This document shows, piece by piece, positions 1 through 64,000 of a stretch of 64,000 nt of DNA; position 1 is the first letter of the stretch, and each line of letters begins with the position of its first letter. The position numbers were made by a program, and so were the translations under genes. Under the pieces are notes generated by a model. The model did no database searches. It saw only the letters and a list, made by a program, of their open reading frames with translations, and was not told where the DNA came from. Source of the DNA: Agapetus fuscipes (lineage: Eukaryota; Arthropoda; Insecta; Trichoptera; Glossosomatidae); the NCBI GenBank assembly GCA_951799405.1, contig OX637362.1, positions 10,216,493 through 10,280,492 on the forward strand. The letters run 5' to 3'.

Positions 1-6
1 GATTCA

Positions 7-540
7 TTAACTATCACATTTGGCTGCTGGACCATAGCGTCGAAAGAATACTTATTTCCTTGATTTAACTGCGTTGCTTTGTTACAACTACTCTGACGTC
101 AGCTCTGTTAGGATTCGTTGTACAACGGATCTTCTCCAGGTGGTGGAAGTCGTTAATCCGTTAGGGCGGCTGCGTCCGGAGATCCGTTATCGGCCGCTTC
201 CGCTAACAGATAACGGATAACGCGCCGTTAGACGGAGCGGAGACTCAAATTAAGCGGAAAGCGAGTACCTACGCGCAAATACACATCTAGCAATAGACGG
301 ATTGGAAACTTGATATTCTCCCAAAACACTCTACAAGGCACTGTAATTAATGTACTGCAATACCTATACATGTTTTTTATTCTATAAACATTTTTTTAAA
401 GTTATACAACCATGATTGCTTACGGGTGATCCGTGTCATTGGCTAACTAGGCCGACGTTTCAGACTGGTTTTACAGTCCATCTACAGGTTGGTCTTTTTT
501 TGTTTCACATTCGTGAATGTGTGCGTACATTGTAGTAGAT
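7..540. other. No gene seen; short GC-rich palindrome-prone patch
   Basis: 120-240 is GC-rich with repeated GATAACGGAT / ATCCGTTATC inverted words. Nothing else is recognised. Confidence 0.3.
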
Positions 541-552
541 ATTTGACTTATA

Positions 553-746
553 TGTTGACATGAGGTTGAACCCCCATGCTATAAAATCTTGGCCCACTTA
601 TGACAATGTTATCCCTGTTTCAGGGAAGGTCGGCAAATATTGCATGTGCGCCTGCATCATGTCTTCTATTGGGCGTGCATATTATATGAATGTGAAATGC
701 TTATCTATCTTTGCAAGTTTAGTTATAGATTACAGGTTTAGAATCT
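553..746 (+). repeat. LINE-A 3' end
   Basis: Degenerate, but CCCTGTTTCAGGGAAGGTCGG and TATCTTTGCAA are kept. Confidence 0.65.
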
Positions 747-1254
747 GATTTACATTACTATACATTAAGGTAATTCTTAATGTATAGTTATGTAAATATA
801 ATATAAAAATATAATACTAAAACGTGGTTTAAACAAACAATTTATTTTTGTTTGTTATTGGCGCACTAAAAATAATCCCACAAAATACACTATGGTAATG
901 CTTTCCCTCATTTGGATTTGTTTATTCGGCCAGTTGGCTATGAATTTCACACTTTATATGATTCTGTTTGTCAAAAACACAAAAATAGCCAGAGCCTTTC
1001 CGCTGCCCACTATCAATGTGACAGATCTACTCGCTGGTTTTCATTATGACGTCATGGAAAGTAGGTAAAAAGCTTTTGATACAACGACTGATTGTTCAAG
1101 TGCCCTATAAGGTTCCTTCAGCGTGGAAAATCATACAAGAATTGGTTTCTCAATCCTGACAACTCCAAGGTTTTCCAATGAGGGAAGAAATGTGAGGGGG
1201 GATTAAAGTTTAATAATGGTATTTATATTCTTTCTATGATCTTTTATCTAAATT
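747..1254. other. No feature recognised
   Basis: AT-rich, no open frame of note. Confidence 0.3.
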
Positions 1255-1482
1255 GCACAGAAATCTTGACATTTAAGGCTTATACTCACTGCACGCTCAC
1301 AAACAGACAAGTGTAAGTTCGCGCTCGCACGTACTGCATGTGCACTAAAAAAAGGAAGCACAACTCACATAAATATAAACGTAGCAACTCCTACTGCCCG
1401 AAATGACATTGGCAAAATTGAAAAAAAAATGTACAGCATGGGAACAGCGTCATATCAACCTATTAGTCAAGGAATTTCTTGT
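1255..1482 (-). repeat. LINE-A 3' end, degenerate
   Basis: Minus-strand match over most of the unit, ending CCTATTAGTCAAGGAA. Confidence 0.6.
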
Positions 1483-2324
1483 CAAGAATACAAGAAAATA
1501 TGTATTGTGATCTTTAACATTCAGTAAGAAAAATAATAATTGCTTTCGAATAATGCACTATGATGATGATGATGAGTTGATGATTTTTTTAAAGCACCGT
1601 TTCGTGATGTAGTCACTCCAAGGGCGTTTGTGCAAATGATACCAGAAATTTGCTTGTCTTGAGTGCATTCCGGAACTTTCCATGATCTTCTAGCTCTCTC
1701 ACATGATGTGGTAGGTGGTTCCAGGCCAGACGACCAGCAACTGCTTGAAAATGTAACTCGCCTACCTGTGCAAATCAGTGCTAAGACCTGAAATAATAGT
1801 AGATTTCGGTAGATTATTATGCAACCACTCTCTCTGTTTTTAAACCATATGATTTCGAACGGAAAATTATGTCAATACAGTATAAAGTTAAATGTCATTT
1901 AAAATTATAATCCAGCTAGAGGGTTTTGTGACATAACTTTAAATTAACTAATAATCATTAACTTCATGCACAGTTCCAAGTTTCGCGTAAATTGAAACCA
2001 AACCAGGAAAAATTACAATGATTTCAATTATGTATTGTAAATATTTATTTATACAAAACTTTTACGATTAAAATAAAAACAGTTTTTTATAAAAAAATAT
2101 TGCTTTATTCTTTAAAGTTTTCACAGTGTTAATACACAAACTATAACAAATATATTTATTTGTTACAAATTTTAAAATTATTTAATGAGCACTCTCTTTC
2201 AATTTCAGAGGTTAGGGTTTGATTCCAACGGTGTCAGATATGATTTCCGTTTTTATTTTAGTTATACTTGCAAGGCGTACTCGACATTTCACAAAAAAAA
2301 AGAACCTAATGGAACGTAATGTAA
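1483..2324. other. No feature recognised
   Basis: AT-rich; only a short (GAT)n run at 1561-1575. Confidence 0.3.
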
Positions 2325-2572
2325 ATACCTAATCTAATCTAAGTTGCGAAGATATAATACTTTAAGGATTCACATTATTTGCATTCTCACAAGCTCACGC
2401 TACAAGTTCACGCTTGCACATAACGCATGCGAAGCTACAAAATAAAAACCCAAATCTCAAATGGACATACACCCTGCAACTCTTGCCGTCCTTCCCTGAA
2501 ACAGGGGTGTCATTGGCAAAGTGAACCATTTTTACAGCATGGGTGGGCAGCCGCATACCAACATTAACTATC
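2325..2572 (-). repeat. LINE-A 3' end
   Basis: Full-length minus-strand unit from AATCTAATCTAAGTTGCGAA to CGCATACCAAC. Confidence 0.8.
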
Positions 2573-3000
2573 GCGTAATTTGTATAAAAGATATCAAGAA
2601 ATAATATTTCTAAAGTTCATCTTTGATCGACGCTCAATAAAGGTGTCTCCTGGGGACGTTGGCTACGACACAAACTAAAAATCGGAAGTAAAGTAAGTTC
2701 TCCTACAATGAATATACAAATAGCCGAGGCATTTAGGTTTAATGTTTACTTTAAATGATGTGTATTTATTTAATTTGAAAATTCCATTTTCACGACTATA
2801 GCTCATAGGCCAGAGCGCGAAAACACGTAAAACAGATCTTCTATCATAAATTGCATTTGTAACAGAGCTTAAACTATGTCATTCCGGGTGCGGGGTTACA
2901 TGAAATTTATTTTTTGCTTTCACCATATCTCTCTCTGCATAGTCTGCCATGGACAAGATTAGTTGGTTTAGGTGCTTCGACAAACAGGACAAATCGTTCA

Positions 3001-3248
3001 ACGACATTTCGGTCACATACAATGTATGTTTCACAAACAGACTGCAGGACAACGAATGATCATTCAGTGATTATTTTATGTCAAGTCAAGCAAGCTATAA
3101 GATCATACTGTTAGGTTATGTTAGGTTAGGTTAGGTCTACGACATTTCGGTCACATACAATGCATGGTTCACAAACAGATTGCAGGACAACGAATGATCA
3201 TCCAGTGATTTATTTGTGTCGAGTCAAGCAAGCCATAAGATCATATTG
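3001..3248 (+). repeat. Tandem duplication, 138 bp period, with TTAGG run
   Basis: ACGACATTTCGGTCACATAC recurs at 3001 and 3139, and the similarity runs through AGATCATA(C/T)TGTTAGGTT. Between the units is a short (TTAGG)-type run (3111-3136). Confidence 0.75.
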
Positions 3249-3423
3249 TTAGGTTTTTACTGGTTTCTCTTTTAATTAAACTGCAATTATTTATTTTAAC
3301 AGAATTTATTTTACACAATTTGGTTCACAATTTACAACAATTGATTTCCAGCTCACGGCTGAATGCTTAATCGACACTCTGCTGTTGCCCTATTGCAGTG
3401 CTCTTATACATATAGGACTTAGA

Positions 3424-5957
3424 GTGTCCCTTATATGGCCAAAAAAAAATTTTTTTCGATTTTGAAAACGCATACCCTCTAACTTTTTTACAATTACTAT
3501 AAACTATTCAGATATTTTTTTTTCATATTTTTACGATGATTCTAACCCGTGCCGACGAGGCCTCAAAGTTTTTCAAAATAAGAGAAATTTACTTCTTCTA
3601 GATATGATGGTAGTTCAAATTTTTATAATGATTCTTAAGTGTCAAAATAAACCAAAATATCTGTGAATTATGGGGAAATATATTAAAAGCAAAAAAATAG
3701 ATACTTTTGATTAAGATATTTTCTCTTCAGCGTCTTCTTTTTGCAGTAAAAATACAGTTTTTTGTGTACTGAACGCAGCGTAAATGGCACTGCTTCTGTT
3801 CTTCCTTGGTCGTTATTTCGCCATGAAAACTTCATTCTTTTCACAAATTTTCTGCAGTATCGTTGACTACTTTAACAAAGGTAAATTTTCTTTCCTTTAA
3901 AATAACATTTTATTTCCACGGCGAAACGCTATCTTGAAGGAAAGTCCTTTCAATTTACAATCTTGGAAATATTTTTTTGCTTGAGGAAGACACAAACTGA
4001 TCCAAAGTTTTATGTGAAACATTACAAATAATAAAATACCAATACAATCAATACATACCTAATTAGAAAAATATATTGAAAGAACTGATGATTTTATATG
4101 TACCGTATAAAGATATTGATATTTTTTCTTTAGATGGACAATACCTCTTTTGTAATGAGCAAGAACTTTCCCTCTCTAAATTAGCAAAAATTTGCTTTTT
4201 AGTTTCCTTTTTTTCATCTTCCACCAAATCATCAAAGATTGATGATACTGCTATTTCATCTGACAAATACCATAAGAGCTGACAAAACTTCTTCAAGGCT
4301 ACTTGAAAAATAACTGTTCCAAGTTTCTCATAATCCTTCAAAATTTTCAAAAATCACAAATCTTGATGAGGTGCTTTAACTGCTAAACTACACTGAACCC
4401 AGGGTTTCACATAAACAGTGGTAATAAATGAGCAAATATCTCTAAGGACTTGTATTTTCTTTGTGCTCATTTTAAATAAAGACTGCAACATATCTCCAAA
4501 GAGTAAATAGCTCTTGCCATCCTCCGCGCTTAATGCAAAGCATCAGGAGGCTTTATTTTCAGGTTTATCCTCATCACCACCAAAAACATGATGAATAGTT
4601 CTATCAGTTCACGGTACTTATCTCGTACAATAAATTTTTATAGTCCATGCTTATAAAACACTACTAATTGATCGATTTCTCAATCACTGATATATTGTTT
4701 CACAAATTTGGGCAAGTTTGGATGTTAGTAGAATCAATATTATTCCAATTATCTTTTAATTTTTAAAACAGTGAAATATCAGTATTTATAGTAATGTGAA
4801 GTATTTTTGCTTCAAACACATTTGTTAAGGCGAGTTTATAAACATGTTGGCGACAAGCAAACAATAATACCTCTCTTTCCAACTTTTGTCCAAAATTCCA
4901 ACATTAGTCCAACACTAGAAGCTGAAGTGTCACAGCACATTATTCGCATCTAGTCACTAAGGTCCCTATCATGAAACGAGCTTAAAAAGCCATGGCCTGA
5001 TCTTCACCAGAAGAACTATCTAGTTTTGGAACAGCAAGAAGTTTTTCTTTAGCATCGAAAGAAATCAACGACCGGTAACCGCTCTTCCTAAGAACTCCTG
5101 CAGTCTATAATTCACGGAACACTGTCCCATCCCAATTAACAATTACTATGTCAGGACCATGATTTTACAAATCCGTCTTTATAGCTTGAAGTACAAAATT
5201 TACACAGCACCTTTTATGATAGTGCGTCATTGCAAAGGCGCTTGTCCATATGACAGGACGAGGAAGTGAGTCTTGAGACGTAAGGCGGGAATAGCATTCC
5301 AAATTATTGAAGTGACCGCCTTGAATACCCAGTCTCCAAAACACAATTCCTGGACATCCATGCTTTCTTGCAGGGATACCCAGGCAGCTGCTTCTGCCAT
5401 TCCCTCCACATTTCAGATAGAACCATTTGAATGAAAGATTTATTAATTGTATATTTGTCTTTGTAGAGACCTAGCACTTACACGGAGGCCTGGTGGTCTT
5501 TAATGTTCAGCTGGCTTCTGTCATCTGTAGAAAAACATATAGTGAAGTACATGCAGTAAGTTTTCTTTTTTTTCCTCAATTTCACGTTGCCGTGACCTTT
5601 CTTCCTTCGTTTGACGATTTGATGGTAATTTGCCACCTGTTATTTGGTGTTCTGCCTCTCCAACTAAGAATATTATTTTTTTAGCACATCGTTATTAAGC
5701 TGAAATATGATTCAAATTAAATAAACCATGTTGATAACACGACTTATTGCATTTGATTGAAAACAAAGTGAGAACGTGCCACCCGCGCGCTTGTACTGTA
5801 GAAGTAATTGTATAAACATGTTCCGATACAAGTCGGCACGGGTTACTGTGCTCCAAATGATCTGAAATTTTCTGAGGAAGTGTTTTATAGCAACACGCAA
5901 AAATAGCCCCTATGCGTTAAAAAATAATCAAGTTGAAAAATAAGGGACACTCTATAA
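3424..5957 (-). mobile_element. DNA transposon remnant (about 2.5 kb) in LTR-1
   Basis: Inverted ends TAGAGTGTCCCTTAT and AATAAGGGACACTCTA. The flanking LTR sequence shows an imperfect ATAGG-type duplication (TATAGGAC / TAATAGGT), suggesting 6-8 bp. The minus strand carries broken protein-like stretches (NHGPDIVIVNWDG near 5150; LLFACRQHVYKLAL near 4850; WYLSDEIAVSSIFDDLVEDEK near 4240), plausibly a decayed transposase. The superfamily is not assigned. Confidence 0.6.
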
Positions 5958-6112
5958 TAGGTGCAACAGAAATCTATCTTGCATATTCCAGATCATTCTT
6001 TGATCTCTCGCTCAGACCAAAACGTCATTATATGTATTTCCACCATCATGGAATACTCCCAAATGGTTCTACCCACACTATCGTTCATGCATAGGAGCGC
6101 GTAGGTACTTTT

Positions 6113-6458
6113 CTATACCGAAAAATGCTTCGGATCTCTTGGCGTCATCGAGTCACCAATGAAGAAGTCCTTCAACGAATGCGCGCTACAAAGGAGCTCG
6201 TGCCTACCATTAAGCAGAGAAAGCTTATGTACTTCGGTCACATTATGAGAAATGAGAAGTACCGTCTCCTTCATCTTATCATTCAGGGTAAGATTGAGGG
6301 GAGCAGATCTCAGGGACGCCGAAGGATATCGTGGCTGAAGAACCTGCGACAGTGGTTTGGCAGAAGCACCAAGCCCCTGTTTCGAGCCGCAGCATCTAAA
6401 ATCAAAATAGCTATGATGATCGCCGATCTTCGTTAGAAGTGGCACAAAAAGAAGAAGA
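6113..6458 (+). mobile_element. LINE-B (RTE-like) 3' fragment, 10 bp target duplication
   Basis: The frame 6125-6436 reads MLRISWRHRVTNEEVLQRM...QRKLMYFGHIMRNEKYRLL...KIEGSRSQGRRRISWL...KIAMMIADLR, the C-terminal tail of a widespread insect RTE-type reverse transcriptase. It ends in a short (GAA)n tail. AGGTACTTTT is duplicated at 6103-6112 and 6459-6468. The insertion lies in an LTR-1 copy. Confidence 0.85.
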
Positions 6459-6845
6459 AGGTACTTTTATTTCGTATTTCGTAACACTATCATCATCATA
6501 CTAGTGCCAGACTGTTCTATGTATGCATGTACAGTCGCACATAGGTTCTCCAATTTCGTAACAATACAAAAAAAGCGCTCATCAAATGAAAATTCACAAA
6601 GAAATACATGTGTTTATACATTAAAAACTGCATCAACCGCATCTCTCTAGTTTTGCAAAAATTTTATGTTCAAAATTAAAAATGGCGCGGTGAGCAGCCA
6701 ACCAAACAAAATGGTGTCCGGCAAACACCAATTTCAGCTTTTACTACGGTAATATTACCCAGAAAAAACTGCATAAAAATAGGCACGCTTTTACTGAATT
6801 CACTAGGTAACTTCTATTCTATGCCACGAGTGTAAAGCATTGTAA

Positions 6846-6955
6846 AAACTCACTTCGATTGCGTAAATCGAAAATGTATGGAATATATGATAGCACTCTT
6901 AAAAAGTGACAAAGTTTTCATACATTTTTTCGATTTACACAATCAAAGGGAGTTT
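6846..6955. repeat. Inverted repeat, 110 bp
   Basis: AAACTCACTTCGATTGCGTA pairs imperfectly with the complement at 6918-6955. Confidence 0.6.
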
Positions 6956-7645
6956 ACGTAGTGTGGGAGTTTACCTCTACGCCGAATATAAAAAGTTACA
7001 TTTAAACTCAACAAAAACTAATACACTCACTAGACGCGCTGTTTTAGTTTGCATAGATTTTTGTTTCACGCTATGGTTAAATTTCAATTTAACTGTTTAT
7101 ACTTGGCGTAGAGGTTTCGAAGACCACAGGGAGTCTACGACAGAATGCTACGCCGCGGTCGAAAACTTTGCACTGCCCCTCACAGATGGCCCTACATCAC
7201 TTTCGTAGATGTAAGTATAGTAGGAGACTGTGTGAGGTGTGATTGAAGAAATGTGCGAATAAGTAAAGACAAAATAACAATGTAGTTTCCAAAAATTCAA
7301 TAATATTTCCAGAAATTCTCAAAAAATATGGGCTATGGCTAAACTTACACGGCAGCGGCTTTGACTGGCGTGTTTGGTATACAACAACATCGGTTCAGTC
7401 AGGTGTTGTTTCATCGCAAACACGTCTTTCGATGATAGCTTTGATCCTGAGATAACAGATGTTTATCTTTATCCATCAATATATAATATCAGTTGATAAA
7501 ATATGCATTAATATTTAAGATTCATATACAATGCATGTTCACAAGTAGACACGTATTAGAGATGATATATTTAAACTCTACAACTTTTGCTGACGGTCTC
7601 TGCAACAGAATTTTAAATTTAAAATTAGATAATTACATTATGACA
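6956..7645. other. No gene seen
   Basis: A 100 codon frame at 6906-7208 starts inside the inverted repeat and shows no motif. Confidence 0.3.
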
Positions 7646-7875
7646 TTCGTCGGTGTTATGGCCGAGGGTTAGAAGCGCATGTTCGACTAGCGTATTTGCA
7701 ACAAAATAACATTGATTCAAATCTGCATCTGTCCCACTTGACCATAACTTTGACTCTGGTTAAACAGATGCCATTGCATGCACACAAGCTTCTGCTTTTG
7801 CATGAAGACAACTGGCCAAGCAAAATAGGTCGGTGGATTGCATTCCTTTCCACAAATCTATTTAAAAAAAAATCC
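7646..7875 (+). repeat. SINE3 copy (tRNA-Ser/Leu-like head)
   Basis: GTTATGGCCGAGGGTTAGAA resembles the 5' half of Leu/Ser tRNAs (A box), with B-box-like GATTCAAATC near 7713, then a body ending ACAAATCTATTT and an A-run. The body is nearly identical to 32697-32850. Confidence 0.7.
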
Positions 7876-8469
7876 TTGACTAAATGTTGGTATAAGAGTG
7901 TCTATCCAAACAGGAAAAATTGATTCACTTTTTCATCCCAGTTTCAGAGAGAAGCAAGGAGAATTTGAAGACTGATTGGAGATTTGTGTGTTTTGATTTG
8001 TAAGTACAAATGTAGCATTTGTAAGCGCAAACTTATGCGTGTATTATTTTACGAATACGCTTAGAGGATATTTTATTTAAATTTGGATCTATCAAACCAT
8101 AAAACTTAAAAGAATAAACGTAAAACAAGTAATATTTTTTTTTTTGTTTTCCCTCTTCACATTATAACATATGATTATATTTCTTCTACAGGCTACGTGC
8201 AAAAAAAGCACTTGCCAAAATGTAAAATTTAATTTCGTACAAATGAGTGATTTACGATTCAGCGCTTAGCAATGGCAATTATGAATTCCTGTAGCCGGGA
8301 GATAAGTCAAAATTAAAAATGTATTTTTTAAATAATCAGATGTATTCAGAGACCGTGCTAAGCATTTATTAATTCCGTGATTAGCATAGTTTAAGCATTC
8401 ATCTAGTTTTCGCATTTGAAAACTGTACACTGTAACTTCACCGTTATTTTGCTAGGGGTGAGCATTTTA
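7876..8469. other. No feature recognised
   Basis: Plain AT-rich sequence. Confidence 0.3.
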
Positions 8470-8550
8470 AATTTAAAATCCCTGTTCGCCAACATTGCAG
8501 ATTAACCACCGTTTATTTTGGCCTTTGCATCCTTTCATGAAAGATTTTTG
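8470..8550 (-). mobile_element. LINE-A coding-tail fragment
   Basis: A short minus-strand match to the last codons and stop region (AACATTGCAGATTAACC on the + strand). Confidence 0.45.
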
Positions 8551-8771
8551 TAGAGAAAAGAATGTTTGTCGGCAGTAACAATAGCGGGTTTCTCTTGATT
8601 ACTTTTTTTCGTACTAAGATTTTAGCTACAACAGCGGGTACATGTTACTTGCGAAGATATGTTCTACAGACTGAATTATTTTACCTGCGTTGTAGATTGT
8701 TTTTTTTTAATACGAGGTAAATTCATAGAAATGCTGAAAAAATGAGTTTACGTTTATTTACCTTTTTTAGC

Positions 8772-9082
8772 TTAGCTACACAAACAGTGAAACTTACCAC
8801 GTTTCCTCCGAAGGGCTCGCATGTGGTGAGTGGAACTTATTTATTTTTACAGGTAGGTGGGCCGGCCTAACGCCAATCACTTGAGTTACAGTGAGGGTTT
8901 CCCAGCTCCCGAGGGGGCTGGTACTCAATTATTGTGAAGGCTAAGTAAACCTTCCCGGTATTTTATTTTGGCTTTGAAATAAACAATTAAACGGGAAATC
9001 ATTTCTGACACAATTGATCGGATTTGAACCCGAGCTCTCGACATGCCATGCAAGCTCACTACCAACTGAGCAGTCAACCGGA
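8772..9082 (-). repeat. SINE2 copy (tRNA-derived)
   Basis: The minus strand shows a tRNA-like head (AGTTGGTAGTGAGC region, B-box-like GGGTTCAAATCC), a body with GAAGGGGTTGGC-type and AAATAAGT blocks, and the ACGTGGTAAGTTTCAC 3' end. Confidence 0.75.
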
Positions 9083-9271
9083 AAATCTTTAAGTTGTTTT
9101 TTACCTCATGTTGTACTTTCTGCATCTATAGAACGCTCGCCCCTATGAACACCTTAGATTAAAATCTATCCGTATAGAAACAAGACGGCAATCTAGGATG
9201 GAAATGATCAGAAAATGATTCTCGATGCTTCCACACATGAATCTTATTTTTGGAAAAATCCTAGATCGCTA

Positions 9272-9590
9272 TTTTTTTTTTTTTTAAGAAATCCTGTGCG
9301 GGAGACTCCCTAGGTTCTAGAGACTAGGGATGACACTTGTTGTAGTGCTGCAGAGGTGTACGAGCTTAGTCGTCGCTACAAAGCGCCAATACTCAAGCAA
9401 GACCCAGTTGCTGTAAGGCTGGATGGACCTTTGGTGACCGGTCATTGGTAAAGGTTTATGAATTGTTCAACCCAGCGAAGAGCAAATTTGAAAAAATAAA
9501 TGGTATATTTTTTGTGCTCCGCCGAGATTCGAACCCACAATCTTCCCATTCAGAGTCCGCAGTGTTACCACTGAGCTACCGACCAGTCAA
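9272..9590 (-). repeat. SINE1 copy with LINE-C tail, no 5S head
   Basis: Read on the minus strand: tRNA-like unit (GGTAGCTCAGTGG A box, GGTTCGAATCTC B box), SINE1 body, then the LINE-C-like tail ending in the A-run seen as T's at 9272-9285. It has the same body-tail junction as the 13 kb copy. No 5S head is visible beyond 9590. Confidence 0.8.
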
Positions 9591-10867
9591 ATTTTGGTTG
9601 TAATACGACTCAAATGAACATTTTTGATCGGAAACATGACAAAAACAGTGCATCAGTTTGTTTTATAATCCATTGACTTTGTTTCTACCGATAATTCAGT
9701 TTATCTCTACATCCCGTTTCGGTGCAGAATCAACTTGAGCGTAAAATTAATTTATGCTGAAATATAACAAACTGATTGAATCACGGCGCTTTGATGATCG
9801 TACGAGTGCACTCCGGTAATGCATAATAATAATATCATCATTATCATCATCATAATTATCTTTTTTAATATCATGTTTTCAGTACTTCTAGTTGCAGTAA
9901 AAAAAGTAGTAGGTGCGCTCACATGTCGTGGAGAGTAAAAATGTATGGCGGTTTGCGTCGCCATTTACGCTCACTGGAGGCGCTGTTTAAACTACCATAA
10001 GATTCAACAGCGCCTCAACAGCGAAGGATAGATGGTAACAAGGATGGATGGAAATTGATAGAATAAAGCAGGGCTGTCCAACATACGGCCCGCGGGCCAC
10101 AATGTGTCCCGCGTAAGCCTTGCATCCGGTCCGCGACGACATAAATAGTAATTGCGCAATAAGTTCAACCATCTATGCGCCGGCCGTCGAAAATTTTTTG
10201 TGGCATTTTTTGAAAATTGTGTGCCTTTTTTACAGTATGAGCTGTCAGTTGTAACCCAAACTTTTATTTAAGGAACAAAAATTACAATTTGTACAATAAT
10301 TATATAAAAAAACGATAATTTATGAAAAAGTTTCTGAAATACAAATGACAAAGAACATGTCTCCACAATGTCTACTATCATTTTATCAGAAGTGTCCGAA
10401 GTCAAAAAATTCATCGTACAATCTCTCCTTTTATTTTGACTCTGGATATCCTCATCGTTCACTATTTGAGTAACTTGATCCATGAAATCAACAAGACTTA
10501 AAAAAAATGCATTTATATTTTTTAGCGTTTAATAACAATAAAAAACAAATAAGTACCATCTGGTGTAGATATGCGAGTTTTTAATTATTAAATTTTAATA
10601 GCTCACTGCCATCTAGTAGACTTTTCCCAAACTACAAGCTTCTGAGGGCCGCAAGTAGATGTCTCTACACATCTACTTTGTACAATGTACAATGTCTTTT
10701 TAGTCGTAAAATATCATTCCTCAAAATTTGCTTTAAAGCTTATTAGTGGAAATTTTTAAAATGTTAGAAACATAGTTTGAATTTTAATCAATAATTATCG
10801 AAAAAAAACCTTATCAAGGTCAAAAAATATATATTTTTTTAAATTTATTATATATTTTATCTGTTCT
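9591..10867. other. No gene seen
   Basis: Contains an AT-rich (ATT)/(ATC) run at 9825-9860 and a small GC patch at 10080-10180 (CGGCCCGCGGGCC), possibly a repeat scrap. Confidence 0.3.
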
Positions 10868-11125
10868 GTATATTCAATCTAAATCTAAAACTAAGTTGCA
10901 AAGATATATATCATTTGAGATTCATATTACATGCATTCCCACAAGCAGACACGTAAGTACGCGCTAACACATGCCGTATGTGGACCTGCAATATAAAAAC
11001 CCAATCTCAAATTAACATAAGCCCTGCGACTCTTGCCGACCTTTCCTGAAACAGGGGTGTCATTGGCAAAGTGAAACATTTTTTACATGGGTGGTCAGCC
11101 TCATACCAACCTATAAGTGAAGGAA
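10868..11125 (-). repeat. LINE-A 3' end
   Basis: Minus strand; contains CCTTTCCTGAAACAGGGGTG and the ATGGGTGGTCAGCCTCATAC end. Confidence 0.8.
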
Positions 11126-11354
11126 TAATTATACTAAACGTGGAAAAGGAAGGAAGATGAAATAATCGATTAGGTACAGAAGGAACAGAAAATATATACG
11201 AATGTAAAAAAACATCACCAATAAATTTATTCATTTGAAATCAATAGACCAAAAGACACCGATTAAAACCCAACTATTTCAGTGTACGAAAAACAATATT
11301 AAAATAATTAACCTCAGTGTGGCTTCAGCCAAAGTGAAAAATCAAATGAACTTG

Positions 11355-11500
11355 TAAAGAGCGGGCCACCAGTACATTTTCCAGCTGGTGCCATGGTAGA
11401 ACGACACAGTGACAGAATGACACATGACAGAACATCACAATGGCAAAACATCACAAGACATAACATTACATAACAAAACATCACACACCTAAAACATAAC
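11355..11500. repeat. Degenerate minisatellite (ACATCAC/ACATAAC units)
   Basis: A run of ACATCACA/ACATAACA-like units. An inverted relative occupies 12335-12490. Confidence 0.5.
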
Positions 11501-11504
11501 ATAC

Positions 11505-11760
11505 TGTGAAGATTTTAGTTGTTTTTTTTTAATCAAACTGTGCAAATAATTTCTTTTCCAAGATTTATTTTAAACAATGTCAGTTAAAAATGATTTCTAG
11601 CTCTTGGCTTATCGACTTCACGGCTCAATGTTTAAATCGACTCTGGTCTCTCACAGAATTGCGGTCCAAATATATAGCGTCTAAACGGACGCCTCTCGCA
11701 TATTCTAGATCCTTCTGTAGTGAACCTCTCGACACACCTCTATATTGTTCCACACTATTC
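11505..11760 (+). mobile_element. Degenerate LTR-1-like sequence
   Basis: GAAGATTTTAGTTG start, AATCAAACTGTGC and CGCATATTCTAGATCCTTC blocks in LTR-1 order; ends unclear. Confidence 0.4.
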
Positions 11761-11984
11761 TAGTTACACATACCAACAACTGCGTGCCTGGGCACATGCA
11801 CACATTCAAATTCACGATAGACTATACTAGAGGCGGACACGCATACATACCATTAACGATACATGAAAAAGCATCACCGGATAAAACATTACAAAACAGA
11901 AAACACCATAAACAGCGTGACAAAAAAGTGAGATATGAGAAACATAAGAAAATGGTACTCATACATCCTTGCACTGCATGCTCC

Positions 11985-12229
11985 TTGACCGGTAGGTTGG
12001 TATGAGGCTGACCCCCGGAGCTGATAAAATTGGTTCACTATTGACAATGTCACCCCAGTTTCAGGGGAAGGCGGCCGGAGTTGCAAGGTTTATGTGCATG
12101 TGAGGTTTTGTTAATTTGTATGCACACATGCAGAATGTGTAGGCGCGAATCTACATGTGCGTTTCTGTGCGCATGCATTTAATATGACCCTCAAATGCTA
12201 ACATATCTTTGCAGCTTAGATTATAGATG
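11985..12229 (+). repeat. LINE-A 3' end
   Basis: Starts ACCGGTAGGTTGGTATGAGG and ends TCTTTGCAGCTTAGATTATA. Confidence 0.75.
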
Positions 12230-12334
12230 CATTTATTATTTGGTAAAGCTTATAAAAAAGAATTAACGCCCCTGTTTATCATTATAAGATTCCAAAAACC
12301 TTACTACGCTGCTTATGAAAAGCAAGTTCTTACC

Positions 12335-12490
12335 ACGTTGTTCATGTGTTGTTCTGCCATGCGTTGTTTTATCATTTGCTGTTCTGACATGTGTCGTTAT
12401 ATCATATGTCGTTTTGTCACTATGCCGCTCTACCCTGTCACCATTCCAGCCGTGTCTCTACCTGCCGTTGGTGAATGGTGCTAGGTACAC
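12335..12490. repeat. Inverted relative of the 11.4 kb minisatellite
   Basis: GTTGTTCTGCCATGCG and GTCGTTTTGTCACTATGCCG are complements of the 11.4 kb units. Overlapping open frames here are by-products of the repeat. Confidence 0.45.
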
Positions 12491-12625
12491 GAGCTTTGAG
12501 CTCAGAACTGCAAACTCAAAATTCGTACGAGTGCACGTTGGGTCGAGATGTGGCACGAATCGGTGAGTTATTTCAGCTGTGACGTAGCTCAAAAAACCAG
12601 GTAATTTCTTGATGAAAAGGTCTAG

Positions 12626-12756
12626 GCTGGAAGTCTCATCACCACGGTAATTCTTACCTACCGAATATCGGTAATATTTGTATGAAGACCTGTCAATCCA
12701 AGATGGCCGCAAGTGAACAGCTGATCATACAAATATTACCGATATTCGGTAGGTTA
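12626..12756. repeat. Palindromic MITE copy, right end truncated
   Basis: GCTGGAAGTCTCATCACCAC left end, inverted core ACCGAATATCGGTAATATTTG / CAAATATTACCGATATTCGG. It lacks the mirror of its first 30 bp. Confidence 0.75.
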
Positions 12757-12927
12757 GATTTATTACCCCAAATTTTAAATAATTAATTATTTATATGATA
12801 CAGTGCTGCATACTAAAATGATAGTCACAGCTTATCACGATCCAAAATATAACAGTGTTGAAAATCCTTCGTGTTCGGTAACCCAATAACACCTTGGTCC
12901 AGTTCCTTTCGAACTATCAAGTCTATA

Positions 12928-13144
12928 ATCTATGATCTAAGTTGCAAAGATATATTAACATTCAAAACTGATATAAAATCCATGCCCACAAACAGACACG
13001 TGTAAGTTCGCGCTTACAAATGCTGAATGTGTACTTACAAATATAAATTCAAACCTCAAAGGAACATACACCCTGCATCTTTTGCCGACCTTCCCTGAAA
13101 CAGGGGTGACATTAGCTAAGTGAACCATTTTTACAGTATTGTGT
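12928..13144 (-). repeat. LINE-A 3' end abutting SINE1
   Basis: Minus-strand unit that ends directly at the 5S head of the SINE1 copy. Confidence 0.75.
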
Positions 13145-13259
13145 GTCAACAATACCATGTTGAAAGCACCGATTCTCATCAGATCACCGAAGGAAAGCAA
13201 CATTGAGCGCGGATGCTACTTGAATGGGCTACCGCTCAGGTACACCGCGTGTCGTTGGC
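13145..13259 (+). pseudogene. 5S rRNA-derived SINE head (copy 1)
   Basis: 115 bp that follows animal 5S rRNA from its GCCAAC-like start (here GTCAAC) through ATACCATGTTGAA, a CACCG block and an AAGCAACATTG box, to the C-box region (GAATGGGCTACCGCT) and the terminal GTTGGC. It differs from a functional 5S gene at many sites and runs straight into the tRNA-like unit rather than a T-run terminator, so it is a SINE promoter module and not an rRNA gene. Confidence 0.85.
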
Positions 13260-13599
13260 ATCTTGGACCGGTCCGTAGTCCAATGGCAACACTTCGGACT
13301 CGTAAATGGAAGGTTGTGGATTCGGATCCCGGCGGAGCACAAAAGTATATCTACATTTTATATTTCCAAATATGCTCTTCGCTGGTTTGAAAAAAAAATC
13401 AGAAAGCCTTTACCAAAGACCGGTCAGTACAGGTCCATCCAGCCTTACAGCAATTGGGTCTTGCTTGAGTATTGCCGCTTTGTAGCGACGACCAAGCTCG
13501 TACACTTCTGCGGCACTACAGCAAGTGTCATAGACCCCTAGAGTCTCTAGAATCTAAGGAGTCTCCCGCACAGGATTTCTTTAAAAAAAGTATGGGTGG
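13145..13599 (+). repeat. Full-length SINE1: 5S head + tRNA-like + body + LINE-C tail
   Basis: Modules in order: a 5S rRNA-derived head 13145-13259; a tRNA-like unit about 13267-13340 with A box TAGTCCAATGG (13276-13286) and B box GATTCGGATCC (13319-13329); a body to about 13498 (AAAGACCGGTC, CAGCCTTACAGCAA blocks); then a tail about 13500-13592 matching the 3' end of the LINE-C copy at 19750-20213 (TTCTGCGGCAC to GCACAGGAT) and an A-rich end. It is a non-autonomous retroposon, predicted to be Pol III transcribed. It abuts a minus-strand LINE-A 3' end. Confidence 0.85.
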
Positions 13600-13734
13600 T
13601 CAGCCTCATACTAACCTATAAGTCAAGGCAGCTGTAGTTGTAATTTCTAAACATACCTGAGATGTCTGAATGATTTTCAGCGACTCGCAAATTCTCTGTT
13701 TTCAAGCTACGTCAGTTTCAATAAAGACAAGCTA

Positions 13735-13890
13735 CAATGTGCTCTAGAACTTTTGCGATCGTGCTTCGGGAGCAGTGCGATAAGCTGGGAACACATTTTC
13801 TTCATATCCCCCTCCAGAGCATCTAACGGGAGCACTGAAGACACACCTATTCGATATATAAGGGTGCAATGCGCAAACGTACAACACCCA
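13735..13890 (+). mobile_element. Possible CR1/Jockey tail remnant
   Basis: AGCACTGAAGACACACCTATT reads like the LKTHLF end of LINE reverse transcriptases; the rest is too degraded for a family call. Confidence 0.3.
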
Positions 13891-13961
13891 TCAACTTTTC
13901 AAATTCAAATCAATGTAATGTAAGCTCGTTTTGATGTGGTCGCGAACATTTATTAAATAAT

Positions 13962-15012
13962 TGTGATGGTTCGGACATCTAGAAAGAATGGACAATAAAC
14001 AACTTACAAATAAAGTGTACGAAGGGAATCTGATCTAATCTAATCTAAGTTGCAAAGGTATGTAACATTAAGGATTCACTTTATATGCATTTTCACAAGC
14101 AGACACGTATAAATTCGCGCTTAAACATGCCACATTTGGACTTACAATATAAAAAGCCAAATGAGACATTTGAGAAGGAAATGTGAAGTGTTATGTTAAG
14201 ATTGAAAGGTATCTTCAGGATACTTACATCCGGCTAGCTCTCATCAGCATCACTCTCAGGGCGTGGGGTTTTTTCTTTGGCATTGCTTACTTGTACTTTG
14301 GTAAGGGTTTTATAATTAAAAGATAAGTTTAACATGAACAAATAAAGGTTTATTTAATTTACTAATATGGGGAAAAAGGGGAATTTAGAAAATGGCACGA
14401 CCTGCAGGTTGTCACTAGAACACTCCCTATTCCGTTGGCTGGAGCTCCGCACGGAAGGCCTGGGGCAGCGCCCCAGGTTAGCGGCGGTCCACGAGGCGGA
14501 CGGCTCCACACGTTGGAGCCCCTGGGTGGGCGCTCCTATGCACTATGTCCCCTTTGCCTCTGGTCCACAAGGCGGGTGCCTTGCTGGCAGGAAATCGAAG
14601 TAGATGGGGAGGAGGGAGCTCCATTGTAGTGCCCCCTCTTGCACCGCTTGGTGCTTGGTCGCCGACGTGTTAATCCGTTGACATCTTGCCGGGAACTAAT
14701 GAACGACGGCCTGATCAGATCACACGGCGCAGTTCGGCCGCTTCCGTGACCGTTCGGCCCACGACACATACTGTACACTTTGAGATTGTTTTTATATGTT
14801 ATTTTAAAATAACATAACAAAAGGTAATCATGGAAAGGGAAGAGTGAGGAAAATATGGTTTGATTAAATAAGTGAGATTGTAAATGACTTTAACCTGAGT
14901 GAGAAAAAGAGACTTGCATGCATGAAGAGAGTGATGAAAGTCAATGAGATGAAATAACTGTAGGACAACAGGAAACAAAGTGGAGACACATCTGCGGAGG
15001 TACTGGCTAGAT
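13962..15012 (+). mobile_element. LINE-A coding fragment with nested insertions
   Basis: 13962-14034 encodes a degraded RWFGHLERMDNKRLTNKVYEG-like stretch. 14160-14188 and 14820-15012 continue it (GTGAAAGGTAATCATGG, AGTGAGATTGTAAATGAC). The gaps are a minus-strand LINE-A 3' end (14035-14160) and a solo LTR (14189-14819). Confidence 0.65.
14189..14819 (+). mobile_element. LTR-2: 631 bp GC-rich solo LTR inside LINE-A
   Basis: Perfect inverted termini TGTTATGTTA and TAACATAACA (TG...CA). The LINE-A sequence GTGAAAGGTAATC is split across it (GTGAAG before, AAAGGTAATC after), so the insertion is precise. The middle (14400-14760) is strikingly GC-rich. Long frames here are not recognisable proteins. 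Confidence 0.65.
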
Positions 15013-15014
15013 AA

Positions 15015-15500
15015 GGCTAATAATCGAATCTAAGTTGAAAAGATATGTTACATTGGGGATTTACATTGTATGCATTCTCACAAGCAGACACGTACAAGTT
15101 CGCGCTTGCACACGCCGTATGTGAACTTACAACCCTCAATGCTTACGACATAAAAACCCAAATCTCAAATGGGCATACACCTTGCAAGTCTTGCCACAGG
15201 GTGGTCATTGGTAAAGTGAACCATTTTTTAAATTATAGGTGGTGAGCCGCATACCAACCTGAAAGTCAATAAACATACACAACAAACTACATATTTAAAT
15301 ACAAGAAATAATAATATTTATGGACATCAAAACTAAAACATAACACAAAACTCTAATTTAAAAAACCCTTGTCCTAGCCGCCAATACTACAGATCAACCG
15401 CCATTTCTTTCCATCCTAAATTCATACTTTTTTCATTTCATCCCGAGTCATTACCTTCTTCACACAAGCTCTCCTTTTATTAAGACTCTGGATATCTCAC
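15015..15500 (-). mobile_element. LINE-A copy: RT tail plus 3' end
   Basis: The minus strand has the 3' end at 15015-15270 and, after a spacer, the coding tail (15370-15500: CGGTTGATCTGTAGTATTGG, GAAATGGCGG). A fourth independent instance of the coding tail to 3' end junction. Confidence 0.75.
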
Positions 15501-15908
15501 ACAATAACAATACCGGATTTTACTTCTTCGCAACTTTGATTAGTTTAAACTAAAAAATAATTTTACAAATATTATGTTGACCACCACTGGCAATCAGGTG
15601 TTGGTTGGTTCATTTAAATTAGGCTTCTCATTTCTGCAGCATGCATATGCATGAACCTGCATGCGCGAACACATGTTTTGATAATTTCAGAGTCGCAGCC
15701 AATATTCAGCCAGCATCCGCGTCTATGCATTTGCTCGGATTGGAAATGAATACCTTAGACATATTTTACCATAATTAATAAAACATTGCTGCGTACATAC
15801 CTACTGTTATGATTTGAGTTGGGGTTCTCTTTTAACTAAACTGCAATCATTTATTTTAACAGAGTTTATTTTACACGGTTTGGTTCACAATTTACAACAA
15901 TTAACAAC

Positions 15909-16160
15909 CTTGACTTATAGGTTGGTATGCGGCTGACCACCCATACTGTAAAAAATGGTTCACTTTGCCAATGTCACCCCTGTTTCAGGGAAGGACGGCA
16001 AGAGTTGCAGGGCTTATGTTCATTTAAGATTGGGTTTTTATAATGTAGGTCCACATGCCGCATGTGTTAGCGCAAAATTATACATATCTGCTTGTGGGAT
16101 CGATTTCATATAAATCTTAAATGATATATGTATATCCTTGCAGCTTAGATTAGATTAGAT
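15909..16160 (+). repeat. LINE-A 3' end inside LTR-1
   Basis: A complete unit ending (TTAGA)n, inserted in the solo LTR at 15.8 kb. Confidence 0.85.
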
Positions 16161-16277
16161 AAGAACAATCCATGCTTATTGGTATTTCACGGCAAAACGC
16201 TTGAAGCAACTAATCTGATGATGCCCTTTGTAGTCCATATATATATATACAATAGGGATCATTCTTGCATACTCTAG

Positions 16278-16716
16278 AAGCGCTATTCTGCTAAATTCCT
16301 TGCACTTTGGATATCCATAATAGTCGAGAGCGCTAGCGCTTGCGAAAGAACTCCATAGATAAAAAATCACAGTACACCTTATTATTGGGTACATGACATA
16401 GTATGCTCAAACCCTCCTCGTACCCGTCCTGTATGTATGTGTCAGAAGGACCCACAGCGCATGGACGCTCATGCAAAGCTATATATTTTCTCAAGTGGCG
16501 AAAGGCCTTCCCGTGAAGTGAAAGCAACGGCACGACAAAACAAGAACCTCTAGGTCAGAGGCGTGCCCATGACTCTAAAAGTAAATGGTTCGATGTTACT
16601 GAAGCTAATAGCATACCTCGGGTGGCACTCCTTGTGGGATTGTTGCTAGATCACGAGTAGCGTGAATCGCCAGCTCGTCGCCTTAAGGTCGTTATGAATT
16701 TAGCAAGATAGCGCTT
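16278..16716. mobile_element. 439 bp terminal-inverted-repeat element in LTR-1
   Basis: Ends AAGCGCTATTCTGCTAAATTC and GAATTTAGCAAGATAGCGCTT are inverted repeats of 21 bp with two mismatches. Flanks TAG and CAG could be a 3 bp duplication. The interior is GC-richer than the surroundings with no recognisable protein. Confidence 0.65.
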
Positions 16717-16828
16717 CAGATCACTCGATCTCTCGTTCATACTAGACCGCCATTCCATGTAGGTACTTTACTACTACCATCACACTAGAGCCAGATTGTT
16801 CTACCAGCGTGATAAGAATCACGTATGC

Positions 16829-17040
16829 ACTAATCTAATCTAATCTAAGCTGCAAAGATATATATCATTTAAGATTTATATTAAATGCATTCCCACAAGC
16901 AGATATGTATAATTTCGCGCTAACACATGCCGCATGTGGACCTACAATATAAGAACCCAATCTAAAATGAACATAAGCCTTGCAACTCTTGCCGTCCTTC
17001 CCTGAAACAGGGGGGACATTGGCAAAGTGAAACAATTTTT
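16829..17040 (-). repeat. LINE-A 3' end
   Basis: Minus-strand unit with a (TCTAA)n start; it truncates the LTR-1 at its low-coordinate side. Confidence 0.8.
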
Positions 17041-17043
17041 TTT

Positions 17044-17452
17044 TTTACAGGAAGAAGTGGCGGCTAATCTTCAATGTTGATTTCTAATGTTGGTGTATTC
17101 ATTTGCTACATTTTTTGCATAGGAAATTTTTGACCTTTTTTGTATAGATTTCTTTGTAAGGTTTTGTTCTTTTTTATATTTAAATGTAATTTATTATTCA
17201 TATTCCTTGACTTATAGGTTGGTATGAGGCTGACCACCCATACTGTAAAAAATGGTTCACTTTGCCAATGTCACCCCTGTTTCAGGGAAGGTCGGCAAAA
17301 GTTGTGGGGCTTATGTTCATTTGAGGTTTGGATTTTATTTGTAAGTACACATTCAGCATTTGTAAGCGCGAACTACCCTTGTTGGTTTGTGGGCATACAT
17401 CTGAGAGCTTTAAATGAATATATCCTTGCAACTTAGAATATGGATTATAGTG
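17044..17452 (+). mobile_element. LINE-A copy: last codons plus 3' end
   Basis: Starts GAAGAAGTGGCGGCTAATC (end of the coding tail), spacer, then the 3' end from 17208. It lies head-to-head with the minus-strand copy at 16829-17040. Confidence 0.75.
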
Positions 17453-17492
17453 GTCAGCCGCATAACAACCTATAAGTCAAGGAACATACATG
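17448..17492 (-). repeat. LINE-A 3' end, 5' scrap
   Basis: Only the TAGTGGTCAGCCGCATAACA end of the unit remains. Confidence 0.5.
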
Positions 17493-17633
17493 ACAAATTA
17501 CATTTTTTTAAATCAATAAATAGCAATATATACATGGACATAAAAAACTATATCATAAAACCATTTTTTTTTTACTTCAACAAACCTACCTAATACTACC
17601 ATACGCTCGTAACAATACATATTTACTTCAGGA

Positions 17634-17830
17634 CCCTGAGTACGAGTTTTTTCACTCTGCTCGAAGTATAGTGTATTCGAGAAAAATGCATGTGAACTTG
17701 TAAAGCACCCCTGGCAAAAAAGGTTTCGAAGCTTGTTTTGCCAGAGGTGCTTTACAAGTTCACATACATTTTTCTCGAATACACAATACTTCAAAGTTCA
17801 AGTAAAGTGAAAAAACTCGTACTCGGGGTA
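17634..17830. repeat. Long hairpin (arms about 85 bp)
   Basis: GAGTACGAGTTTTTTCACT and AGTGAAAAAACTCGTACTC at the ends, GTGAACTTGTAAAGCACC and GGTGCTTTACAAGTTCAC further in, loop near 17719-17738. Likely a MITE. Confidence 0.75.
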
Positions 17831-17957
17831 CCGATTCCATTTTTGTGAAATTAAAAAAAAAATTGTATTCAAACTCCTCTTGTTCTGAAAAATTAGTTAT
17901 ACTCTGATGAGCGGCTTATTCAAGCTCGGCAAGCATTTCTCCCATACATTGTATGTA

Positions 17958-18085
17958 CGCAACTAAACTACACATATAGTGTAACTTCTTGCCTACGTTA
18001 ATCCCGAAGGATCGCATGTGGTGATTCGGGACCTATTTATTGTTACGGGTAAGGCCTTACACCAACCATTTCAGTTGCAGTGGGT
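17958..18085 (-). repeat. SINE2 3' fragment
   Basis: Matches the final third of SINE2 on the minus strand (CATGCGATCC, AAGTTACACTATATGTG). Confidence 0.6.
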
Positions 18086-18837
18086 ATATAAAAAAAGAAA
18101 AATCACGAAAAATAAAATATGTTTGTAATTCGATCGGCATCAATCTTGACGCAACCTATTTCGAAGGTAATCTACACGATTTTTTAAAACCTGTCAAAAT
18201 CTGATCTGGTGCTTACACGGAGAATTTTTTTTTTCATACAATTTATATGATAAAAGAAGAATCGCGAAAAGAAATTCGTTTCTGATCCGATTATGAGTAG
18301 GTCCTTAATTAAGATAGGCTACAACTATTTGCATTTGTTGAAATTTCGTCACTGTTAAAAAAAATCGCGGACTACGTGCTTTCGATTTTCGTTTTCTTTT
18401 TGTTTTGCAGGTCGATCGATCATCAAAGAATATAACCATAAAGTTATCGACATAATCATGTTGCGAACAGTTTTAAACGATTCATAAATATCTGTTTACC
18501 GGAAATCTGAAAAATCTCATATTGCTGCCTAGCCATGAACGAAATGCGGCGCACGTCCCTGCTTTCCAAACATAATATAATACCTGTATGTGTACAGAGC
18601 ATGTAGCTGAAAGTAGAGTGGAAGCAAACCATTAGACTAGCTTCTGCTCTGAATACAATATCAAAAAACTAATCCAATCAACAAAATTGTTGAATCTAAC
18701 GACTAAGGACTGTAGCAGAACTGCAATTTGAACATCTAACTGAAAATTTAATAATTAATTAATTACTTGAATACTAACTGAAACTATTTTCAATAAACAA
18801 TCCAAGTTGCAGGAATATTTTCGTCGTACGATAATAA
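18086..18837. other. No feature recognised
   Basis: AT-rich; no open frame or known repeat. Confidence 0.3.
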
Positions 18838-18905
18838 TATTTTAATGCTTCATTTGGTGAACGCTGTTTTTGTGTGAGTCTCATCTCCAGAGCCCTCTGC
18901 GAGCT
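18838..18905 (-). repeat. SINE1 tail B fragment
   Basis: The minus strand matches the end of tail B (GCTCTGGAGATGAGACTCACACAA region) with an (ATT)-type terminus. The head is missing; SINE3 head sequence follows directly. Confidence 0.55.
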
Positions 18906-18906
18906 T

Positions 18907-18965
18907 GTCGTCGGTATGGCCGAGGGATCAGGTGATGAACTCAATGTTCATTCTCAGTCGTCGTG
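18907..18965 (+). repeat. SINE3-like head fragment
   Basis: GTCGTCGGTATGGCCGAGGG matches the SINE3 head; the body differs or is lost. Confidence 0.45.
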
Positions 18966-19109
18966 CAGAGAGGGTGTCTCCTGAAGACGGCTACGTCGCT
19001 AACGAAACGTCTAGAATAATGTAAGTTCCCATATAACGGTTCGTCTCATATCCGAGTAAAAAATATAATCAGTGTTGTTATTATTATTGTACATAATTTT
19101 GTATTTATT

Positions 19110-19280
19110 TTGTATTCGCATGTGAACCTACGACATAAAAACCCAAATCTAAAATGAACATACACCCTACAACTCTTGTCGTCTTTCCCTGAAATAGGGT
19201 GACATACTGACATTGGCAAAGTGAACCATTTTTTACAGCATGGGTGGTCAGCCACATGCCAATCTACAAGTCAAGGAACC
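19110..19280 (-). repeat. LINE-A 3' end, partial
   Basis: Minus strand; lacks the terminal third. ATGGGTGGTCAGCCACATGC is kept. Confidence 0.7.
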
Positions 19281-19746
19281 ATGCACAACAAATTACATTT
19301 TTGAAATCGAATACAAAATTGTTTTTACTTTATCCATCAAAAGATCATAGATCGATAAATTTCAATCTGGGAGAATAAGAAAGGAAAGAATATGCCAAAG
19401 CCATTCCTTCGGGAATAAGTTTAATTACTTCCTCTATCACAAAAATCGGTATTGAAGCTATACTTTCGAGGGATTATTTTAAAAAATTGAATGAATTTGC
19501 ATGCACTACAAAGTAAACTAAATGGAGTTCTGCTACAGTCCTTAGTCGTTAGAAAACAAAAAACAAAACACTTTATGTCAACTATATTAAAACACTTTTT
19601 AAAGCAAACTGACTTGTGGAACGATTTGTTTTCAGCTTTGTTTTCGGGTCTTGATTGAGAATTTGGAATGATATAACCACTCATCATTGCAACTTTTTTT
19701 TGCAGTTGATTTTTAAGTAATAATTCTTTACTTCCTTACAGTATCA

Positions 19747-20213
19747 TCAATGATCAATGATCCTTCTCTGACATCCGATCTGCAGCCGCTCCAGCACAGA
19801 AGAAAAGTTGGAATGCTCAGTCTTTTTTATCGATATTACCACGGAGCTTGTTCTAATGAGCTCCATTCATTAATCCCTCCCCCTCGCATTTCAGAAAGGG
19901 AAACTCGTAGTACGACTCTCATTCATCCCTTTGCAGTCGATTTCAAAACTATGAAAACTTGGCGTTTTCATGACTCATTCCTTTGCCAAACTGCCCGTTT
20001 ATGGAATGATCTACCAGTATCTGTGTTCCCTTCACAATTTAATCCGGTTTTATTCAAAACCAACATCAAACACCACTTCCTTGCAGCGCCTCACGACAGA
20101 ACCAAGAACTCAATCAACACCTCTGCGGCACCCTTCCAGGGTGACATAGACCCCCAAGACTCTCAAGAATTGGGGAGCCTCCCGCACAGGATTCCTTAAA
20201 AAAAAAAAAAAAA
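19747..20213 (+). mobile_element. LINE-C (Jockey/CR1-like) 3' insertion with poly-A
   Basis: The frame to 20199 reads LQPLQHRRKVGMLSLFYRYYHG...HPFAVDFKT...FLCQTARLWNDLPVSVF, the typical C-terminus of Jockey/CR1-type LINE reverse transcriptases. It ends in an A-run at about 20199-20213. An AGTATCA duplication near 19740 and 20212 marks the insertion. Its last 100 bp (CCTCTGCGGCACCC to CACAGGATTCC) also form the tail of some SINE1 copies. Confidence 0.85.
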
Positions 20214-20929
20214 GTATCACAGAAGATGTATGGTATAAGTACTATTTTATAAGTATTATTTACACCTTAGACTTCAGAGACCACAATGTAGGTCTGTAAC
20301 TTTATTGATGAATGGTCCCTTTGGCTTGGAATCGATCATAATTATTCCATTAATTTATCTTGTATTCCACATATGGAATCGCGTATTTCAGCAATAATTC
20401 CCCCAAGTATAAACCAACGCAGAAATACTCAAGCATCAAGTAAACAGAAAATATCTATCAAATCCAAAACATACCCTAGAGGCGCTGCTCTATCTTCTAT
20501 ACATTTTCCTTTTCACGCGATGTTTTTTACTTGGAGTAAAGGTTCATCCAGCCATCGCCCTTGGGACACATTATTTTTCATTACTATTAATAAATACTTG
20601 AAGCAGAGCAGCTGCTAATACACGATCAAAGACAGCAATCTAGGATTAATTGTAAAAGTCAGATAAATGTATGGAAATGGTGAGAAAAGAATTTCCTGAG
20701 TTTCTATGTATTTATTTCAATTGAAAAAAAAATAGATTGCCACCTTTGTTTTTGAAATGATGGTCAGCTTAATCCCTTATAAATGATCAATACATTTGTT
20801 TGAATGAATTATTGCTGGTTGGATATTAGAAGGTTGTGGGCTCGATCCCAAAGTGAAGTAACAAATATTTTATTTTAGTAGGTATAAAAAACTTCATACT
20901 TGGACCATATCATCAGGTGAATAAGTCCA
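20214..20929. other. No gene seen
   Basis: 20626-20760 may be a foldback (AGCAATCTAGGATTA / TAGATTGCCACC) with relatives near 9190 and 27765; weak. Confidence 0.25.
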
Positions 20930-21045
20930 AATTTGTCGGTATATTTCGCGGAGCACTCAACACACACCTTTTTGAAAAGTCTTATCCGAGATCGGAGAGG
21001 GCCCTTCAGGTGTGACACACACAAAAAACGATGCTCTCTTATCAC
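20930..21045 (+). mobile_element. Jockey/CR1-like tail fragment, likely source of SINE1 tail B
   Basis: One frame reads FRGALNTHLFEKSYPRSERALQV then stop, a LINE C-terminus. The following GAGGGCCCTTCAGGTGTGAC and ACACACAAAAAACG match SINE1 tail B. It is short and degenerate. Confidence 0.5.
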
Positions 21046-21093
21046 TTGTAATTTACAATAAATAATCCTGATATATATAACACCATCATTAGT

Positions 21094-21620
21094 CCGGTCG
21101 ATAGCTCAGTTGGTAGAGTGCTTGCATTCCATGCCGTGAGCTCGGGTTCGAATCCCACCAAGGGTGTCGAAAATTATTTCCCGTTTCGGTATTAATTTCG
21201 AATCCCAAAATAAAATACCGGCAAGGTTTACTCAGCCTTCTCAAGAAATGAGTACCAGCCGTCTCGGGATCTGGATAACCCCCACTTCAACTGAAGTGGT
21301 TGGAATAATGCCGGCCCCCTTACCTGTAAAAATAAATAGGTTCAACTCGCCACATGCTACTACTTCGGGGATAACGTGGCAAAAAATTACTCTATTTGTA
21401 TAAATAATTATAAAAAATTATAAAAAACACAGAGTTTTATTTTCACAAATTGAGTTTTTATTTCCACCTCAAGTACTTTCGACTTATTTACGTCATTATC
21501 AAGAGGATACTCAACTTATGGATTGGATTGGATACTCACTTTTTTTATTTATAAAAATGAATTTTCACTGTGTGAATACACAAACTTTAAAAACTCTATT
21601 TGTGTAGCTTAGTTGCGTTA
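21094..21620 (+). repeat. SINE2 copy interrupted by a 193 bp insertion
   Basis: tRNA-like head with A box TAGCTCAGTTGG (21102-21113) and B box GGTTCGAATCC (21145-21155), body, and 3' end near 21399. The final GTGTAGCTTAGTTGCGTTA reappears at 21602 after an insertion flanked by an 11 bp duplication. Confidence 0.85.
21400..21592 (-). mobile_element. 193 bp retroposon-like insertion, 11 bp target duplication
   Basis: Flanked by perfect ACTCTATTTGT at 21389-21399 and 21593-21603. The minus strand carries a GTCGAAAGTACTTGAGGTGG block and an A/T-rich end. The same block (AATCGAAAGCGCTTGAGGTG) occurs at 53346-53370 before an A-run, so this looks like a 5'-truncated non-LTR element. Confidence 0.65.
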
Positions 21621-22186
21621 TCAGTAAAGGATGCAGAAGATACAACTCTGAACTGTACCTACTAACTGCACCAAGACGTTGTTGAGTTCCGGTCAGTAAA
21701 GATCGTAGACTGTTTTGGGTGAGTCTGGAAAAGATGGTTTTGATGACGACGAAGGAGTGGAGGACAGTGGAAAGACCCAAATAAAGATGATCTTGCAGTG
21801 GGAGTATGGGACTGAAATGGGAAAGCATTGTACAGGCAGCAGTGACTGCAGTTGATCAAAAAGGCCACGACCCGCCCCGCGTTTTCGTGTTTTTTTTTAA
21901 ATATCCAACTAAGATAAGGCTTCTAAATGGTAGTTTTCCTGAGTTTTCTGCGCATGCCTTCATTTAGTCTGACTTTCCTCCGCAACCAGGCAGTGGCGCT
22001 ATACACGCAAACGGACATGTAAAGCTTTCATATCGTTCCCCGTTTATTAATTTTATTTTACGCATTTTTTGACAATTTTCTTTCCAAAAATCTATGCCAA
22101 AACTCAATTAAAAAATATTTGTTTAATTTTGATATTTCTTTAATTTTCAAAATATTCATTTTGATATAATTAAAGTGAAGTTTGTG

Positions 22187-22227
22187 ATGGAAGATGATAT
22201 CCGGATGTTTTGGGAATTTTTGAAAGC
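22187..22227 (+). CDS. Possible first coding mini-exon, unrecognised gene
   Basis: ATG followed by 13 codons (MEDDIRMFWEFLK) and then a strong splice donor AAAGC|GTAAGT. It is preceded by a stretch of more balanced composition (21930-22020). No continuing exon was found within the next kilobase, so this may be chance. Confidence 0.2.
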
Positions 22228-22327
22228 GTAAGTAGATTTTAAATATTTAAAAACAATTGCAAACATTAAAAACACCTCCCATAACGAGTGTTATCTATTA
22301 ATTAAATTATACAAACACAAAAATATT

Positions 22328-22470
22328 TTTTATTTTTTGAGGTTCAATCGCCATGCTCGTAAACAAGCAGACACGTGTATGTCCACTCTTAGAAATGCTG
22401 CACGTGCTTTCATAGATCGCCATGACTCATAATAAATGTTAATCTGCAACTTTTGCCGCCTTTCCATTGA
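22328..22470 (-). repeat. LINE-A 3' end, degenerate partial
   Basis: Matches the CAAGCAGACACGTGTATG and CAACTTTTGCCGCC blocks. Confidence 0.5.
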
Positions 22471-23754
22471 GTTTTCATCAAAATACCTATAGTTTTTTTC
22501 CAGTCGGATAGAATAAAATACCTACGGCAATCTTTATATTTCTGTTTGAAAATCAGACTTCACAAAAAATCATTTAATAACTACAAACAATTATTTTCTA
22601 TCAAAAAACTTTCAAGTAAAACTTTAGCTCGTTGTGTTTTATTTCAATCTAAGCTTATGTGACTTCAAGCTTCACAAAATATGCCGGGTGACGTCACAAT
22701 TTTTTACCCAGTTTATTTGTGTCGACTGTATAGCAATTCATCATTTTCATCTAATAAAGTACTAGATAATTTTATTTACAATTTGTATAATGCCATCTAT
22801 GATTATCTGTATAAACTTTTATCGCAAATTTAAGGTTTGCGTCTTCGCTCGTGTGAATAATTCACCCTGTCATTATCATATGAATTATGTAGAAAGCCGT
22901 GTTGTTTGTAAGGAAAGTTTCTTTTGACCTGTCTCAGTATACACGCTGTTGACACATGTATTAATCACAGGTGTGGTGTGCCAGTTATTCGTGTCGCTAG
23001 GTACATTATATCTACCTACAAGGAATCGATATCCGATTAGCTGACCTATTTCAAATAAAATGCCAAATGATAACCCTGCGGATGTCACGAAAATGCTAAC
23101 ATATAAGTAATTGACACTATTTGCGTGAAAACAACAATAGCGCAAAACTAAGTTGCAAAGACGTGTAAACAACGCTTGATGCTTTTTCGACTATATATAA
23201 CACATTTATGCCAATCTAATATTTTAGCAATAATCTATAATCTAAGTTGCAAATACTTTATATGAATGTGAACATTTTAATTGCATATTGTTGTTTTTTA
23301 GGGTTCAATTAATAGTCTTCAAAGTAAAAGCTGGTCTTATCTACAGGATATTTATTTTACACACTAGATTTATTTTTTACAGTTACCTATATTTATTTTT
23401 GTACCTTTATACATTTATTTAGCAATTTACATTTATTTCACAGATGGTTTGTGTTCACTTATACTGTCTTTCGTGTTTGAAAGCAGAGTATCGTATGAAG
23501 ACCGTCTCCTGCAAGCCGTTCGCGGCTTTTTATACTCCAGCGATAGTAGTTACTAGAAACCAATTTTGCTGGAACCTTCGAGAGAACGGTCTTCCAAAAG
23601 CTTCGAGTACATAATGGTGATGATTGCTAGTTACTTTCTTATAATATAATAATTATATTTACCCTAGGTACTTAATAATAATGAATCCTACTTATATACA
23701 GCTCCCATCAGCTACAAATTTTATATCTACCTACCTAAATATTTGTATGCATTT
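22471..23754. other. No gene seen
   Basis: AT-rich. 23230-23275 has a trace of a LINE-A 3' end. Confidence 0.3.
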
Positions 23755-23879
23755 GCTATTTACATAACAATATTTTATGCAAGCCCACAAGCATACTCGT
23801 GCAAGTTCACGCATAGATACATTGCCGAATATGTACCTATATAATAAAAACAAAAATCTTAAATTAACATTTACAACAC

Positions 23880-23998
23880 TAGGTCCGTCCAGCTTTACAG
23901 CAACTGGGTCTTGCTTGAGAATTGGCGCATCCTTAAGCGACAACCAAGCTCGTGAAGGCTCTTGAGGTTTCACACAAAACCAGTGATTACGAAATAAA
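23880..23998 (+). repeat. SINE1 body/tail fragment inside LINE-A
   Basis: Matches the CCAGCTTTACAGCAACTGGG body and the start of tail B. It lies within a minus-strand LINE-A copy whose halves resume on each side. Confidence 0.6.
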
Positions 23999-24102
23999 GC
24001 ATGCCTACCTCCCGAGAAACAGAGGTGACATTGGAAAAGTGAACCAAATTTATGTAGTATTGAAAGTCAGCCTCACCTTTGAACAAAGAAACGAAAATTT
24101 AA

Positions 24103-24419
24103 ATACATATAATAATAATATAATATTAGGATGATTTATTTGGTGAGCGCTGTTTTTGTGTGTATCACACCTCAAGAGCCCTCTGCGAGCTTGGTCGTCG
24201 CTGTAGAAAGCGCCAATTCTCAAGCAAGACCCAGTTGTTGTAAGGTTGGATGGACCTTTCAGTGACCGGTCTTTGGTAAAGGTTTATGAATTTTTCAACT
24301 CAGCGAAGAGCGCATTCGAAATATAAATGGTATATTTTTGTGCTCCGCCGGGATCCGAATCCACAACCTTCCATTTACGAGTCCGAAGTGTTGCCACTAC
24401 GGACTACGGACCGGTCCAA
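24103..24419 (-). repeat. SINE1 copy (tRNA head, tail B)
   Basis: A nearly complete tRNA-headed copy with (ATT)n tail at 24103-24120 and head ending near 24418. It is inserted in the same LINE-A copy that resumes at 24430. It faces the + strand SINE1 at 24541, forming an inverted pair with about 120 bp between. Confidence 0.8.
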
Positions 24420-24540
24420 GAAAAAAACAGAAAAATAAATAAATCTTTAATATGCAAAATAAAAATAAACATCAAAATATAAAACCTTAACCGTCAACAT
24501 TGCAGATCAACGCCCTTTTTTCGGTCCTTGCATTCTTCTG

Positions 24541-24826
24541 AGCGGTCCGTTGTCTAGAAGTTAACAATTCTGACTAGTAAAATGGAAGGTTGTGGGTTCG
24601 AATCCCGGCGGAGCACAAAAAAATATATCATTTATATTTTCATATTTGCTCTTTGCTTGGTGAAAAAATTCATATACCTTTACCAAAGACCGGTCACTAA
24701 AAGTCCATCCAGCCTTACAGCAACAGGGAATTGCTTGAGAATTAGCGCTTTCTACAACGACAACCAAGCTCTTGAGGTGTGATACACACAAAAACAGTGC
24801 TCACCAAATAAATCAGTCTATTTTTT
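24541..24826 (+). repeat. SINE1 copy (tRNA head, tail B)
   Basis: Starts GCGGTCCGTTGTCTAG, keeps the B box GGTTCGAATCCC and the body, and ends in tail B AAATAAATCAGTC. The A-box region is degenerate. Confidence 0.8.
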
Positions 24827-24854
24827 TCTCTTATTTACTTAGGTACTTGATTCA

Positions 24855-25122
24855 GAGTAATAATCTAATCTAATCTAATCTAATCTAAGCTGCAAAGATA
24901 TATATCATTTAAGATTTATATTAAATGCATTCCCACAAGCAGACATGTATAATTTCGCGCTAATACATGCCGCATGTGGACCTACAATATAAAAACCCAA
25001 TCTCAAATGAACATAAGCCCTGCAACTCTTGCCGTCCTTCCCTGAAACAGGGGTGACATTGGCAAAGTGAACCATTTTTTACAGTATGGGTGGTCAGCCG
25101 CATACCAACCTATAAGTCAAGG
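24855..25122 (-). repeat. LINE-A 3' end with long (TCTAA) tract
   Basis: A full minus-strand unit. The terminal pentamer tract is at least four units (24861-24886). Confidence 0.85.
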
Positions 25123-25679
25123 AACATATTATAACATAAACAGGAACGATAGCAAAATATTAGTTACACTTTTCCCTAGCCCCCCGGCCGTATGACGTCG
25201 CACATTTCTGTCTACGTAATTTGTGCCGACACTATTCTTTTTCATAATTACCTATTGCTTATACATATTTTAAAGGGTTTTATCATGAATAGTGATGGGA
25301 CCTTCCGACATTTTTATCTCTGTTCGATCTCTGTCCCTAAAAGCTTCATTGTTTAAAAAATCTATTCATTACTAGATTCATATGTTGTAGCCTACGGCGA
25401 CAGTAACACAAATACCTGATACCATTTTTGAATACTTCAAAAAATGTCTAGACCTTTAGCTTTCATTCATAAGGGTTGTAAATCACTTCTAAAGATTAGA
25501 TATAAATATTTTTTTTATGCTGTAGATATATGCTTTGTTTTTGCGTACGTTACTTTTGGCGACATCACTATTTTAAGAATGAAATTTGCAGACGATTTTT
25601 TTCAATTGAATAAACTAGGGATGGGAAATATATCGATACGATATCGAAATATATCGAAATATAAGTTAAAACTGCATCT

Positions 25680-25912
25680 TTAATCTAAATTGCAAAGATA
25701 TATTAACAGTCAAAACTCATATCAAATGCATGCCCACAAACAGACACGTGTACGAATTCTGAATATGTACTTACAAATTAAAACCAAACCTCAAATGAAT
25801 ATATAACCATGCAACTGTGGCCGACCTTCCTTGAACCAGGGGTGACATTGGCAAAGTGAACCATTTTTTACAGTATGGGTGATCAGCCTTATACCAACCT
25901 TTAAGTTAAGGA
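25680..25912 (-). repeat. LINE-A 3' end
   Basis: A minus-strand unit with a small internal deletion near 25755. Confidence 0.75.
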
Positions 25913-27012
25913 AACTTGAAATAAAGAGGTTAGCGTAAGGCAAGTTTCCCTAGCCTTACCTACCCGTGAATATACGAGTATGTTTATAGGTTCACCACAA
26001 GCTATCTTTAATGTTACAAATAAAAAAAAAGAAGTTTCACCATATGCACAGTTCAGTTGCGTTGCGAGTTACCGAAAAGTATCGTTATCGTTAATTTTAG
26101 TACGGAAAAAAATCCAACCCTAAACTGAAAGATAGTAGGAAGGATGATTATTGTTGTATGAAATCTTATCTTTCTACTTTATTTTCAAAGAAAAAGTCTT
26201 CTGTGACATCTATCAAGTACATAAAAATGAAGAAAAAAAATGCTTCGTTATTCATCTGACAAACTAACCATATCGACGGTTAAAAGAAAGTGATATGCGA
26301 CGTTTTGGTCAAAAAATAGTTATGAATGCTATCCTACTTCAAAACTTCCGCTCTTTCTAATGCGCTAACTCATATAGCTCTACGATGTTTTTTTTTTGTT
26401 GTTTATGCCCAAGCAAACAACTGCGTTTTAGAAGTATGATTTTGGTGTACCTGACTAGATTTTGACCTTTCTTGTCCTAAAGGCGCTTGTGACATAAAAA
26501 AACGTTAAACATTGTTAAACCACATTGATAGAAATGCCAGTAAATACCTTTATTTTGCAAATATTAGAGCTGTTTTGATTTTAACGATAAAACATAAAAA
26601 AGCTATGCCATTTTTCTACAATCTCAAACTTTAAACTGCTCTCCTTAACAATTTAGTTTTTGTCACTTATGCCCTATTACCTTTTAACCGTCAATATGTA
26701 TTTGTTTATTCGACTATCTACTGAGCACTTAAATTAACTACAAGATAACAAAATATTTTACACTGTATAAGTGATTAAATTATAGAAATTTTAAATAAAT
26801 TCTCGAAGCATTCCTGCGTGCATCATTAGACAGGCATTTGAAATCCAAAATTGTGAAACTACCAAATAAATTAATATAAAATTAGCTCATATAATTTAAA
26901 CGCTTTCTTTCTATTAATGAATCAATGATAGCATAAGTCATGTATGATTTCATAATGTTTCATGATTCAATTGCATTTCCATAGCTTCTTTTTCTACTGT
27001 CAATTTATTTCC
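25913..27012. other. No feature recognised
   Basis: AT-rich without long frames. Confidence 0.3.
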
Positions 27013-27279
27013 ATCTCGCTGCCTTAGTTATTGTTTACCGTATACGCCATTGAGAAAATTTTACATGAGCAATGTTTGCATGTGTAGGTACTGGACCAAT
27101 GTGTCTTATACAAACAAGAAATTTATTTTAGAAATATTTTAAAGAACTCTCACATTATCGAGTTTTACGGTTTTTCTTAGCTCAGATTGTGTAGAATTTG
27201 ATTCATAAGACAACTGCATGAAAAAGTTATATTTGACTAGATTGGCGTATACGGTAAACAAGAACTGGGGGAGCGATAT
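27013..27279. repeat. MITE-like element with about 36 bp inverted ends
   Basis: TTGTTTACCGTATACGCCA near the left end and TGGCGTATACGGTAAACAA near the right, extending outward to ATCTCGCT and AGCGATAT with mismatches. Confidence 0.7.
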
Positions 27280-27496
27280 GTCTATAATCCATAATCTAAG
27301 TTGCAAAGATATCAATTAAATATAACCTTTAAAGTAGAACTGAATGATTGAAATATTAAGATAATATGAGTTTCTCAGATAAATGCACCTTTTTCCTATT
27401 TTCTACGAGAGAAAACACAAAAAAAGAGTAGAGATCCAATAGTTTAAAAGGCGAGTGGAACCTATTTTTTTACAGGCATGGAGATCGTAAGTACCC

Positions 27497-27632
27497 ACTA
27501 CGCTACACATACAGTATAACTTCTTCCCGCGTTCTCCCCGAAGACGACGCATGTGGCGAGTGAAACCTATTTATTTTTACAGCTAAGGGGGCCGACCTTA
27601 CGCCAACCCCTTCAGTATAAGTGAGGGCTTAA
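27497..27632 (-). repeat. SINE2 3' fragment
   Basis: Last third of SINE2 (minus strand), truncated before the tRNA-like head. Confidence 0.6.
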
Positions 27633-28106
27633 ACAATGAACCAAAACATCTGCCTTTTTAAAAATGTACTTATGTAGATATTTTACAAAATATTTGCTGG
27701 TTTTTACCTTCAATAAGAAAATTCCATAAAGGATATTTGTGTCGTATAGAATCAAAAACGGCAGCCTAAGTTTTTTTCTAAAAAAGATTTAAATACATGG
27801 AAACACACAGGGTACCCTTTTTCGTATCATATCCGTATATTTATGCCGTTTTGAAAAACAGTCCTTGATATCCACCTTTGTTTCCAACGACTTACTTTTC
27901 AGCAGGCGCGTGCATAGCATAGAAGCAAAAAGGTACATTTCATACTTAATATTTTTCCCTTTTACTTAAAATAACACAAATTATATTATTTTACATCATC
28001 CTAACAATAACTCGAATCGAATCAAATATTCAAATTTTAAATCTAAAATGCAACGCTAAATGCAGATTTTATCACATTTTTCCTACATTATGGATACGCG
28101 TGTCTG

Positions 28107-28338
28107 CAGGGGCGTGCATCCCATACAGGCACATGCGCCTAAAAGGTAGACAATATATGCTAAAAAAACATTTAAGCTTGATATTCAGATTAAAAATTAA
28201 AAATTCCAGTTGTTCTATTAGAGCCATCGTTAGCACTTCAGTCAATTTCAAAGGAAAGGGAGAAAAAATTTATTCTGAAATGTATTTGCCTGTACCCTAT
28301 GCCCGCACCTGCGCGCCTATATGGGATGCACACCCCTA
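28107..28338. repeat. MITE with GCGTGCATCCC ends
   Basis: CAGGGGCGTGCATCCCATAC left; GGGATGCACACCCCT right (inverted). Just upstream of the proposed promoter of the 29.5 kb gene. Confidence 0.65.
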
Positions 28339-28460
28339 CTTGTCACGCCATAGTTTGAGAATTTGCCATCGCCAAAAGTGAAATCTCACATTAGCAGGAA
28401 CCTACACATTATATATATGCATGAGTCTTACATATACGCATACACACATATACGAAAACC

Positions 28461-28622
28461 TATTTAAGTCTCCCTCCACCCTTCCGTAGGGTTCATTTCT
28501 AAGCAGATCGTGGAAAAGAAACTACCTTCTTTTAAAAGTGACTATTTAAAAATTCTATAATAACATAATTGTTGCGAAAACGTGAAGTGTTTGAAAAAGT
28601 TGTTGTGCTCCAAATAAATCAG
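28461..28622 (+). promoter_or_regulatory. Putative promoter and non-coding exon 1 of the 29.5 kb gene
   Basis: A TATA-like TATTTAAG (28461-28468) precedes an initiator-like TCATTT about 30 nt on (near 28492). A good 5' splice site AG|GTAAGA follows at 28622/28623. It would pair with the 3' splice site TTTTTAG at 29539, immediately before the start codon. This is inferred from signal spacing only. Confidence 0.4.
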
Positions 28623-29009
28623 GTAAGAAATTATATTTTCATATTTTTTATTTAATTTGAAATATTTTTATGTCTTTGTCATTTCAGTTTAAATGATTAT
28701 TTGGTTTTTCAAAAATTTTACACTTAATAGAATTGCGGGAATTTATTATTTATCAATCCAAGGGCTTCCAATTTTTTTTCGATTTTAATTTATTAATAAG
28801 AAATTTCTAAATAAATATTTGTTAATTGTAGGTAGGTACATTTTAGACAGAAAAATGTTTATTTTTCAAATATTTAACAGTAAATAAGTTAATGTAGTAA
28901 TTAAAGATTTTAACTTGACTAACTTCTATTTAGAACAAAAATATTTTTAGTTTAAAATTTGTGATTTCCATTTTTATTTTTGACTATTTTCTTCCTATTT
29001 CAATAGACT

Positions 29010-29258
29010 AGTGACTTATAGACTGGTATACGGCTGACCACCCATGCTGTAGAAAATGGGCAATGGCTTACTTTGCCAGTGTGAAGGTCGGATAGAGTGG
29101 CAGGGTGTATGTTCATTAGAGATTTGGGTTTTTATATTGTAAGTCCACATGCGGCATGTTTCAGTGTGAACTCATTGTGTCTGCTTATGAAAATGTATAA
29201 AATGTGAATCCTCAATGTTACATATCTTTGCAACTTAGGTTAGATTAGATTAGATTAG
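29010..29258 (+). repeat. LINE-A 3' end
   Basis: A unit ending in (TTAGA)n; it lies in the proposed 5' UTR intron of the 29.5 kb gene. The CCCTGTTTCAGGG hairpin is deleted. Confidence 0.8.
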
Positions 29259-29261
29259 TAT

Positions 29262-29292
29262 GCCCGGTCGATAGCTCAGTTGGTAGAATGCT
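29262..29292 (+). repeat. SINE2 head fragment
   Basis: CCCGGTCGATAGCTCAGTTGG and the next few bases only, at the end of a LINE-A copy. Confidence 0.5.
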
Positions 29293-29544
29293 TTATTTAT
29301 TTTTTCTCGACGTGAAAACCTCACAGGTGTATTATGACTAGGGCCCTTAGCGACCAATAACAAAATATAAATTTGAATTTTTCTCATAAATCCAACCACA
29401 AGGCGTTCCATTCTTATCTTTGAAAATTGTGACGAGCTATCTCTCGCCATTTTCAATCACTTCATTTACTAAATTACACTTTTTACTGAGAAATTAATAA
29501 ACTTTTAATGATAATTGTTTGATACCTGGTTCTTTTTAGTGACA

Positions 29545-32500
29545 ATGCTTCGTCAAGTTGTGGTGGTCGCCTTCTTGATGCTCGGAGGCGCTCTTGGAGG
29601 GCCAGCCACATACCCACCTTCTCCAAATCCATCATATGCTCCCCAGGAACAGGCCGATCAACCTATCTACACCCCGGTGAGTCCCAATCCAGACCTCAAA
29701 GGTCTTACTTTTTAATAATTTGCAGTGACAGTAGTCACGAAACGGCGCTATAAAAATCATCATCATCAAGAGGAATGCGATTCACCAACCTATTTTGCAT
29801 GTTCAGAAACATGACAATTAATATTTCATTATTTCTTACATCATAACTCTGCCAAAGTCACCCCTGTTTCAGGGAAGGTCGGCAAAAGTTGTGGGGCTTA
29901 TGTTCATTTGAGGTTTGGATTATATTTGTAAGTACGCATTCAGCATTTGTAAGCGCGAACTACACGTGTTGGTTTGTGGGCATACATCTGAGAGCTTTAA
30001 ATGAATATATCCTTGCAAGTTAGAGTATAGATTGTTAAAGATACATATTTATTATATTTTCAAATAATATGCTCTTTGCTGCGTTAAAAAATCATAAAAC
30101 CTTTACCAAAGACCGGTCACTAAAGGTCCATCCAGCCTTACAGCAACTGGGTCTTGCTTGAGTATCGGCGCTTTATACAGCGACGATCAAGCTCGAAGAT
30201 GGCTCTTCAGGTGTCTTGTCTTGTATCCTGCCGCCATTCCTCTAGGGGTGCCCGGTATCTTCACACAATTGCCTCCACTTGACTCTATCCTTGCATACTT
30301 TTTTCATTTCATCTAATTTCATCACTTTTTTCATGCACGCTCTTCTCTTGTTTCCAGTCTGTAAATTCCATTCATTCGCAATCTCACTTATCTGATCCAT
30401 CCATTCTTTCCTAGGTCTTCCCCTTCCACGCTTACCTATTACATTCTGCAACAAACAAAAATAGCGTTCACTAAATAAATCATTCTAATATTATGCAATG
30501 CAAGGTGATATGACAGACCATTTTCTTCCAGGACGGTGGACCCTCAGCATCCGGCTTCCTCCAGGTATCTCCAGTCGCTGCAGGAGGCCCGTCTCCCTCC
30601 CCACCAGCTCCCCACGACATGCAGCCATATGCTCACGAGGGGTTCGCTGACAGCTATGGCGCTTACTCCGGATACGAACCCGGATATGGAGTGCAGACTG
30701 GGTAAGGAATATTACTCCAATGAAAATTTTAAATATTCGAACTTACATTATTCCCGACGTTTCGTTTTGCCGAAACCAACACCGTTACTGTTAAATAAAA
30801 ATCAATGTTGACCTGATGTCACACATTCTTATTTTATTTTGTAATGTATCATTGACTTATAGGTTGGTATGCGGCTGATCACCCATTCTGTAAAAATGGT
30901 TCACTTTGCCAATGTCACCCCTGTTTCAGGGAAGGACGGCAAGAGTTGCAGGGTGTATGTCCATTTGAGATTTGGTTTTTATGTTGCAGGTTCACATGAG
31001 GCATGTGCAAGTGCGAACTTGTACGTGTCTTGTTGTAAAATTGCATGTAATGTGAGTCTCCAGTGTAACATATCTTTGCAACTAAGATTAGATTAGATAA
31101 GATATGACTCTAAACAAACATACTGTAAAAAAATGATTCACTTTGCCAATGTCACCCCTGTTTAAATAAATAAAAATCGGCAAGGTTTACTCAGCCTTCA
31201 CAAGAAATGAGTACCTACCAGTCCCCTCCCACTTCACTGAAGTGGTTGGCATAAGGCCGGCCCCCTTACCTGTAAAAATAAATAGGTTCACTCGCCATAT
31301 GCGACCTCTTCAGGGATAAGGCGGAAATAAGTTACACTATATGTGTGGTTTAGTTGCGTTGCGTTACTTGATTTAATATATCTATATTTTTATGATATTT
31401 CCTTAATTGTTATTTGTTTTTTTAGCTACGAGGGCTACCTCCTACCATCAGCCCCAGGAAACGCCTACAACTCCTTGTCAGTGCCATCAGAAGAAGGACC
31501 CATCAGCTACCTGTGGAGTCTGCTTCCATACACCGCAGTGAGTATTGCTTAAGACTGCCATTCGAAAATGCACAATATATATTTTTTTGCTTTAGCCGTC
31601 AGGAACATACAACTTGTAGCTCTCCAATAGGGTGGAAGTATCTGTTAAGACGTTGATGAGTTGATGATAAAACACCATAAGGGATATATTGCGTCCGGTT
31701 TTTGAAGCCAGTCTCCTGAAGTAGCTTTTCATGGTCCCATTCTTTCACAATCTCCTCAATCTGATCACTCCATACTTTTCTCGGTCGTCCCTTGCCTCTT
31801 TTACCTTTCACACTTCCTGTCTTCCTCTGTATATAATATACTTTGTCAGTATATATACCATCTCATCACATTCTTTTGTACCTTAACTTTCACATCCTCT
31901 TTCAACTTACATTCTTTTTTTACCGATTCATTATATTCTTCAGGGTTTTCCTCATATGCTTCTCAAATGCTTCATTTCCAACGAACATACTTTACTTATT
32001 TTACCATCATTCACTGTTCATGCTTCACTTCCATACATCAAAGTCGGTAACAATATGCCATTGTCTACCGCCATTCACAGATCCATCGTCAATTGCTTGT
32101 TATTTGCTATTCTTCCTATTGCACCGACCACTTGCTTTCCTTATTCTCAAGGAGATTTGGATGATGAGAATGTTAGGAATGATTTCGAAGCTGAAGAAGC
32201 CCAGCTTTATACTTATACCTATGTCGTAAGTAAATATTATGCCTTTATGGGATGTACGCCACTATTTCCATCCAATTCTGAATTGTATTTGTTTTCTTCT
32301 TCAACAGACCGTTGTATCCGTTGTAGTCCACGTTGCCAAGTTCGTCCTCGGAGCTTCCGTGGTCCTCTTGGCTGGAGCAGCCATCGTCCTCGGGATCTGC
32401 ACCTTCACACCCCTCTGCAGCGTCCAGTTCCCAGGGTTCGATGGTTTGCACCTGAAGGAAGAAGTCAGGTCTCTCGTCACCCCCGACAACCTCTCCGCAG

Positions 32501-32571
32501 CCACCAAGTTCGTCAGGCAGGCAATCGACAAGTACCAGCAGATGCAGAAGACCGGTGGACGAAGACGCTGA
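29545..32571 (+). CDS. Small signal-peptide, single-TM protein, unrecognised insect family
   Basis: Coding exons 29545-29676, 30532-30701, 31426-31537 and 32308-32571 join in frame through GT-AG introns to 225 aa. Residues 1-18 (MLRQVVVVAFLMLGGALG) look like a signal peptide. Residues 19-138 form a Pro-, Gly-, Ser- and Tyr-rich low-complexity segment with YGAYSGYEPGYG-type runs. About 139-172 is a hydrophobic membrane segment ending CTFTPLC, then a Lys/Arg-rich tail ending GGRRR. The start was chosen because the 3' splice site at 29539 lies 5 nt before this ATG. I do not recognise a named family; the TM segment followed by a CTFTPLC motif resembles uncharacterised insect membrane proteins (weak recollection). 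A possible cassette exon at 32152-32225 needs a shifted exon-3 donor, giving about 251 aa. Introns carry LINE-A, SINE1 and SINE2 remnants. Codon use is GC-richer than the surroundings, as expected for a real gene. Confidence 0.85.
29850..30035 (+). repeat. LINE-A 3' end, partial
   Basis: Starts at CTGCCAAAGTCACCCCTG; it lies in intron 1 of the 29.5 kb gene. Confidence 0.75.
30055..30493 (+). repeat. SINE1 fragment split by LINE-A
   Basis: Body and tail B of SINE1 run 30055-30217 and resume at about 30449 (AACAAACAAAAATAGCG). The gap is a minus-strand LINE-A coding-tail fragment inserted into tail B. It lies in intron 1 of the 29.5 kb gene. Confidence 0.7.
30218..30450 (-). mobile_element. 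LINE-A coding-tail fragment in a SINE1
   Basis: The minus frame reads GKRGRGRPRKEWMDQISEIANEW...KWRQLCEDTGHP. This GHP ending differs from the NVGG ending of the 39 kb copy, indicating a second subfamily. Confidence 0.75.
30852..31160 (+). repeat. LINE-A 3' end plus extra fragment
   Basis: A full unit (30852-31098), then a 40 bp second fragment repeating CATACTGTAAAA to CCCTGTTTAAA. Intron 2 of the 29.5 kb gene. Confidence 0.8.
31165..31375 (+). repeat. SINE2 3' portion
   Basis: Matches SINE2 from GGCAAGGTTTACTCAGCC to the GTTGCGTT end. It lies in intron 2 of the 29.5 kb gene, 50 bp before exon 3. Confidence 0.7.
31600..32130 (-). mobile_element. LINE-A coding fragment in intron 3 of the 29.5 kb gene
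   Basis: The minus strand encodes broken pieces ILLPTLMYGSEA and KRGKGRPRKVWSDQIEEIVKEW with frameshifts and stops between them. Confidence 0.75.
32152..32225 (+). CDS. Possible cassette exon of the 29.5 kb gene
   Basis: A 74 nt block with a pyrimidine-rich 3' splice site (CTCAAG) and a strong 5' splice site (GTC|GTAAGT). Reading DLDDENVRNDFEAEEAQLYTYTYV, it is acidic and then Tyr/Thr-rich. Its length is not a multiple of three. It stays in frame only if exon 3 uses the donor four bases downstream (exon end 31541, A|GTATTG) instead of 31537 (A|GTGAGT); with the 31537 donor it would shift frame and stop early. It lies right after a LINE-A remnant in the intron. Confidence 0.45.
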
Positions 32572-32659
32572 AGAACCGTGCCTCAAAAATCCAGTCCAAG
32601 GTTCAACGATAGTGATTTATAGTTTTGGGTAAAGAACCTAACAAAATTCTAGTTAATTT

Positions 32660-32855
32660 TCACGGTGAAAATTTATCTTTTCCCCTATCTCGGTTCGAAT
32701 CACGTCTGGCTTATTTGACCATAACTTTGACCCTGGTTCAACAGATGCCATTGCATGCACACAAGCTTCTGCTTTCGCATGAAGACAACTGGCCAGGCAA
32801 AATAGGTTGGTAAATTGGATTCCTTTTCACAAATCTATTTAAAAAAAAAGCTTAC
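32660..32855 (+). repeat. SINE3 copy, 5' truncated
   Basis: B box GGTTCGAATCACG and the same body as 7.7 kb, ending CACAAATCTATTT plus an A-run. It lies about 90 bp after the stop of the 29.5 kb gene and may fall in its 3' UTR. Confidence 0.7.
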
Positions 32856-32914
32856 TCCAAGGTGCAAAGATATGGTAACATTAAGGCTTCTTATTTTTCC
32901 TGTACCTCTAAGGT

Positions 32915-33050
32915 AGAGACTGGCGATCATCACAGTTATTTACATCTCACAAAAGAGGGATCATATGCTTCTGCTAACCACTGTCACAGGTTGATGACCT
33001 GGAGTTCATTTTCTCTAAGCTGTTCCCTGGATGATGAGATGCAGAAGTGA
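32915..33050 (-). mobile_element. LINE-B remnant, degenerate
   Basis: GGCGATCATCACAGTTATTT and CCACTGTCACAGGTTGATG match the complement of the LINE-B tail. Confidence 0.5.
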
Positions 33051-33353
33051 ATACTTCTTATTTCTCGTTAGGATTCTCATTAAATATATATGCCAAAAAA
33101 GAATCTCAAATGACTAAGTCTTTAAATTTTCGTGGCCTTTTCAAATGAGTTTATAGAGGTAAACGATGTAAAAATATATATTTGGTGTAAACTTGGAGCT
33201 TGTGAATAATTAAAAAAAGTCCTTAGATTAAAAAGGAAACCTCTTTTAAAGAACGCCCAAAACTATAAAAAAATTAACTGTCTTTGAGTCTTAATTTAAA
33301 ATTAGCTTACAAAAGTGAACAGTGTTTTTTTTTTGAGATTGAAAAAAAGCATT

Positions 33354-33563
33354 CCAGTGCGCGTGCAATGGGTAGAGGCAAAGACGTTTCAGAAAAAGAA
33401 AATAATTTGCCTTTAAAAAGAAGCATTTAAAAAATTATTATAGTTCTTACAATGACTCAAATTGAACCATAAATTTTACATCTTAATTCAAGGGTAAATG
33501 TATTTTTTTCTTTTTACAACCCACCTCATAGGTACATGTGCCCGTATGGGATGCACGCCCCTG
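33354..33563. repeat. MITE, same family as 28.1 kb
   Basis: Right end CCGTATGGGATGCACGCCCC intact; left end degenerate (CCAGTGCGCGTGCAATGGG). Confidence 0.6.
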
Positions 33564-33677
33564 CCAATCAGTAATAGTGTCTTGTTTTTGGCACACTACA
33601 CTTTTTGTATCTCAATGAAACTATAACAAAAAAAAAACACTTTTAAATCTAGTTAACTAAAAAGTTTTATTGAATAG

Positions 33678-33838
33678 ACTCGGCACAAATAACAGGGACA
33701 ACAAAAATGTGTCGTCTCAAGAGTTGCTTGGGAAAATTCACATTAATATTTTTTCATTGGTTGCTAAGGCCGCCAGTCACATAGACGTGTGTCTTTTGCG
33801 CGCTGAAAAAAAAAAAAATTATTTACTTTGTGCCGAGT
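33678..33838. repeat. 161 bp MITE with ACTCGGCACAAA ends
   Basis: Perfect 12 bp inverted termini ACTCGGCACAAA / TTTGTGCCGAGT. A related interior (ATTGGTTGCTAAGG) occurs near 47555-47570. Confidence 0.65.
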
Positions 33839-34818
33839 AAATTGTCAATGGAGATTTATTTTTAATAACGACTTATTTATTTAATTATAAGCATTTATGT
33901 AAAGTTGCATATTTATGTATATTTTCTGAGCTGATGAGGTGCAAAAATATTTCTGTTTTTTCCAATATTAAAATGAAAGGAAAAAATCATCAACATCACT
34001 GTATTGTGTCATTTAAAAATGGTTCTTCTGACTCGATCCCGAAAAACTATTTTACAAAGACACATACACTGATTTTGAATCAGTTATCTGGCAAATCTGC
34101 ATCTGAATTCAAGTGTAAAAATGTAATAATAATTTCAATCCTACCTTCAAAGTGTATATTATGTAGAGATAAATAGGGATTCGGTGTTTTTGTCAAACCA
34201 TTGTCGTAGATTTTTCAACCACGATGTCTTACAGCGTTTTCGATTTATTCTTACCTCAATCTTTCCTCGTTAAGTATAAAACACGACGTGAATTTCTCAC
34301 CATCGCGTAAATTATCTAATGGACTCACCAGTACCCTTAGTACGAGTTGCAAAACTTGAGTAATGTAAAGTTTACGGCAATCATTAAAGAGTGATTTCCC
34401 CCAAAATCTGCCGTTTTTGTTTGTTTGAACTTACGCGATAGAGGAAAATATTTAATAGTTTTACACTAGAAGTACAGTTGCAGTAAAATGTAGTATTTTT
34501 CGTTATTTTTTTTCATCCAAAAAAAATTTTTTTGATTAAAAAAATCCCTCATATCCCTCAATCCCTCATGTTTTCCTTACATTTTTATAAATTGATGAAA
34601 AATTTAATTGACTGTAAGTACCTACAACTATTAAAAGTTATTGTATTTTTATTTTATATCATTTTTATGTTCATATTATTTATATGCATCGATCATTCGT
34701 GTCATCCTTGAGCCTTATCAAAGTTCCTATGTATTATTTAAGAATTGAAAAAAAAAACAATAATAAAAAACATTTTATAATAAAACTGTAATTTTTTACT
34801 TTTATTATTTTTTTCCAT

Positions 34819-35088
34819 TTGAATTCTAAGCAACATTTCTTACTTTGTAATCATGGCGGTTTCGATGTTGCATTTAGTTGCGAGGTAGAAATTATATGGA
34901 GTGGCTATGAATGTGATTTAGTTCCTAACGACATGAAGCACCAGTCTTTGACGACAGACATAGCTGATAGTGCTGTCTCGGTCACGACAGATGAAATGTT
35001 TTTTGTCATTTTCTATAACAACAATGTATCTCTACTTCGTCTTCAATCTATGTACATGTCACCATACAAACCTATGAAATCACCATAG
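34819..35088 (+). other. 89 codon open frame, doubtful coding
   Basis: An open frame in a repeat-poor stretch (33.9-35.2 kb), preceded by a T-rich tract. The composition is closer to coding than the flanks, but I see no motif, no convincing start context and no splice partners. The nearby 33934-34176 frame (80 codons) is similarly uninformative. Neither is called a gene. Confidence 0.15.
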
Positions 35089-35279
35089 TAACGGTATTTG
35101 CTATGAACACCCCTCTAGTGTGGTTGAAAGTATGACAAAATCTGATACTTAGGTATCATGTTGAGTGGCGCCCTTGAACAACCATGAAAGTAAATAAATA
35201 AAAACCTACAAATATCAAATTGTAGGACGGTAGATAATTGTGAAATGAATAAGTATTGACAGTGGAAATGAAAACTAGA

Positions 35280-35940
35280 GAAGAATGACAGGAGAAAAAT
35301 TAAAAGATGAAGTATGAAATGAATGGGTTAAAAAAGACTTCAAACTTGAAAGGGATGTAAGAGCAAAGATATGAAATAATTTAATAAGATGGTTTGGGCC
35401 TTTGAAAAGAATGAATAATGAACGCTTGAACAGTACAATTATAGTGATTAAATGTAAGAAACAAGAGACGTAGGAGAAGACCGAGAAAGGAATGACTTTT
35501 GTTACAATGTGAATGTTTGGGAAAAAACAGAAAGGAAAGTAATAAAAAAGTAGTTTTTTTGTGTAGAACTGGTTCCTCGAATTACGATAGTGCACCCTCA
35601 CAGCCATCAACACAATGGGAGGAAACTTCTACCTAAAGATCTACATGTATCACTTATTTAAGGGTGATGTAAATGTACGAAAAAACTGAGAGAAGTATGC
35701 CAGGACTGGAAGTATCATAACCACCTTAATTCTTACCTACCGAATATCGGTAATGTTTGTATGAAGACCTGTCAATCCAAGATGGCTGCAAATGAACAGC
35801 TGATTAGTTTTCAAACAAATATTACCGATATTCGGTAGATAAGAATTACCGTGGGGATGAGACATCCAGCCCAGGATAGAAATAAATGGAGAAGACTCTG
35901 ACCACCCCTAGTGGAAAAGAGACAGCGTTATCGGGTTTGT
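35280..35940 (+). mobile_element. LINE-A coding fragment split by a palindromic MITE
   Basis: Degenerate RT tail (AAGATGGTTTGGGCCTTTGAA, GGAGAAGACCGAGAAAGG) up to about 35705. It resumes after the MITE at about 35869 with the GGAGAAGACTCTGACCACCC ending. Confidence 0.65.
35706..35868. repeat. Palindromic MITE copy inside LINE-A
   Basis: About 163 bp with arms of about 70 bp (ACCGAATATCGG core). Same orientation as the 12.6 kb copy. Confidence 0.8.
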
Positions 35941-36259
35941 TTAACCTGCTGATTATTGCGAAATTTCAATATTGAATTAACAATGTCAAAGGTAATTAAA
36001 ATTCTTCATTAACCAACGAAACGTCATTGCAAACAGTACCTACATTTTCCCAAGTCGTGCATGGCTGCCTGCAATAATTATTCTAGATTCCAGATAGATA
36101 AACATAATAATAAATATAATCAGTATTTTTTTTAAATTGCTTTTTCACAATCGACGTGTGTCCAATCGACAGATTCAGATACTAGAAGTACTTATCAGTT
36201 AAAAAAAAACTCCAGTGTTTAAAAACAAATCAATCGGTGTGGACATCAACTGTTTAAAA

Positions 36260-36451
36260 ATGGGAAACAGATCGTCAACTCTTTATCTATCAAATGTACC
36301 AAAAGAACCAAAGAAAAAGAATAAGAAGGTGAAGAAGAATGCGATTTACGAGTCAATTAGTGTCAATAATACTGGAGAAAGTGGACATAGCTTCAGTGTA
36401 AATGAAAGTGTCAGTGCAAATAACACCAGTGCAGTTAATTTGAATAAGTAA
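36260..36451 (+). CDS. Small MGN-motif ORF (63 aa), unrecognised
   Basis: The reading frame opens upstream, but ATGGGAAACAG at 36260 is the better start (context AAAAATGGG, the same as the 41154 gene). The product begins MGNRSSTLYLSN, an N-myristoylation-type motif, followed by a strongly basic stretch KEPKKKNKKVKKN (about residues 14-26) typical of myristate-plus-basic membrane association. A Ser/Asn-rich tail carries two similar SVN(N/E) units. There is no homology I can name. It shares start context, MGN..S opening and hydrophilic composition with the ORF 4.9 kb downstream, suggesting related genes, or an exon pair of one locus. An initiator-like TATCAGT is at 36192-36198. Short length makes the call uncertain. 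Confidence 0.4.
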   Translation: MGNRSSTLYLSNVPKEPKKKNKKVKKNAIYESISVNNTGESGHSFSVNESVSANNTSAVNLNK

Positions 36452-36585
36452 AGTGAAATAGAGGGACAATTAAATTGATGAGTAAGGTAAATCTTTTTTA
36501 TATTTTCTTATTGCTGCCACATCATCATATCCTAAAGGCAGTGCCTTGTTGTGTCAGCCATCTGTTTCTGCTGGTTACCATCTTT

Positions 36586-36879
36586 GGGGCCGTCCATATA
36601 TTACGTCATTCGAATTTAGGGGGGGGGGGGGGGGAGTCTGGTCTGCGGATGATGGCAAATGACGTACGAGTACCAAAAGTGACGTCGTTCTTGTAAATAC
36701 CAATTTCTACAAAATATACAATATATTATGTAAGATACATAACATTATTAATTATTAAGCTCATCCATTATTACAGCAAGAGGGGGGAGGGGTCATTAGA
36801 TAATGACTATAGGATGATTGTAAGGGGGGGGGGGGTCGAAAATCGGCCAAAATCGATGACATAATTTATGGACGGCCCC
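36586..36879. repeat. 294 bp inverted-end element with internal poly-G runs
   Basis: GGGGCCGTCCATATATTACG and CATAATTTATGGACGGCCCC are inverted ends. Inside are G-runs at 36619-36634 and 36823-36835. Confidence 0.75.
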
Positions 36880-36892
36880 TTTATGGTTATCC

Positions 36893-37432
36893 GTTTTCTG
36901 TTGGAAGAGGAAACCCGAGAAAGTCTGGATACACCAAACTCTTGAAATGGCGAATGAATGGGATATCCAGAGTCATAAAAGGAGAGCTTGTATGAAAAAG
37001 GTTATGACTCTGGATGAAATGAAAGAAGTATGCAAGGAACGAAAAAAATGGCGGTTAATCAGTTATGCTGCGGTCAAACAAAATTTTAATTTGCATTTGT
37101 TATAGAATAGATATGTTTTGTAGGTTTTAATTTTTATTGTTTAGTGATTGTTTGTTTTATTTTCTTAACTGTGATTAATTGTTTGTATTCCTTGACTTAT
37201 AGGTAAGTATGAGGCTGACCACCCATCCTGTAAAAACTGTTTCACTTGGCCAATATCACCGCTGTTTCAGGGAAGAAGTGCAAAAGTTGCAGGTTTATTT
37301 TAATTTGAGGTTTAGTTTTAATTTGTAAGTACACATTCAGCATTTATAAGCGTAAACTTACACGTGTCCCTTTATGGGCATGCATTTGATGTGAGTTTTG
37401 GATGTTAATATATCTTTGAAATTTAGATTAAA
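36893..37432 (+). mobile_element. LINE-A copy: RT tail plus 3' end
   Basis: Coding tail 36893-37075 (GGAATATCCAGAGTC-like, AAAAAATGGCGG), AT-rich spacer, then the 3' end starting TTGACTTATAGG at about 37193. It begins right after the poly-G MITE. Confidence 0.75.
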
Positions 37433-37447
37433 GATGAATTCCTTTCT

Positions 37448-37510
37448 GCTTTCTTCTTTTGGTGTCACCTCTATCAAAGATCGGCGATATCATGGCTATT
37501 TTCACCTTGA
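37448..37510 (-). mobile_element. LINE-B remnant
   Basis: Short match: TCTTCTTTTGGTGTCACCTC and GATCGGCGATATCATGGC. Confidence 0.45.
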
Positions 37511-37549
37511 ATGCATATGGATTGCATTTGGATTTACCTTGAATAATTC

Positions 37550-37788
37550 CTTAACTAATAAGTTGGTATGATGCTCACCATCCATACTGTAAAAAATGGT
37601 TCACTTTGCCAATGTCACCCCTGATATGAGGAAGTCCGACAATAGTTTTAGGGGTTGTATTAATTCGAGAATGTGTTTTTATGATGTAAGTCCACATGCG
37701 GCATGTGTAAACGCGCACTTATTCATGTGTCTGCTTGGGAGAATGAATGTAATATTAATCTTTTATTTACAGAGCTTAGAATTAGATA
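37550..37788 (+). repeat. LINE-A 3' end, degenerate
   Basis: Second of three + strand units within 1 kb (37193, 37550, 37922). Confidence 0.7.
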
Positions 37789-37789
37789 A

Positions 37790-37892
37790 ACACCGAAATG
37801 GGAAATCATTTCTGACACCCTCGGTGGAATTCGCGCCCGGGCTCTCGGCATGGAATGCAAGCACTCTACAAACTGAGCTATGGACTGGACTT
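37790..37892 (-). repeat. SINE2 head fragment
   Basis: The minus strand reads the SINE2 tRNA-like head with intact-looking A- and B-box regions. The rest is missing. Confidence 0.65.
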
Positions 37893-37919
37893 TAAATTTA
37901 TGTATTTGTAAACATTATC

Positions 37920-38155
37920 TTCCTTGACTTATAGGTTGGTATGATGCTGACCACCCATACTGTAAAAAATGGTTCACTTTGCCAATGTCACCCCTGTTTC
38001 AGGGAAGATCAGCAAAAGTTGCAAGGCTTCTGTTCATTTGAGATTGGGTTTTTATATATTGTAGGTCCAGCGCGAAATTATGCGTGTCCGCTTGTGGGAA
38101 TGCATTTAATATGAATCTAAAATGATATATATCTTTGCAACTTAAATTTAGATTT
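37920..38155 (+). repeat. LINE-A 3' end
   Basis: Third unit of the local series. It lacks the CACATGCGGCATGTG block. Confidence 0.8.
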
Positions 38156-38461
38156 AGGTCTAAATTATCCCATATATTACATATAATGGTCCACTTCTCT
38201 GAAAAATCTAATCTCACTGAGAAAACTCGAATTTTAGTACTTTAATCTTGAGGTATTTGAAGTGATAAAAGCACTTCATAAAGATTAAATCTGCGACCTT
38301 GGGGATCAAGAATTTCGTTAAGTTTAACAAGTATAGTCCTTACAACAAAAAAATGGATTAAATAAGGGTACCAGTAAATAAATACATTTAGTTTTTTAAA
38401 ACAATAGTTATGAGAAATAGGTCCGAGATGAGACGTCGATTACGACTTGATGTAACCTATT

Positions 38462-38790
38462 TTTTTGTCCAGTCAAGAGCTCAACAGGTAGAATACTTGC
38501 ATAGCATGCTGAGAGCTAGGGTTTCATCCCCACCAAGAGTGTCAAAAATGATTTTCCACTTCGAGGCTTATTTCTTCCTCAAAATACAACACCGGCAAGG
38601 TTTACTTAGCCTTTACAATAAATAAAAACTAGCCCCCTTCCTGGGAGCTGGGCAACCCTTCTTCAACCTATGCAGTTGGCGTAAGGCTGACTCTCTCCCA
38701 CGTAAAAATAAAAAAAAGGTTTCACACGCTACATGCAAGTTCTTCGCGTATAACGTGGTAAAAAGTTGAACCGTAGGTGCAGCTAACTTA
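38462..38790 (+). repeat. Degenerate SINE2 copy
   Basis: Head (AAGAGCTCAACAGGTAGAA), body and 3' end are all recognisable but heavily substituted. Confidence 0.65.
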
Positions 38791-39242
38791 CGTTTACGTT
38801 TGTGATATCTGAAACAAAATAATTTTAAAATGGGTTATTAATTAGGCTTCTTTTATGAACCCCCATTTTTCGTTTTATTTTAATTCAGGAAAATAAATAA
38901 AACCGGTCGCAGCCTAGTATCTTACTCTACAAATTTAGTATCGAAAGGTATCTGATTCAATGCCCAGATGAGGAAAAAAATGTACAATGGTTTTCGAAAA
39001 TGCACAATTCCAAAAATGATGTTTGTGCTCCACCATGAATCGAACCCAAACCTTCCTATTACGAGCCCCAAGCGTTAGCCTCTACAATAAATACCAGTGA
39101 GCTAGGGTGTGTATATGTTATTATATTTTTTAGAAATTAAAATAAGAAAAAATAATTTGATTTGTTACCACAAAACATATTCGAGTATTGAGGGTTGAAA
39201 AAGTGTATTAAAAAAAGGAAAAAAAAAGGAAAAAGTGTAAAA

Positions 39243-40206
39243 TGTGTATTTGAAAAAGATGGAAGAATGACCGGTGAATTTGAAAGAAGAGTAATGAAGG
39301 GCAGGTGTGTACTGGGTGCCACAGCTTGTATCGCCAAAAATCAAAACATATCTAAAAATGCTCGATTGGCGGTACGCAGTGGCATACTTTTACCCACCTT
39401 GATGTATGGAAGCGAGGCCTGGACGGTGAATGAAAGTGAAATTAGTAAAGTCCATACTGTTGAAATGGACTTTCTAAGAAGTATGATTGGGAAAAAACGG
39501 AGTGACAGGGTGAGGAATGATTTTGTAAGAGAAGAATGTGGTGCAAGAGAAAGTGTGAAAGTGAAGATTAAAAGAAGTTTGTTAAGATGGTTTGGGCATA
39601 TGGAGAGAATGAATGAGGAAAGACTGACGAAGAAAGTATATGTTGGTAGAATAGATGGATGTCGTGGTAGAGGAAGACCGAGAAAGGTATGGATGGACCA
39701 AATATCCGAAATTGCGAATGAATGGAATATCCAGAGTCATAATAAAAGAAGAGCCTGTATGAAGAAAATTATGACTCTGGAGGAAATGAAAGAAGTATGT
39801 AAGGACAGAAAGAAATGGCGGTTGATCTGTAATGTTGGCGGCTAGGGTTTATTAAATTGGAATTTGTTTTTATTTGTAAATGGATATTTTGTATTTGGAT
39901 ATTATTATTTAGTGATGTATAAAATGTAATTTGTCGTGTGTGTGTGTTCCTTGACTTATAGGTTGGTATGCGGCTGACCACCCATGCTGTAAAAATGGTT
40001 CACTTTGCCAATGTCACCCCTGTCTCAGGGAAGGACGGCAAGAGTTGCAGGGTGTATGTCCATTTGAGATTTGGTTTTTATGTTGTAGGTTCACATGAGG
40101 CATGTGCAAGCGCGAACTTGTACGTGTCTGGTTGTGAGAATGCATGTAATGTGAATCTCCAATGTAACATATCTTTGCAACTTAGATTAGATTAGATTAG
40201 ATTAGG
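39243..40206 (+). mobile_element. LINE-A: best copy, RT C-terminus plus 3' end
   Basis: A 5'-truncated non-LTR retrotransposon. The frame reads VFEKDGRMTGEF...LLPTLMYGSEAWTVNE...LLRWFGHMERMNEERL...GRGRPRKVWMDQI, the typical C-terminal end of insect LINE reverse transcriptases (after the catalytic domain, which is absent), stopping at 39843-39845. After about 105 bp of AT-rich sequence, the family's 3' end follows (39951-40185), finishing in (TTAGA)n at about 40183-40206. This copy ties the abundant 250 bp repeat to its coding part. Confidence 0.85.
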
Positions 40207-40587
40207 GTTGCTTTCGGGGATCTGTTGTCGTGGTCATGACTTTTGCATGCACTTTTGTATTTTACACAGGTACAAAAATATTTTAGCAAATTTCTAGATA
40301 ACTGAATAATTTTACATTTTATCTTCCAGAGATATTCTAAAGAAAGGAATGACATTATATTTGTGTTTGCAAACGACTTACACAGACTTTTGTCATGTTT
40401 GAGATAACCATTTCTTGAGAACTGCAATTAAATATAGATAAGACAAAGTGAACCATTCTGTTGGACGCCATTTCGGTATTTTTTTCAATACCAACTTGAA
40501 AAAATTGTCTGGTGTAAGACTACCCAACTGCACACTATAAACATATATTTGTTTAATATTGCTCGATATTAAAAAGATATAAATAGT

Positions 40588-40810
40588 GTACGGTCGATAG
40601 CTCGGTTGGTAGAATGCTTTCATTCCATGCCAAAGACTAGGATTCTATCGCCACCGAGGGTGTCAGAAATTATTATATTTCTCGTTTTGATGTTTATTTC
40701 AAACCTGAGAAATTAAAAATACAGGTAAGATTTACTCAGTTTTGACAACAAAAACCAGTCACCTAGGGAGCTGGGAAACCTCCACTTCAATTGGAGAGGT
40801 TGGCGCCTGT
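40588..40810 (+). repeat. SINE2 copy, 3' truncated
   Basis: Head TACGGTCGATAGCTCGGTTG and body to the GTTGGCG block; the 3' end is absent. Confidence 0.7.
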
Positions 40811-41153
40811 TGGCTTCACTTCTTGAAATGTCCATTCCACGCATTATAATAATCCTCTAGCTTCATACTCCTGCCGCACAACAAACCATCCAGCCATTTT
40901 ATCAGCAGTAGGTAGATAAAAAGACGACTCGTCAGAAATGCGGTTATTTTTTAGTCTCTCATTAATTTTCTTGCCGTATTATATCATTATTTTGTTGGCA
41001 TTTCAGTTCTTATCATTTATCAGCTCGCTTTGCCAGATACCAGAGCCATACAATCAGTCTTAGTGAAACAAAACTAATCCCCGTGCGCAGTTTGCTTCCA
41101 ACTCACAGTGCAACACTTTCAAACAGAGAAGAAGCTCCAAAAGATCCATAAAA

Positions 41154-42080
41154 ATGGGAAACAGCTCCAAAAAAATGGACATGTCCAACACACCACCGGA
41201 CGGTAGATCCAGAAAGAAAATTGACAGGACCAAAAACATGCCACCGCTGAAGACATCGTTCACTCCGGTGGATAAAAACGGAACTTCAGCAAGTAAAAGT
41301 GATCCAAATACCATTATGATACCTTTAAAAGATGATAGTAAAGATTCTGAAGACAAAAATAAAGCTGATGATGAAACGAAACCTTCAGAAGCATCCAAAG
41401 AAGCAACAAAAGTTGTAGAGACTAAAGAAGATGCTCTTGCACCTATTGTTGACGCCAAAGCATCAAATGGTGAATCTAAAACGTCCACAGAAGAACATCA
41501 AGTTTTAAAGAGTGAATCAACTTCAGAATCCAAAATTGAAAGTCATAAGAATGCCACTGTCGTTGAAAGTAAAAACAATGCGGAGGAAAGTAAACATGCT
41601 GCGGCTGATATGAAATTGGATGTTGTGGAAAGCAAGGCTGTTGTGCAAGATGAAAAATCTGTTGTAAAAGAAACAAATGCTGTTTCTGAAGAGAGTAAGC
41701 CTATGGTTGAAGAAAGCAAAGCAGTCACCGAAGACATCAAAATGATTGCCGAAGAAAACAAGTCAGCTGTTGAAGGCACCAAAACTGTTGTTGAAGACAA
41801 CAAAACTGTCGTTGAACACACCAAAATTGTTGAGGACAACAAAACCGTTGATGAAGAAAACAAAATGGTTGTTGAAGAAAGCAAAACGGTTGTCAAAGAG
41901 AGCAAAAAAATTGTCGAAGAAACCAAATCTGATGCAGTCATTTCTTCAAGTGTAACCAAGGAAGTGGTCATAACAGAGGAAGTGATAAAGATGAATGAAG
42001 GTTTAAGTGAAGTTGTTTTTGAAAAAATGCATGTCACCAGTTCATCAGCAGCTGTCCACGAAGAAAGGTATCACATCTGA
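41154..42080 (+). CDS. 308 aa acidic repeat protein with N-myristoylation motif
   Basis: An uninterrupted ORF with the context AAAAATGGGA. It begins MGNSSKK, fitting the N-myristoylation consensus (Gly2, small residue at 5/6, basic residues after), so membrane anchoring is predicted. Residues 1-50 are basic and Pro-containing. From about 60 the protein is Lys/Glu/Asp/Ser/Thr-rich with no hydrophobic core. Residues about 180-270 are a degenerate repeat of 7-8 residues of the form VVEE-S/N/T-K-T/A, probably disordered or helical. The tail is more hydrophobic (VVITEEVIKM...). No Cys or Trp is seen. I recognise no family. A GAAAG|GTATCA site just before the stop could be a splice donor, so the C-terminus may differ. 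An initiator-like ATCAGTC lies near 41054. The long antisense ORFs here are shadows of this low-complexity frame. Confidence 0.7.
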   Translation: MGNSSKKMDMSNTPPDGRSRKKIDRTKNMPPLKTSFTPVDKNGTSASKSDPNTIMIPLKDDSKDSEDKNKADDETKPSEASKEATKVVETKEDALAPIVDAKASNGESKTSTEEHQVLKSESTSESKIESHKNATVVESKNNAEESKHAAADMKLDVVESKAVVQDEKSVVKETNAVSEESKPMVEESKAVTEDIKMIAEENKSAVEGTKTVVEDNKTVVEHTKIVEDNKTVDEENKMVVEESKTVVKESKKIVEETKSDAVISSSVTKEVVITEEVIKMNEGLSEVVFEKMHVTSSSAAVHEERYHI

Positions 42081-42189
42081 ACCATATTATTTGCAATTAT
42101 CGTCTGTACTTGAGCTGTTTTATCATTTGGAATTGGTTGCGACCTTTCATACATGATTCTTGTATCTAAAACGATTTTAGATCTACTGG

Positions 42190-42490
42190 CTTTAAAATAA
42201 TAAATAATATTAGGATGATTTATTTGGTGAGCGCTGTTTTTGTGTGTATCACACCTCAAGAGCCCTCTGCGAGCTTGGTCGTCGCTGTAAAAAGCGCCAA
42301 TTCTCAAGCAAGACCCAGTTGTGGTAAGGTTGGATGGACCTTTCAGTGACCGGTCTTTGGTAAAGGTTTATGAATTTTTTAACTCAGCGAAGAGCACATT
42401 CGAAATATAAATGGTATATTTTTGCGCTCCGCCGGGATCCGAATCCACAACCTTCCATTTACGAGTCCGAAGTGTTGCCACTACGGACTA
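42190..42490 (-). repeat. SINE1 copy (tRNA head, tail B)
   Basis: A minus-strand copy very similar to 24103-24419, with the same GTGAGCGCTGTTTTTGTGTG tail. It lies 110 bp after the 308 aa ORF and abuts a LINE-A 3' end. Confidence 0.8.
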
Positions 42491-42504
42491 CTTTGTACTT
42501 GTTT

Positions 42505-42762
42505 TAACTACTAGGTTGGTATGCGGCTGACCACCCATGCTGTAGAAAATGGTTCACTTTGCCAATGTCCCCCCTGTTTCAGGCATTGTCGGCAAGAGTT
42601 GCAGGGTGTATGTTAATTTGAGATTTGGGTTGTATATTGTAGGTTCACATGCGGCATGTGTGAGCGCGAAATTATGCGTGTCTGCTTGTGTATATCTCTC
42701 ATGATGAATATGAATCTCAAATGATACATATCTTTGCAACTTAGATTTAGATTTAGATAAGA
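42505..42762 (+). repeat. LINE-A 3' end
   Basis: A full unit with the CACATGCGGCATGTG hairpin intact. Confidence 0.8.
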
Positions 42763-42889
42763 TGCTAAGAACGGCCCTCTTGTACAAGTCTTACGTTTGG
42801 CCGTCGAGAAAAAAGTTCTTAAAATAAATTTGCGCCAAGTCCCTTCAGAAGTTGCCCTACTGTGGGCTCACATCAGAACAATAGGCCAT

Positions 42890-43075
42890 CCAAGTGGAAA
42901 AAGAACCGCGTTGTGAAAGAATGGGCTATATAAAGTGAACGTAAAACAAGAAAATGCATGAAAAAGGTGATGGATATGAATGAATTGAAAGAGGTATGTC
43001 GGGATAAGAAAAAATGGAGGCAGCTCTGCAGAGGCTCTGGCCACCCCTAGCGGAATGACGACAGAGTTAAAGTTA
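42890..43075 (+). mobile_element. LINE-A coding-tail fragment
   Basis: Reads KRKCMKKVMDMNELKEVCRDKKKWRQLC in one frame and ends GGCCACCCCTAGCGG, the GHP-type subfamily ending. Confidence 0.7.
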
Positions 43076-43431
43076 CAATTATAGTTGGACGAGTATTGCT
43101 TTCTTTTAAACATAACTTATGTTTTTTTATGATTACTCATCTCTACGTTATCGATCGGTTTCATGGCGAGATATAAATTTAACATTAACATCGTTAGATT
43201 GATTTTCTGTTTGCATATTATTGCTTGCTATTTTACAACGCTGGGACATAACAACATGATTACTAATTAAGTTGTTACCTATCGACCTTGCTACCATAGC
43301 ATGCAATTTGCCAAGTATAGAAAAGATCGATGGAATGACAATACAAACAATCTCTAGAATTCTTATTTTTAATAAATAATAAAGAATTTTACGTGTTCTT
43401 GAGTCCGTAATAAAAAAAGAGTCTGAAGAAA

Positions 43432-45483
43432 AACGCAACTAAGCTGCACGTATAGTTCAATTTCTTTCCGCGTTGTCTTATATGACGAATTGTCTCATAA
43501 AGGCTGGTTCGCACAAGGCCACTGATTTAGTCAAGTAACGAGTAATTTAGTAGTGGGCGGGGCGCTACTCGCCCGTGAAGCGTTCGCATTACGGTCCAGT
43601 ACAGTACACAAGTGCGAAGTTGGCTGCAGAAAGCCCTTTCTATAATGGCGGAAAATTTGAATTGGCTGCAGTTTGAAAATATTAATTGAGTATTAAAATC
43701 ATGTTATTATAAAGCCCTTTAAATTGGCTATGGTTTGGTAATATTAACTGATTTATGCCCGGCCACCTAGCTAGGAGCCTGTTTAGCAAACAACTTCGAA
43801 ACTCGACTTTTGTAAATTCGAAATGTATTTTATGGTTTATAAAATAATATACACATTTTAAATAAAAACAACACATGACTATTTGATGTTTATAATAATA
43901 TCTACCATTTACGCTGCAAACATTATTTTTTAATTGAATTTTTATCTTTTCAATGATGTGTACAAAGTATATTTTGTATGCACACACTATAATACGGCTC
44001 TAATCTGCAGCTGCATTCAGATGCATCTCTCTGTTGCGTTTTTCGTTGTTGACAATTAACATCAATATTCGACATGTAAAATCGGCATTTTCAAATACAC
44101 GGCGGTCACCAATCAATTATCAAGTTAAAGAAGAAACATGGTTCAACTTTTCAGAGGCTGACCGCGAGAAACTTGTTCAATCCTGCTACATACGCCTCTC
44201 ACGTCTGTCACAGATATACCAGCTGATGGCTTACAGTGGCATAAAATTGTAATGCCTCTAATTAGTTATCCCCGTGTGTCACTGAATTGTTTCTGTACAA
44301 AACAATAAGTAACAATCCATCTGAAGGATATCATAAGGCCTGTGATATGACAAATTTATGGTAGGTACCTATAAACATCGATCAATGTAAAAGATCGATG
44401 TTTTAAATACGTAATAAATTCATGGACGATAATAGTTATTTCCACAACATCTTTACCAAAACTATATTTGTACAGCTCTATTGTCAGCAAGGAGCTACAT
44501 GATTGTATTTTTGACAGCTGATATCCGCACCAAAAATCGATGTCATACTATTCTTATCGAAAAAAAATTACCTTTCTCAAAACTTTTTGGAAGTAGATAA
44601 GTCCTAGCAACTTCTATATTCTCAAGAGTTTCTAAAAAACCAAGGATATCGGTGTGCATATCCACTTATTTACAGTTTAAACATGACATAACCTCACTGA
44701 CAGGTCGCTAAGTTTAGGGAGCGGAACATCGGGCTCGCAAATATAAGAAGTTCTTAAGTACTTAAATATTTTTAAACAGCACTTTATCTTTAAATATTCT
44801 TGCTGAAAACGGGCATTATCTTTTCAAACTGCAGCCAATTTAAATTGCCGCCATTCTTGCATTTCCGTTTCCCCGCCAAGAGTGAGCGGCCAATGGCGCG
44901 GCCGCTAATAAACTCGACTCGGACTCGGGCTTTTCCGTGGCTCTTCGGACTCGGACTTTTCCGTGGCTTCTCGGCAACACTCGCCCACGGACGGTGGGCG
45001 GGGCCGCTACTTGCCCGAAAAAATAAAATGAAATGGATCGGCTTGACTAAACCATTGACTTAACTACTGGACTAAATTGTTGGGGTTCGCACACGTTTAG
45101 CCACTAAATTACTCGTTACTTGACTAAATTACTCGCCTTGTCCGAACCAGCCTTAAGAGATCATAATATGTGGCGAGTGAAATCTTTTTATTTACAGAGA
45201 TAAGGGAGTCCGCCTTGCGCAACCACTTTACTAGAAGTTGAGTTTACCCTGTTCTCGAATGTGCGTTTCTTGTGAAGGCTAAGTAAACTCTGCTGGTATA
45301 ATTAATCAAAGAAATATACTGTTTTAATTCACTTTTTTATTATTTATTTTAAATATGTCTAGCAGTTTTCTGCTGGTATGTTTATTTTGGTATTAAAATA
45401 AACACTTTAAAGAGGTATCATTTCTGGCCCCCTTGGTGGGGATCGCACTCTAGCTCTTTGCCATGGAACGCAAGCGCTCTACG
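43432..45483 (-). repeat. SINE2 copy split by a Harbinger-like element
   Basis: The SINE2 3' end is at 43432-43500, and the rest resumes at 45154 through to the head near 45480. The gap is the 1653 bp element described separately. The SINE2 body also has an extra stretch at about 45302-45379 bounded by a repeated CTGCTGGTAT (45292-45301, 45370-45379). Confidence 0.75.
43501..45153. mobile_element. Harbinger-like non-autonomous DNA transposon (1653 bp)
   Basis: Terminal inverted repeats begin AGGCTGGTTCG and end CGAACCAGCCT, with the ACTAAATTACTCGTTACTTG block shared in inverted orientation inside both ends. A TAA target duplication is at 43498-43500 and 45154-45156; a 3 bp TNA duplication is typical of PIF/Harbinger. 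Interior inverted blocks (TTGGCTGCAG, GGCGG) follow each end. The right subterminal part (about 44860-45010) is unusually GC-rich. No transposase is visible; the 72 codon frame at 44034 is unrecognised. Confidence 0.75.
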
Positions 45484-46261
45484 TTATTTTATTTATTTAC
45501 CGAACATAAATTTGGCAAATACAAAGATTTCAAGCTCTTCAATAAAATGAGGACTTTAAGAGGCTTGGTTATAAAAAATATTTTATGTGAATTATTACGG
45601 TTGGTAAAATAATCTAGTGTTGTAGATAATTAAATATACTTGATAAAAATCCGTGTATCGTGTATGCGTTATCTAGTATCTGATATTTCAGGTAACGCTA
45701 TACTAAAAGGTATCAGTAAAACAAACAAAACAATTAGAATGCGGGCGGGGGCATAGCCACCTAATCCATCAAGCCATCGCTGAGGTCCTTTTTTTCAACG
45801 TTGCTTGAGAAAATCAATTTCATTAACAATTAATGTGACCTTACGTCAAAAAAATGAACTTTAGTAATAAGTCATTCAGTAATAGACCGCCAAGAAAAAG
45901 TACGATTTCAAAAATTTGTGTTGAGTCCGAAATTCTGATGACTTTCAATTAGTATAACGTTCTGAGATATTGAATTATGATCCATTTTTTACAAACCATT
46001 TTTTTACAAACGAGTAGAACAGGTTTTTCAATGATTCGTCAGAGTCGTATCTGATGTCATCATGGTACGTATCTCTGCTACAGCTAAACAGGCACAAATT
46101 TAACTGCCAAAATAATTTGTGACCACTCGTGATCGATGATTATAAATAGGTCTATGACATGGTTCTTGTTCTAAAATAGGTTTTTATGAAGTAATTCTCT
46201 CATACGTAAAAACTTGATTCACATTTTCTAATCACACTTCTGTTTCGTTTATGTACATTTG
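45484..46261. other. No feature recognised
   Basis: AT-rich; no frame or known repeat. Confidence 0.3.
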
Positions 46262-46412
46262 AGAGTAAGGATTAAGAGCCATAAGGATTTTTTTGTATCA
46301 AAGTGTGTATGTGCAACTGCAAGCCTACAAGTATCTGATTGTGGGCGTGCATGTCATTTAAATCTTAAATGTAATTAATATATATCCATGCATATTAGAT
46401 TATGACTAATAT
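46262..46412 (+). repeat. LINE-A 3' end, very degenerate
   Basis: Only the terminal half is recognisable. Confidence 0.4.
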
Positions 46413-46833
46413 TTTTACTTGGTAACTATGTACCTATACAAACACAGAACACATAAAAATCGTTAACACTTTGCCAATCAAATTAAAACAGTTATTATAA
46501 TTTACAAAATTGATTGATTTCAATATGATTTTGTAGTATTTTAATGTTGTTAACATATATATAATTTATTTCTCTTTGTGGTTTACTATGTCAAAGTCCC
46601 TTTGGGAGTGTATTATGAATAAATAAATAAAATTGATTAGAAAGTCATACTTGCGTTATTCAAGCAACGTTGCCGCTTCGCAAGTCTGTTATTTAAATGT
46701 TTGTGGGACTTTTAGGTGGCTTTGACAACGATGACATTAACAGCTACCTTACTGTTTTAGTAGGACGGTATTTAGATTCTGACCTATCATTTGTAATGGA
46801 AAACATTATTATAAATTATTTAATACACACAAG

Positions 46834-47125
46834 TTGGTCCGTAGTCCAGTGATAACACTTCGGACTCTTAAATGGAAGGTTGTGGGTTCGAATCCCAGCG
46901 GAGAACAAAAAATACACCATTTATATTTTCAAATTTGCTCTTCGCTGGGTTGAAAAATTCATAAACCTTCACCAAAGACCGGTCATCAAAAGGTCCATCC
47001 AGCCTTACAGCAGCTGGGTCTTGTTTGAGAATTGGCGCTTTCTACAGCGACGACCAATCTCACGAAAGGCTTTTGAGGTGTGATACATACAAAAACAGCG
47101 CTCACCAAATAAATCAGCCTAATTT
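46834..47125 (+). repeat. SINE1 copy (tRNA head, tail B)
   Basis: Begins TTGGTCCGTAGTCCAGTG (A box) with B box GGTTCGAATCCC, SINE1 body and tail B. No 5S head precedes it. Confidence 0.8.
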
Positions 47126-47164
47126 AATTTTTAATTTTTAAGTAGTAGATAATTATAAACGAAA

Positions 47165-47450
47165 TCGGTAAACGAATGGATGATGAACGACTAACGTAGA
47201 AAGTGTATAGAGGAAATGTCAGAGGAAAGCGCGGAAGTAGAAGACCTAAGAAGGAATAGATAGACCTTATAGGTGGGTGAGATTGTGAAAGAATGGAACC
47301 TGCAGAGTGAGAATAAGAGAAAATTATGTATGAAAAAAGTGATGTATGTTGAAAAGATCAAAGAGGTGTACAGGACAGAAAAAAAGTGGAGACGTATGTG
47401 CGGAGGTATCAGCCACCCCTAGTGGAATGGCGGCAGGATACAGTAACAGT
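47165..47450 (+). mobile_element. LINE-A coding-tail fragment
   Basis: A degenerate RMDDERL...GSRRPKKE...EWNLQSENKRKLCMKKVM-like stretch with stops, ending CAGCCACCCCTAGTGG. Confidence 0.7.
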
Positions 47451-47661
47451 TACAGTTGTAGAACCATGGCTTATAATAATCACAATAAGATCATGCACTC
47501 GGAAGAAAAATGTAACAGCACACGGGCGGTTTTTTTTGGTAAAATACAAGCAAACATTTTGTGATTGGTTGCTAAGGATCATTGTCATATGTGTAACGTT
47601 TGCCCGCCGAGAAAAAATCGCTTAATCAAATGGTAGATAAGCTAAACAAGCACTGAGGGTC

Positions 47662-47923
47662 TAATCAAATCTAATCTAATCTAAGTTGCAAAGATATGTT
47701 ACATTGGAGATTCACATTACATGCATTCCCACAAACAAGACACGTACAAGTTTGCGCTTGCACGTGCCTCATGTGAGCCTACAACATTAAAACCAATCTC
47801 AAATGGACATAAACCCTGCAACTCTTGCCGTCCTTCCCTGTAACAGGGGTGACATTGGCAAAGTGAACGATTTTTACAGCATGGGTGGTCAGCCGCATAC
47901 CAACCTATAAGTCAAGGAACAGT
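47662..47923 (-). repeat. LINE-A 3' end
   Basis: A full minus-strand unit with a (TCTAA)n start. Confidence 0.85.
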
Positions 47924-48281
47924 GAGGGTGCCTATAAAAAAAACGATTTTCATTGCCCTTTGGGGTCTTTAACCCCAAATGAACTTAAATATTGACTTAT
48001 CATCAAAACGCCTTTTTTTGTAAAAGAAATAACAATAACACAAAGCACCTATACAAATCAAACGAATAGCAAACTAGAAGCTTTGTATAATTTGTAAGTT
48101 TGTAAATCACATAATAATAAAAATACAATATTGGAAACCACATTTTTTTTCAAAGAAAAAACATTTTGAAAATCACTGAAAGGACATTTTTAATGAATTA
48201 AAAAATTAGGTTAATTAATTTCTTCAAATTAGGCTCTATCGATCTTCCACGTTCCTTTTTTTAAAGGGTGTGTGAAATAAG

Positions 48282-48588
48282 ATATATTGTTACTTCCAGC
48301 AGCTTTATCCGCAAAGGGGTTGCATGGGGAAAACGAAACATATTTAATTTTATAGGTAAGGGAGCCGGTCTTACGCTTACATTTCAGTTGAAGTGTTAAT
48401 TTTCCCAGATACCAAAAGGGCTGGTACTCATTTCTTCTGAAGCCTTTATACGCATTGCCGGTAATTTATTTTGGGTTTGAAATAAAATTGAAAAATGAAA
48501 TCAGTTCTGACAACCACGGTGGGATTCGAACCCAACCTCTCGGTATAGAATGCAAGCACTCTACCAACTGAGCTGTCTACCGGACCGA
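48282..48588 (-). repeat. SINE2 copy
   Basis: A nearly full minus-strand copy. The head at the high-coordinate end has GGTTCGAATCCCACC; the 3' end is degraded. Confidence 0.75.
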
Positions 48589-48608
48589 ATGTGATGATCG
48601 AAGTATAG

Positions 48609-48926
48609 GGTTACGAACTAAGGATTTGTACCCAAGCGCGCATGAATAAGTACGCTATTGTGTAGAACAATCTGGCTCTAGTATGACGGTAGTAGTAAGG
48701 TACATAGAATGGGTGAGAGATCGAATGATCTGGAATATGCAAGAATGACCCCCTTTGTACCTATATACATACCTATACGGACTGCAAAGGGCATCAGAGT
48801 TGCATCCAACATTTGGACGTGAATACCAAATAAGCAGAGATTATCAATTATTGTTAATTGTGAACCAAACTGTGTGAAATAAATAATTGCAGTTTAATTA
48901 AAAGAGAACCCTGTAAAATCCTAACA
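48609..48926 (-). mobile_element. LTR-1 solo LTR
   Basis: Read on the minus strand it runs TGTTAGGATTTTACAGGG to TTAGTTCGTAAC, about 318 bp. TG...CA-type ends and inverted TGTTA/TAACA termini support an LTR. The full-length SINE1 starts 30 bp beyond. Confidence 0.7.
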
Positions 48927-48955
48927 AAAGTGTGCCTGAGCATATTGAACATATT

Positions 48956-49070
48956 GCCAACGACGATACCATGTTGAAAGCACCGGTTCATCAGATCAAC
49001 GAAGTTAAGCAACATTGGGTACGGATGCTACTTGGATGGGTGACCGCTAAGTACACCGCATGTTGTTGGC
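48956..49070 (+). pseudogene. 5S rRNA-derived SINE head (copy 2)
   Basis: 115 bp, better preserved than the 13 kb copy. It starts GCCAACGACGATACCATG; the 5S A-box region (GAAGTTAAGCAAC) and C-box region (GGATGGGTGACCGCTAAG) are easily recognised, and it ends GTTGTTGGC. These are the internal promoter elements bound by TFIIIA in true 5S genes. Confidence 0.9.
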
Positions 49071-49379
49071 ATTTCTTGGACCGGTCCGTAGTCCAGTGGC
49101 AACACTTCGGACTCGTAAATGGAAGGTTGCGGATTCGAATCCCGGCGGAGCACAAAAATATACCAGTTATATTTCCAAATGTGCTCTTCGCTGGATTGGA
49201 AAATTCATAAACCTTTACCAAAGATCGGTCACTGAAAAGTCCATCCAAGCTTATAACAACTGGGTCTTGCTTGAGAATTGGCGCTTTCTACAGCGACGAC
49301 CAAGCTTGCAGAGGGCTCTTGAGGTGTGATACACACAAAAACAGCGTTCACCAAATAAATCATCCTAATATTATTATTG
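48956..49379 (+). repeat. Full-length SINE1: 5S head + tRNA-like + body + tail B
   Basis: 5S-derived head 48956-49070, an 8 bp linker, a tRNA-like unit from about 49079 (A box TAGTCCAGTGG, B box GGATTCGAATCC), the SINE1 body, and then the alternative tail (GAGGGCTCTTGAGGTGTGAT to AAATCATCC) ending in (ATT)n near 49375. The 5S-tRNA junction GTTGGCATTTCTTGGACCGG matches that of the 13 kb copy apart from two inserted T's, so the composite is a propagated family and not a chance adjacency. Confidence 0.87.
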
Positions 49380-49849
49380 CTTTCTTTGTTGGTCACTTTT
49401 AACCTGTTTTTACTTTAACAAATATGTTTTCACTACAGTATCATACATTGACCTAATTTTCACTGAAAGCGATATAGATAGGCCTTATCATCGCGGCGTC
49501 TTTGTTAATAATTGACGACGTTTCCTAGTTTGATCTATAATCTATATTAAAATGTATGTTGAAACTGTAAGACACGGGAAATATGTCAAGTAGGTACATA
49601 CTTTCAACATGCCAAATGTATTATGTCAAATCTGATGATTATTAAAATCAGTAAAATGTCAAATGTCAAAATTAATGTTCAATCTATGAAATATTTCGAG
49701 TAGCATGTCGAGTTTGTCAAAAACAATTAGTTGTAAAGAGAAATAATGAGGTCGGAACATTGAAAAGTGCACGAAAATAAGCCTCATCACTCGGCTCAAT
49801 TACTTTTCAATCTGACCGCCAGAGGCGCTAGTCACTCATCCATTCTTCT

Positions 49850-50195
49850 TCTTCTTGTGCCACTTCTAACGAAGATCGGCGATCATCATAGCTATTTTGA
49901 TTTTTGATGCTGCGGCTCGAAACAGGGAATTGGTGCTTCCGCCGAACCACTGTCGCAGGTTCATCAGCCACGATGTCCTTCGGCGTCCCTGAGATCTTCT
50001 CCCCTCAATCTTACCCTGAATAATAAGATGAAGGAGACGGTACTTCTCATTTCTCATAATGTAACCGAAGTACATACATTAGCTTTCTCTGCTTAATGGT
50101 TGGCAGGAGCTCTTTTGTAGTGCGCATTCGTTGAAGGTCTTCTTTATTGGTGACTCGATCACGCCAAGAGATCCGAAGCATTTTTCGGTCTAGAC
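49850..50195 (-). mobile_element. LINE-B (RTE-like) 3' fragment
   Basis: Minus-strand homologue of the 6.1 kb copy (MYFGYIMRNEKYRLLHL...KIAMMIADLR), with a frame break upstream and the same GAAGAAGAAG end (49846-49858 as CTTCTTCTTC). Confidence 0.8.
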
Positions 50196-50265
50196 ATCCA
50201 TAAAAAGCTTTATTCATCGGTCAAATATTTATGAGGCTAAGTAACTGCATTGTTAGGTGTAGACA

Positions 50266-50424
50266 TATTTACAATAATAATAACTACACAGTTAAAAATT
50301 ATTAATCGGATATTAGACGAAACGTTATAAGAGTATAACGTCGAGAATAATTTAAGTTCACTTATAACAGTTCGTTTTATATCCGATAAATAATTTGTAA
50401 CTGTGTAGTTATTATTATTGTTAA
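50266..50424. repeat. Inverted-repeat element
   Basis: Arms AATAATAATAACTACACAGT and ACTGTGTAGTTATTATTATT with a partly paired interior. The right arm interior resembles 18990-19080 (GAATAATGTAAGTTC), so it is a dispersed family. Confidence 0.7.
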
Positions 50425-50685
50425 TAAGTTACTGCATGCTGTTAGTACGTCGTTAAATGTGAAATAAGATAATACACTTACTAAATTGGTTGAATCTGCG
50501 AAATAATTCAAAGAGTACCTATACAATTTTCTTGGGTTAAACTAAAAAATAAAATTCAAATTCAAATCACCGATTTCCATTTGAAGTATATCCGAGTAAA
50601 ATTTAAAATTCAAGAAATTCAGCATTAAAGTGATTTCACGAGGTTATTTCACAACAATACATCATTTCTACAATTAATAGCAGTA

Positions 50686-50995
50686 CAGACCGGTCCGTAG
50701 TTCAGTGGTAACACTTCGGACCCTGAATGGAAGGTTGTGGGTTCGAATCTCGGCAGAGCACAAAAAATATACAATTTATATTTTCAAATTTGCTCTTCGC
50801 TGGGTTAAAAAAATCATAAACCTCTGCGGCACTCTTCCAGGGTGACATAGACCCCCAAAACTTTCAAGAATTGGGGAGCCTTTCGCACAGGATTCCTTTA
50901 AAAAAATGACCGGTCACCAAAGGTCCATTCAGCCTTAGATACAGCAACTGTTGAAAATTGGCGCTTTGTAGCGACGACGACCAAGCTCGTAAAAA
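50686..50995 (+). repeat. SINE1 copy with an internal LINE-C tail
   Basis: tRNA head and early body run to about 50820. LINE-C 3'-end sequence then follows (50821-50907, CCTCTGCGGCACTC to CACAGGATTCC plus A-run), and the SINE1 body resumes (TGACCGGTCACCAAAGG). The LINE tail thus sits in the middle of a SINE. Confidence 0.75.
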
Positions 50996-50996
50996 G

Positions 50997-51253
50997 GTCG
51001 ATAGCTCAATTAGTAGAATGCTTGCATTCCATGTCGAGAGCAAGGGTTCGATCTCAAAGTTTACTCAACCTCCGCAATAAATGAGAACCAGCCCCCCCGG
51101 GAGCTGGGAAACCCCCACTTCAACTGAGAGTGATTGGTGTGAGGCCGGCCCCCTTACCCGTAAAAATAAATAGGTCCCGAATCGACACATGCGACTCCTT
51201 CGGGGATAACGCAGACAATAAGTTACACTTTATGTGTGGCTTAGTTGCGTTTT
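50997..51253 (+). repeat. SINE2 copy with internal deletion
   Basis: Head AGGTCGATAGCTCAATTAG and B-box-like GGTTCGATCTC, then a jump directly to AAAGTTTACTCAACC, losing the usual TCAGAAAT-CCCG segment. The 3' end GTGGCTTAGTTGCGTT is complete. Confidence 0.75.
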
Positions 51254-52049
51254 TTTATTAATGTGTATTTCATAGTGATATTTCATGAAAAAAATTTCGG
51301 TGCGTTCTTTGACCGAATAAATACTGTAAGGAAGGAAAACACCCTGAGGAACACCCCTCGGGAATTCACAATGGGTGACATCACTAAGCCGAGTGATATT
51401 AGAATGTTCGAACCTCATTCAAGGTTTTAAAGTATCCACAGCCATCTGCCAAAGCGATTTACAAGCTAAACAACTTTTAATTCAAGTACCACTTGTTTAA
51501 TTAATTATTTACACTTTAATTATATCACAAGAGTATTAAGTACCGTCTCATTTTCCACTTTTACTGCTCGTTGTCCGCATTTCCCTCATCAATAATTCAC
51601 AACTCTTACTTGTTTCATTCCAGTTAAGGTTTTCATCGATTTTTTCCACAAGTACCAATTTTCCATGTTTAGCTTTTCCACTGTTAACACGAATGCAGGC
51701 AATTTGCATGTCATTTTGTAGCCGAACTCTTTGAAGGGTGAACGTGCCTTGAGAAAGCTGTAAAAAAAAGCTATAATATTATTTGTAATAATAGTTTTTA
51801 ATTAATTGTAAAAATAATTGAATTAGAAAACAATAATTAATCATAAGATTTGATGTGTTGTCATTAATATCATAACATATTTGAAATTTTCTTAATTTTG
51901 TACATTTACCGAGTGAATTTTTTTTTTATTGATTAAAAAGGAGCGCAATCGGACTTTATCTGTTCATATGCAGAAGCTTCATTTTAATTTAATTCCTGAA
52001 AGGTTTTTGATTAATGTGTCATTAAATTCATTAGAAAATAAAAGTTCCC
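51254..52049. other. No gene seen
   Basis: Overlapping 61-62 codon frames on both strands (51230-51430) carry no motif. Confidence 0.3.
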
Positions 52050-52165
52050 TGCCCCCTTACCTGTAAAAATAAATAGGTTCAACTCGCCACATGCGACCCC
52101 TTCCGGGATATTGCCGGGATAACGCGGCAAGGAGTTACACTATATGTGTAGCTTAGTTGCGTTAC
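52050..52165 (+). repeat. SINE2 3' fragment
   Basis: From GCCCCCTTACCTG to GTTGCGTTAC, with a small internal duplication of GGGATA. Confidence 0.65.
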
Positions 52166-53329
52166 AAACAAGTGAATCATTTAACGACCATCGTCTTTTT
52201 CCTCATAAAATCTTGGTATTTCATGATTACAAAACTTTTCATGAAATGACAATTTTAATTAAGAAAAAAAATGTAATTTAATTATTTTCTCTGTTTTTTT
52301 CTTAAGTGAATTTTATCTTACCGACTATTGTGTTGTTAGTAAATTATAATTCCCAAAGTAGTGTTCAAAGTGAAATTTAATTAAAAATTGAAGTTCATTT
52401 CTGTGTGTTTTCATTAAATTTTATTAGTTTTTGATATTTTCCAAGCTGGGGCAGTGTATGGACTCGGTTGCTGTTGCAAGACAGCACGTTTCAAATTTAG
52501 AGTAAGTTTAAATAAAATTTAATAAAAAAAGTGGACATTTTTATTAAAAGCTTTCAATAATTTGCTAACAATGGATATCCATAGACATATCTTCTGTTCG
52601 ATAGATAAATTGGCAGCGCGTATACTTTCACAACGGAAAGTTTAACATCAAATTCGATGATTTCAGATATAAATTGCTGATACCAATTTTGACAAACTGA
52701 CAACCAAAATTTTAACTACCAGAATAAAATATTCAGCCTTTAAAATATAAACGACTACTTGAAAGAGCGTCCATTTTCTAAACTAGAAGTCCATTTTTTT
52801 TTCTTTTTTGGTGTTTGTAAAAAACTTAGTAACCATCAAGTTTTACTCAAACACCTCTTATTTTTGTAAAATACGGCTGTAAAGCAATTTGATGCACCTG
52901 TTAAAACAAAAACAAAAAACAAACTTGGGTTTCTGAGGACAGAGACAGATTGAGGTTCAAGATAGCGAAGGCCAAGGCTCGATATGGGATGAAATGCTAG
53001 CGAAGAAGAAGTAAAGATAAAAATGGTTCAATTGGTCAATTGACCTGTTTCGGTGAAAAAGTTGTAAATACACGAGGGTCAGATAAAGTCACGGAATAAT
53101 TGTGCTTTCAAAGCAGGATGACGTTGAATGAGCTTTGATTCCTATTGATCAACGTCCATCTTTCAAAGGTATCAATATATTACCAGCCAATTCACGAGGA
53201 ATAAGACAAAAATTCCATTTTTTCCTGCTGCGTCACCTTGGCTAGTACCACCAGCCACTAATCGTACCTCTTTGTCGTAATTCATCCTACTTTCTCAGTT
53301 ATCTATGATTTTGTCTTAATTTTGTGACA
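52166..53329. other. No feature recognised
   Basis: AT-rich up to 52900; 52900-53300 is more balanced but has no frame. Confidence 0.3.
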
Positions 53330-53408
53330 GTGTATTCTTGAACGTAATAAATCGAAAGCGCTTGAGGTGAATTTGTGAAAATAAAACCCTGTGTTTAAAA
53401 AAAAAATG
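53330..53408 (+). mobile_element. LINE 3' end fragment with poly-A
   Basis: AATCGAAAGCGCTTGAGGTG, then GTGAAAATAAAACCCTGTG, ending in an A-run; related to the 21400-21592 insertion. Confidence 0.5.
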
Positions 53409-53531
53409 TATACCTTCTCATTTCAGTTGTTGATATAATGAGTATAACAGTTTCCCCACATTTTCTTTGCCCAATAGGCTAATTTCACTTTTTTTTCATA
53501 AATTGATAGACTACATTTTTAAAAATGCATC

Positions 53532-53783
53532 TGTCTAATCTAATCTAATCTAAGTTGCAAGATATCATATTTCACATTACATGCATTCTCACAACCAGAC
53601 ACGTACAAGTTCGCGCTTGCACATGCCTCATGTGAACCTACAACATAACAACCAAATCTCAAATGGACATACACCCTGCAACTCTTGCCGTCCTTCCCTT
53701 AGACAGGGGTGACATTGGCAAAGTGAACCATTTTTACAGCATGGGTGGTCAGCCGCATACCAACCTATAAGTCAAGGAACATA
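53532..53783 (-). repeat. LINE-A 3' end
   Basis: A full minus-strand unit ending CCTATAAGTCAAGGAAC. Confidence 0.85.
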
Positions 53784-53939
53784 CACGACAAATTACATTT
53801 TATACATCTGCGTTTTGAATAAAAAATATATCTGACTTAGTTTTTAAATTATAGCTCTAAAAAATTTGCGCATTTTTGATTTCCGGTAAAACAGGTAATT
53901 TTTTTGTTAAGACGGATATGACGTCGATGGATCTTCGGA

Positions 53940-54060
53940 CCTTCGGAGTGTAGGTATTAACAGGCCCAGGTAGTCAGCCGGCTAGCGACGTTTGACGTCA
54001 TTTTGACGCTAGCTGGCCGCGCTGCGTTTTGGCGGGACTCAAATTCTCCGCATTTTATTT
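53940..54060 (+). promoter_or_regulatory. GC-richer patch upstream of GST with CRE-like palindrome
   Basis: A short GC-rich stretch in AT-rich surroundings, 200-300 bp before the first GST coding exon. It contains the palindrome TGACGTCA (53993-54000, a CREB/ATF-type site), a TTTTGGCGGGA motif, and two inverted CTAGC blocks around it. It could be promoter or first-exon DNA of the GST gene, or the tip of an unrecognised transposon. No TATA box is evident. Confidence 0.25.
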
Positions 54061-54269
54061 TTGAAAATTATCAATTATATCTTTATTTTTACTATTTAAA
54101 AATATATGGTTGTGGTCTTTGAAATGTATTCTACACAACAATAGTATTTTCAACCATTTTCCCTACCACTGCAATTACCCTATTTATATTTTGTGGAATA
54201 CCTTCAGGATACATGTCTTCTGTGCTCTGTTTTTGCAGTAACGCCGCAGCCAAGGTCTCCGCAGCCAAG

Positions 54270-57200
54270 ATGCCCATCGACATGTACTACCTGCCTCCAT
54301 CTCCTCCATGCAGAGCTGTTCTCCTGACCGCCAGAATGCTGGGGGTGGACCTCAATCTAAAGGTCTGCAACGTGCTGGAGGGAGAGCACAAGAAACCTGA
54401 GTTCATGAAGGTGAGCGATGCTTTCGGACAGAGCCAGCTTTTGAGAAGAGGTCTGATTGTAGATTCCAATTGGGTCACGAGCAATCAGAACAAAGCGTTC
54501 CTGGATATATAGGTTGGTATTTGGCTGATCACCCATGCTGTAAAAAAATATTCACTTTGCCAATGTCACCCCTGTTGCAGGCAAGAACGGCACGAGTTGC
54601 AGGGTGTCCATGAGAATGCATATAATGTGAATTCCCAATGTAATATATCTTTGCAACTTAGATTATATAAGCGTGCCATCTTTTTTGACTTGAATATGAA
54701 ATGGACTATGCTAGAAGTTTTTTCATCATAAGAGTCTTCAGTGGAGCACCAAAATCCTTAAGGTGGCCAAAATGTAATAAGTATGGTAGTATGAGAATTC
54801 ATCGCCTTTATAAACGGTCACAAAGATTACGTACCTTGTAAAAAAAATAGCTCTTTGTTCGCGTAGAAATATCGCTGGGGTCCGGAGTTCTTCGATGACG
54901 ACAATTTTGGGTAATTGCAGGTATTAACAAATATCAGATGAATTTTCGACCAACACAGTGCGCATCTATTGTTTTGTTACGATTTTACTGGGGATTCTCT
55001 TTTAATTAAACTGCAATGGTTTTTTTAAACACAATTTATTTTACACGGTTTGGTTCACAATTAAAAATAATTGATAATCTCTGCGTATATGGTATTCACG
55101 TCCATATGTTGAATATAACTAATTCACTGATGCCCTTTGCAGTCCGTATATAAAGGTATATAAAGGATCATTCTTGCATATTTGAGATCATTCGATCTCT
55201 CGCTTATACCAGACTACCGTTCTATGTACTTTACTGCTACCATCATACTAGAGCCAGATTGTTCTGCGCACTAGCGCACATGTTCAGGCGCACGTGGGTA
55301 CTTCAAATCCTTAGTTCGTAACAGAATGTTGTTGATCTTAAATGTTTTAAGGTTATTTTAGGTCTACAGAATGTTAATCCAGATGGACAGTAAATTTTGT
55401 AAAAAATATCATGCCGACATGAATTGTGAATCAGATGAATACAACCTTCAAACTTATGTTATTGGTAGAAACGGATGAAAGTGTATAAAAATTAAACTAT
55501 TAGTCTTATTTCAGATGAATCCTCAACACACGATTCCTACCATGAACGACAACGGTTTCATCTTGTGGGAAAGGTCAGTACACTTTCAAATTAAAATATT
55601 GTGAAACAGGAAGATCACTTACTTTGAAAATGGCCCATAAGCTTAGAAAAATATGCTAGCTTGAAGAGGGCTTTCCAAAAGTATCCCGGGATAAAAACAG
55701 CCAAAAGAAAAATCATATTTGTTTGAAAAAAAATTGGAAAAGAAATATTGTTAAATACCAGCTTGATGGCGGACAGTGTACAGAGAGAGGGGAGAAAAGC
55801 AACCAATAAGAGACCACTTGCGTTCCATTTGTGAACCAGCTGACCAATCACAACTTGACTGTATTCTGCTTGTGCAAAACATTGCAGATTGCAGACATTT
55901 GATTTTAAAATAAACTTAAACGTTAAGTAGAAAACAAAATTTAACAAAATTGTGTTTATCTTTTCATTTCAGTCGTCCAATAATGACGTACCTGGTGAAC
56001 CAATACAGCAAAAACGACTCGCTGTATCCCAAAGACCCTAAAGAACGCGCCGTGGTGGATCAGAGACTGTTCTTTGACATGGGAACCCTGTACCAAAGAA
56101 TGGGAGATTACTACGTAAGTGAAATAGCATTCATCCACTCTTCATCTTTGCAGGCCTTGTATCTTTTTGGACAGATGTCATCCTTGGAGCAAAGATGTAG
56201 TCATCTGACATTATATTGGACCCACTGCAGTGATGTGCACTAGTTTTATTAAAATGCATTCATTCAATATTGTTTTCTTCATCTTTACTGAAAAAAATCC
56301 TTCCACGGTCGGTCAAACGACCGTAATTTCACTTTCCATTCAATTTTCTCCACTTCACCATTTTGTCTTATTTGTAAGTTTATTTAATCAGAAGGGATGA
56401 ATTGGGTACCAAGATGCTGGGTTCACATCTAGACCATTATTTTCTCAACTGCGAATGCAAACGGATTGTTGGTGAAACCCGTCCTGGAACTTAATATACT
56501 CGCCGTAATCAAAAACAAAGTTGTTTTATTTTTCATCTTTTAATATCATTAATTATGTCGTCCTAGAGAAAAAGCTTTCAGAAACCGTGTTTAATTTTTA
56601 ATAGATACGTGTTCAAGCTACCTTCCTTTTCTAATACTTTTTCTAACCTTCGTTCTTCCTTCAGTTTCCTCTGGTCTTCTACGGGCAGGCCCTGGATCCT
56701 TCCAAGCTTCCTCCTCTCCAGGAAGCAGCTGGTTTCTTGGACACTCTGCTGCAGGGAAATTCCTTCAGTGCCGGAGACCACCTCACCTTGGCTGACATCG
56801 CATTGACAGTAACTGTCTCAAACATGGAGGTAAGTCTGACACAATAATACTTCTATACAACTTAACTACTGTGGCGAAAACTGGACTTTTAGAGCAATTT
56901 CATACCACGTTGTCTCCGAAGAAGTCTCGTGTGGCATGTAGAACCTATTGATTTACACAGGCAAGGGAGCTGGCTATCTTACGCCAACCACTAGATATGA
57001 AGTTGGAGGCTCTCTGATTTCAATGAGATAGGCTTTCATTTCTTGTGAAGGCTTGTTTGGTCAATAGATCATTTTGAGAATGCTTGTACTCCATGCCAGA
57101 GGGCTTGGATTTGATCCCCGTCGACGGTGCAATGATTTTTCTTTCACTCAGCCTTCACAAACCTACCACCCCCTTCAAGTTAAGTGTTTGGTGTAAGGTA

Positions 57201-57952
57201 GGTCTTTGCCTGTAGTTTTATAGCTGTAACTGCCGATCTTCTTTTTTTTGTGTCGGGTCAGGTCCACTGACGTCAATTATGAGTTACAAAGACGTCTCCC
57301 TATCTCTTGTAGCTTGAAATATGTGCTCCACTATCCTTATCCTTGTCCAATCTTGTATCCATGAGATCTGTTTCATACCGACACCTCGTTATCCCTCAAC
57401 TTTTCTTCTGATGATAAAATGCAACATTTCATACTTTTTCTCTCTATTCACATGTTCTAATGACAGCTTTCTGACCTTTATACTCGATAAATTGTATTAC
57501 AGTTTTGGCTCTCTGAAGCACATCTGCGCTGGAAGTCTCATCACCACGGTAATTCTTAGCTACCGATTATCGGTAATATTTATATGAACACTAATCAGCT
57601 GTTCACATTCTTCCATCTTGAATTGACAGGTCTTCATACAAATATTACCGATATTCGGTATGTAATAATTACCGTGGTGATGAGACTTCCAGCTCTGAGT
57701 TGCTGACCATCCAACATTCCATTCCATTCTTTCATGTCCACTCCAATATCTCCTCCGTTTTATTCCATATGGAACTAAGTAAAACACTTTATCTTCTTCT
57801 TCTAGGCTTTCGAATTTGACTTTTCTCCCTACTCCAACATTCTGGCTTGGTTCACGAGATGCAAGGAGGCTTTGGCTGCGCACGGCTATGAAGAAATCAA
57901 CCAAGCAGGGGTCAACATCATGGCGAGCTTCTACAAAAGTAAACTCAAATAA
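54270..57952 (+). CDS. GSTD: Delta-class glutathione S-transferase (5 coding exons, 217 aa)
   Basis: Cytosolic enzyme that conjugates glutathione to electrophiles in detoxification. Coding exons are 54270-54410, 55515-55573, 55973-56114, 56665-56829 and 57806-57952, all with GT-AG introns, joining in frame to 217 aa, the usual Delta length. The N-terminal thioredoxin-like domain (about residues 1-80) has the catalytic-Ser region YLPPSPPC (Ser11 by position), the NPQHTIPT glutathione loop with cis-Pro55, and the ESR glutathione-binding triad at 66-68. The C-terminal helical domain includes [14 protein letters not shown] (about 101-114) and the N-capping-type segment LTLADIALT. The start ATG follows a 3' splice site at 54238 (31 nt of 5' UTR), so at least one upstream non-coding exon probably exists; I did not locate it. 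Overlapping the stop is AATAAA, and a better-placed AATAAA is at 58024-58029. Intron 1 holds a LINE-A remnant and a solo LTR; intron 4 holds SINE2 pieces, an RTE-like remnant and a MITE. No disablement is seen. Delta rather than Epsilon is an inference from these motifs. Confidence 0.95.
54510..54668 (+). repeat. LINE-A 3' end with internal deletion
   Basis: GST intron 1. The stretch between GCAGGGTGT and CATGAGAATGC is lost. Confidence 0.75.
54975..55323 (+). mobile_element. LTR-1 solo LTR in GST intron 1
   Basis: 349 bp from TGTTACGATTTTACTGGGG to TTAGTTCGTAACA. No clear target duplication. Same strand as the GST gene. Confidence 0.75.
56887..57230. repeat. Inverted pair of degenerate SINE2 pieces in GST intron 4
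   Basis: 56887-57050 is a minus-strand 3' part (ACCACGTTGTCTCCGAAG), followed directly by a plus-strand head and body (57050-57230, AATGCTTGTACTCCATGCC). Confidence 0.6.
57235..57510 (-). mobile_element. RTE-like tail remnant in GST intron 4
   Basis: On the minus strand, a degenerate relative of an RTE-type C-terminal tail ([10 protein letters not shown]...[10 protein letters not shown]) with stops. The family call is tentative. Confidence 0.35.
57528..57693. repeat. Palindromic MITE copy in GST intron 4
   Basis: 166 bp from GCTGGAAGTCTCATCACCAC to its mirror GTGGTGATGAGACTTCCAGC. The asymmetrical centre is reversed relative to the other two copies. Confidence 0.85.
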
Positions 57953-58023
57953 ATCTTAACAAGGCTTTGGGATCCTGTTTGAGGTGGCGGTGCAATACTG
58001 TACTATTGTCATTCTGTGACGTC

Positions 58024-58029
58024 AATAAA
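58024..58029 (+). terminator. Polyadenylation signal of the GST gene
   Basis: Canonical AATAAA 72 nt after the GST stop codon, a typical distance. An earlier AATAAA overlaps the stop (57948-57953) but would leave almost no 3' UTR. Confidence 0.6.
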
Positions 58030-59799
58030 ATTGTAAACCTAACTGTCATCATCATCATCATCACATTTGACGTTTGAGTCGCCTGTTTGCAATGTCTGCT
58101 ATTTCCACACGCAACCGATTTTGAGAAATCGACATTTTAAACGTCGGTAATGAAAAATTGGTTAAAAATAATCTACCAACTTGTAATTTTTAGAAAAGAT
58201 ATAGCGGACATAGAAACATGTAAAAAAAACATACACACTCGTTAAGAGTATCTACTCATCCCTAAATAAATATAAATATTAATTTCACAAAAATAATTAT
58301 TCAAAAATAATGTCTTATTTACATTTCCGGCAGTAACTTTGTGAAGGTTCATTTTTATAAATTTAAAATTAAAACATTAAATATACAAATCAAATAAAAA
58401 ATATAAAAAAAAAAACAATTATAATAAGCGACAAGGCGACTCAAACATTAAAATGAATTAATGCAATTAATGCATGAAGAGTAAACATAAGTTTTTCATA
58501 TTTGTATTTGTACAACTTAACTACAACTTATTAAATAATTACGATATTATAAAAGTTAAAAATGGTATCTACAGGTTCCTATTTCAAAAATATAATTATT
58601 AACATACTTATCTACACTTTTCACCGACGCATTTATTTTTAATAAAGTTTATCAAAATTAATTTTAAAATACACAAAATCGGTTGTTATAATATGGAAAA
58701 ATATACAATAATGTAGTTTGAGCAAAAGATGCATATTGTAAAAATTATGATTTTTAACGGTAAATTATCTAATTTTTTGATGTAACAAAACAACACAGAT
58801 TTTTTTTTTCATAATTTTTTTTTTTTTTAAATAATAACACCTTTAATAATGACTTTCCACAGCGCTTCACAAAAAACTTTCAAAAATTTATTAATTTTAT
58901 AAAGATCTCAAGTTTTTTAAAATTATTTAAGTCTTTTTTTTTTACTCCAAATTCTTGCTTTCATACAAAAAAAATATAAATTCCCAAATACTGATTATGA
59001 AAAGACAATACATAATACAACATAAATATACTTATTTATTCTACTTAATTTTTTCCACATATCAATATTTACACGAATAAATAATAATTGTGTGCAATTT
59101 TTAATTTTCTGATTTCTTTTTTTTTATATATACAAGAAGAAGAGCCCTTTTCCATATTATAATTATCGTCTTTTTGGCATACCTATATAAATTTGGGGTA
59201 TAGATCAATATATAAAATAAAGTTGAACAAAAATTAGTGAAATTAAAACAATGTACTAAAAAATCCAATTTATTTTTGTTTACTTGTAAAAATAAAAGTA
59301 GCATCAGAATAGTTTGGTGTTAATAGATTAAAATAAAAAACTTCTTTGTTATAATTCACATGAGTTTTTATATTTTAATCTATTAAAATGAACTTTCACG
59401 AAGTAACTGCTAAAAACCTAGATAATATAATAGTTTGGTGTATTCGGCTTGTTATAATCAAAACCCAGGCAACCGTCAACGAGAGCAATCAAACAAAATT
59501 CACTGTTATCTTATGTCTCGTGACGCATCACACTGTTACAATGTGACACTTTTTTCATTGTAAGTATACCCATTTCGTAACATGGTACATACATTACTGT
59601 GAGGGAAAATATTGATCGATAAAAAATGTTGATAAATAAATCAAAATTGGAAAAAAAAAAGTGGAAGGCTGTCATTAATAAAAAAAAAAAAAATTGTACA
59701 GTGGACTGCACAGGACTTTATAGCACAAAATACGGTCATGTTTTAGGTCATAGCCAATTTTCAGAACAAAACATTTAGTTGTGTGTAAGTAATGAAGCT
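58030..59799. other. Very AT-rich gene-free stretch
   Basis: Long A- and T-runs, no SINE or LINE-A copies, unlike the rest of the window. Confidence 0.4.
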
Positions 59800-61600
59800 A
59801 ATCTTTTTAAGCAATCGTCTTTTTGCAGTATTATCATTGATCCCGTTTGTATCAAAACTAACACTTTGTTTGGTGGGTACCTATACTTTCATTGATATTT
59901 TCGAAAGTTATGATTGATTATTATATGGGTACAACTTACTAGATTTTAAGACTCGTAGCCTAGTATTTTATATTAGGCGTTTTAGTACCAAGAATATTAC
60001 AATTATTTTTGTATTAAAATTTGTCACTTTGTATGGTGGCTACACCTTATAATATTTATTTGAAAAAAGTAATGATGAATGTATGTAGGTTTATATAAGA
60101 GCTTTTCAATTGTAGAACATTATTTTTTAGTTAACCCGTTCTCTGCCGGGAAAATTTAAAATATTGTTTTCTCTTGTATGGCAACCCCCAAAACAAAGAG
60201 TATTAAGAGGCAATGCTTATTGTTGTTTTATAGCAATTGATTGAGAGAATTGTTATGTAGGTTTATTTATGGGTATTAGACGTTTTGCTACCAAAAATAT
60301 TACAATAATTTTTTGTATGAAAATTTGTCACTTTGTATGGTGGCTATACTTTATAATATTTTTTTGAAAAAAGTAATGATTCATTTATGTAGGTATATAT
60401 AAAATCTTTTCAATTGTAGAACATTATTTTTTAGTTAACCCTTTCTCTGCCGAGAAATTTTAAATATTTTTTTTCTCTTGTATGGCAGCCCCCAAAACAA
60501 AGAAAATTATGAGGCAATGGTTATTGTTGTTACATAGCAGTATTATAATGACGATTATGAAAAAAAAATAAAGAAAATCGTAGGAGCCGTTTTTGAGAAA
60601 ATCTCATTTGAAATTTTCAGCTGTTCGGAAGCCATCTTGAATTTTCCAAAATTTGAAAAATGTTTCACTATGAATTATAGTGATAAAAAAGTTTTTTCTG
60701 ATAAAGTTAAGAAACATAAAAGTTTTTTGCGTTTTGATGGGTTTTTGTAGCCTTTTAATTTCAATTTTTGATATCATGTAAACGGCCCTTTACGTTTTTA
60801 TTTTTAAAAAATTTATTTTATTTTTATATAGAATTTAATGTTACGTATAATATTGTAGAACATATATTTTTTGTCAACGCTTTCACTTCTGAGCAAATCA
60901 CAATTGTTTATTTTTTTCATATGGCAACTCATAGACGCCGATTAGCAAAAATGTTGCCATAACTAATTTTGATAATAATGTATCAAGCAACTACTTTACT
61001 GAAAATTTAAAAAAAATCGTTCGAGCCGTTTTTGAGAAAATCGCATTTGAAGTTTTCTCCTCTTTGGAAGCCATCTTGAATTCTCAAAATAGTGAAAAAC
61101 AAATTATAGTACAAAAAAGTCTATAAATTTTTCTTTCTTGTGAACCTAAAAAAAGTTTTACAAAATTGCGTTTTTATGGGTCTTTTTAATATTTTCGATG
61201 AAAATTTTGAGATCGTGTAAACGGTACTTTAAGTAATAAATTTTTTAATGTTTTCTTTAAATTTTTGTAGAAATTAATATTGCGCGTTATATTATAGAAC
61301 ATTTTTTTTTTGTCAACCCAGCCATTTCCGAGATAATCACAATCGTTTTTTTCTTTAATATGGCAACTCATAGACGCAGGTTGGGGAGAGTGTTGCCATA
61401 ACAAATTTTCTTCGCGACAATTTAAGCAACGACCACACTGAAATTTTAAAGAAAATCGTTAGAGCCGTTTTTGAGAAAAGTGAAATTTTATGTTTTTTTT
61501 GTATGGCAGCCATCTTGAATTTTCAGGGTGGTGCCATGCCAGTCGGCCCATCAAAATCTGTGGTTGTCAATTCTCTAAATCCAAAAATTGGTGTCTCTAC
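59800..61600. repeat. Degenerate tandem block, about 300 and 435 bp units
   Basis: 59989-60234 and 60289-60538 are about 80% alike by eye (TTTGTCACTTTGTATGGTGG in both). GAGCCGTTTTTGAGAAAA recurs at about 60590, 61023 and 61462, giving a second period of about 435. Confidence 0.65.
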
Positions 61601-61620
61601 GATCAGTAGTTCCGGCTGGG

Positions 61621-61674
61621 ACATACATACATACATACATACATACATACATCCATACGGACGGACGGACGGAC
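61621..61674. repeat. (ACAT)n followed by (GGAC)n microsatellite
   Basis: About 7-8 ACAT units then four GGAC units, at the right edge of the tandem block. Confidence 0.85.
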
Positions 61675-61768
61675 AGGTTCGACAAATTAGGTTTTTTTGC
61701 ATGTCCTGGTGCAGGACAACTCGTTTCCGTTGAAACCTCGTTTTTTTTTTTCCGGACGAATACAATAC

Positions 61769-61800
61769 TTTATAACAGTCCTTCGGACTGCTATAAAGTA
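61769..61800. repeat. Strong short hairpin
   Basis: ACTTTATAACAGTCC, a 3 nt loop and GGACTGCTATAAAGT pair almost perfectly (14 of 15). The function is unknown; it may be the end of a mobile element. Confidence 0.6.
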
Positions 61801-62721
61801 AAAAATTGTTGGGTCCTTCTTCCTGTATGATTTTAATTTTTAACAATAGTTGTTGTTTAAAGAATCGTCAAATGCTGTGATGAAAATAAACCTAAATATT
61901 AATGAATAACAATTAAATTTATTTTCACAAACATGCAGAATAAATATTCTTACTTTTTCTACAAAATCATAAAACTGATTTACTGAAAAATTAAAAACAT
62001 TTCTAATAAGGTTACTGCATTTATTCATTAATTTTCTGAAACCTTTTTAATTTGTTTCTTCTTCAACACAATAATAAAAATGTACAATTTTATTTTCGTG
62101 GGTTTCAGATTATGAAATTTTTAATTAAAATGATTTCTATGTTAAATTTAAATAAATAAACCCATCCACTGAAAAATTATAAAATAATTCAATAAACGTT
62201 AAAAGTATTCAAGGAAAATTAAATAGAAATATAAACTAAATATAAATAAAATTTGTGTAGGATTAGATGAAATACATTTTGTAAGTCTTACAAATAAAAG
62301 TATTTTTGCACTTACAACAATTAAATTAAATGACACTAATAACAAATAAATATTTCTAATTAATTGTTCACATCATTATTTTAATACTTAATCAGTAATT
62401 TTAGAATTTAATTAAAAATGTTGTGCATTACTCAATAAATGATTAACAAAAAAGTATTTATTTTGTTGTCTATTACTTCAGTTGGCTCCGGACCATGCTT
62501 TGATATAAACCAAAGGCGCTCGAGTATATTAGAATATTCTCGAAGTCTTGAAAATATATTATGCAACTATTTTTTTTTCTTTTATTTTATATTTAGGTAC
62601 CTACATTAAAAATACAACATAATGATGCTATGGCTGATTGGAAAACACGGTGGAATTCGAAAGATGTGTTTGAAATAAAACAGCAGCAGTTCAAGCCCCC
62701 TCAGCTACTGAGTTGACAGAT
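61801..62721. other. Very AT-rich gene-free stretch
   Basis: Continuation of the AT-rich domain; nothing recognised. Confidence 0.35.
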
Positions 62722-62925
62722 CGCTCCCCCAGTTCTTGTTTACCGTATACGCCAATCTTGTCAAATATGACTTTTTCATGCAGTTGTCTTATGAATTTAT
62801 CATATTCTACACAATCTGAGCTAAGAAAAACCGTAAAACTCGATAACGTGAGAGTTCTTTTAAATATTTTTAAAATAAATTTCTTGTTTTTATAAGACAC
62901 ATTGGTCCAGTATACATGCTGTAAA
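62722..62925 (-). repeat. Partial second copy of the 27.0 kb element
   Basis: Reverse-complement match to 27090-27279 including GATCGCTCCCCCAGTTCTTG. The far inverted end is decayed. Confidence 0.65.
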
Positions 62926-64000
62926 GATCTGACTCCATCTATATTCGTTTATACATCCGTAATTCTATACAAAGTATAATATATCTTTCTATGGCACTTA
63001 AAAACTTGGAACAAAAAAAAGTACCCTCATAAAAAAAACCTTGATCTGTCCTTGACAACTCCATTGCTGGGTTGAATTCAGTTTCGTTCTATTCACCGTG
63101 GGTGACGTGTCTCTTCTGTGTAAAATCATTAGATAAAATCTGAAAATTGCTGTTTAATATTTGATTTGTGGGTGTTTGTGTGAGGATGGAGCTGAGAATG
63201 GACCTGAGATGCTGCCGGGAGAAAATAATTAGGCTGATTGCACTAAAAATAACTAATGTCGCGACAATTAATACAAACTTAAAACCAGTGGCGTGTTCCT
63301 GTCCGTGAGTAAAGCGGTTTGCACAATTATTTTTCTACCATTCGAATTTCGATTGGTTAAGGCATTATTTATGGGGATGTGGAAAGGTCTTTCGTAGTCT
63401 GTGCTTCGGGTCTTCCACCCATATCGGGTTTTCCCGATATTGAGGTGTACCAGGAACAGGTTATGGAGTAGATATTTCCACAAATATTGTTTTGCCAGGT
63501 TTTCTTTATTTTGGCATCTGTCTCGGGTCTACTTGGCCGGACTTGCTGAGTATCAGACGGTGCCATGGTATTGCGAATTTTGGTAGAATGATGGGGTAAA
63601 TTAGAAGTTGTCTTCCCTAACAAAAGCAGCTTGGAAAAGAGTATGGAGTAGGCGCGCGTTAAGTTTTGTTAACGGGAATGCTGAAATATCCGATCCAGTG
63701 GGGTAACACTTAGTCGAAGCTGGTGACAAGACTTCCTTTCCTTTTTCCAAGAATTAGCGTGCTAAAGTCCTGTGACGTTTCTTTGGTGAAGAAGGGGAGC
63801 GTTGAGCTTGTAATTCGATCGAAGAACCCTACTCCAGAGGTCGCAAGTCCACTGGCTTCTCCATTGGAGCTAGCAGGCAGATTTTCTACTTAGAGGTGGG
63901 ATTTTAATTAAAATAATTATGGGGTGGGTGGAGGTAGATTTTGCATATCATTATAAATATATTATACGTAATACATTTAGGCACAATGTAATTTATTCAT
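62926..64000. other. Unexplained, less AT-rich sequence
   Basis: From about 63070 composition becomes more balanced with several 60-85 codon frames on both strands but no motif. It could be an unrecognised transposon or LTR, or a gene running off the window. Confidence 0.3.

What the first reader, a model, noticed from the sequence alone, without database searches (positions are those of the whole stretch)
13145..13599. Composite insect SINE: 5S rRNA head fused to a tRNA-like unit, body and LINE tail
Two copies 36 kb apart (13145-13599 and 48956-49379) both start with a 115 bp 5S-derived module that runs, through the same short CTTGGACCGG junction, into a tRNA-like module with A and B boxes. 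A shared junction at two loci means the chimera itself retroposed. SINEs with both a 5S and a tRNA-type head are rare; the vertebrate AmnSINE1/DeuSINE group is the known parallel, and this one would be an independent insect version.
Basis: partly seen in the sequence, partly recalled or inferred. Interest (0 to 1): 0.9.

Follow-up and report, generated by a model that had tools for sequence, protein, structure and literature searches.

The report
SINE with stacked 5S-tRNA heads
This is a young, thousands-strong family of short jumping elements in a genome that is probably a moth's or butterfly's; its front end is a copy of the host's own 5S ribosomal RNA joined onto a complete tRNA-headed element, a layout known to me only from ancient vertebrate elements.

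Summary
Both window copies begin with a 5S module (Rfam 60.9 and 67.5 bits) that runs into a tRNA-like head, body and tail. Copy A is one insertion, 13140-13588, with a 5-bp duplicate, shown by an empty site. In the source genome (618 Mb, unnamed) the junction occurs 5,872 times (short form) and 2,593 times (long form), controls 0. Of 20 places chosen by a 5S core and not already held, 18 run into the tRNA head and 2 are genuine 5S genes. The least changed subfamily's head differs from those genes at 2 sites: the host's own 5S was captured. Four subfamilies exist; heads and tails were re-paired, and the two window copies carry different tails. Published moth 5S-SINEs (HaSE3, PxSE4/5) are described with 5S in place of the tRNA head; their sequences could not be compared. 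A new variant of the SINE3 kind, structurally parallel to AmnSINE1. Promoter use, partner LINE and host species are not shown.

The parts
13135..13139 (+). 5' target-site duplicate AGTAT of copy A
   Evidence: empty-site comparison
13140..13259 (+). Copy A: 5S rRNA-derived head (subfamily A)
   Evidence: Rfam RF00001 60.9 bits; whole element 94.8% to subfamily A consensus
13260..13261 (+). Copy A junction spacer AT (short form)
13262..13340 (+). Copy A: tRNA-like head; A box 13276-13286, B-box region 13319-13329 (GATTCGGATCC)
   Evidence: box consensus recalled
13341..13500 (+). Copy A: body shared by the subfamilies
13501..13588 (+). Copy A: tail type A, ending in an A-run
13589..13593 (+). 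3' target-site duplicate AGTAT of copy A
48956..49070 (+). Copy B: 5S rRNA-derived head (subfamily B)
   Evidence: Rfam RF00001 67.5 bits; whole element 96.2% to subfamily B consensus
49071..49074 (+). Copy B junction spacer ATTT (long form)
49075..49152 (+). Copy B: tRNA-like head (B-box region GATTCGAATCC)
49153..49308 (+). Copy B: body
49309..49378 (+). Copy B: tail type B, ending in (ATT)n
9278..9591 (-). tRNA-only relative without 5S, A-type tail, B box GGTTCGAATCT
24120..24423 (-). tRNA-only relative starting at the junction, B-type tail
24540..24815 (+). tRNA-only relative, B box GGTTCGAATCC
42203..42491 (-). 5'-cut tRNA-only relative, B-type tail
46836..47132 (+). tRNA-only relative, B box GGTTCGAATCC, B-type tail
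50688..50991 (+). tRNA-only relative with a rearranged tail A
20117..20205 (+). Stand-alone match to tail A (79.3% over 92 columns) overlapping the end of an open frame 19717-20199 of LINE-like look (no Pfam match)

Best explanation
It is a non-autonomous retroposon (SINE) with two stacked heads of RNA polymerase III type. Shown: a copy of the host's own 5S rRNA sits in front of a complete tRNA-headed SINE; in copy A the whole unit (5S, tRNA-like head, body, tail) went in as one piece; there are thousands of young copies, in at least four subfamilies that share one 5S capture but carry two different tails. Inferred: the capture happened when a reverse transcriptase copying a tRNA-SINE RNA ran off its 5' end and jumped to the 3' end of a 5S transcript. 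Inferred: the composite is transcribed from the 5S internal promoter straight through the tRNA part, and a LINE enzyme that recognises the tail inserts it. Inferred: the copies that begin at the junction come mostly from composite RNA, by a reverse-transcription stop or RNA cleavage at the base of the folded 5S.
For: Single insertion with empty site and 5-bp duplicate. Junction counts 5,872 and 2,593, reversed control 0. Of 41 rows in the search with copy A, one is itself, 39 cover query bases from 9 or lower to 433 or higher of 455 at 90-92%, one is a 53-bp piece (40 of 6,064 candidates scored). Of 20 5S-core places (of the first 28 listed; the other 8 were already held and all have the tRNA head), 18 continue into the tRNA head and 2 are 5S genes (17 by fuzzy match, L144 by eye). 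Subfamily O head (4 copies) vs two genuine 5S genes: 2 substitutions; A, B, T: 10, 12, 11 within the 5S (one search prints 11, 13, 12 with one flanking base). The base after CACCGCGTG is T, where the genes have C, in 50 of 52 junction copies that matched the exact pieces: one capture. Divergence within subfamilies A, T, B (30, 19, 11 copies) is 3.5, 2.5, 3.3% in the 5S part and 1.5-3.4% in the other parts. Heads of A and B differ at 2 aligned columns, their tRNA+body at 13; heads of B and T at 8, their tRNA+body at 4 (local alignments, ends may be trimmed). No TTTT run in any of the four consensuses. B-box position 2 keeps G in 1 of 83 5S-bearing copies, 6 of 33 junction-start copies and 21 of 28 other tRNA-only copies.
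Against: No transcript data: promoter use is not shown. Both genuine 5S genes share a TATA-like upstream stretch that the composites lack, and 5S promoters are said to depend on upstream signals (passage in PMC3272025), so the tRNA boxes may still matter. The terminator argument is weak: one gene has seven T right after GGC, the other only TTT before CATTTTTT, the long-junction composites ATTT. Box regions are not specially conserved among copies (5S box C region of subfamily A 5.3%). Target duplicates are short: 7 of 30 A-tail full copies have 5 bp or more (swapped control 5.2%), 6 of 26 B-tail full copies (control 8.9%); a looser test showed no excess, 2 of 38 at 8 bp or more against 3.9%. 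The junction-start peak rests on copies chosen by an intact CTTGGACC head. The B-box copies are related, and 28 of the loci were chosen for likeness to copy A. ARAGORN (bacterial code) finds no tRNA in the window.
Confidence: 0.68

Rival explanations
1. The tRNA boxes still drive the element and the 5S head is a passenger or helper; the copies that start at the junction are products of that promoter.
For: 21 of 66 non-duplicate tRNA-head copies start at the junction, 14 bases before the A box in the consensus, near where a tRNA-type start is expected (recalled). In subfamily T the short copies are as young as the composites (median 1.4%, n=8, vs 2.0%, n=18); in B and A they are older (3.5% vs 2.6%; 4.9% vs 3.2%). 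Older tRNA-only relatives also start within a few bases of that point.
Against: The B box is altered in 5S-bearing copies: position 2 keeps G in 1 of 83, position 7 keeps A in 23 of 83; T-type short copies such as L023, L025, L034 carry the altered box too. 36 of 66 copies carry the whole 5S, which the tRNA promoter alone cannot supply.
Confidence: 0.25
2. 5S was captured several times by different tRNA-SINE lineages; the junction is alike only because the tRNA-SINE has a fixed 5' end.
For: Two junction forms (AT and ATTT) and two different tails exist.
Against: The C-to-T change, absent from two genuine 5S genes, is in all four subfamily consensuses, and A, B and T share CTCAGGTACACC where the genes and O have CTTGGGAACACC.
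Confidence: 0.06
3. The two window copies are one segmental duplication, or a 5S pseudogene lying by chance next to a tRNA SINE.
For: Two similar copies 36 kb apart.
Against: Different tails and flanks; empty site for copy A; thousands of junction hits genome-wide.
Confidence: 0.01

Closest known systems
HaSE3 of Helicoverpa armigera (with HaSE1); PMC3272025
   Same: 5S-derived insect SINE that shares its 3' part with a tRNA-headed SINE of the same genome; the authors propose template switching.
   Different: HaSE3 is described as 5S joined to body and tail of HaSE1 (found with a 246-bp 3' region of the 386-bp HaSE1), that is, 5S in place of the tRNA head. Here the tRNA head is retained behind the 5S. 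HaSE3 was not found in BAC clones and called much less abundant than HaSE1.
PxSE4/PxSE5, LaSE2, CsSE2 (PMC8010984); SINE3-1_LyPhl, SINE3-1/2_ChrCul, SINE3-1_EnnFus (PMC10886601)
   Same: Lepidopteran 5S-headed SINEs; PxSE4 and PxSE5 share a 5' part and differ at the 3' end, as A and B do here; copy numbers 4,415 and 1,952.
   Different: Described as 5S-headed; ObSE2, which shares their central part, is described as tRNA-headed. No stacked 5S+tRNA head is described in the passages and sections read.
AmnSINE1 (DeuSINE group); PMC3234267 figure legend
   Same: Order: 5S-derived promoter, tRNA-derived region, central domain, 3' tail.
   Different: Vertebrate, with a Deu domain; its great age is recalled. 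Here the 5S is the host's own (2 substitutions) and the copies are young.

Membership tests
SINE (class) | Dispersed short copies inserted as a unit with target-site duplication | tested here: met
   Empty site and AGTAT duplicate for copy A; thousands of dispersed copies; duplicates of 5 bp or more in 7/30 A-tail full copies vs 5.2% control, 6/26 vs 8.9% in B-tail; no excess in the looser test
SINE (class) | Pol III-type internal promoter | tested here: inconclusive
   5S-derived head and tRNA A box present; no transcription data
SINE (class) | 3' tail shared with a partner LINE | tested here: inconclusive
   Tail A matches 20117-20205, overlapping the end of a LINE-like frame without Pfam match; for tail B only one stretch was looked at
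SINE3 (5S-derived) | 5' head derived from 5S rRNA | tested here: met
   Rfam 60.9-93.2 bits in six copies; 2-12 substitutions between subfamily consensus and host 5S
HaSE3 / PxSE4 type | 5S followed directly by body, no tRNA head | tested here: not met
   tRNA head behind the 5S in 18 of 20 5S-core places; the other 2 are 5S genes. The definition itself rests on text only
HaSE3 / PxSE4 type | Body and tail homologous to HaSE1/HaSE3 or PxSE4 | not testable with these tools
   Their sequences were not held
DeuSINE / AmnSINE1 | 5S region followed by tRNA region | tested here: met
   AmnSINE1 layout from a figure legend
DeuSINE / AmnSINE1 | Deu domain in the body | not testable with these tools
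   No Deu consensus was at hand; so not filed as a DeuSINE

The most novel reading that the evidence does not exclude
A young SINE with two stacked Pol III promoters caught during promoter replacement: the 5S head has taken over, the internal tRNA B box is decaying, the element leaves two classes of copies (full, and junction-started), and 5S heads are being re-paired with different bodies and tails within one genome.
Probability: 0.35. Interest if true: 0.65.

Novelty: new variant of a known kind. Interest (0 to 1): 0.52.

Why it matters
How 5S/tRNA composite SINEs such as AmnSINE1 arise can hardly be read from very old copies (their age is recalled). Here the donor 5S gene, a nearly unchanged first composite (O), tRNA-only relatives and young descendants coexist in one genome, so the capture, the fate of the second promoter and tail switching can be tested step by step. 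It also warns that 5S gene counts in such genomes can be inflated by thousands of SINE heads.

Tried and rejected
Segmental duplication and chance adjacency were rejected. Independent captures were disfavoured. Exact SINE patterns found nothing in viral contigs and genome contigs. An attempt to place the host with a window protein found no relatives, so 'probably a moth or butterfly' is inference only (many chromosome-sized contigs among the places listed, and likeness of layout to published moth SINEs). Three target-duplicate tests were made: a loose one without excess; a middle one (6 bp or more in 6 of 30 A-tail full copies against 1.45 expected, 3 of 27 B-tail full copies against 2.08); a strict one. 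Tail B was not tied to a LINE (one stretch looked at). The tail-A frame has no match in Pfam or in the PDB sequences. The Rfam microRNA matches in the window are below their cut-offs. The Rfam 5S family search of the genome did not complete. Literature: 8 full-text searches. PMC3272025: abstract, passages and sections 12, 16, 18. PMC8010984: abstract, passages and sections 7, 12. PMC10886601: passages and section 17. PMC3234267, PMC3747384, PMC5753468, PMC5063351: passages only. In these I saw no insect SINE described with 5S and tRNA heads in one element; Repbase, SINEBase, figures and supplements were not seen. Pol III box consensuses and the LINE C-terminal look are recalled.

Full report
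What is there. The window holds two SINE copies with a 5S rRNA head, at 13140-13588 and about 48956-49378, both on the + strand. Rfam scores the heads at 60.9 and 67.5 bits over the whole 5S model. Each head runs through GGC-AT-CTTGG (copy A) or GGC-ATTT-CTTGG (copy B) into a tRNA-like module with an A box, then a body, then a tail. The copies align at 84.8% over 355 columns and then part: copy A has a tail that ends in A, copy B an (ATT)n tail. The window also holds several relatives without any 5S.

One insertion. Copy A interrupts a repeat that is common in this window. Its joined flanks give 28 hits in the window, 22 of them across the joint, and AGTAT stands on both sides of the insert. 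So 5S, tRNA-like part, body and tail arrived together.

Genome-wide. The window lies in an assembly of 618 Mb and 148 contigs. Patterns with up to 3 mismatches give 9,343 hits for the tRNA head, 59,469 for the body, 7,016 for a 5S core, 5,872 for the short junction and 2,593 for the long junction; the reversed-pattern controls give 0 each. The two junction patterns should hardly overlap, but that was not tested. A DNA search with copy A scored 40 of 6,064 first-look candidates: of 41 rows, one is the query itself, 39 cover nearly its whole length at 90-92%, one is a 53-bp piece.

Do 5S and tRNA go together? From the 5S-core list (0 mismatches, contig 1) I took 20 of the first 28 places; the other 8 lay in loci already held, picked by tRNA head or body, and have the tRNA head. 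In 18 of 20 the 5S runs into the tRNA head (17 by fuzzy match, L144 by eye); 2 are genuine 5S genes. In 347,243 bases held earlier, 91 of 91 5S-like hits were followed by the tRNA head, though those loci had mostly been chosen for the SINE. The reverse does not hold: of the first 30 body hits (0 mismatches, contig 1), 8 have a full 5S head, 1 a cut one and 21 none. The composite is one branch of a larger tRNA-SINE family.

Where the 5S came from. The two genuine genes (L149, L150) score 113.3 bits each, have the same 5S sequence and share a TATA-like upstream stretch; after the 5S one has seven T, the other TTTCATTTTTT. Against them the consensus head of subfamily O (4 copies) differs by 2 substitutions, and A, B and T by 10, 12 and 11 within the 5S, T with one gap besides (one search prints 11, 13, 12, which include one flanking base). 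Of 52 junction-bearing copies that matched the exact pieces, 50 carry the same C-to-T change near the 3' end, and A, B and T share CTCAGGTACACC for CTTGGGAACACC. This is one capture of the host's own 5S followed by divergence, so any likeness to vertebrate 5S-tRNA SINEs is convergence.

Subfamilies and re-pairing. O and A carry tail A; B and T carry tail B. Heads A and B differ at 2 aligned columns and heads B and T at 8, whereas the tRNA-plus-body parts of A and B differ at 13 and those of B and T at 4 (local alignments, so ends may be trimmed). Heads and 3' parts therefore have different histories and were re-paired, by recombination or template switching. Window copy A fits subfamily A (94.8%) and copy B subfamily B (96.2%). 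Copies are young: the median distance of the tRNA-to-tail part from its consensus is 2.0% (T, 18 full copies), 2.6% (B, 13), 3.2% (A, 2) and 4.6% (O, 4) in the pattern-selected set. Divergence in the 5S part (2.5-3.5%) is near that of the other parts (1.5-3.4%), a little higher in A and T; the box C region of A stands at 5.3%.

5' ends. Of the first 70 tRNA-head hits (0 mismatches, contig 1), 4 were removed as duplicates of the same insertion; of the remaining 66, 36 have the full 5S, 9 are cut within it and 21 start at the junction (L067 and L069 look like one more shared site and were both kept). Uniform cutting along the 5S would put about 11% of the incomplete copies in the junction stretch; 21 of 30 are there (binomial p 4e-14). 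The test is conditional on an intact head. Two readings remain: a stop or cleavage at the base of the 5S fold (the predicted fold closes just before the junction), or a start from the tRNA promoter. The B box hints at the first: position 2 keeps G in 1 of 83 5S-bearing copies, 6 of 33 junction-start copies and 21 of 28 other tRNA-only copies; position 7 keeps A in 23 of 83, 18 of 33 and 25 of 28. These copies are related and 28 of the loci were picked for likeness to copy A, so this is no test of selection.

Insertion. Target duplicates are short. With strict placement, 7 of 30 A-tail full copies have 5 bp or more (control 5.2%) and 5 of 30 have 6 or more (1.0%); for B-tail full copies 6 of 26 (8.9%) and 2 of 26 (3.4%); for B-tail junction-start copies 4 of 14 (13.2%) and 3 of 14 (5.5%). 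A looser test showed no excess. Tail A has a stand-alone match at 20117-20205 that overlaps the end of an open frame of LINE-like look, but Pfam does not recognise the frame. Tail B was not traced to a LINE.

Comparison with what is known. HaSE3 of H. armigera is called the first insect chimera of 5S and a tRNA-derived SINE; the text describes 5S joined to body and tail of HaSE1. PxSE4, PxSE5, LaSE2 and CsSE2 are described as 5S-headed and ObSE2 as a tRNA-headed element that shares their central part. More lepidopteran SINE3 families are named in PMC10886601, and one in a beetle, SINE3-1_TC, in PMC3272025. In none of the passages read is a 5S head described in front of a retained tRNA head in an insect. 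AmnSINE1 has that order, followed by a Deu domain (figure legend). I could not fetch any of these sequences, so homology of the body to HaSE1 or PxSE4 is open, and the arrangement may sit unremarked in a published consensus.

Verdict. Real, well supported as a retroposing composite (I would put that part above 0.95), independent of vertebrates, and a new variant of the SINE3 kind. How it is transcribed is the open part, and the confidence given for the whole explanation reflects that.

Noticed in passing
window 24336-24620: Two tRNA-SINE copies in opposite orientation form a large inverted repeat that Rfam scores weakly as a microRNA precursor (54 bits, cut-off 230).
   Followed up: partly
window 17690-17765, 35732-35843, 6849-6952: Long palindromes (MITE-like) scored below cut-off as microRNA families MIR6024 and MIR1444.
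   Followed up: no
window, e.g. 17205-17304, 25019-25122, 37919-38023: A host repeat with 22 stretches that match the empty site of copy A across the joint; its nature was not studied.
   Followed up: partly
window 39195-39845: Open frame of 216 aa resembling the C-terminal end of a LINE protein (recalled look; no Pfam match).
   Followed up: partly
window 41154-42080: Open frame of 308 aa with repeated VEESK/VVED-like units; no relatives at E 0.001 in the protein search.
   Followed up: partly
window 30052-30520: A SINE copy whose body and tail seem split by an inserted segment.
   Followed up: no
L140 (beside the 5S gene of L150): A tRNA-like stretch on the opposite strand about 50 bases after a genuine 5S gene, seen by eye; ARAGORN reports no gene in the short piece held.
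   Followed up: partly
L018/L065/L079, L066/L073, L069/L071: SINE copies with identical 5' flanks at distant places, so some copies multiplied inside a larger repeat or duplication.
   Followed up: no
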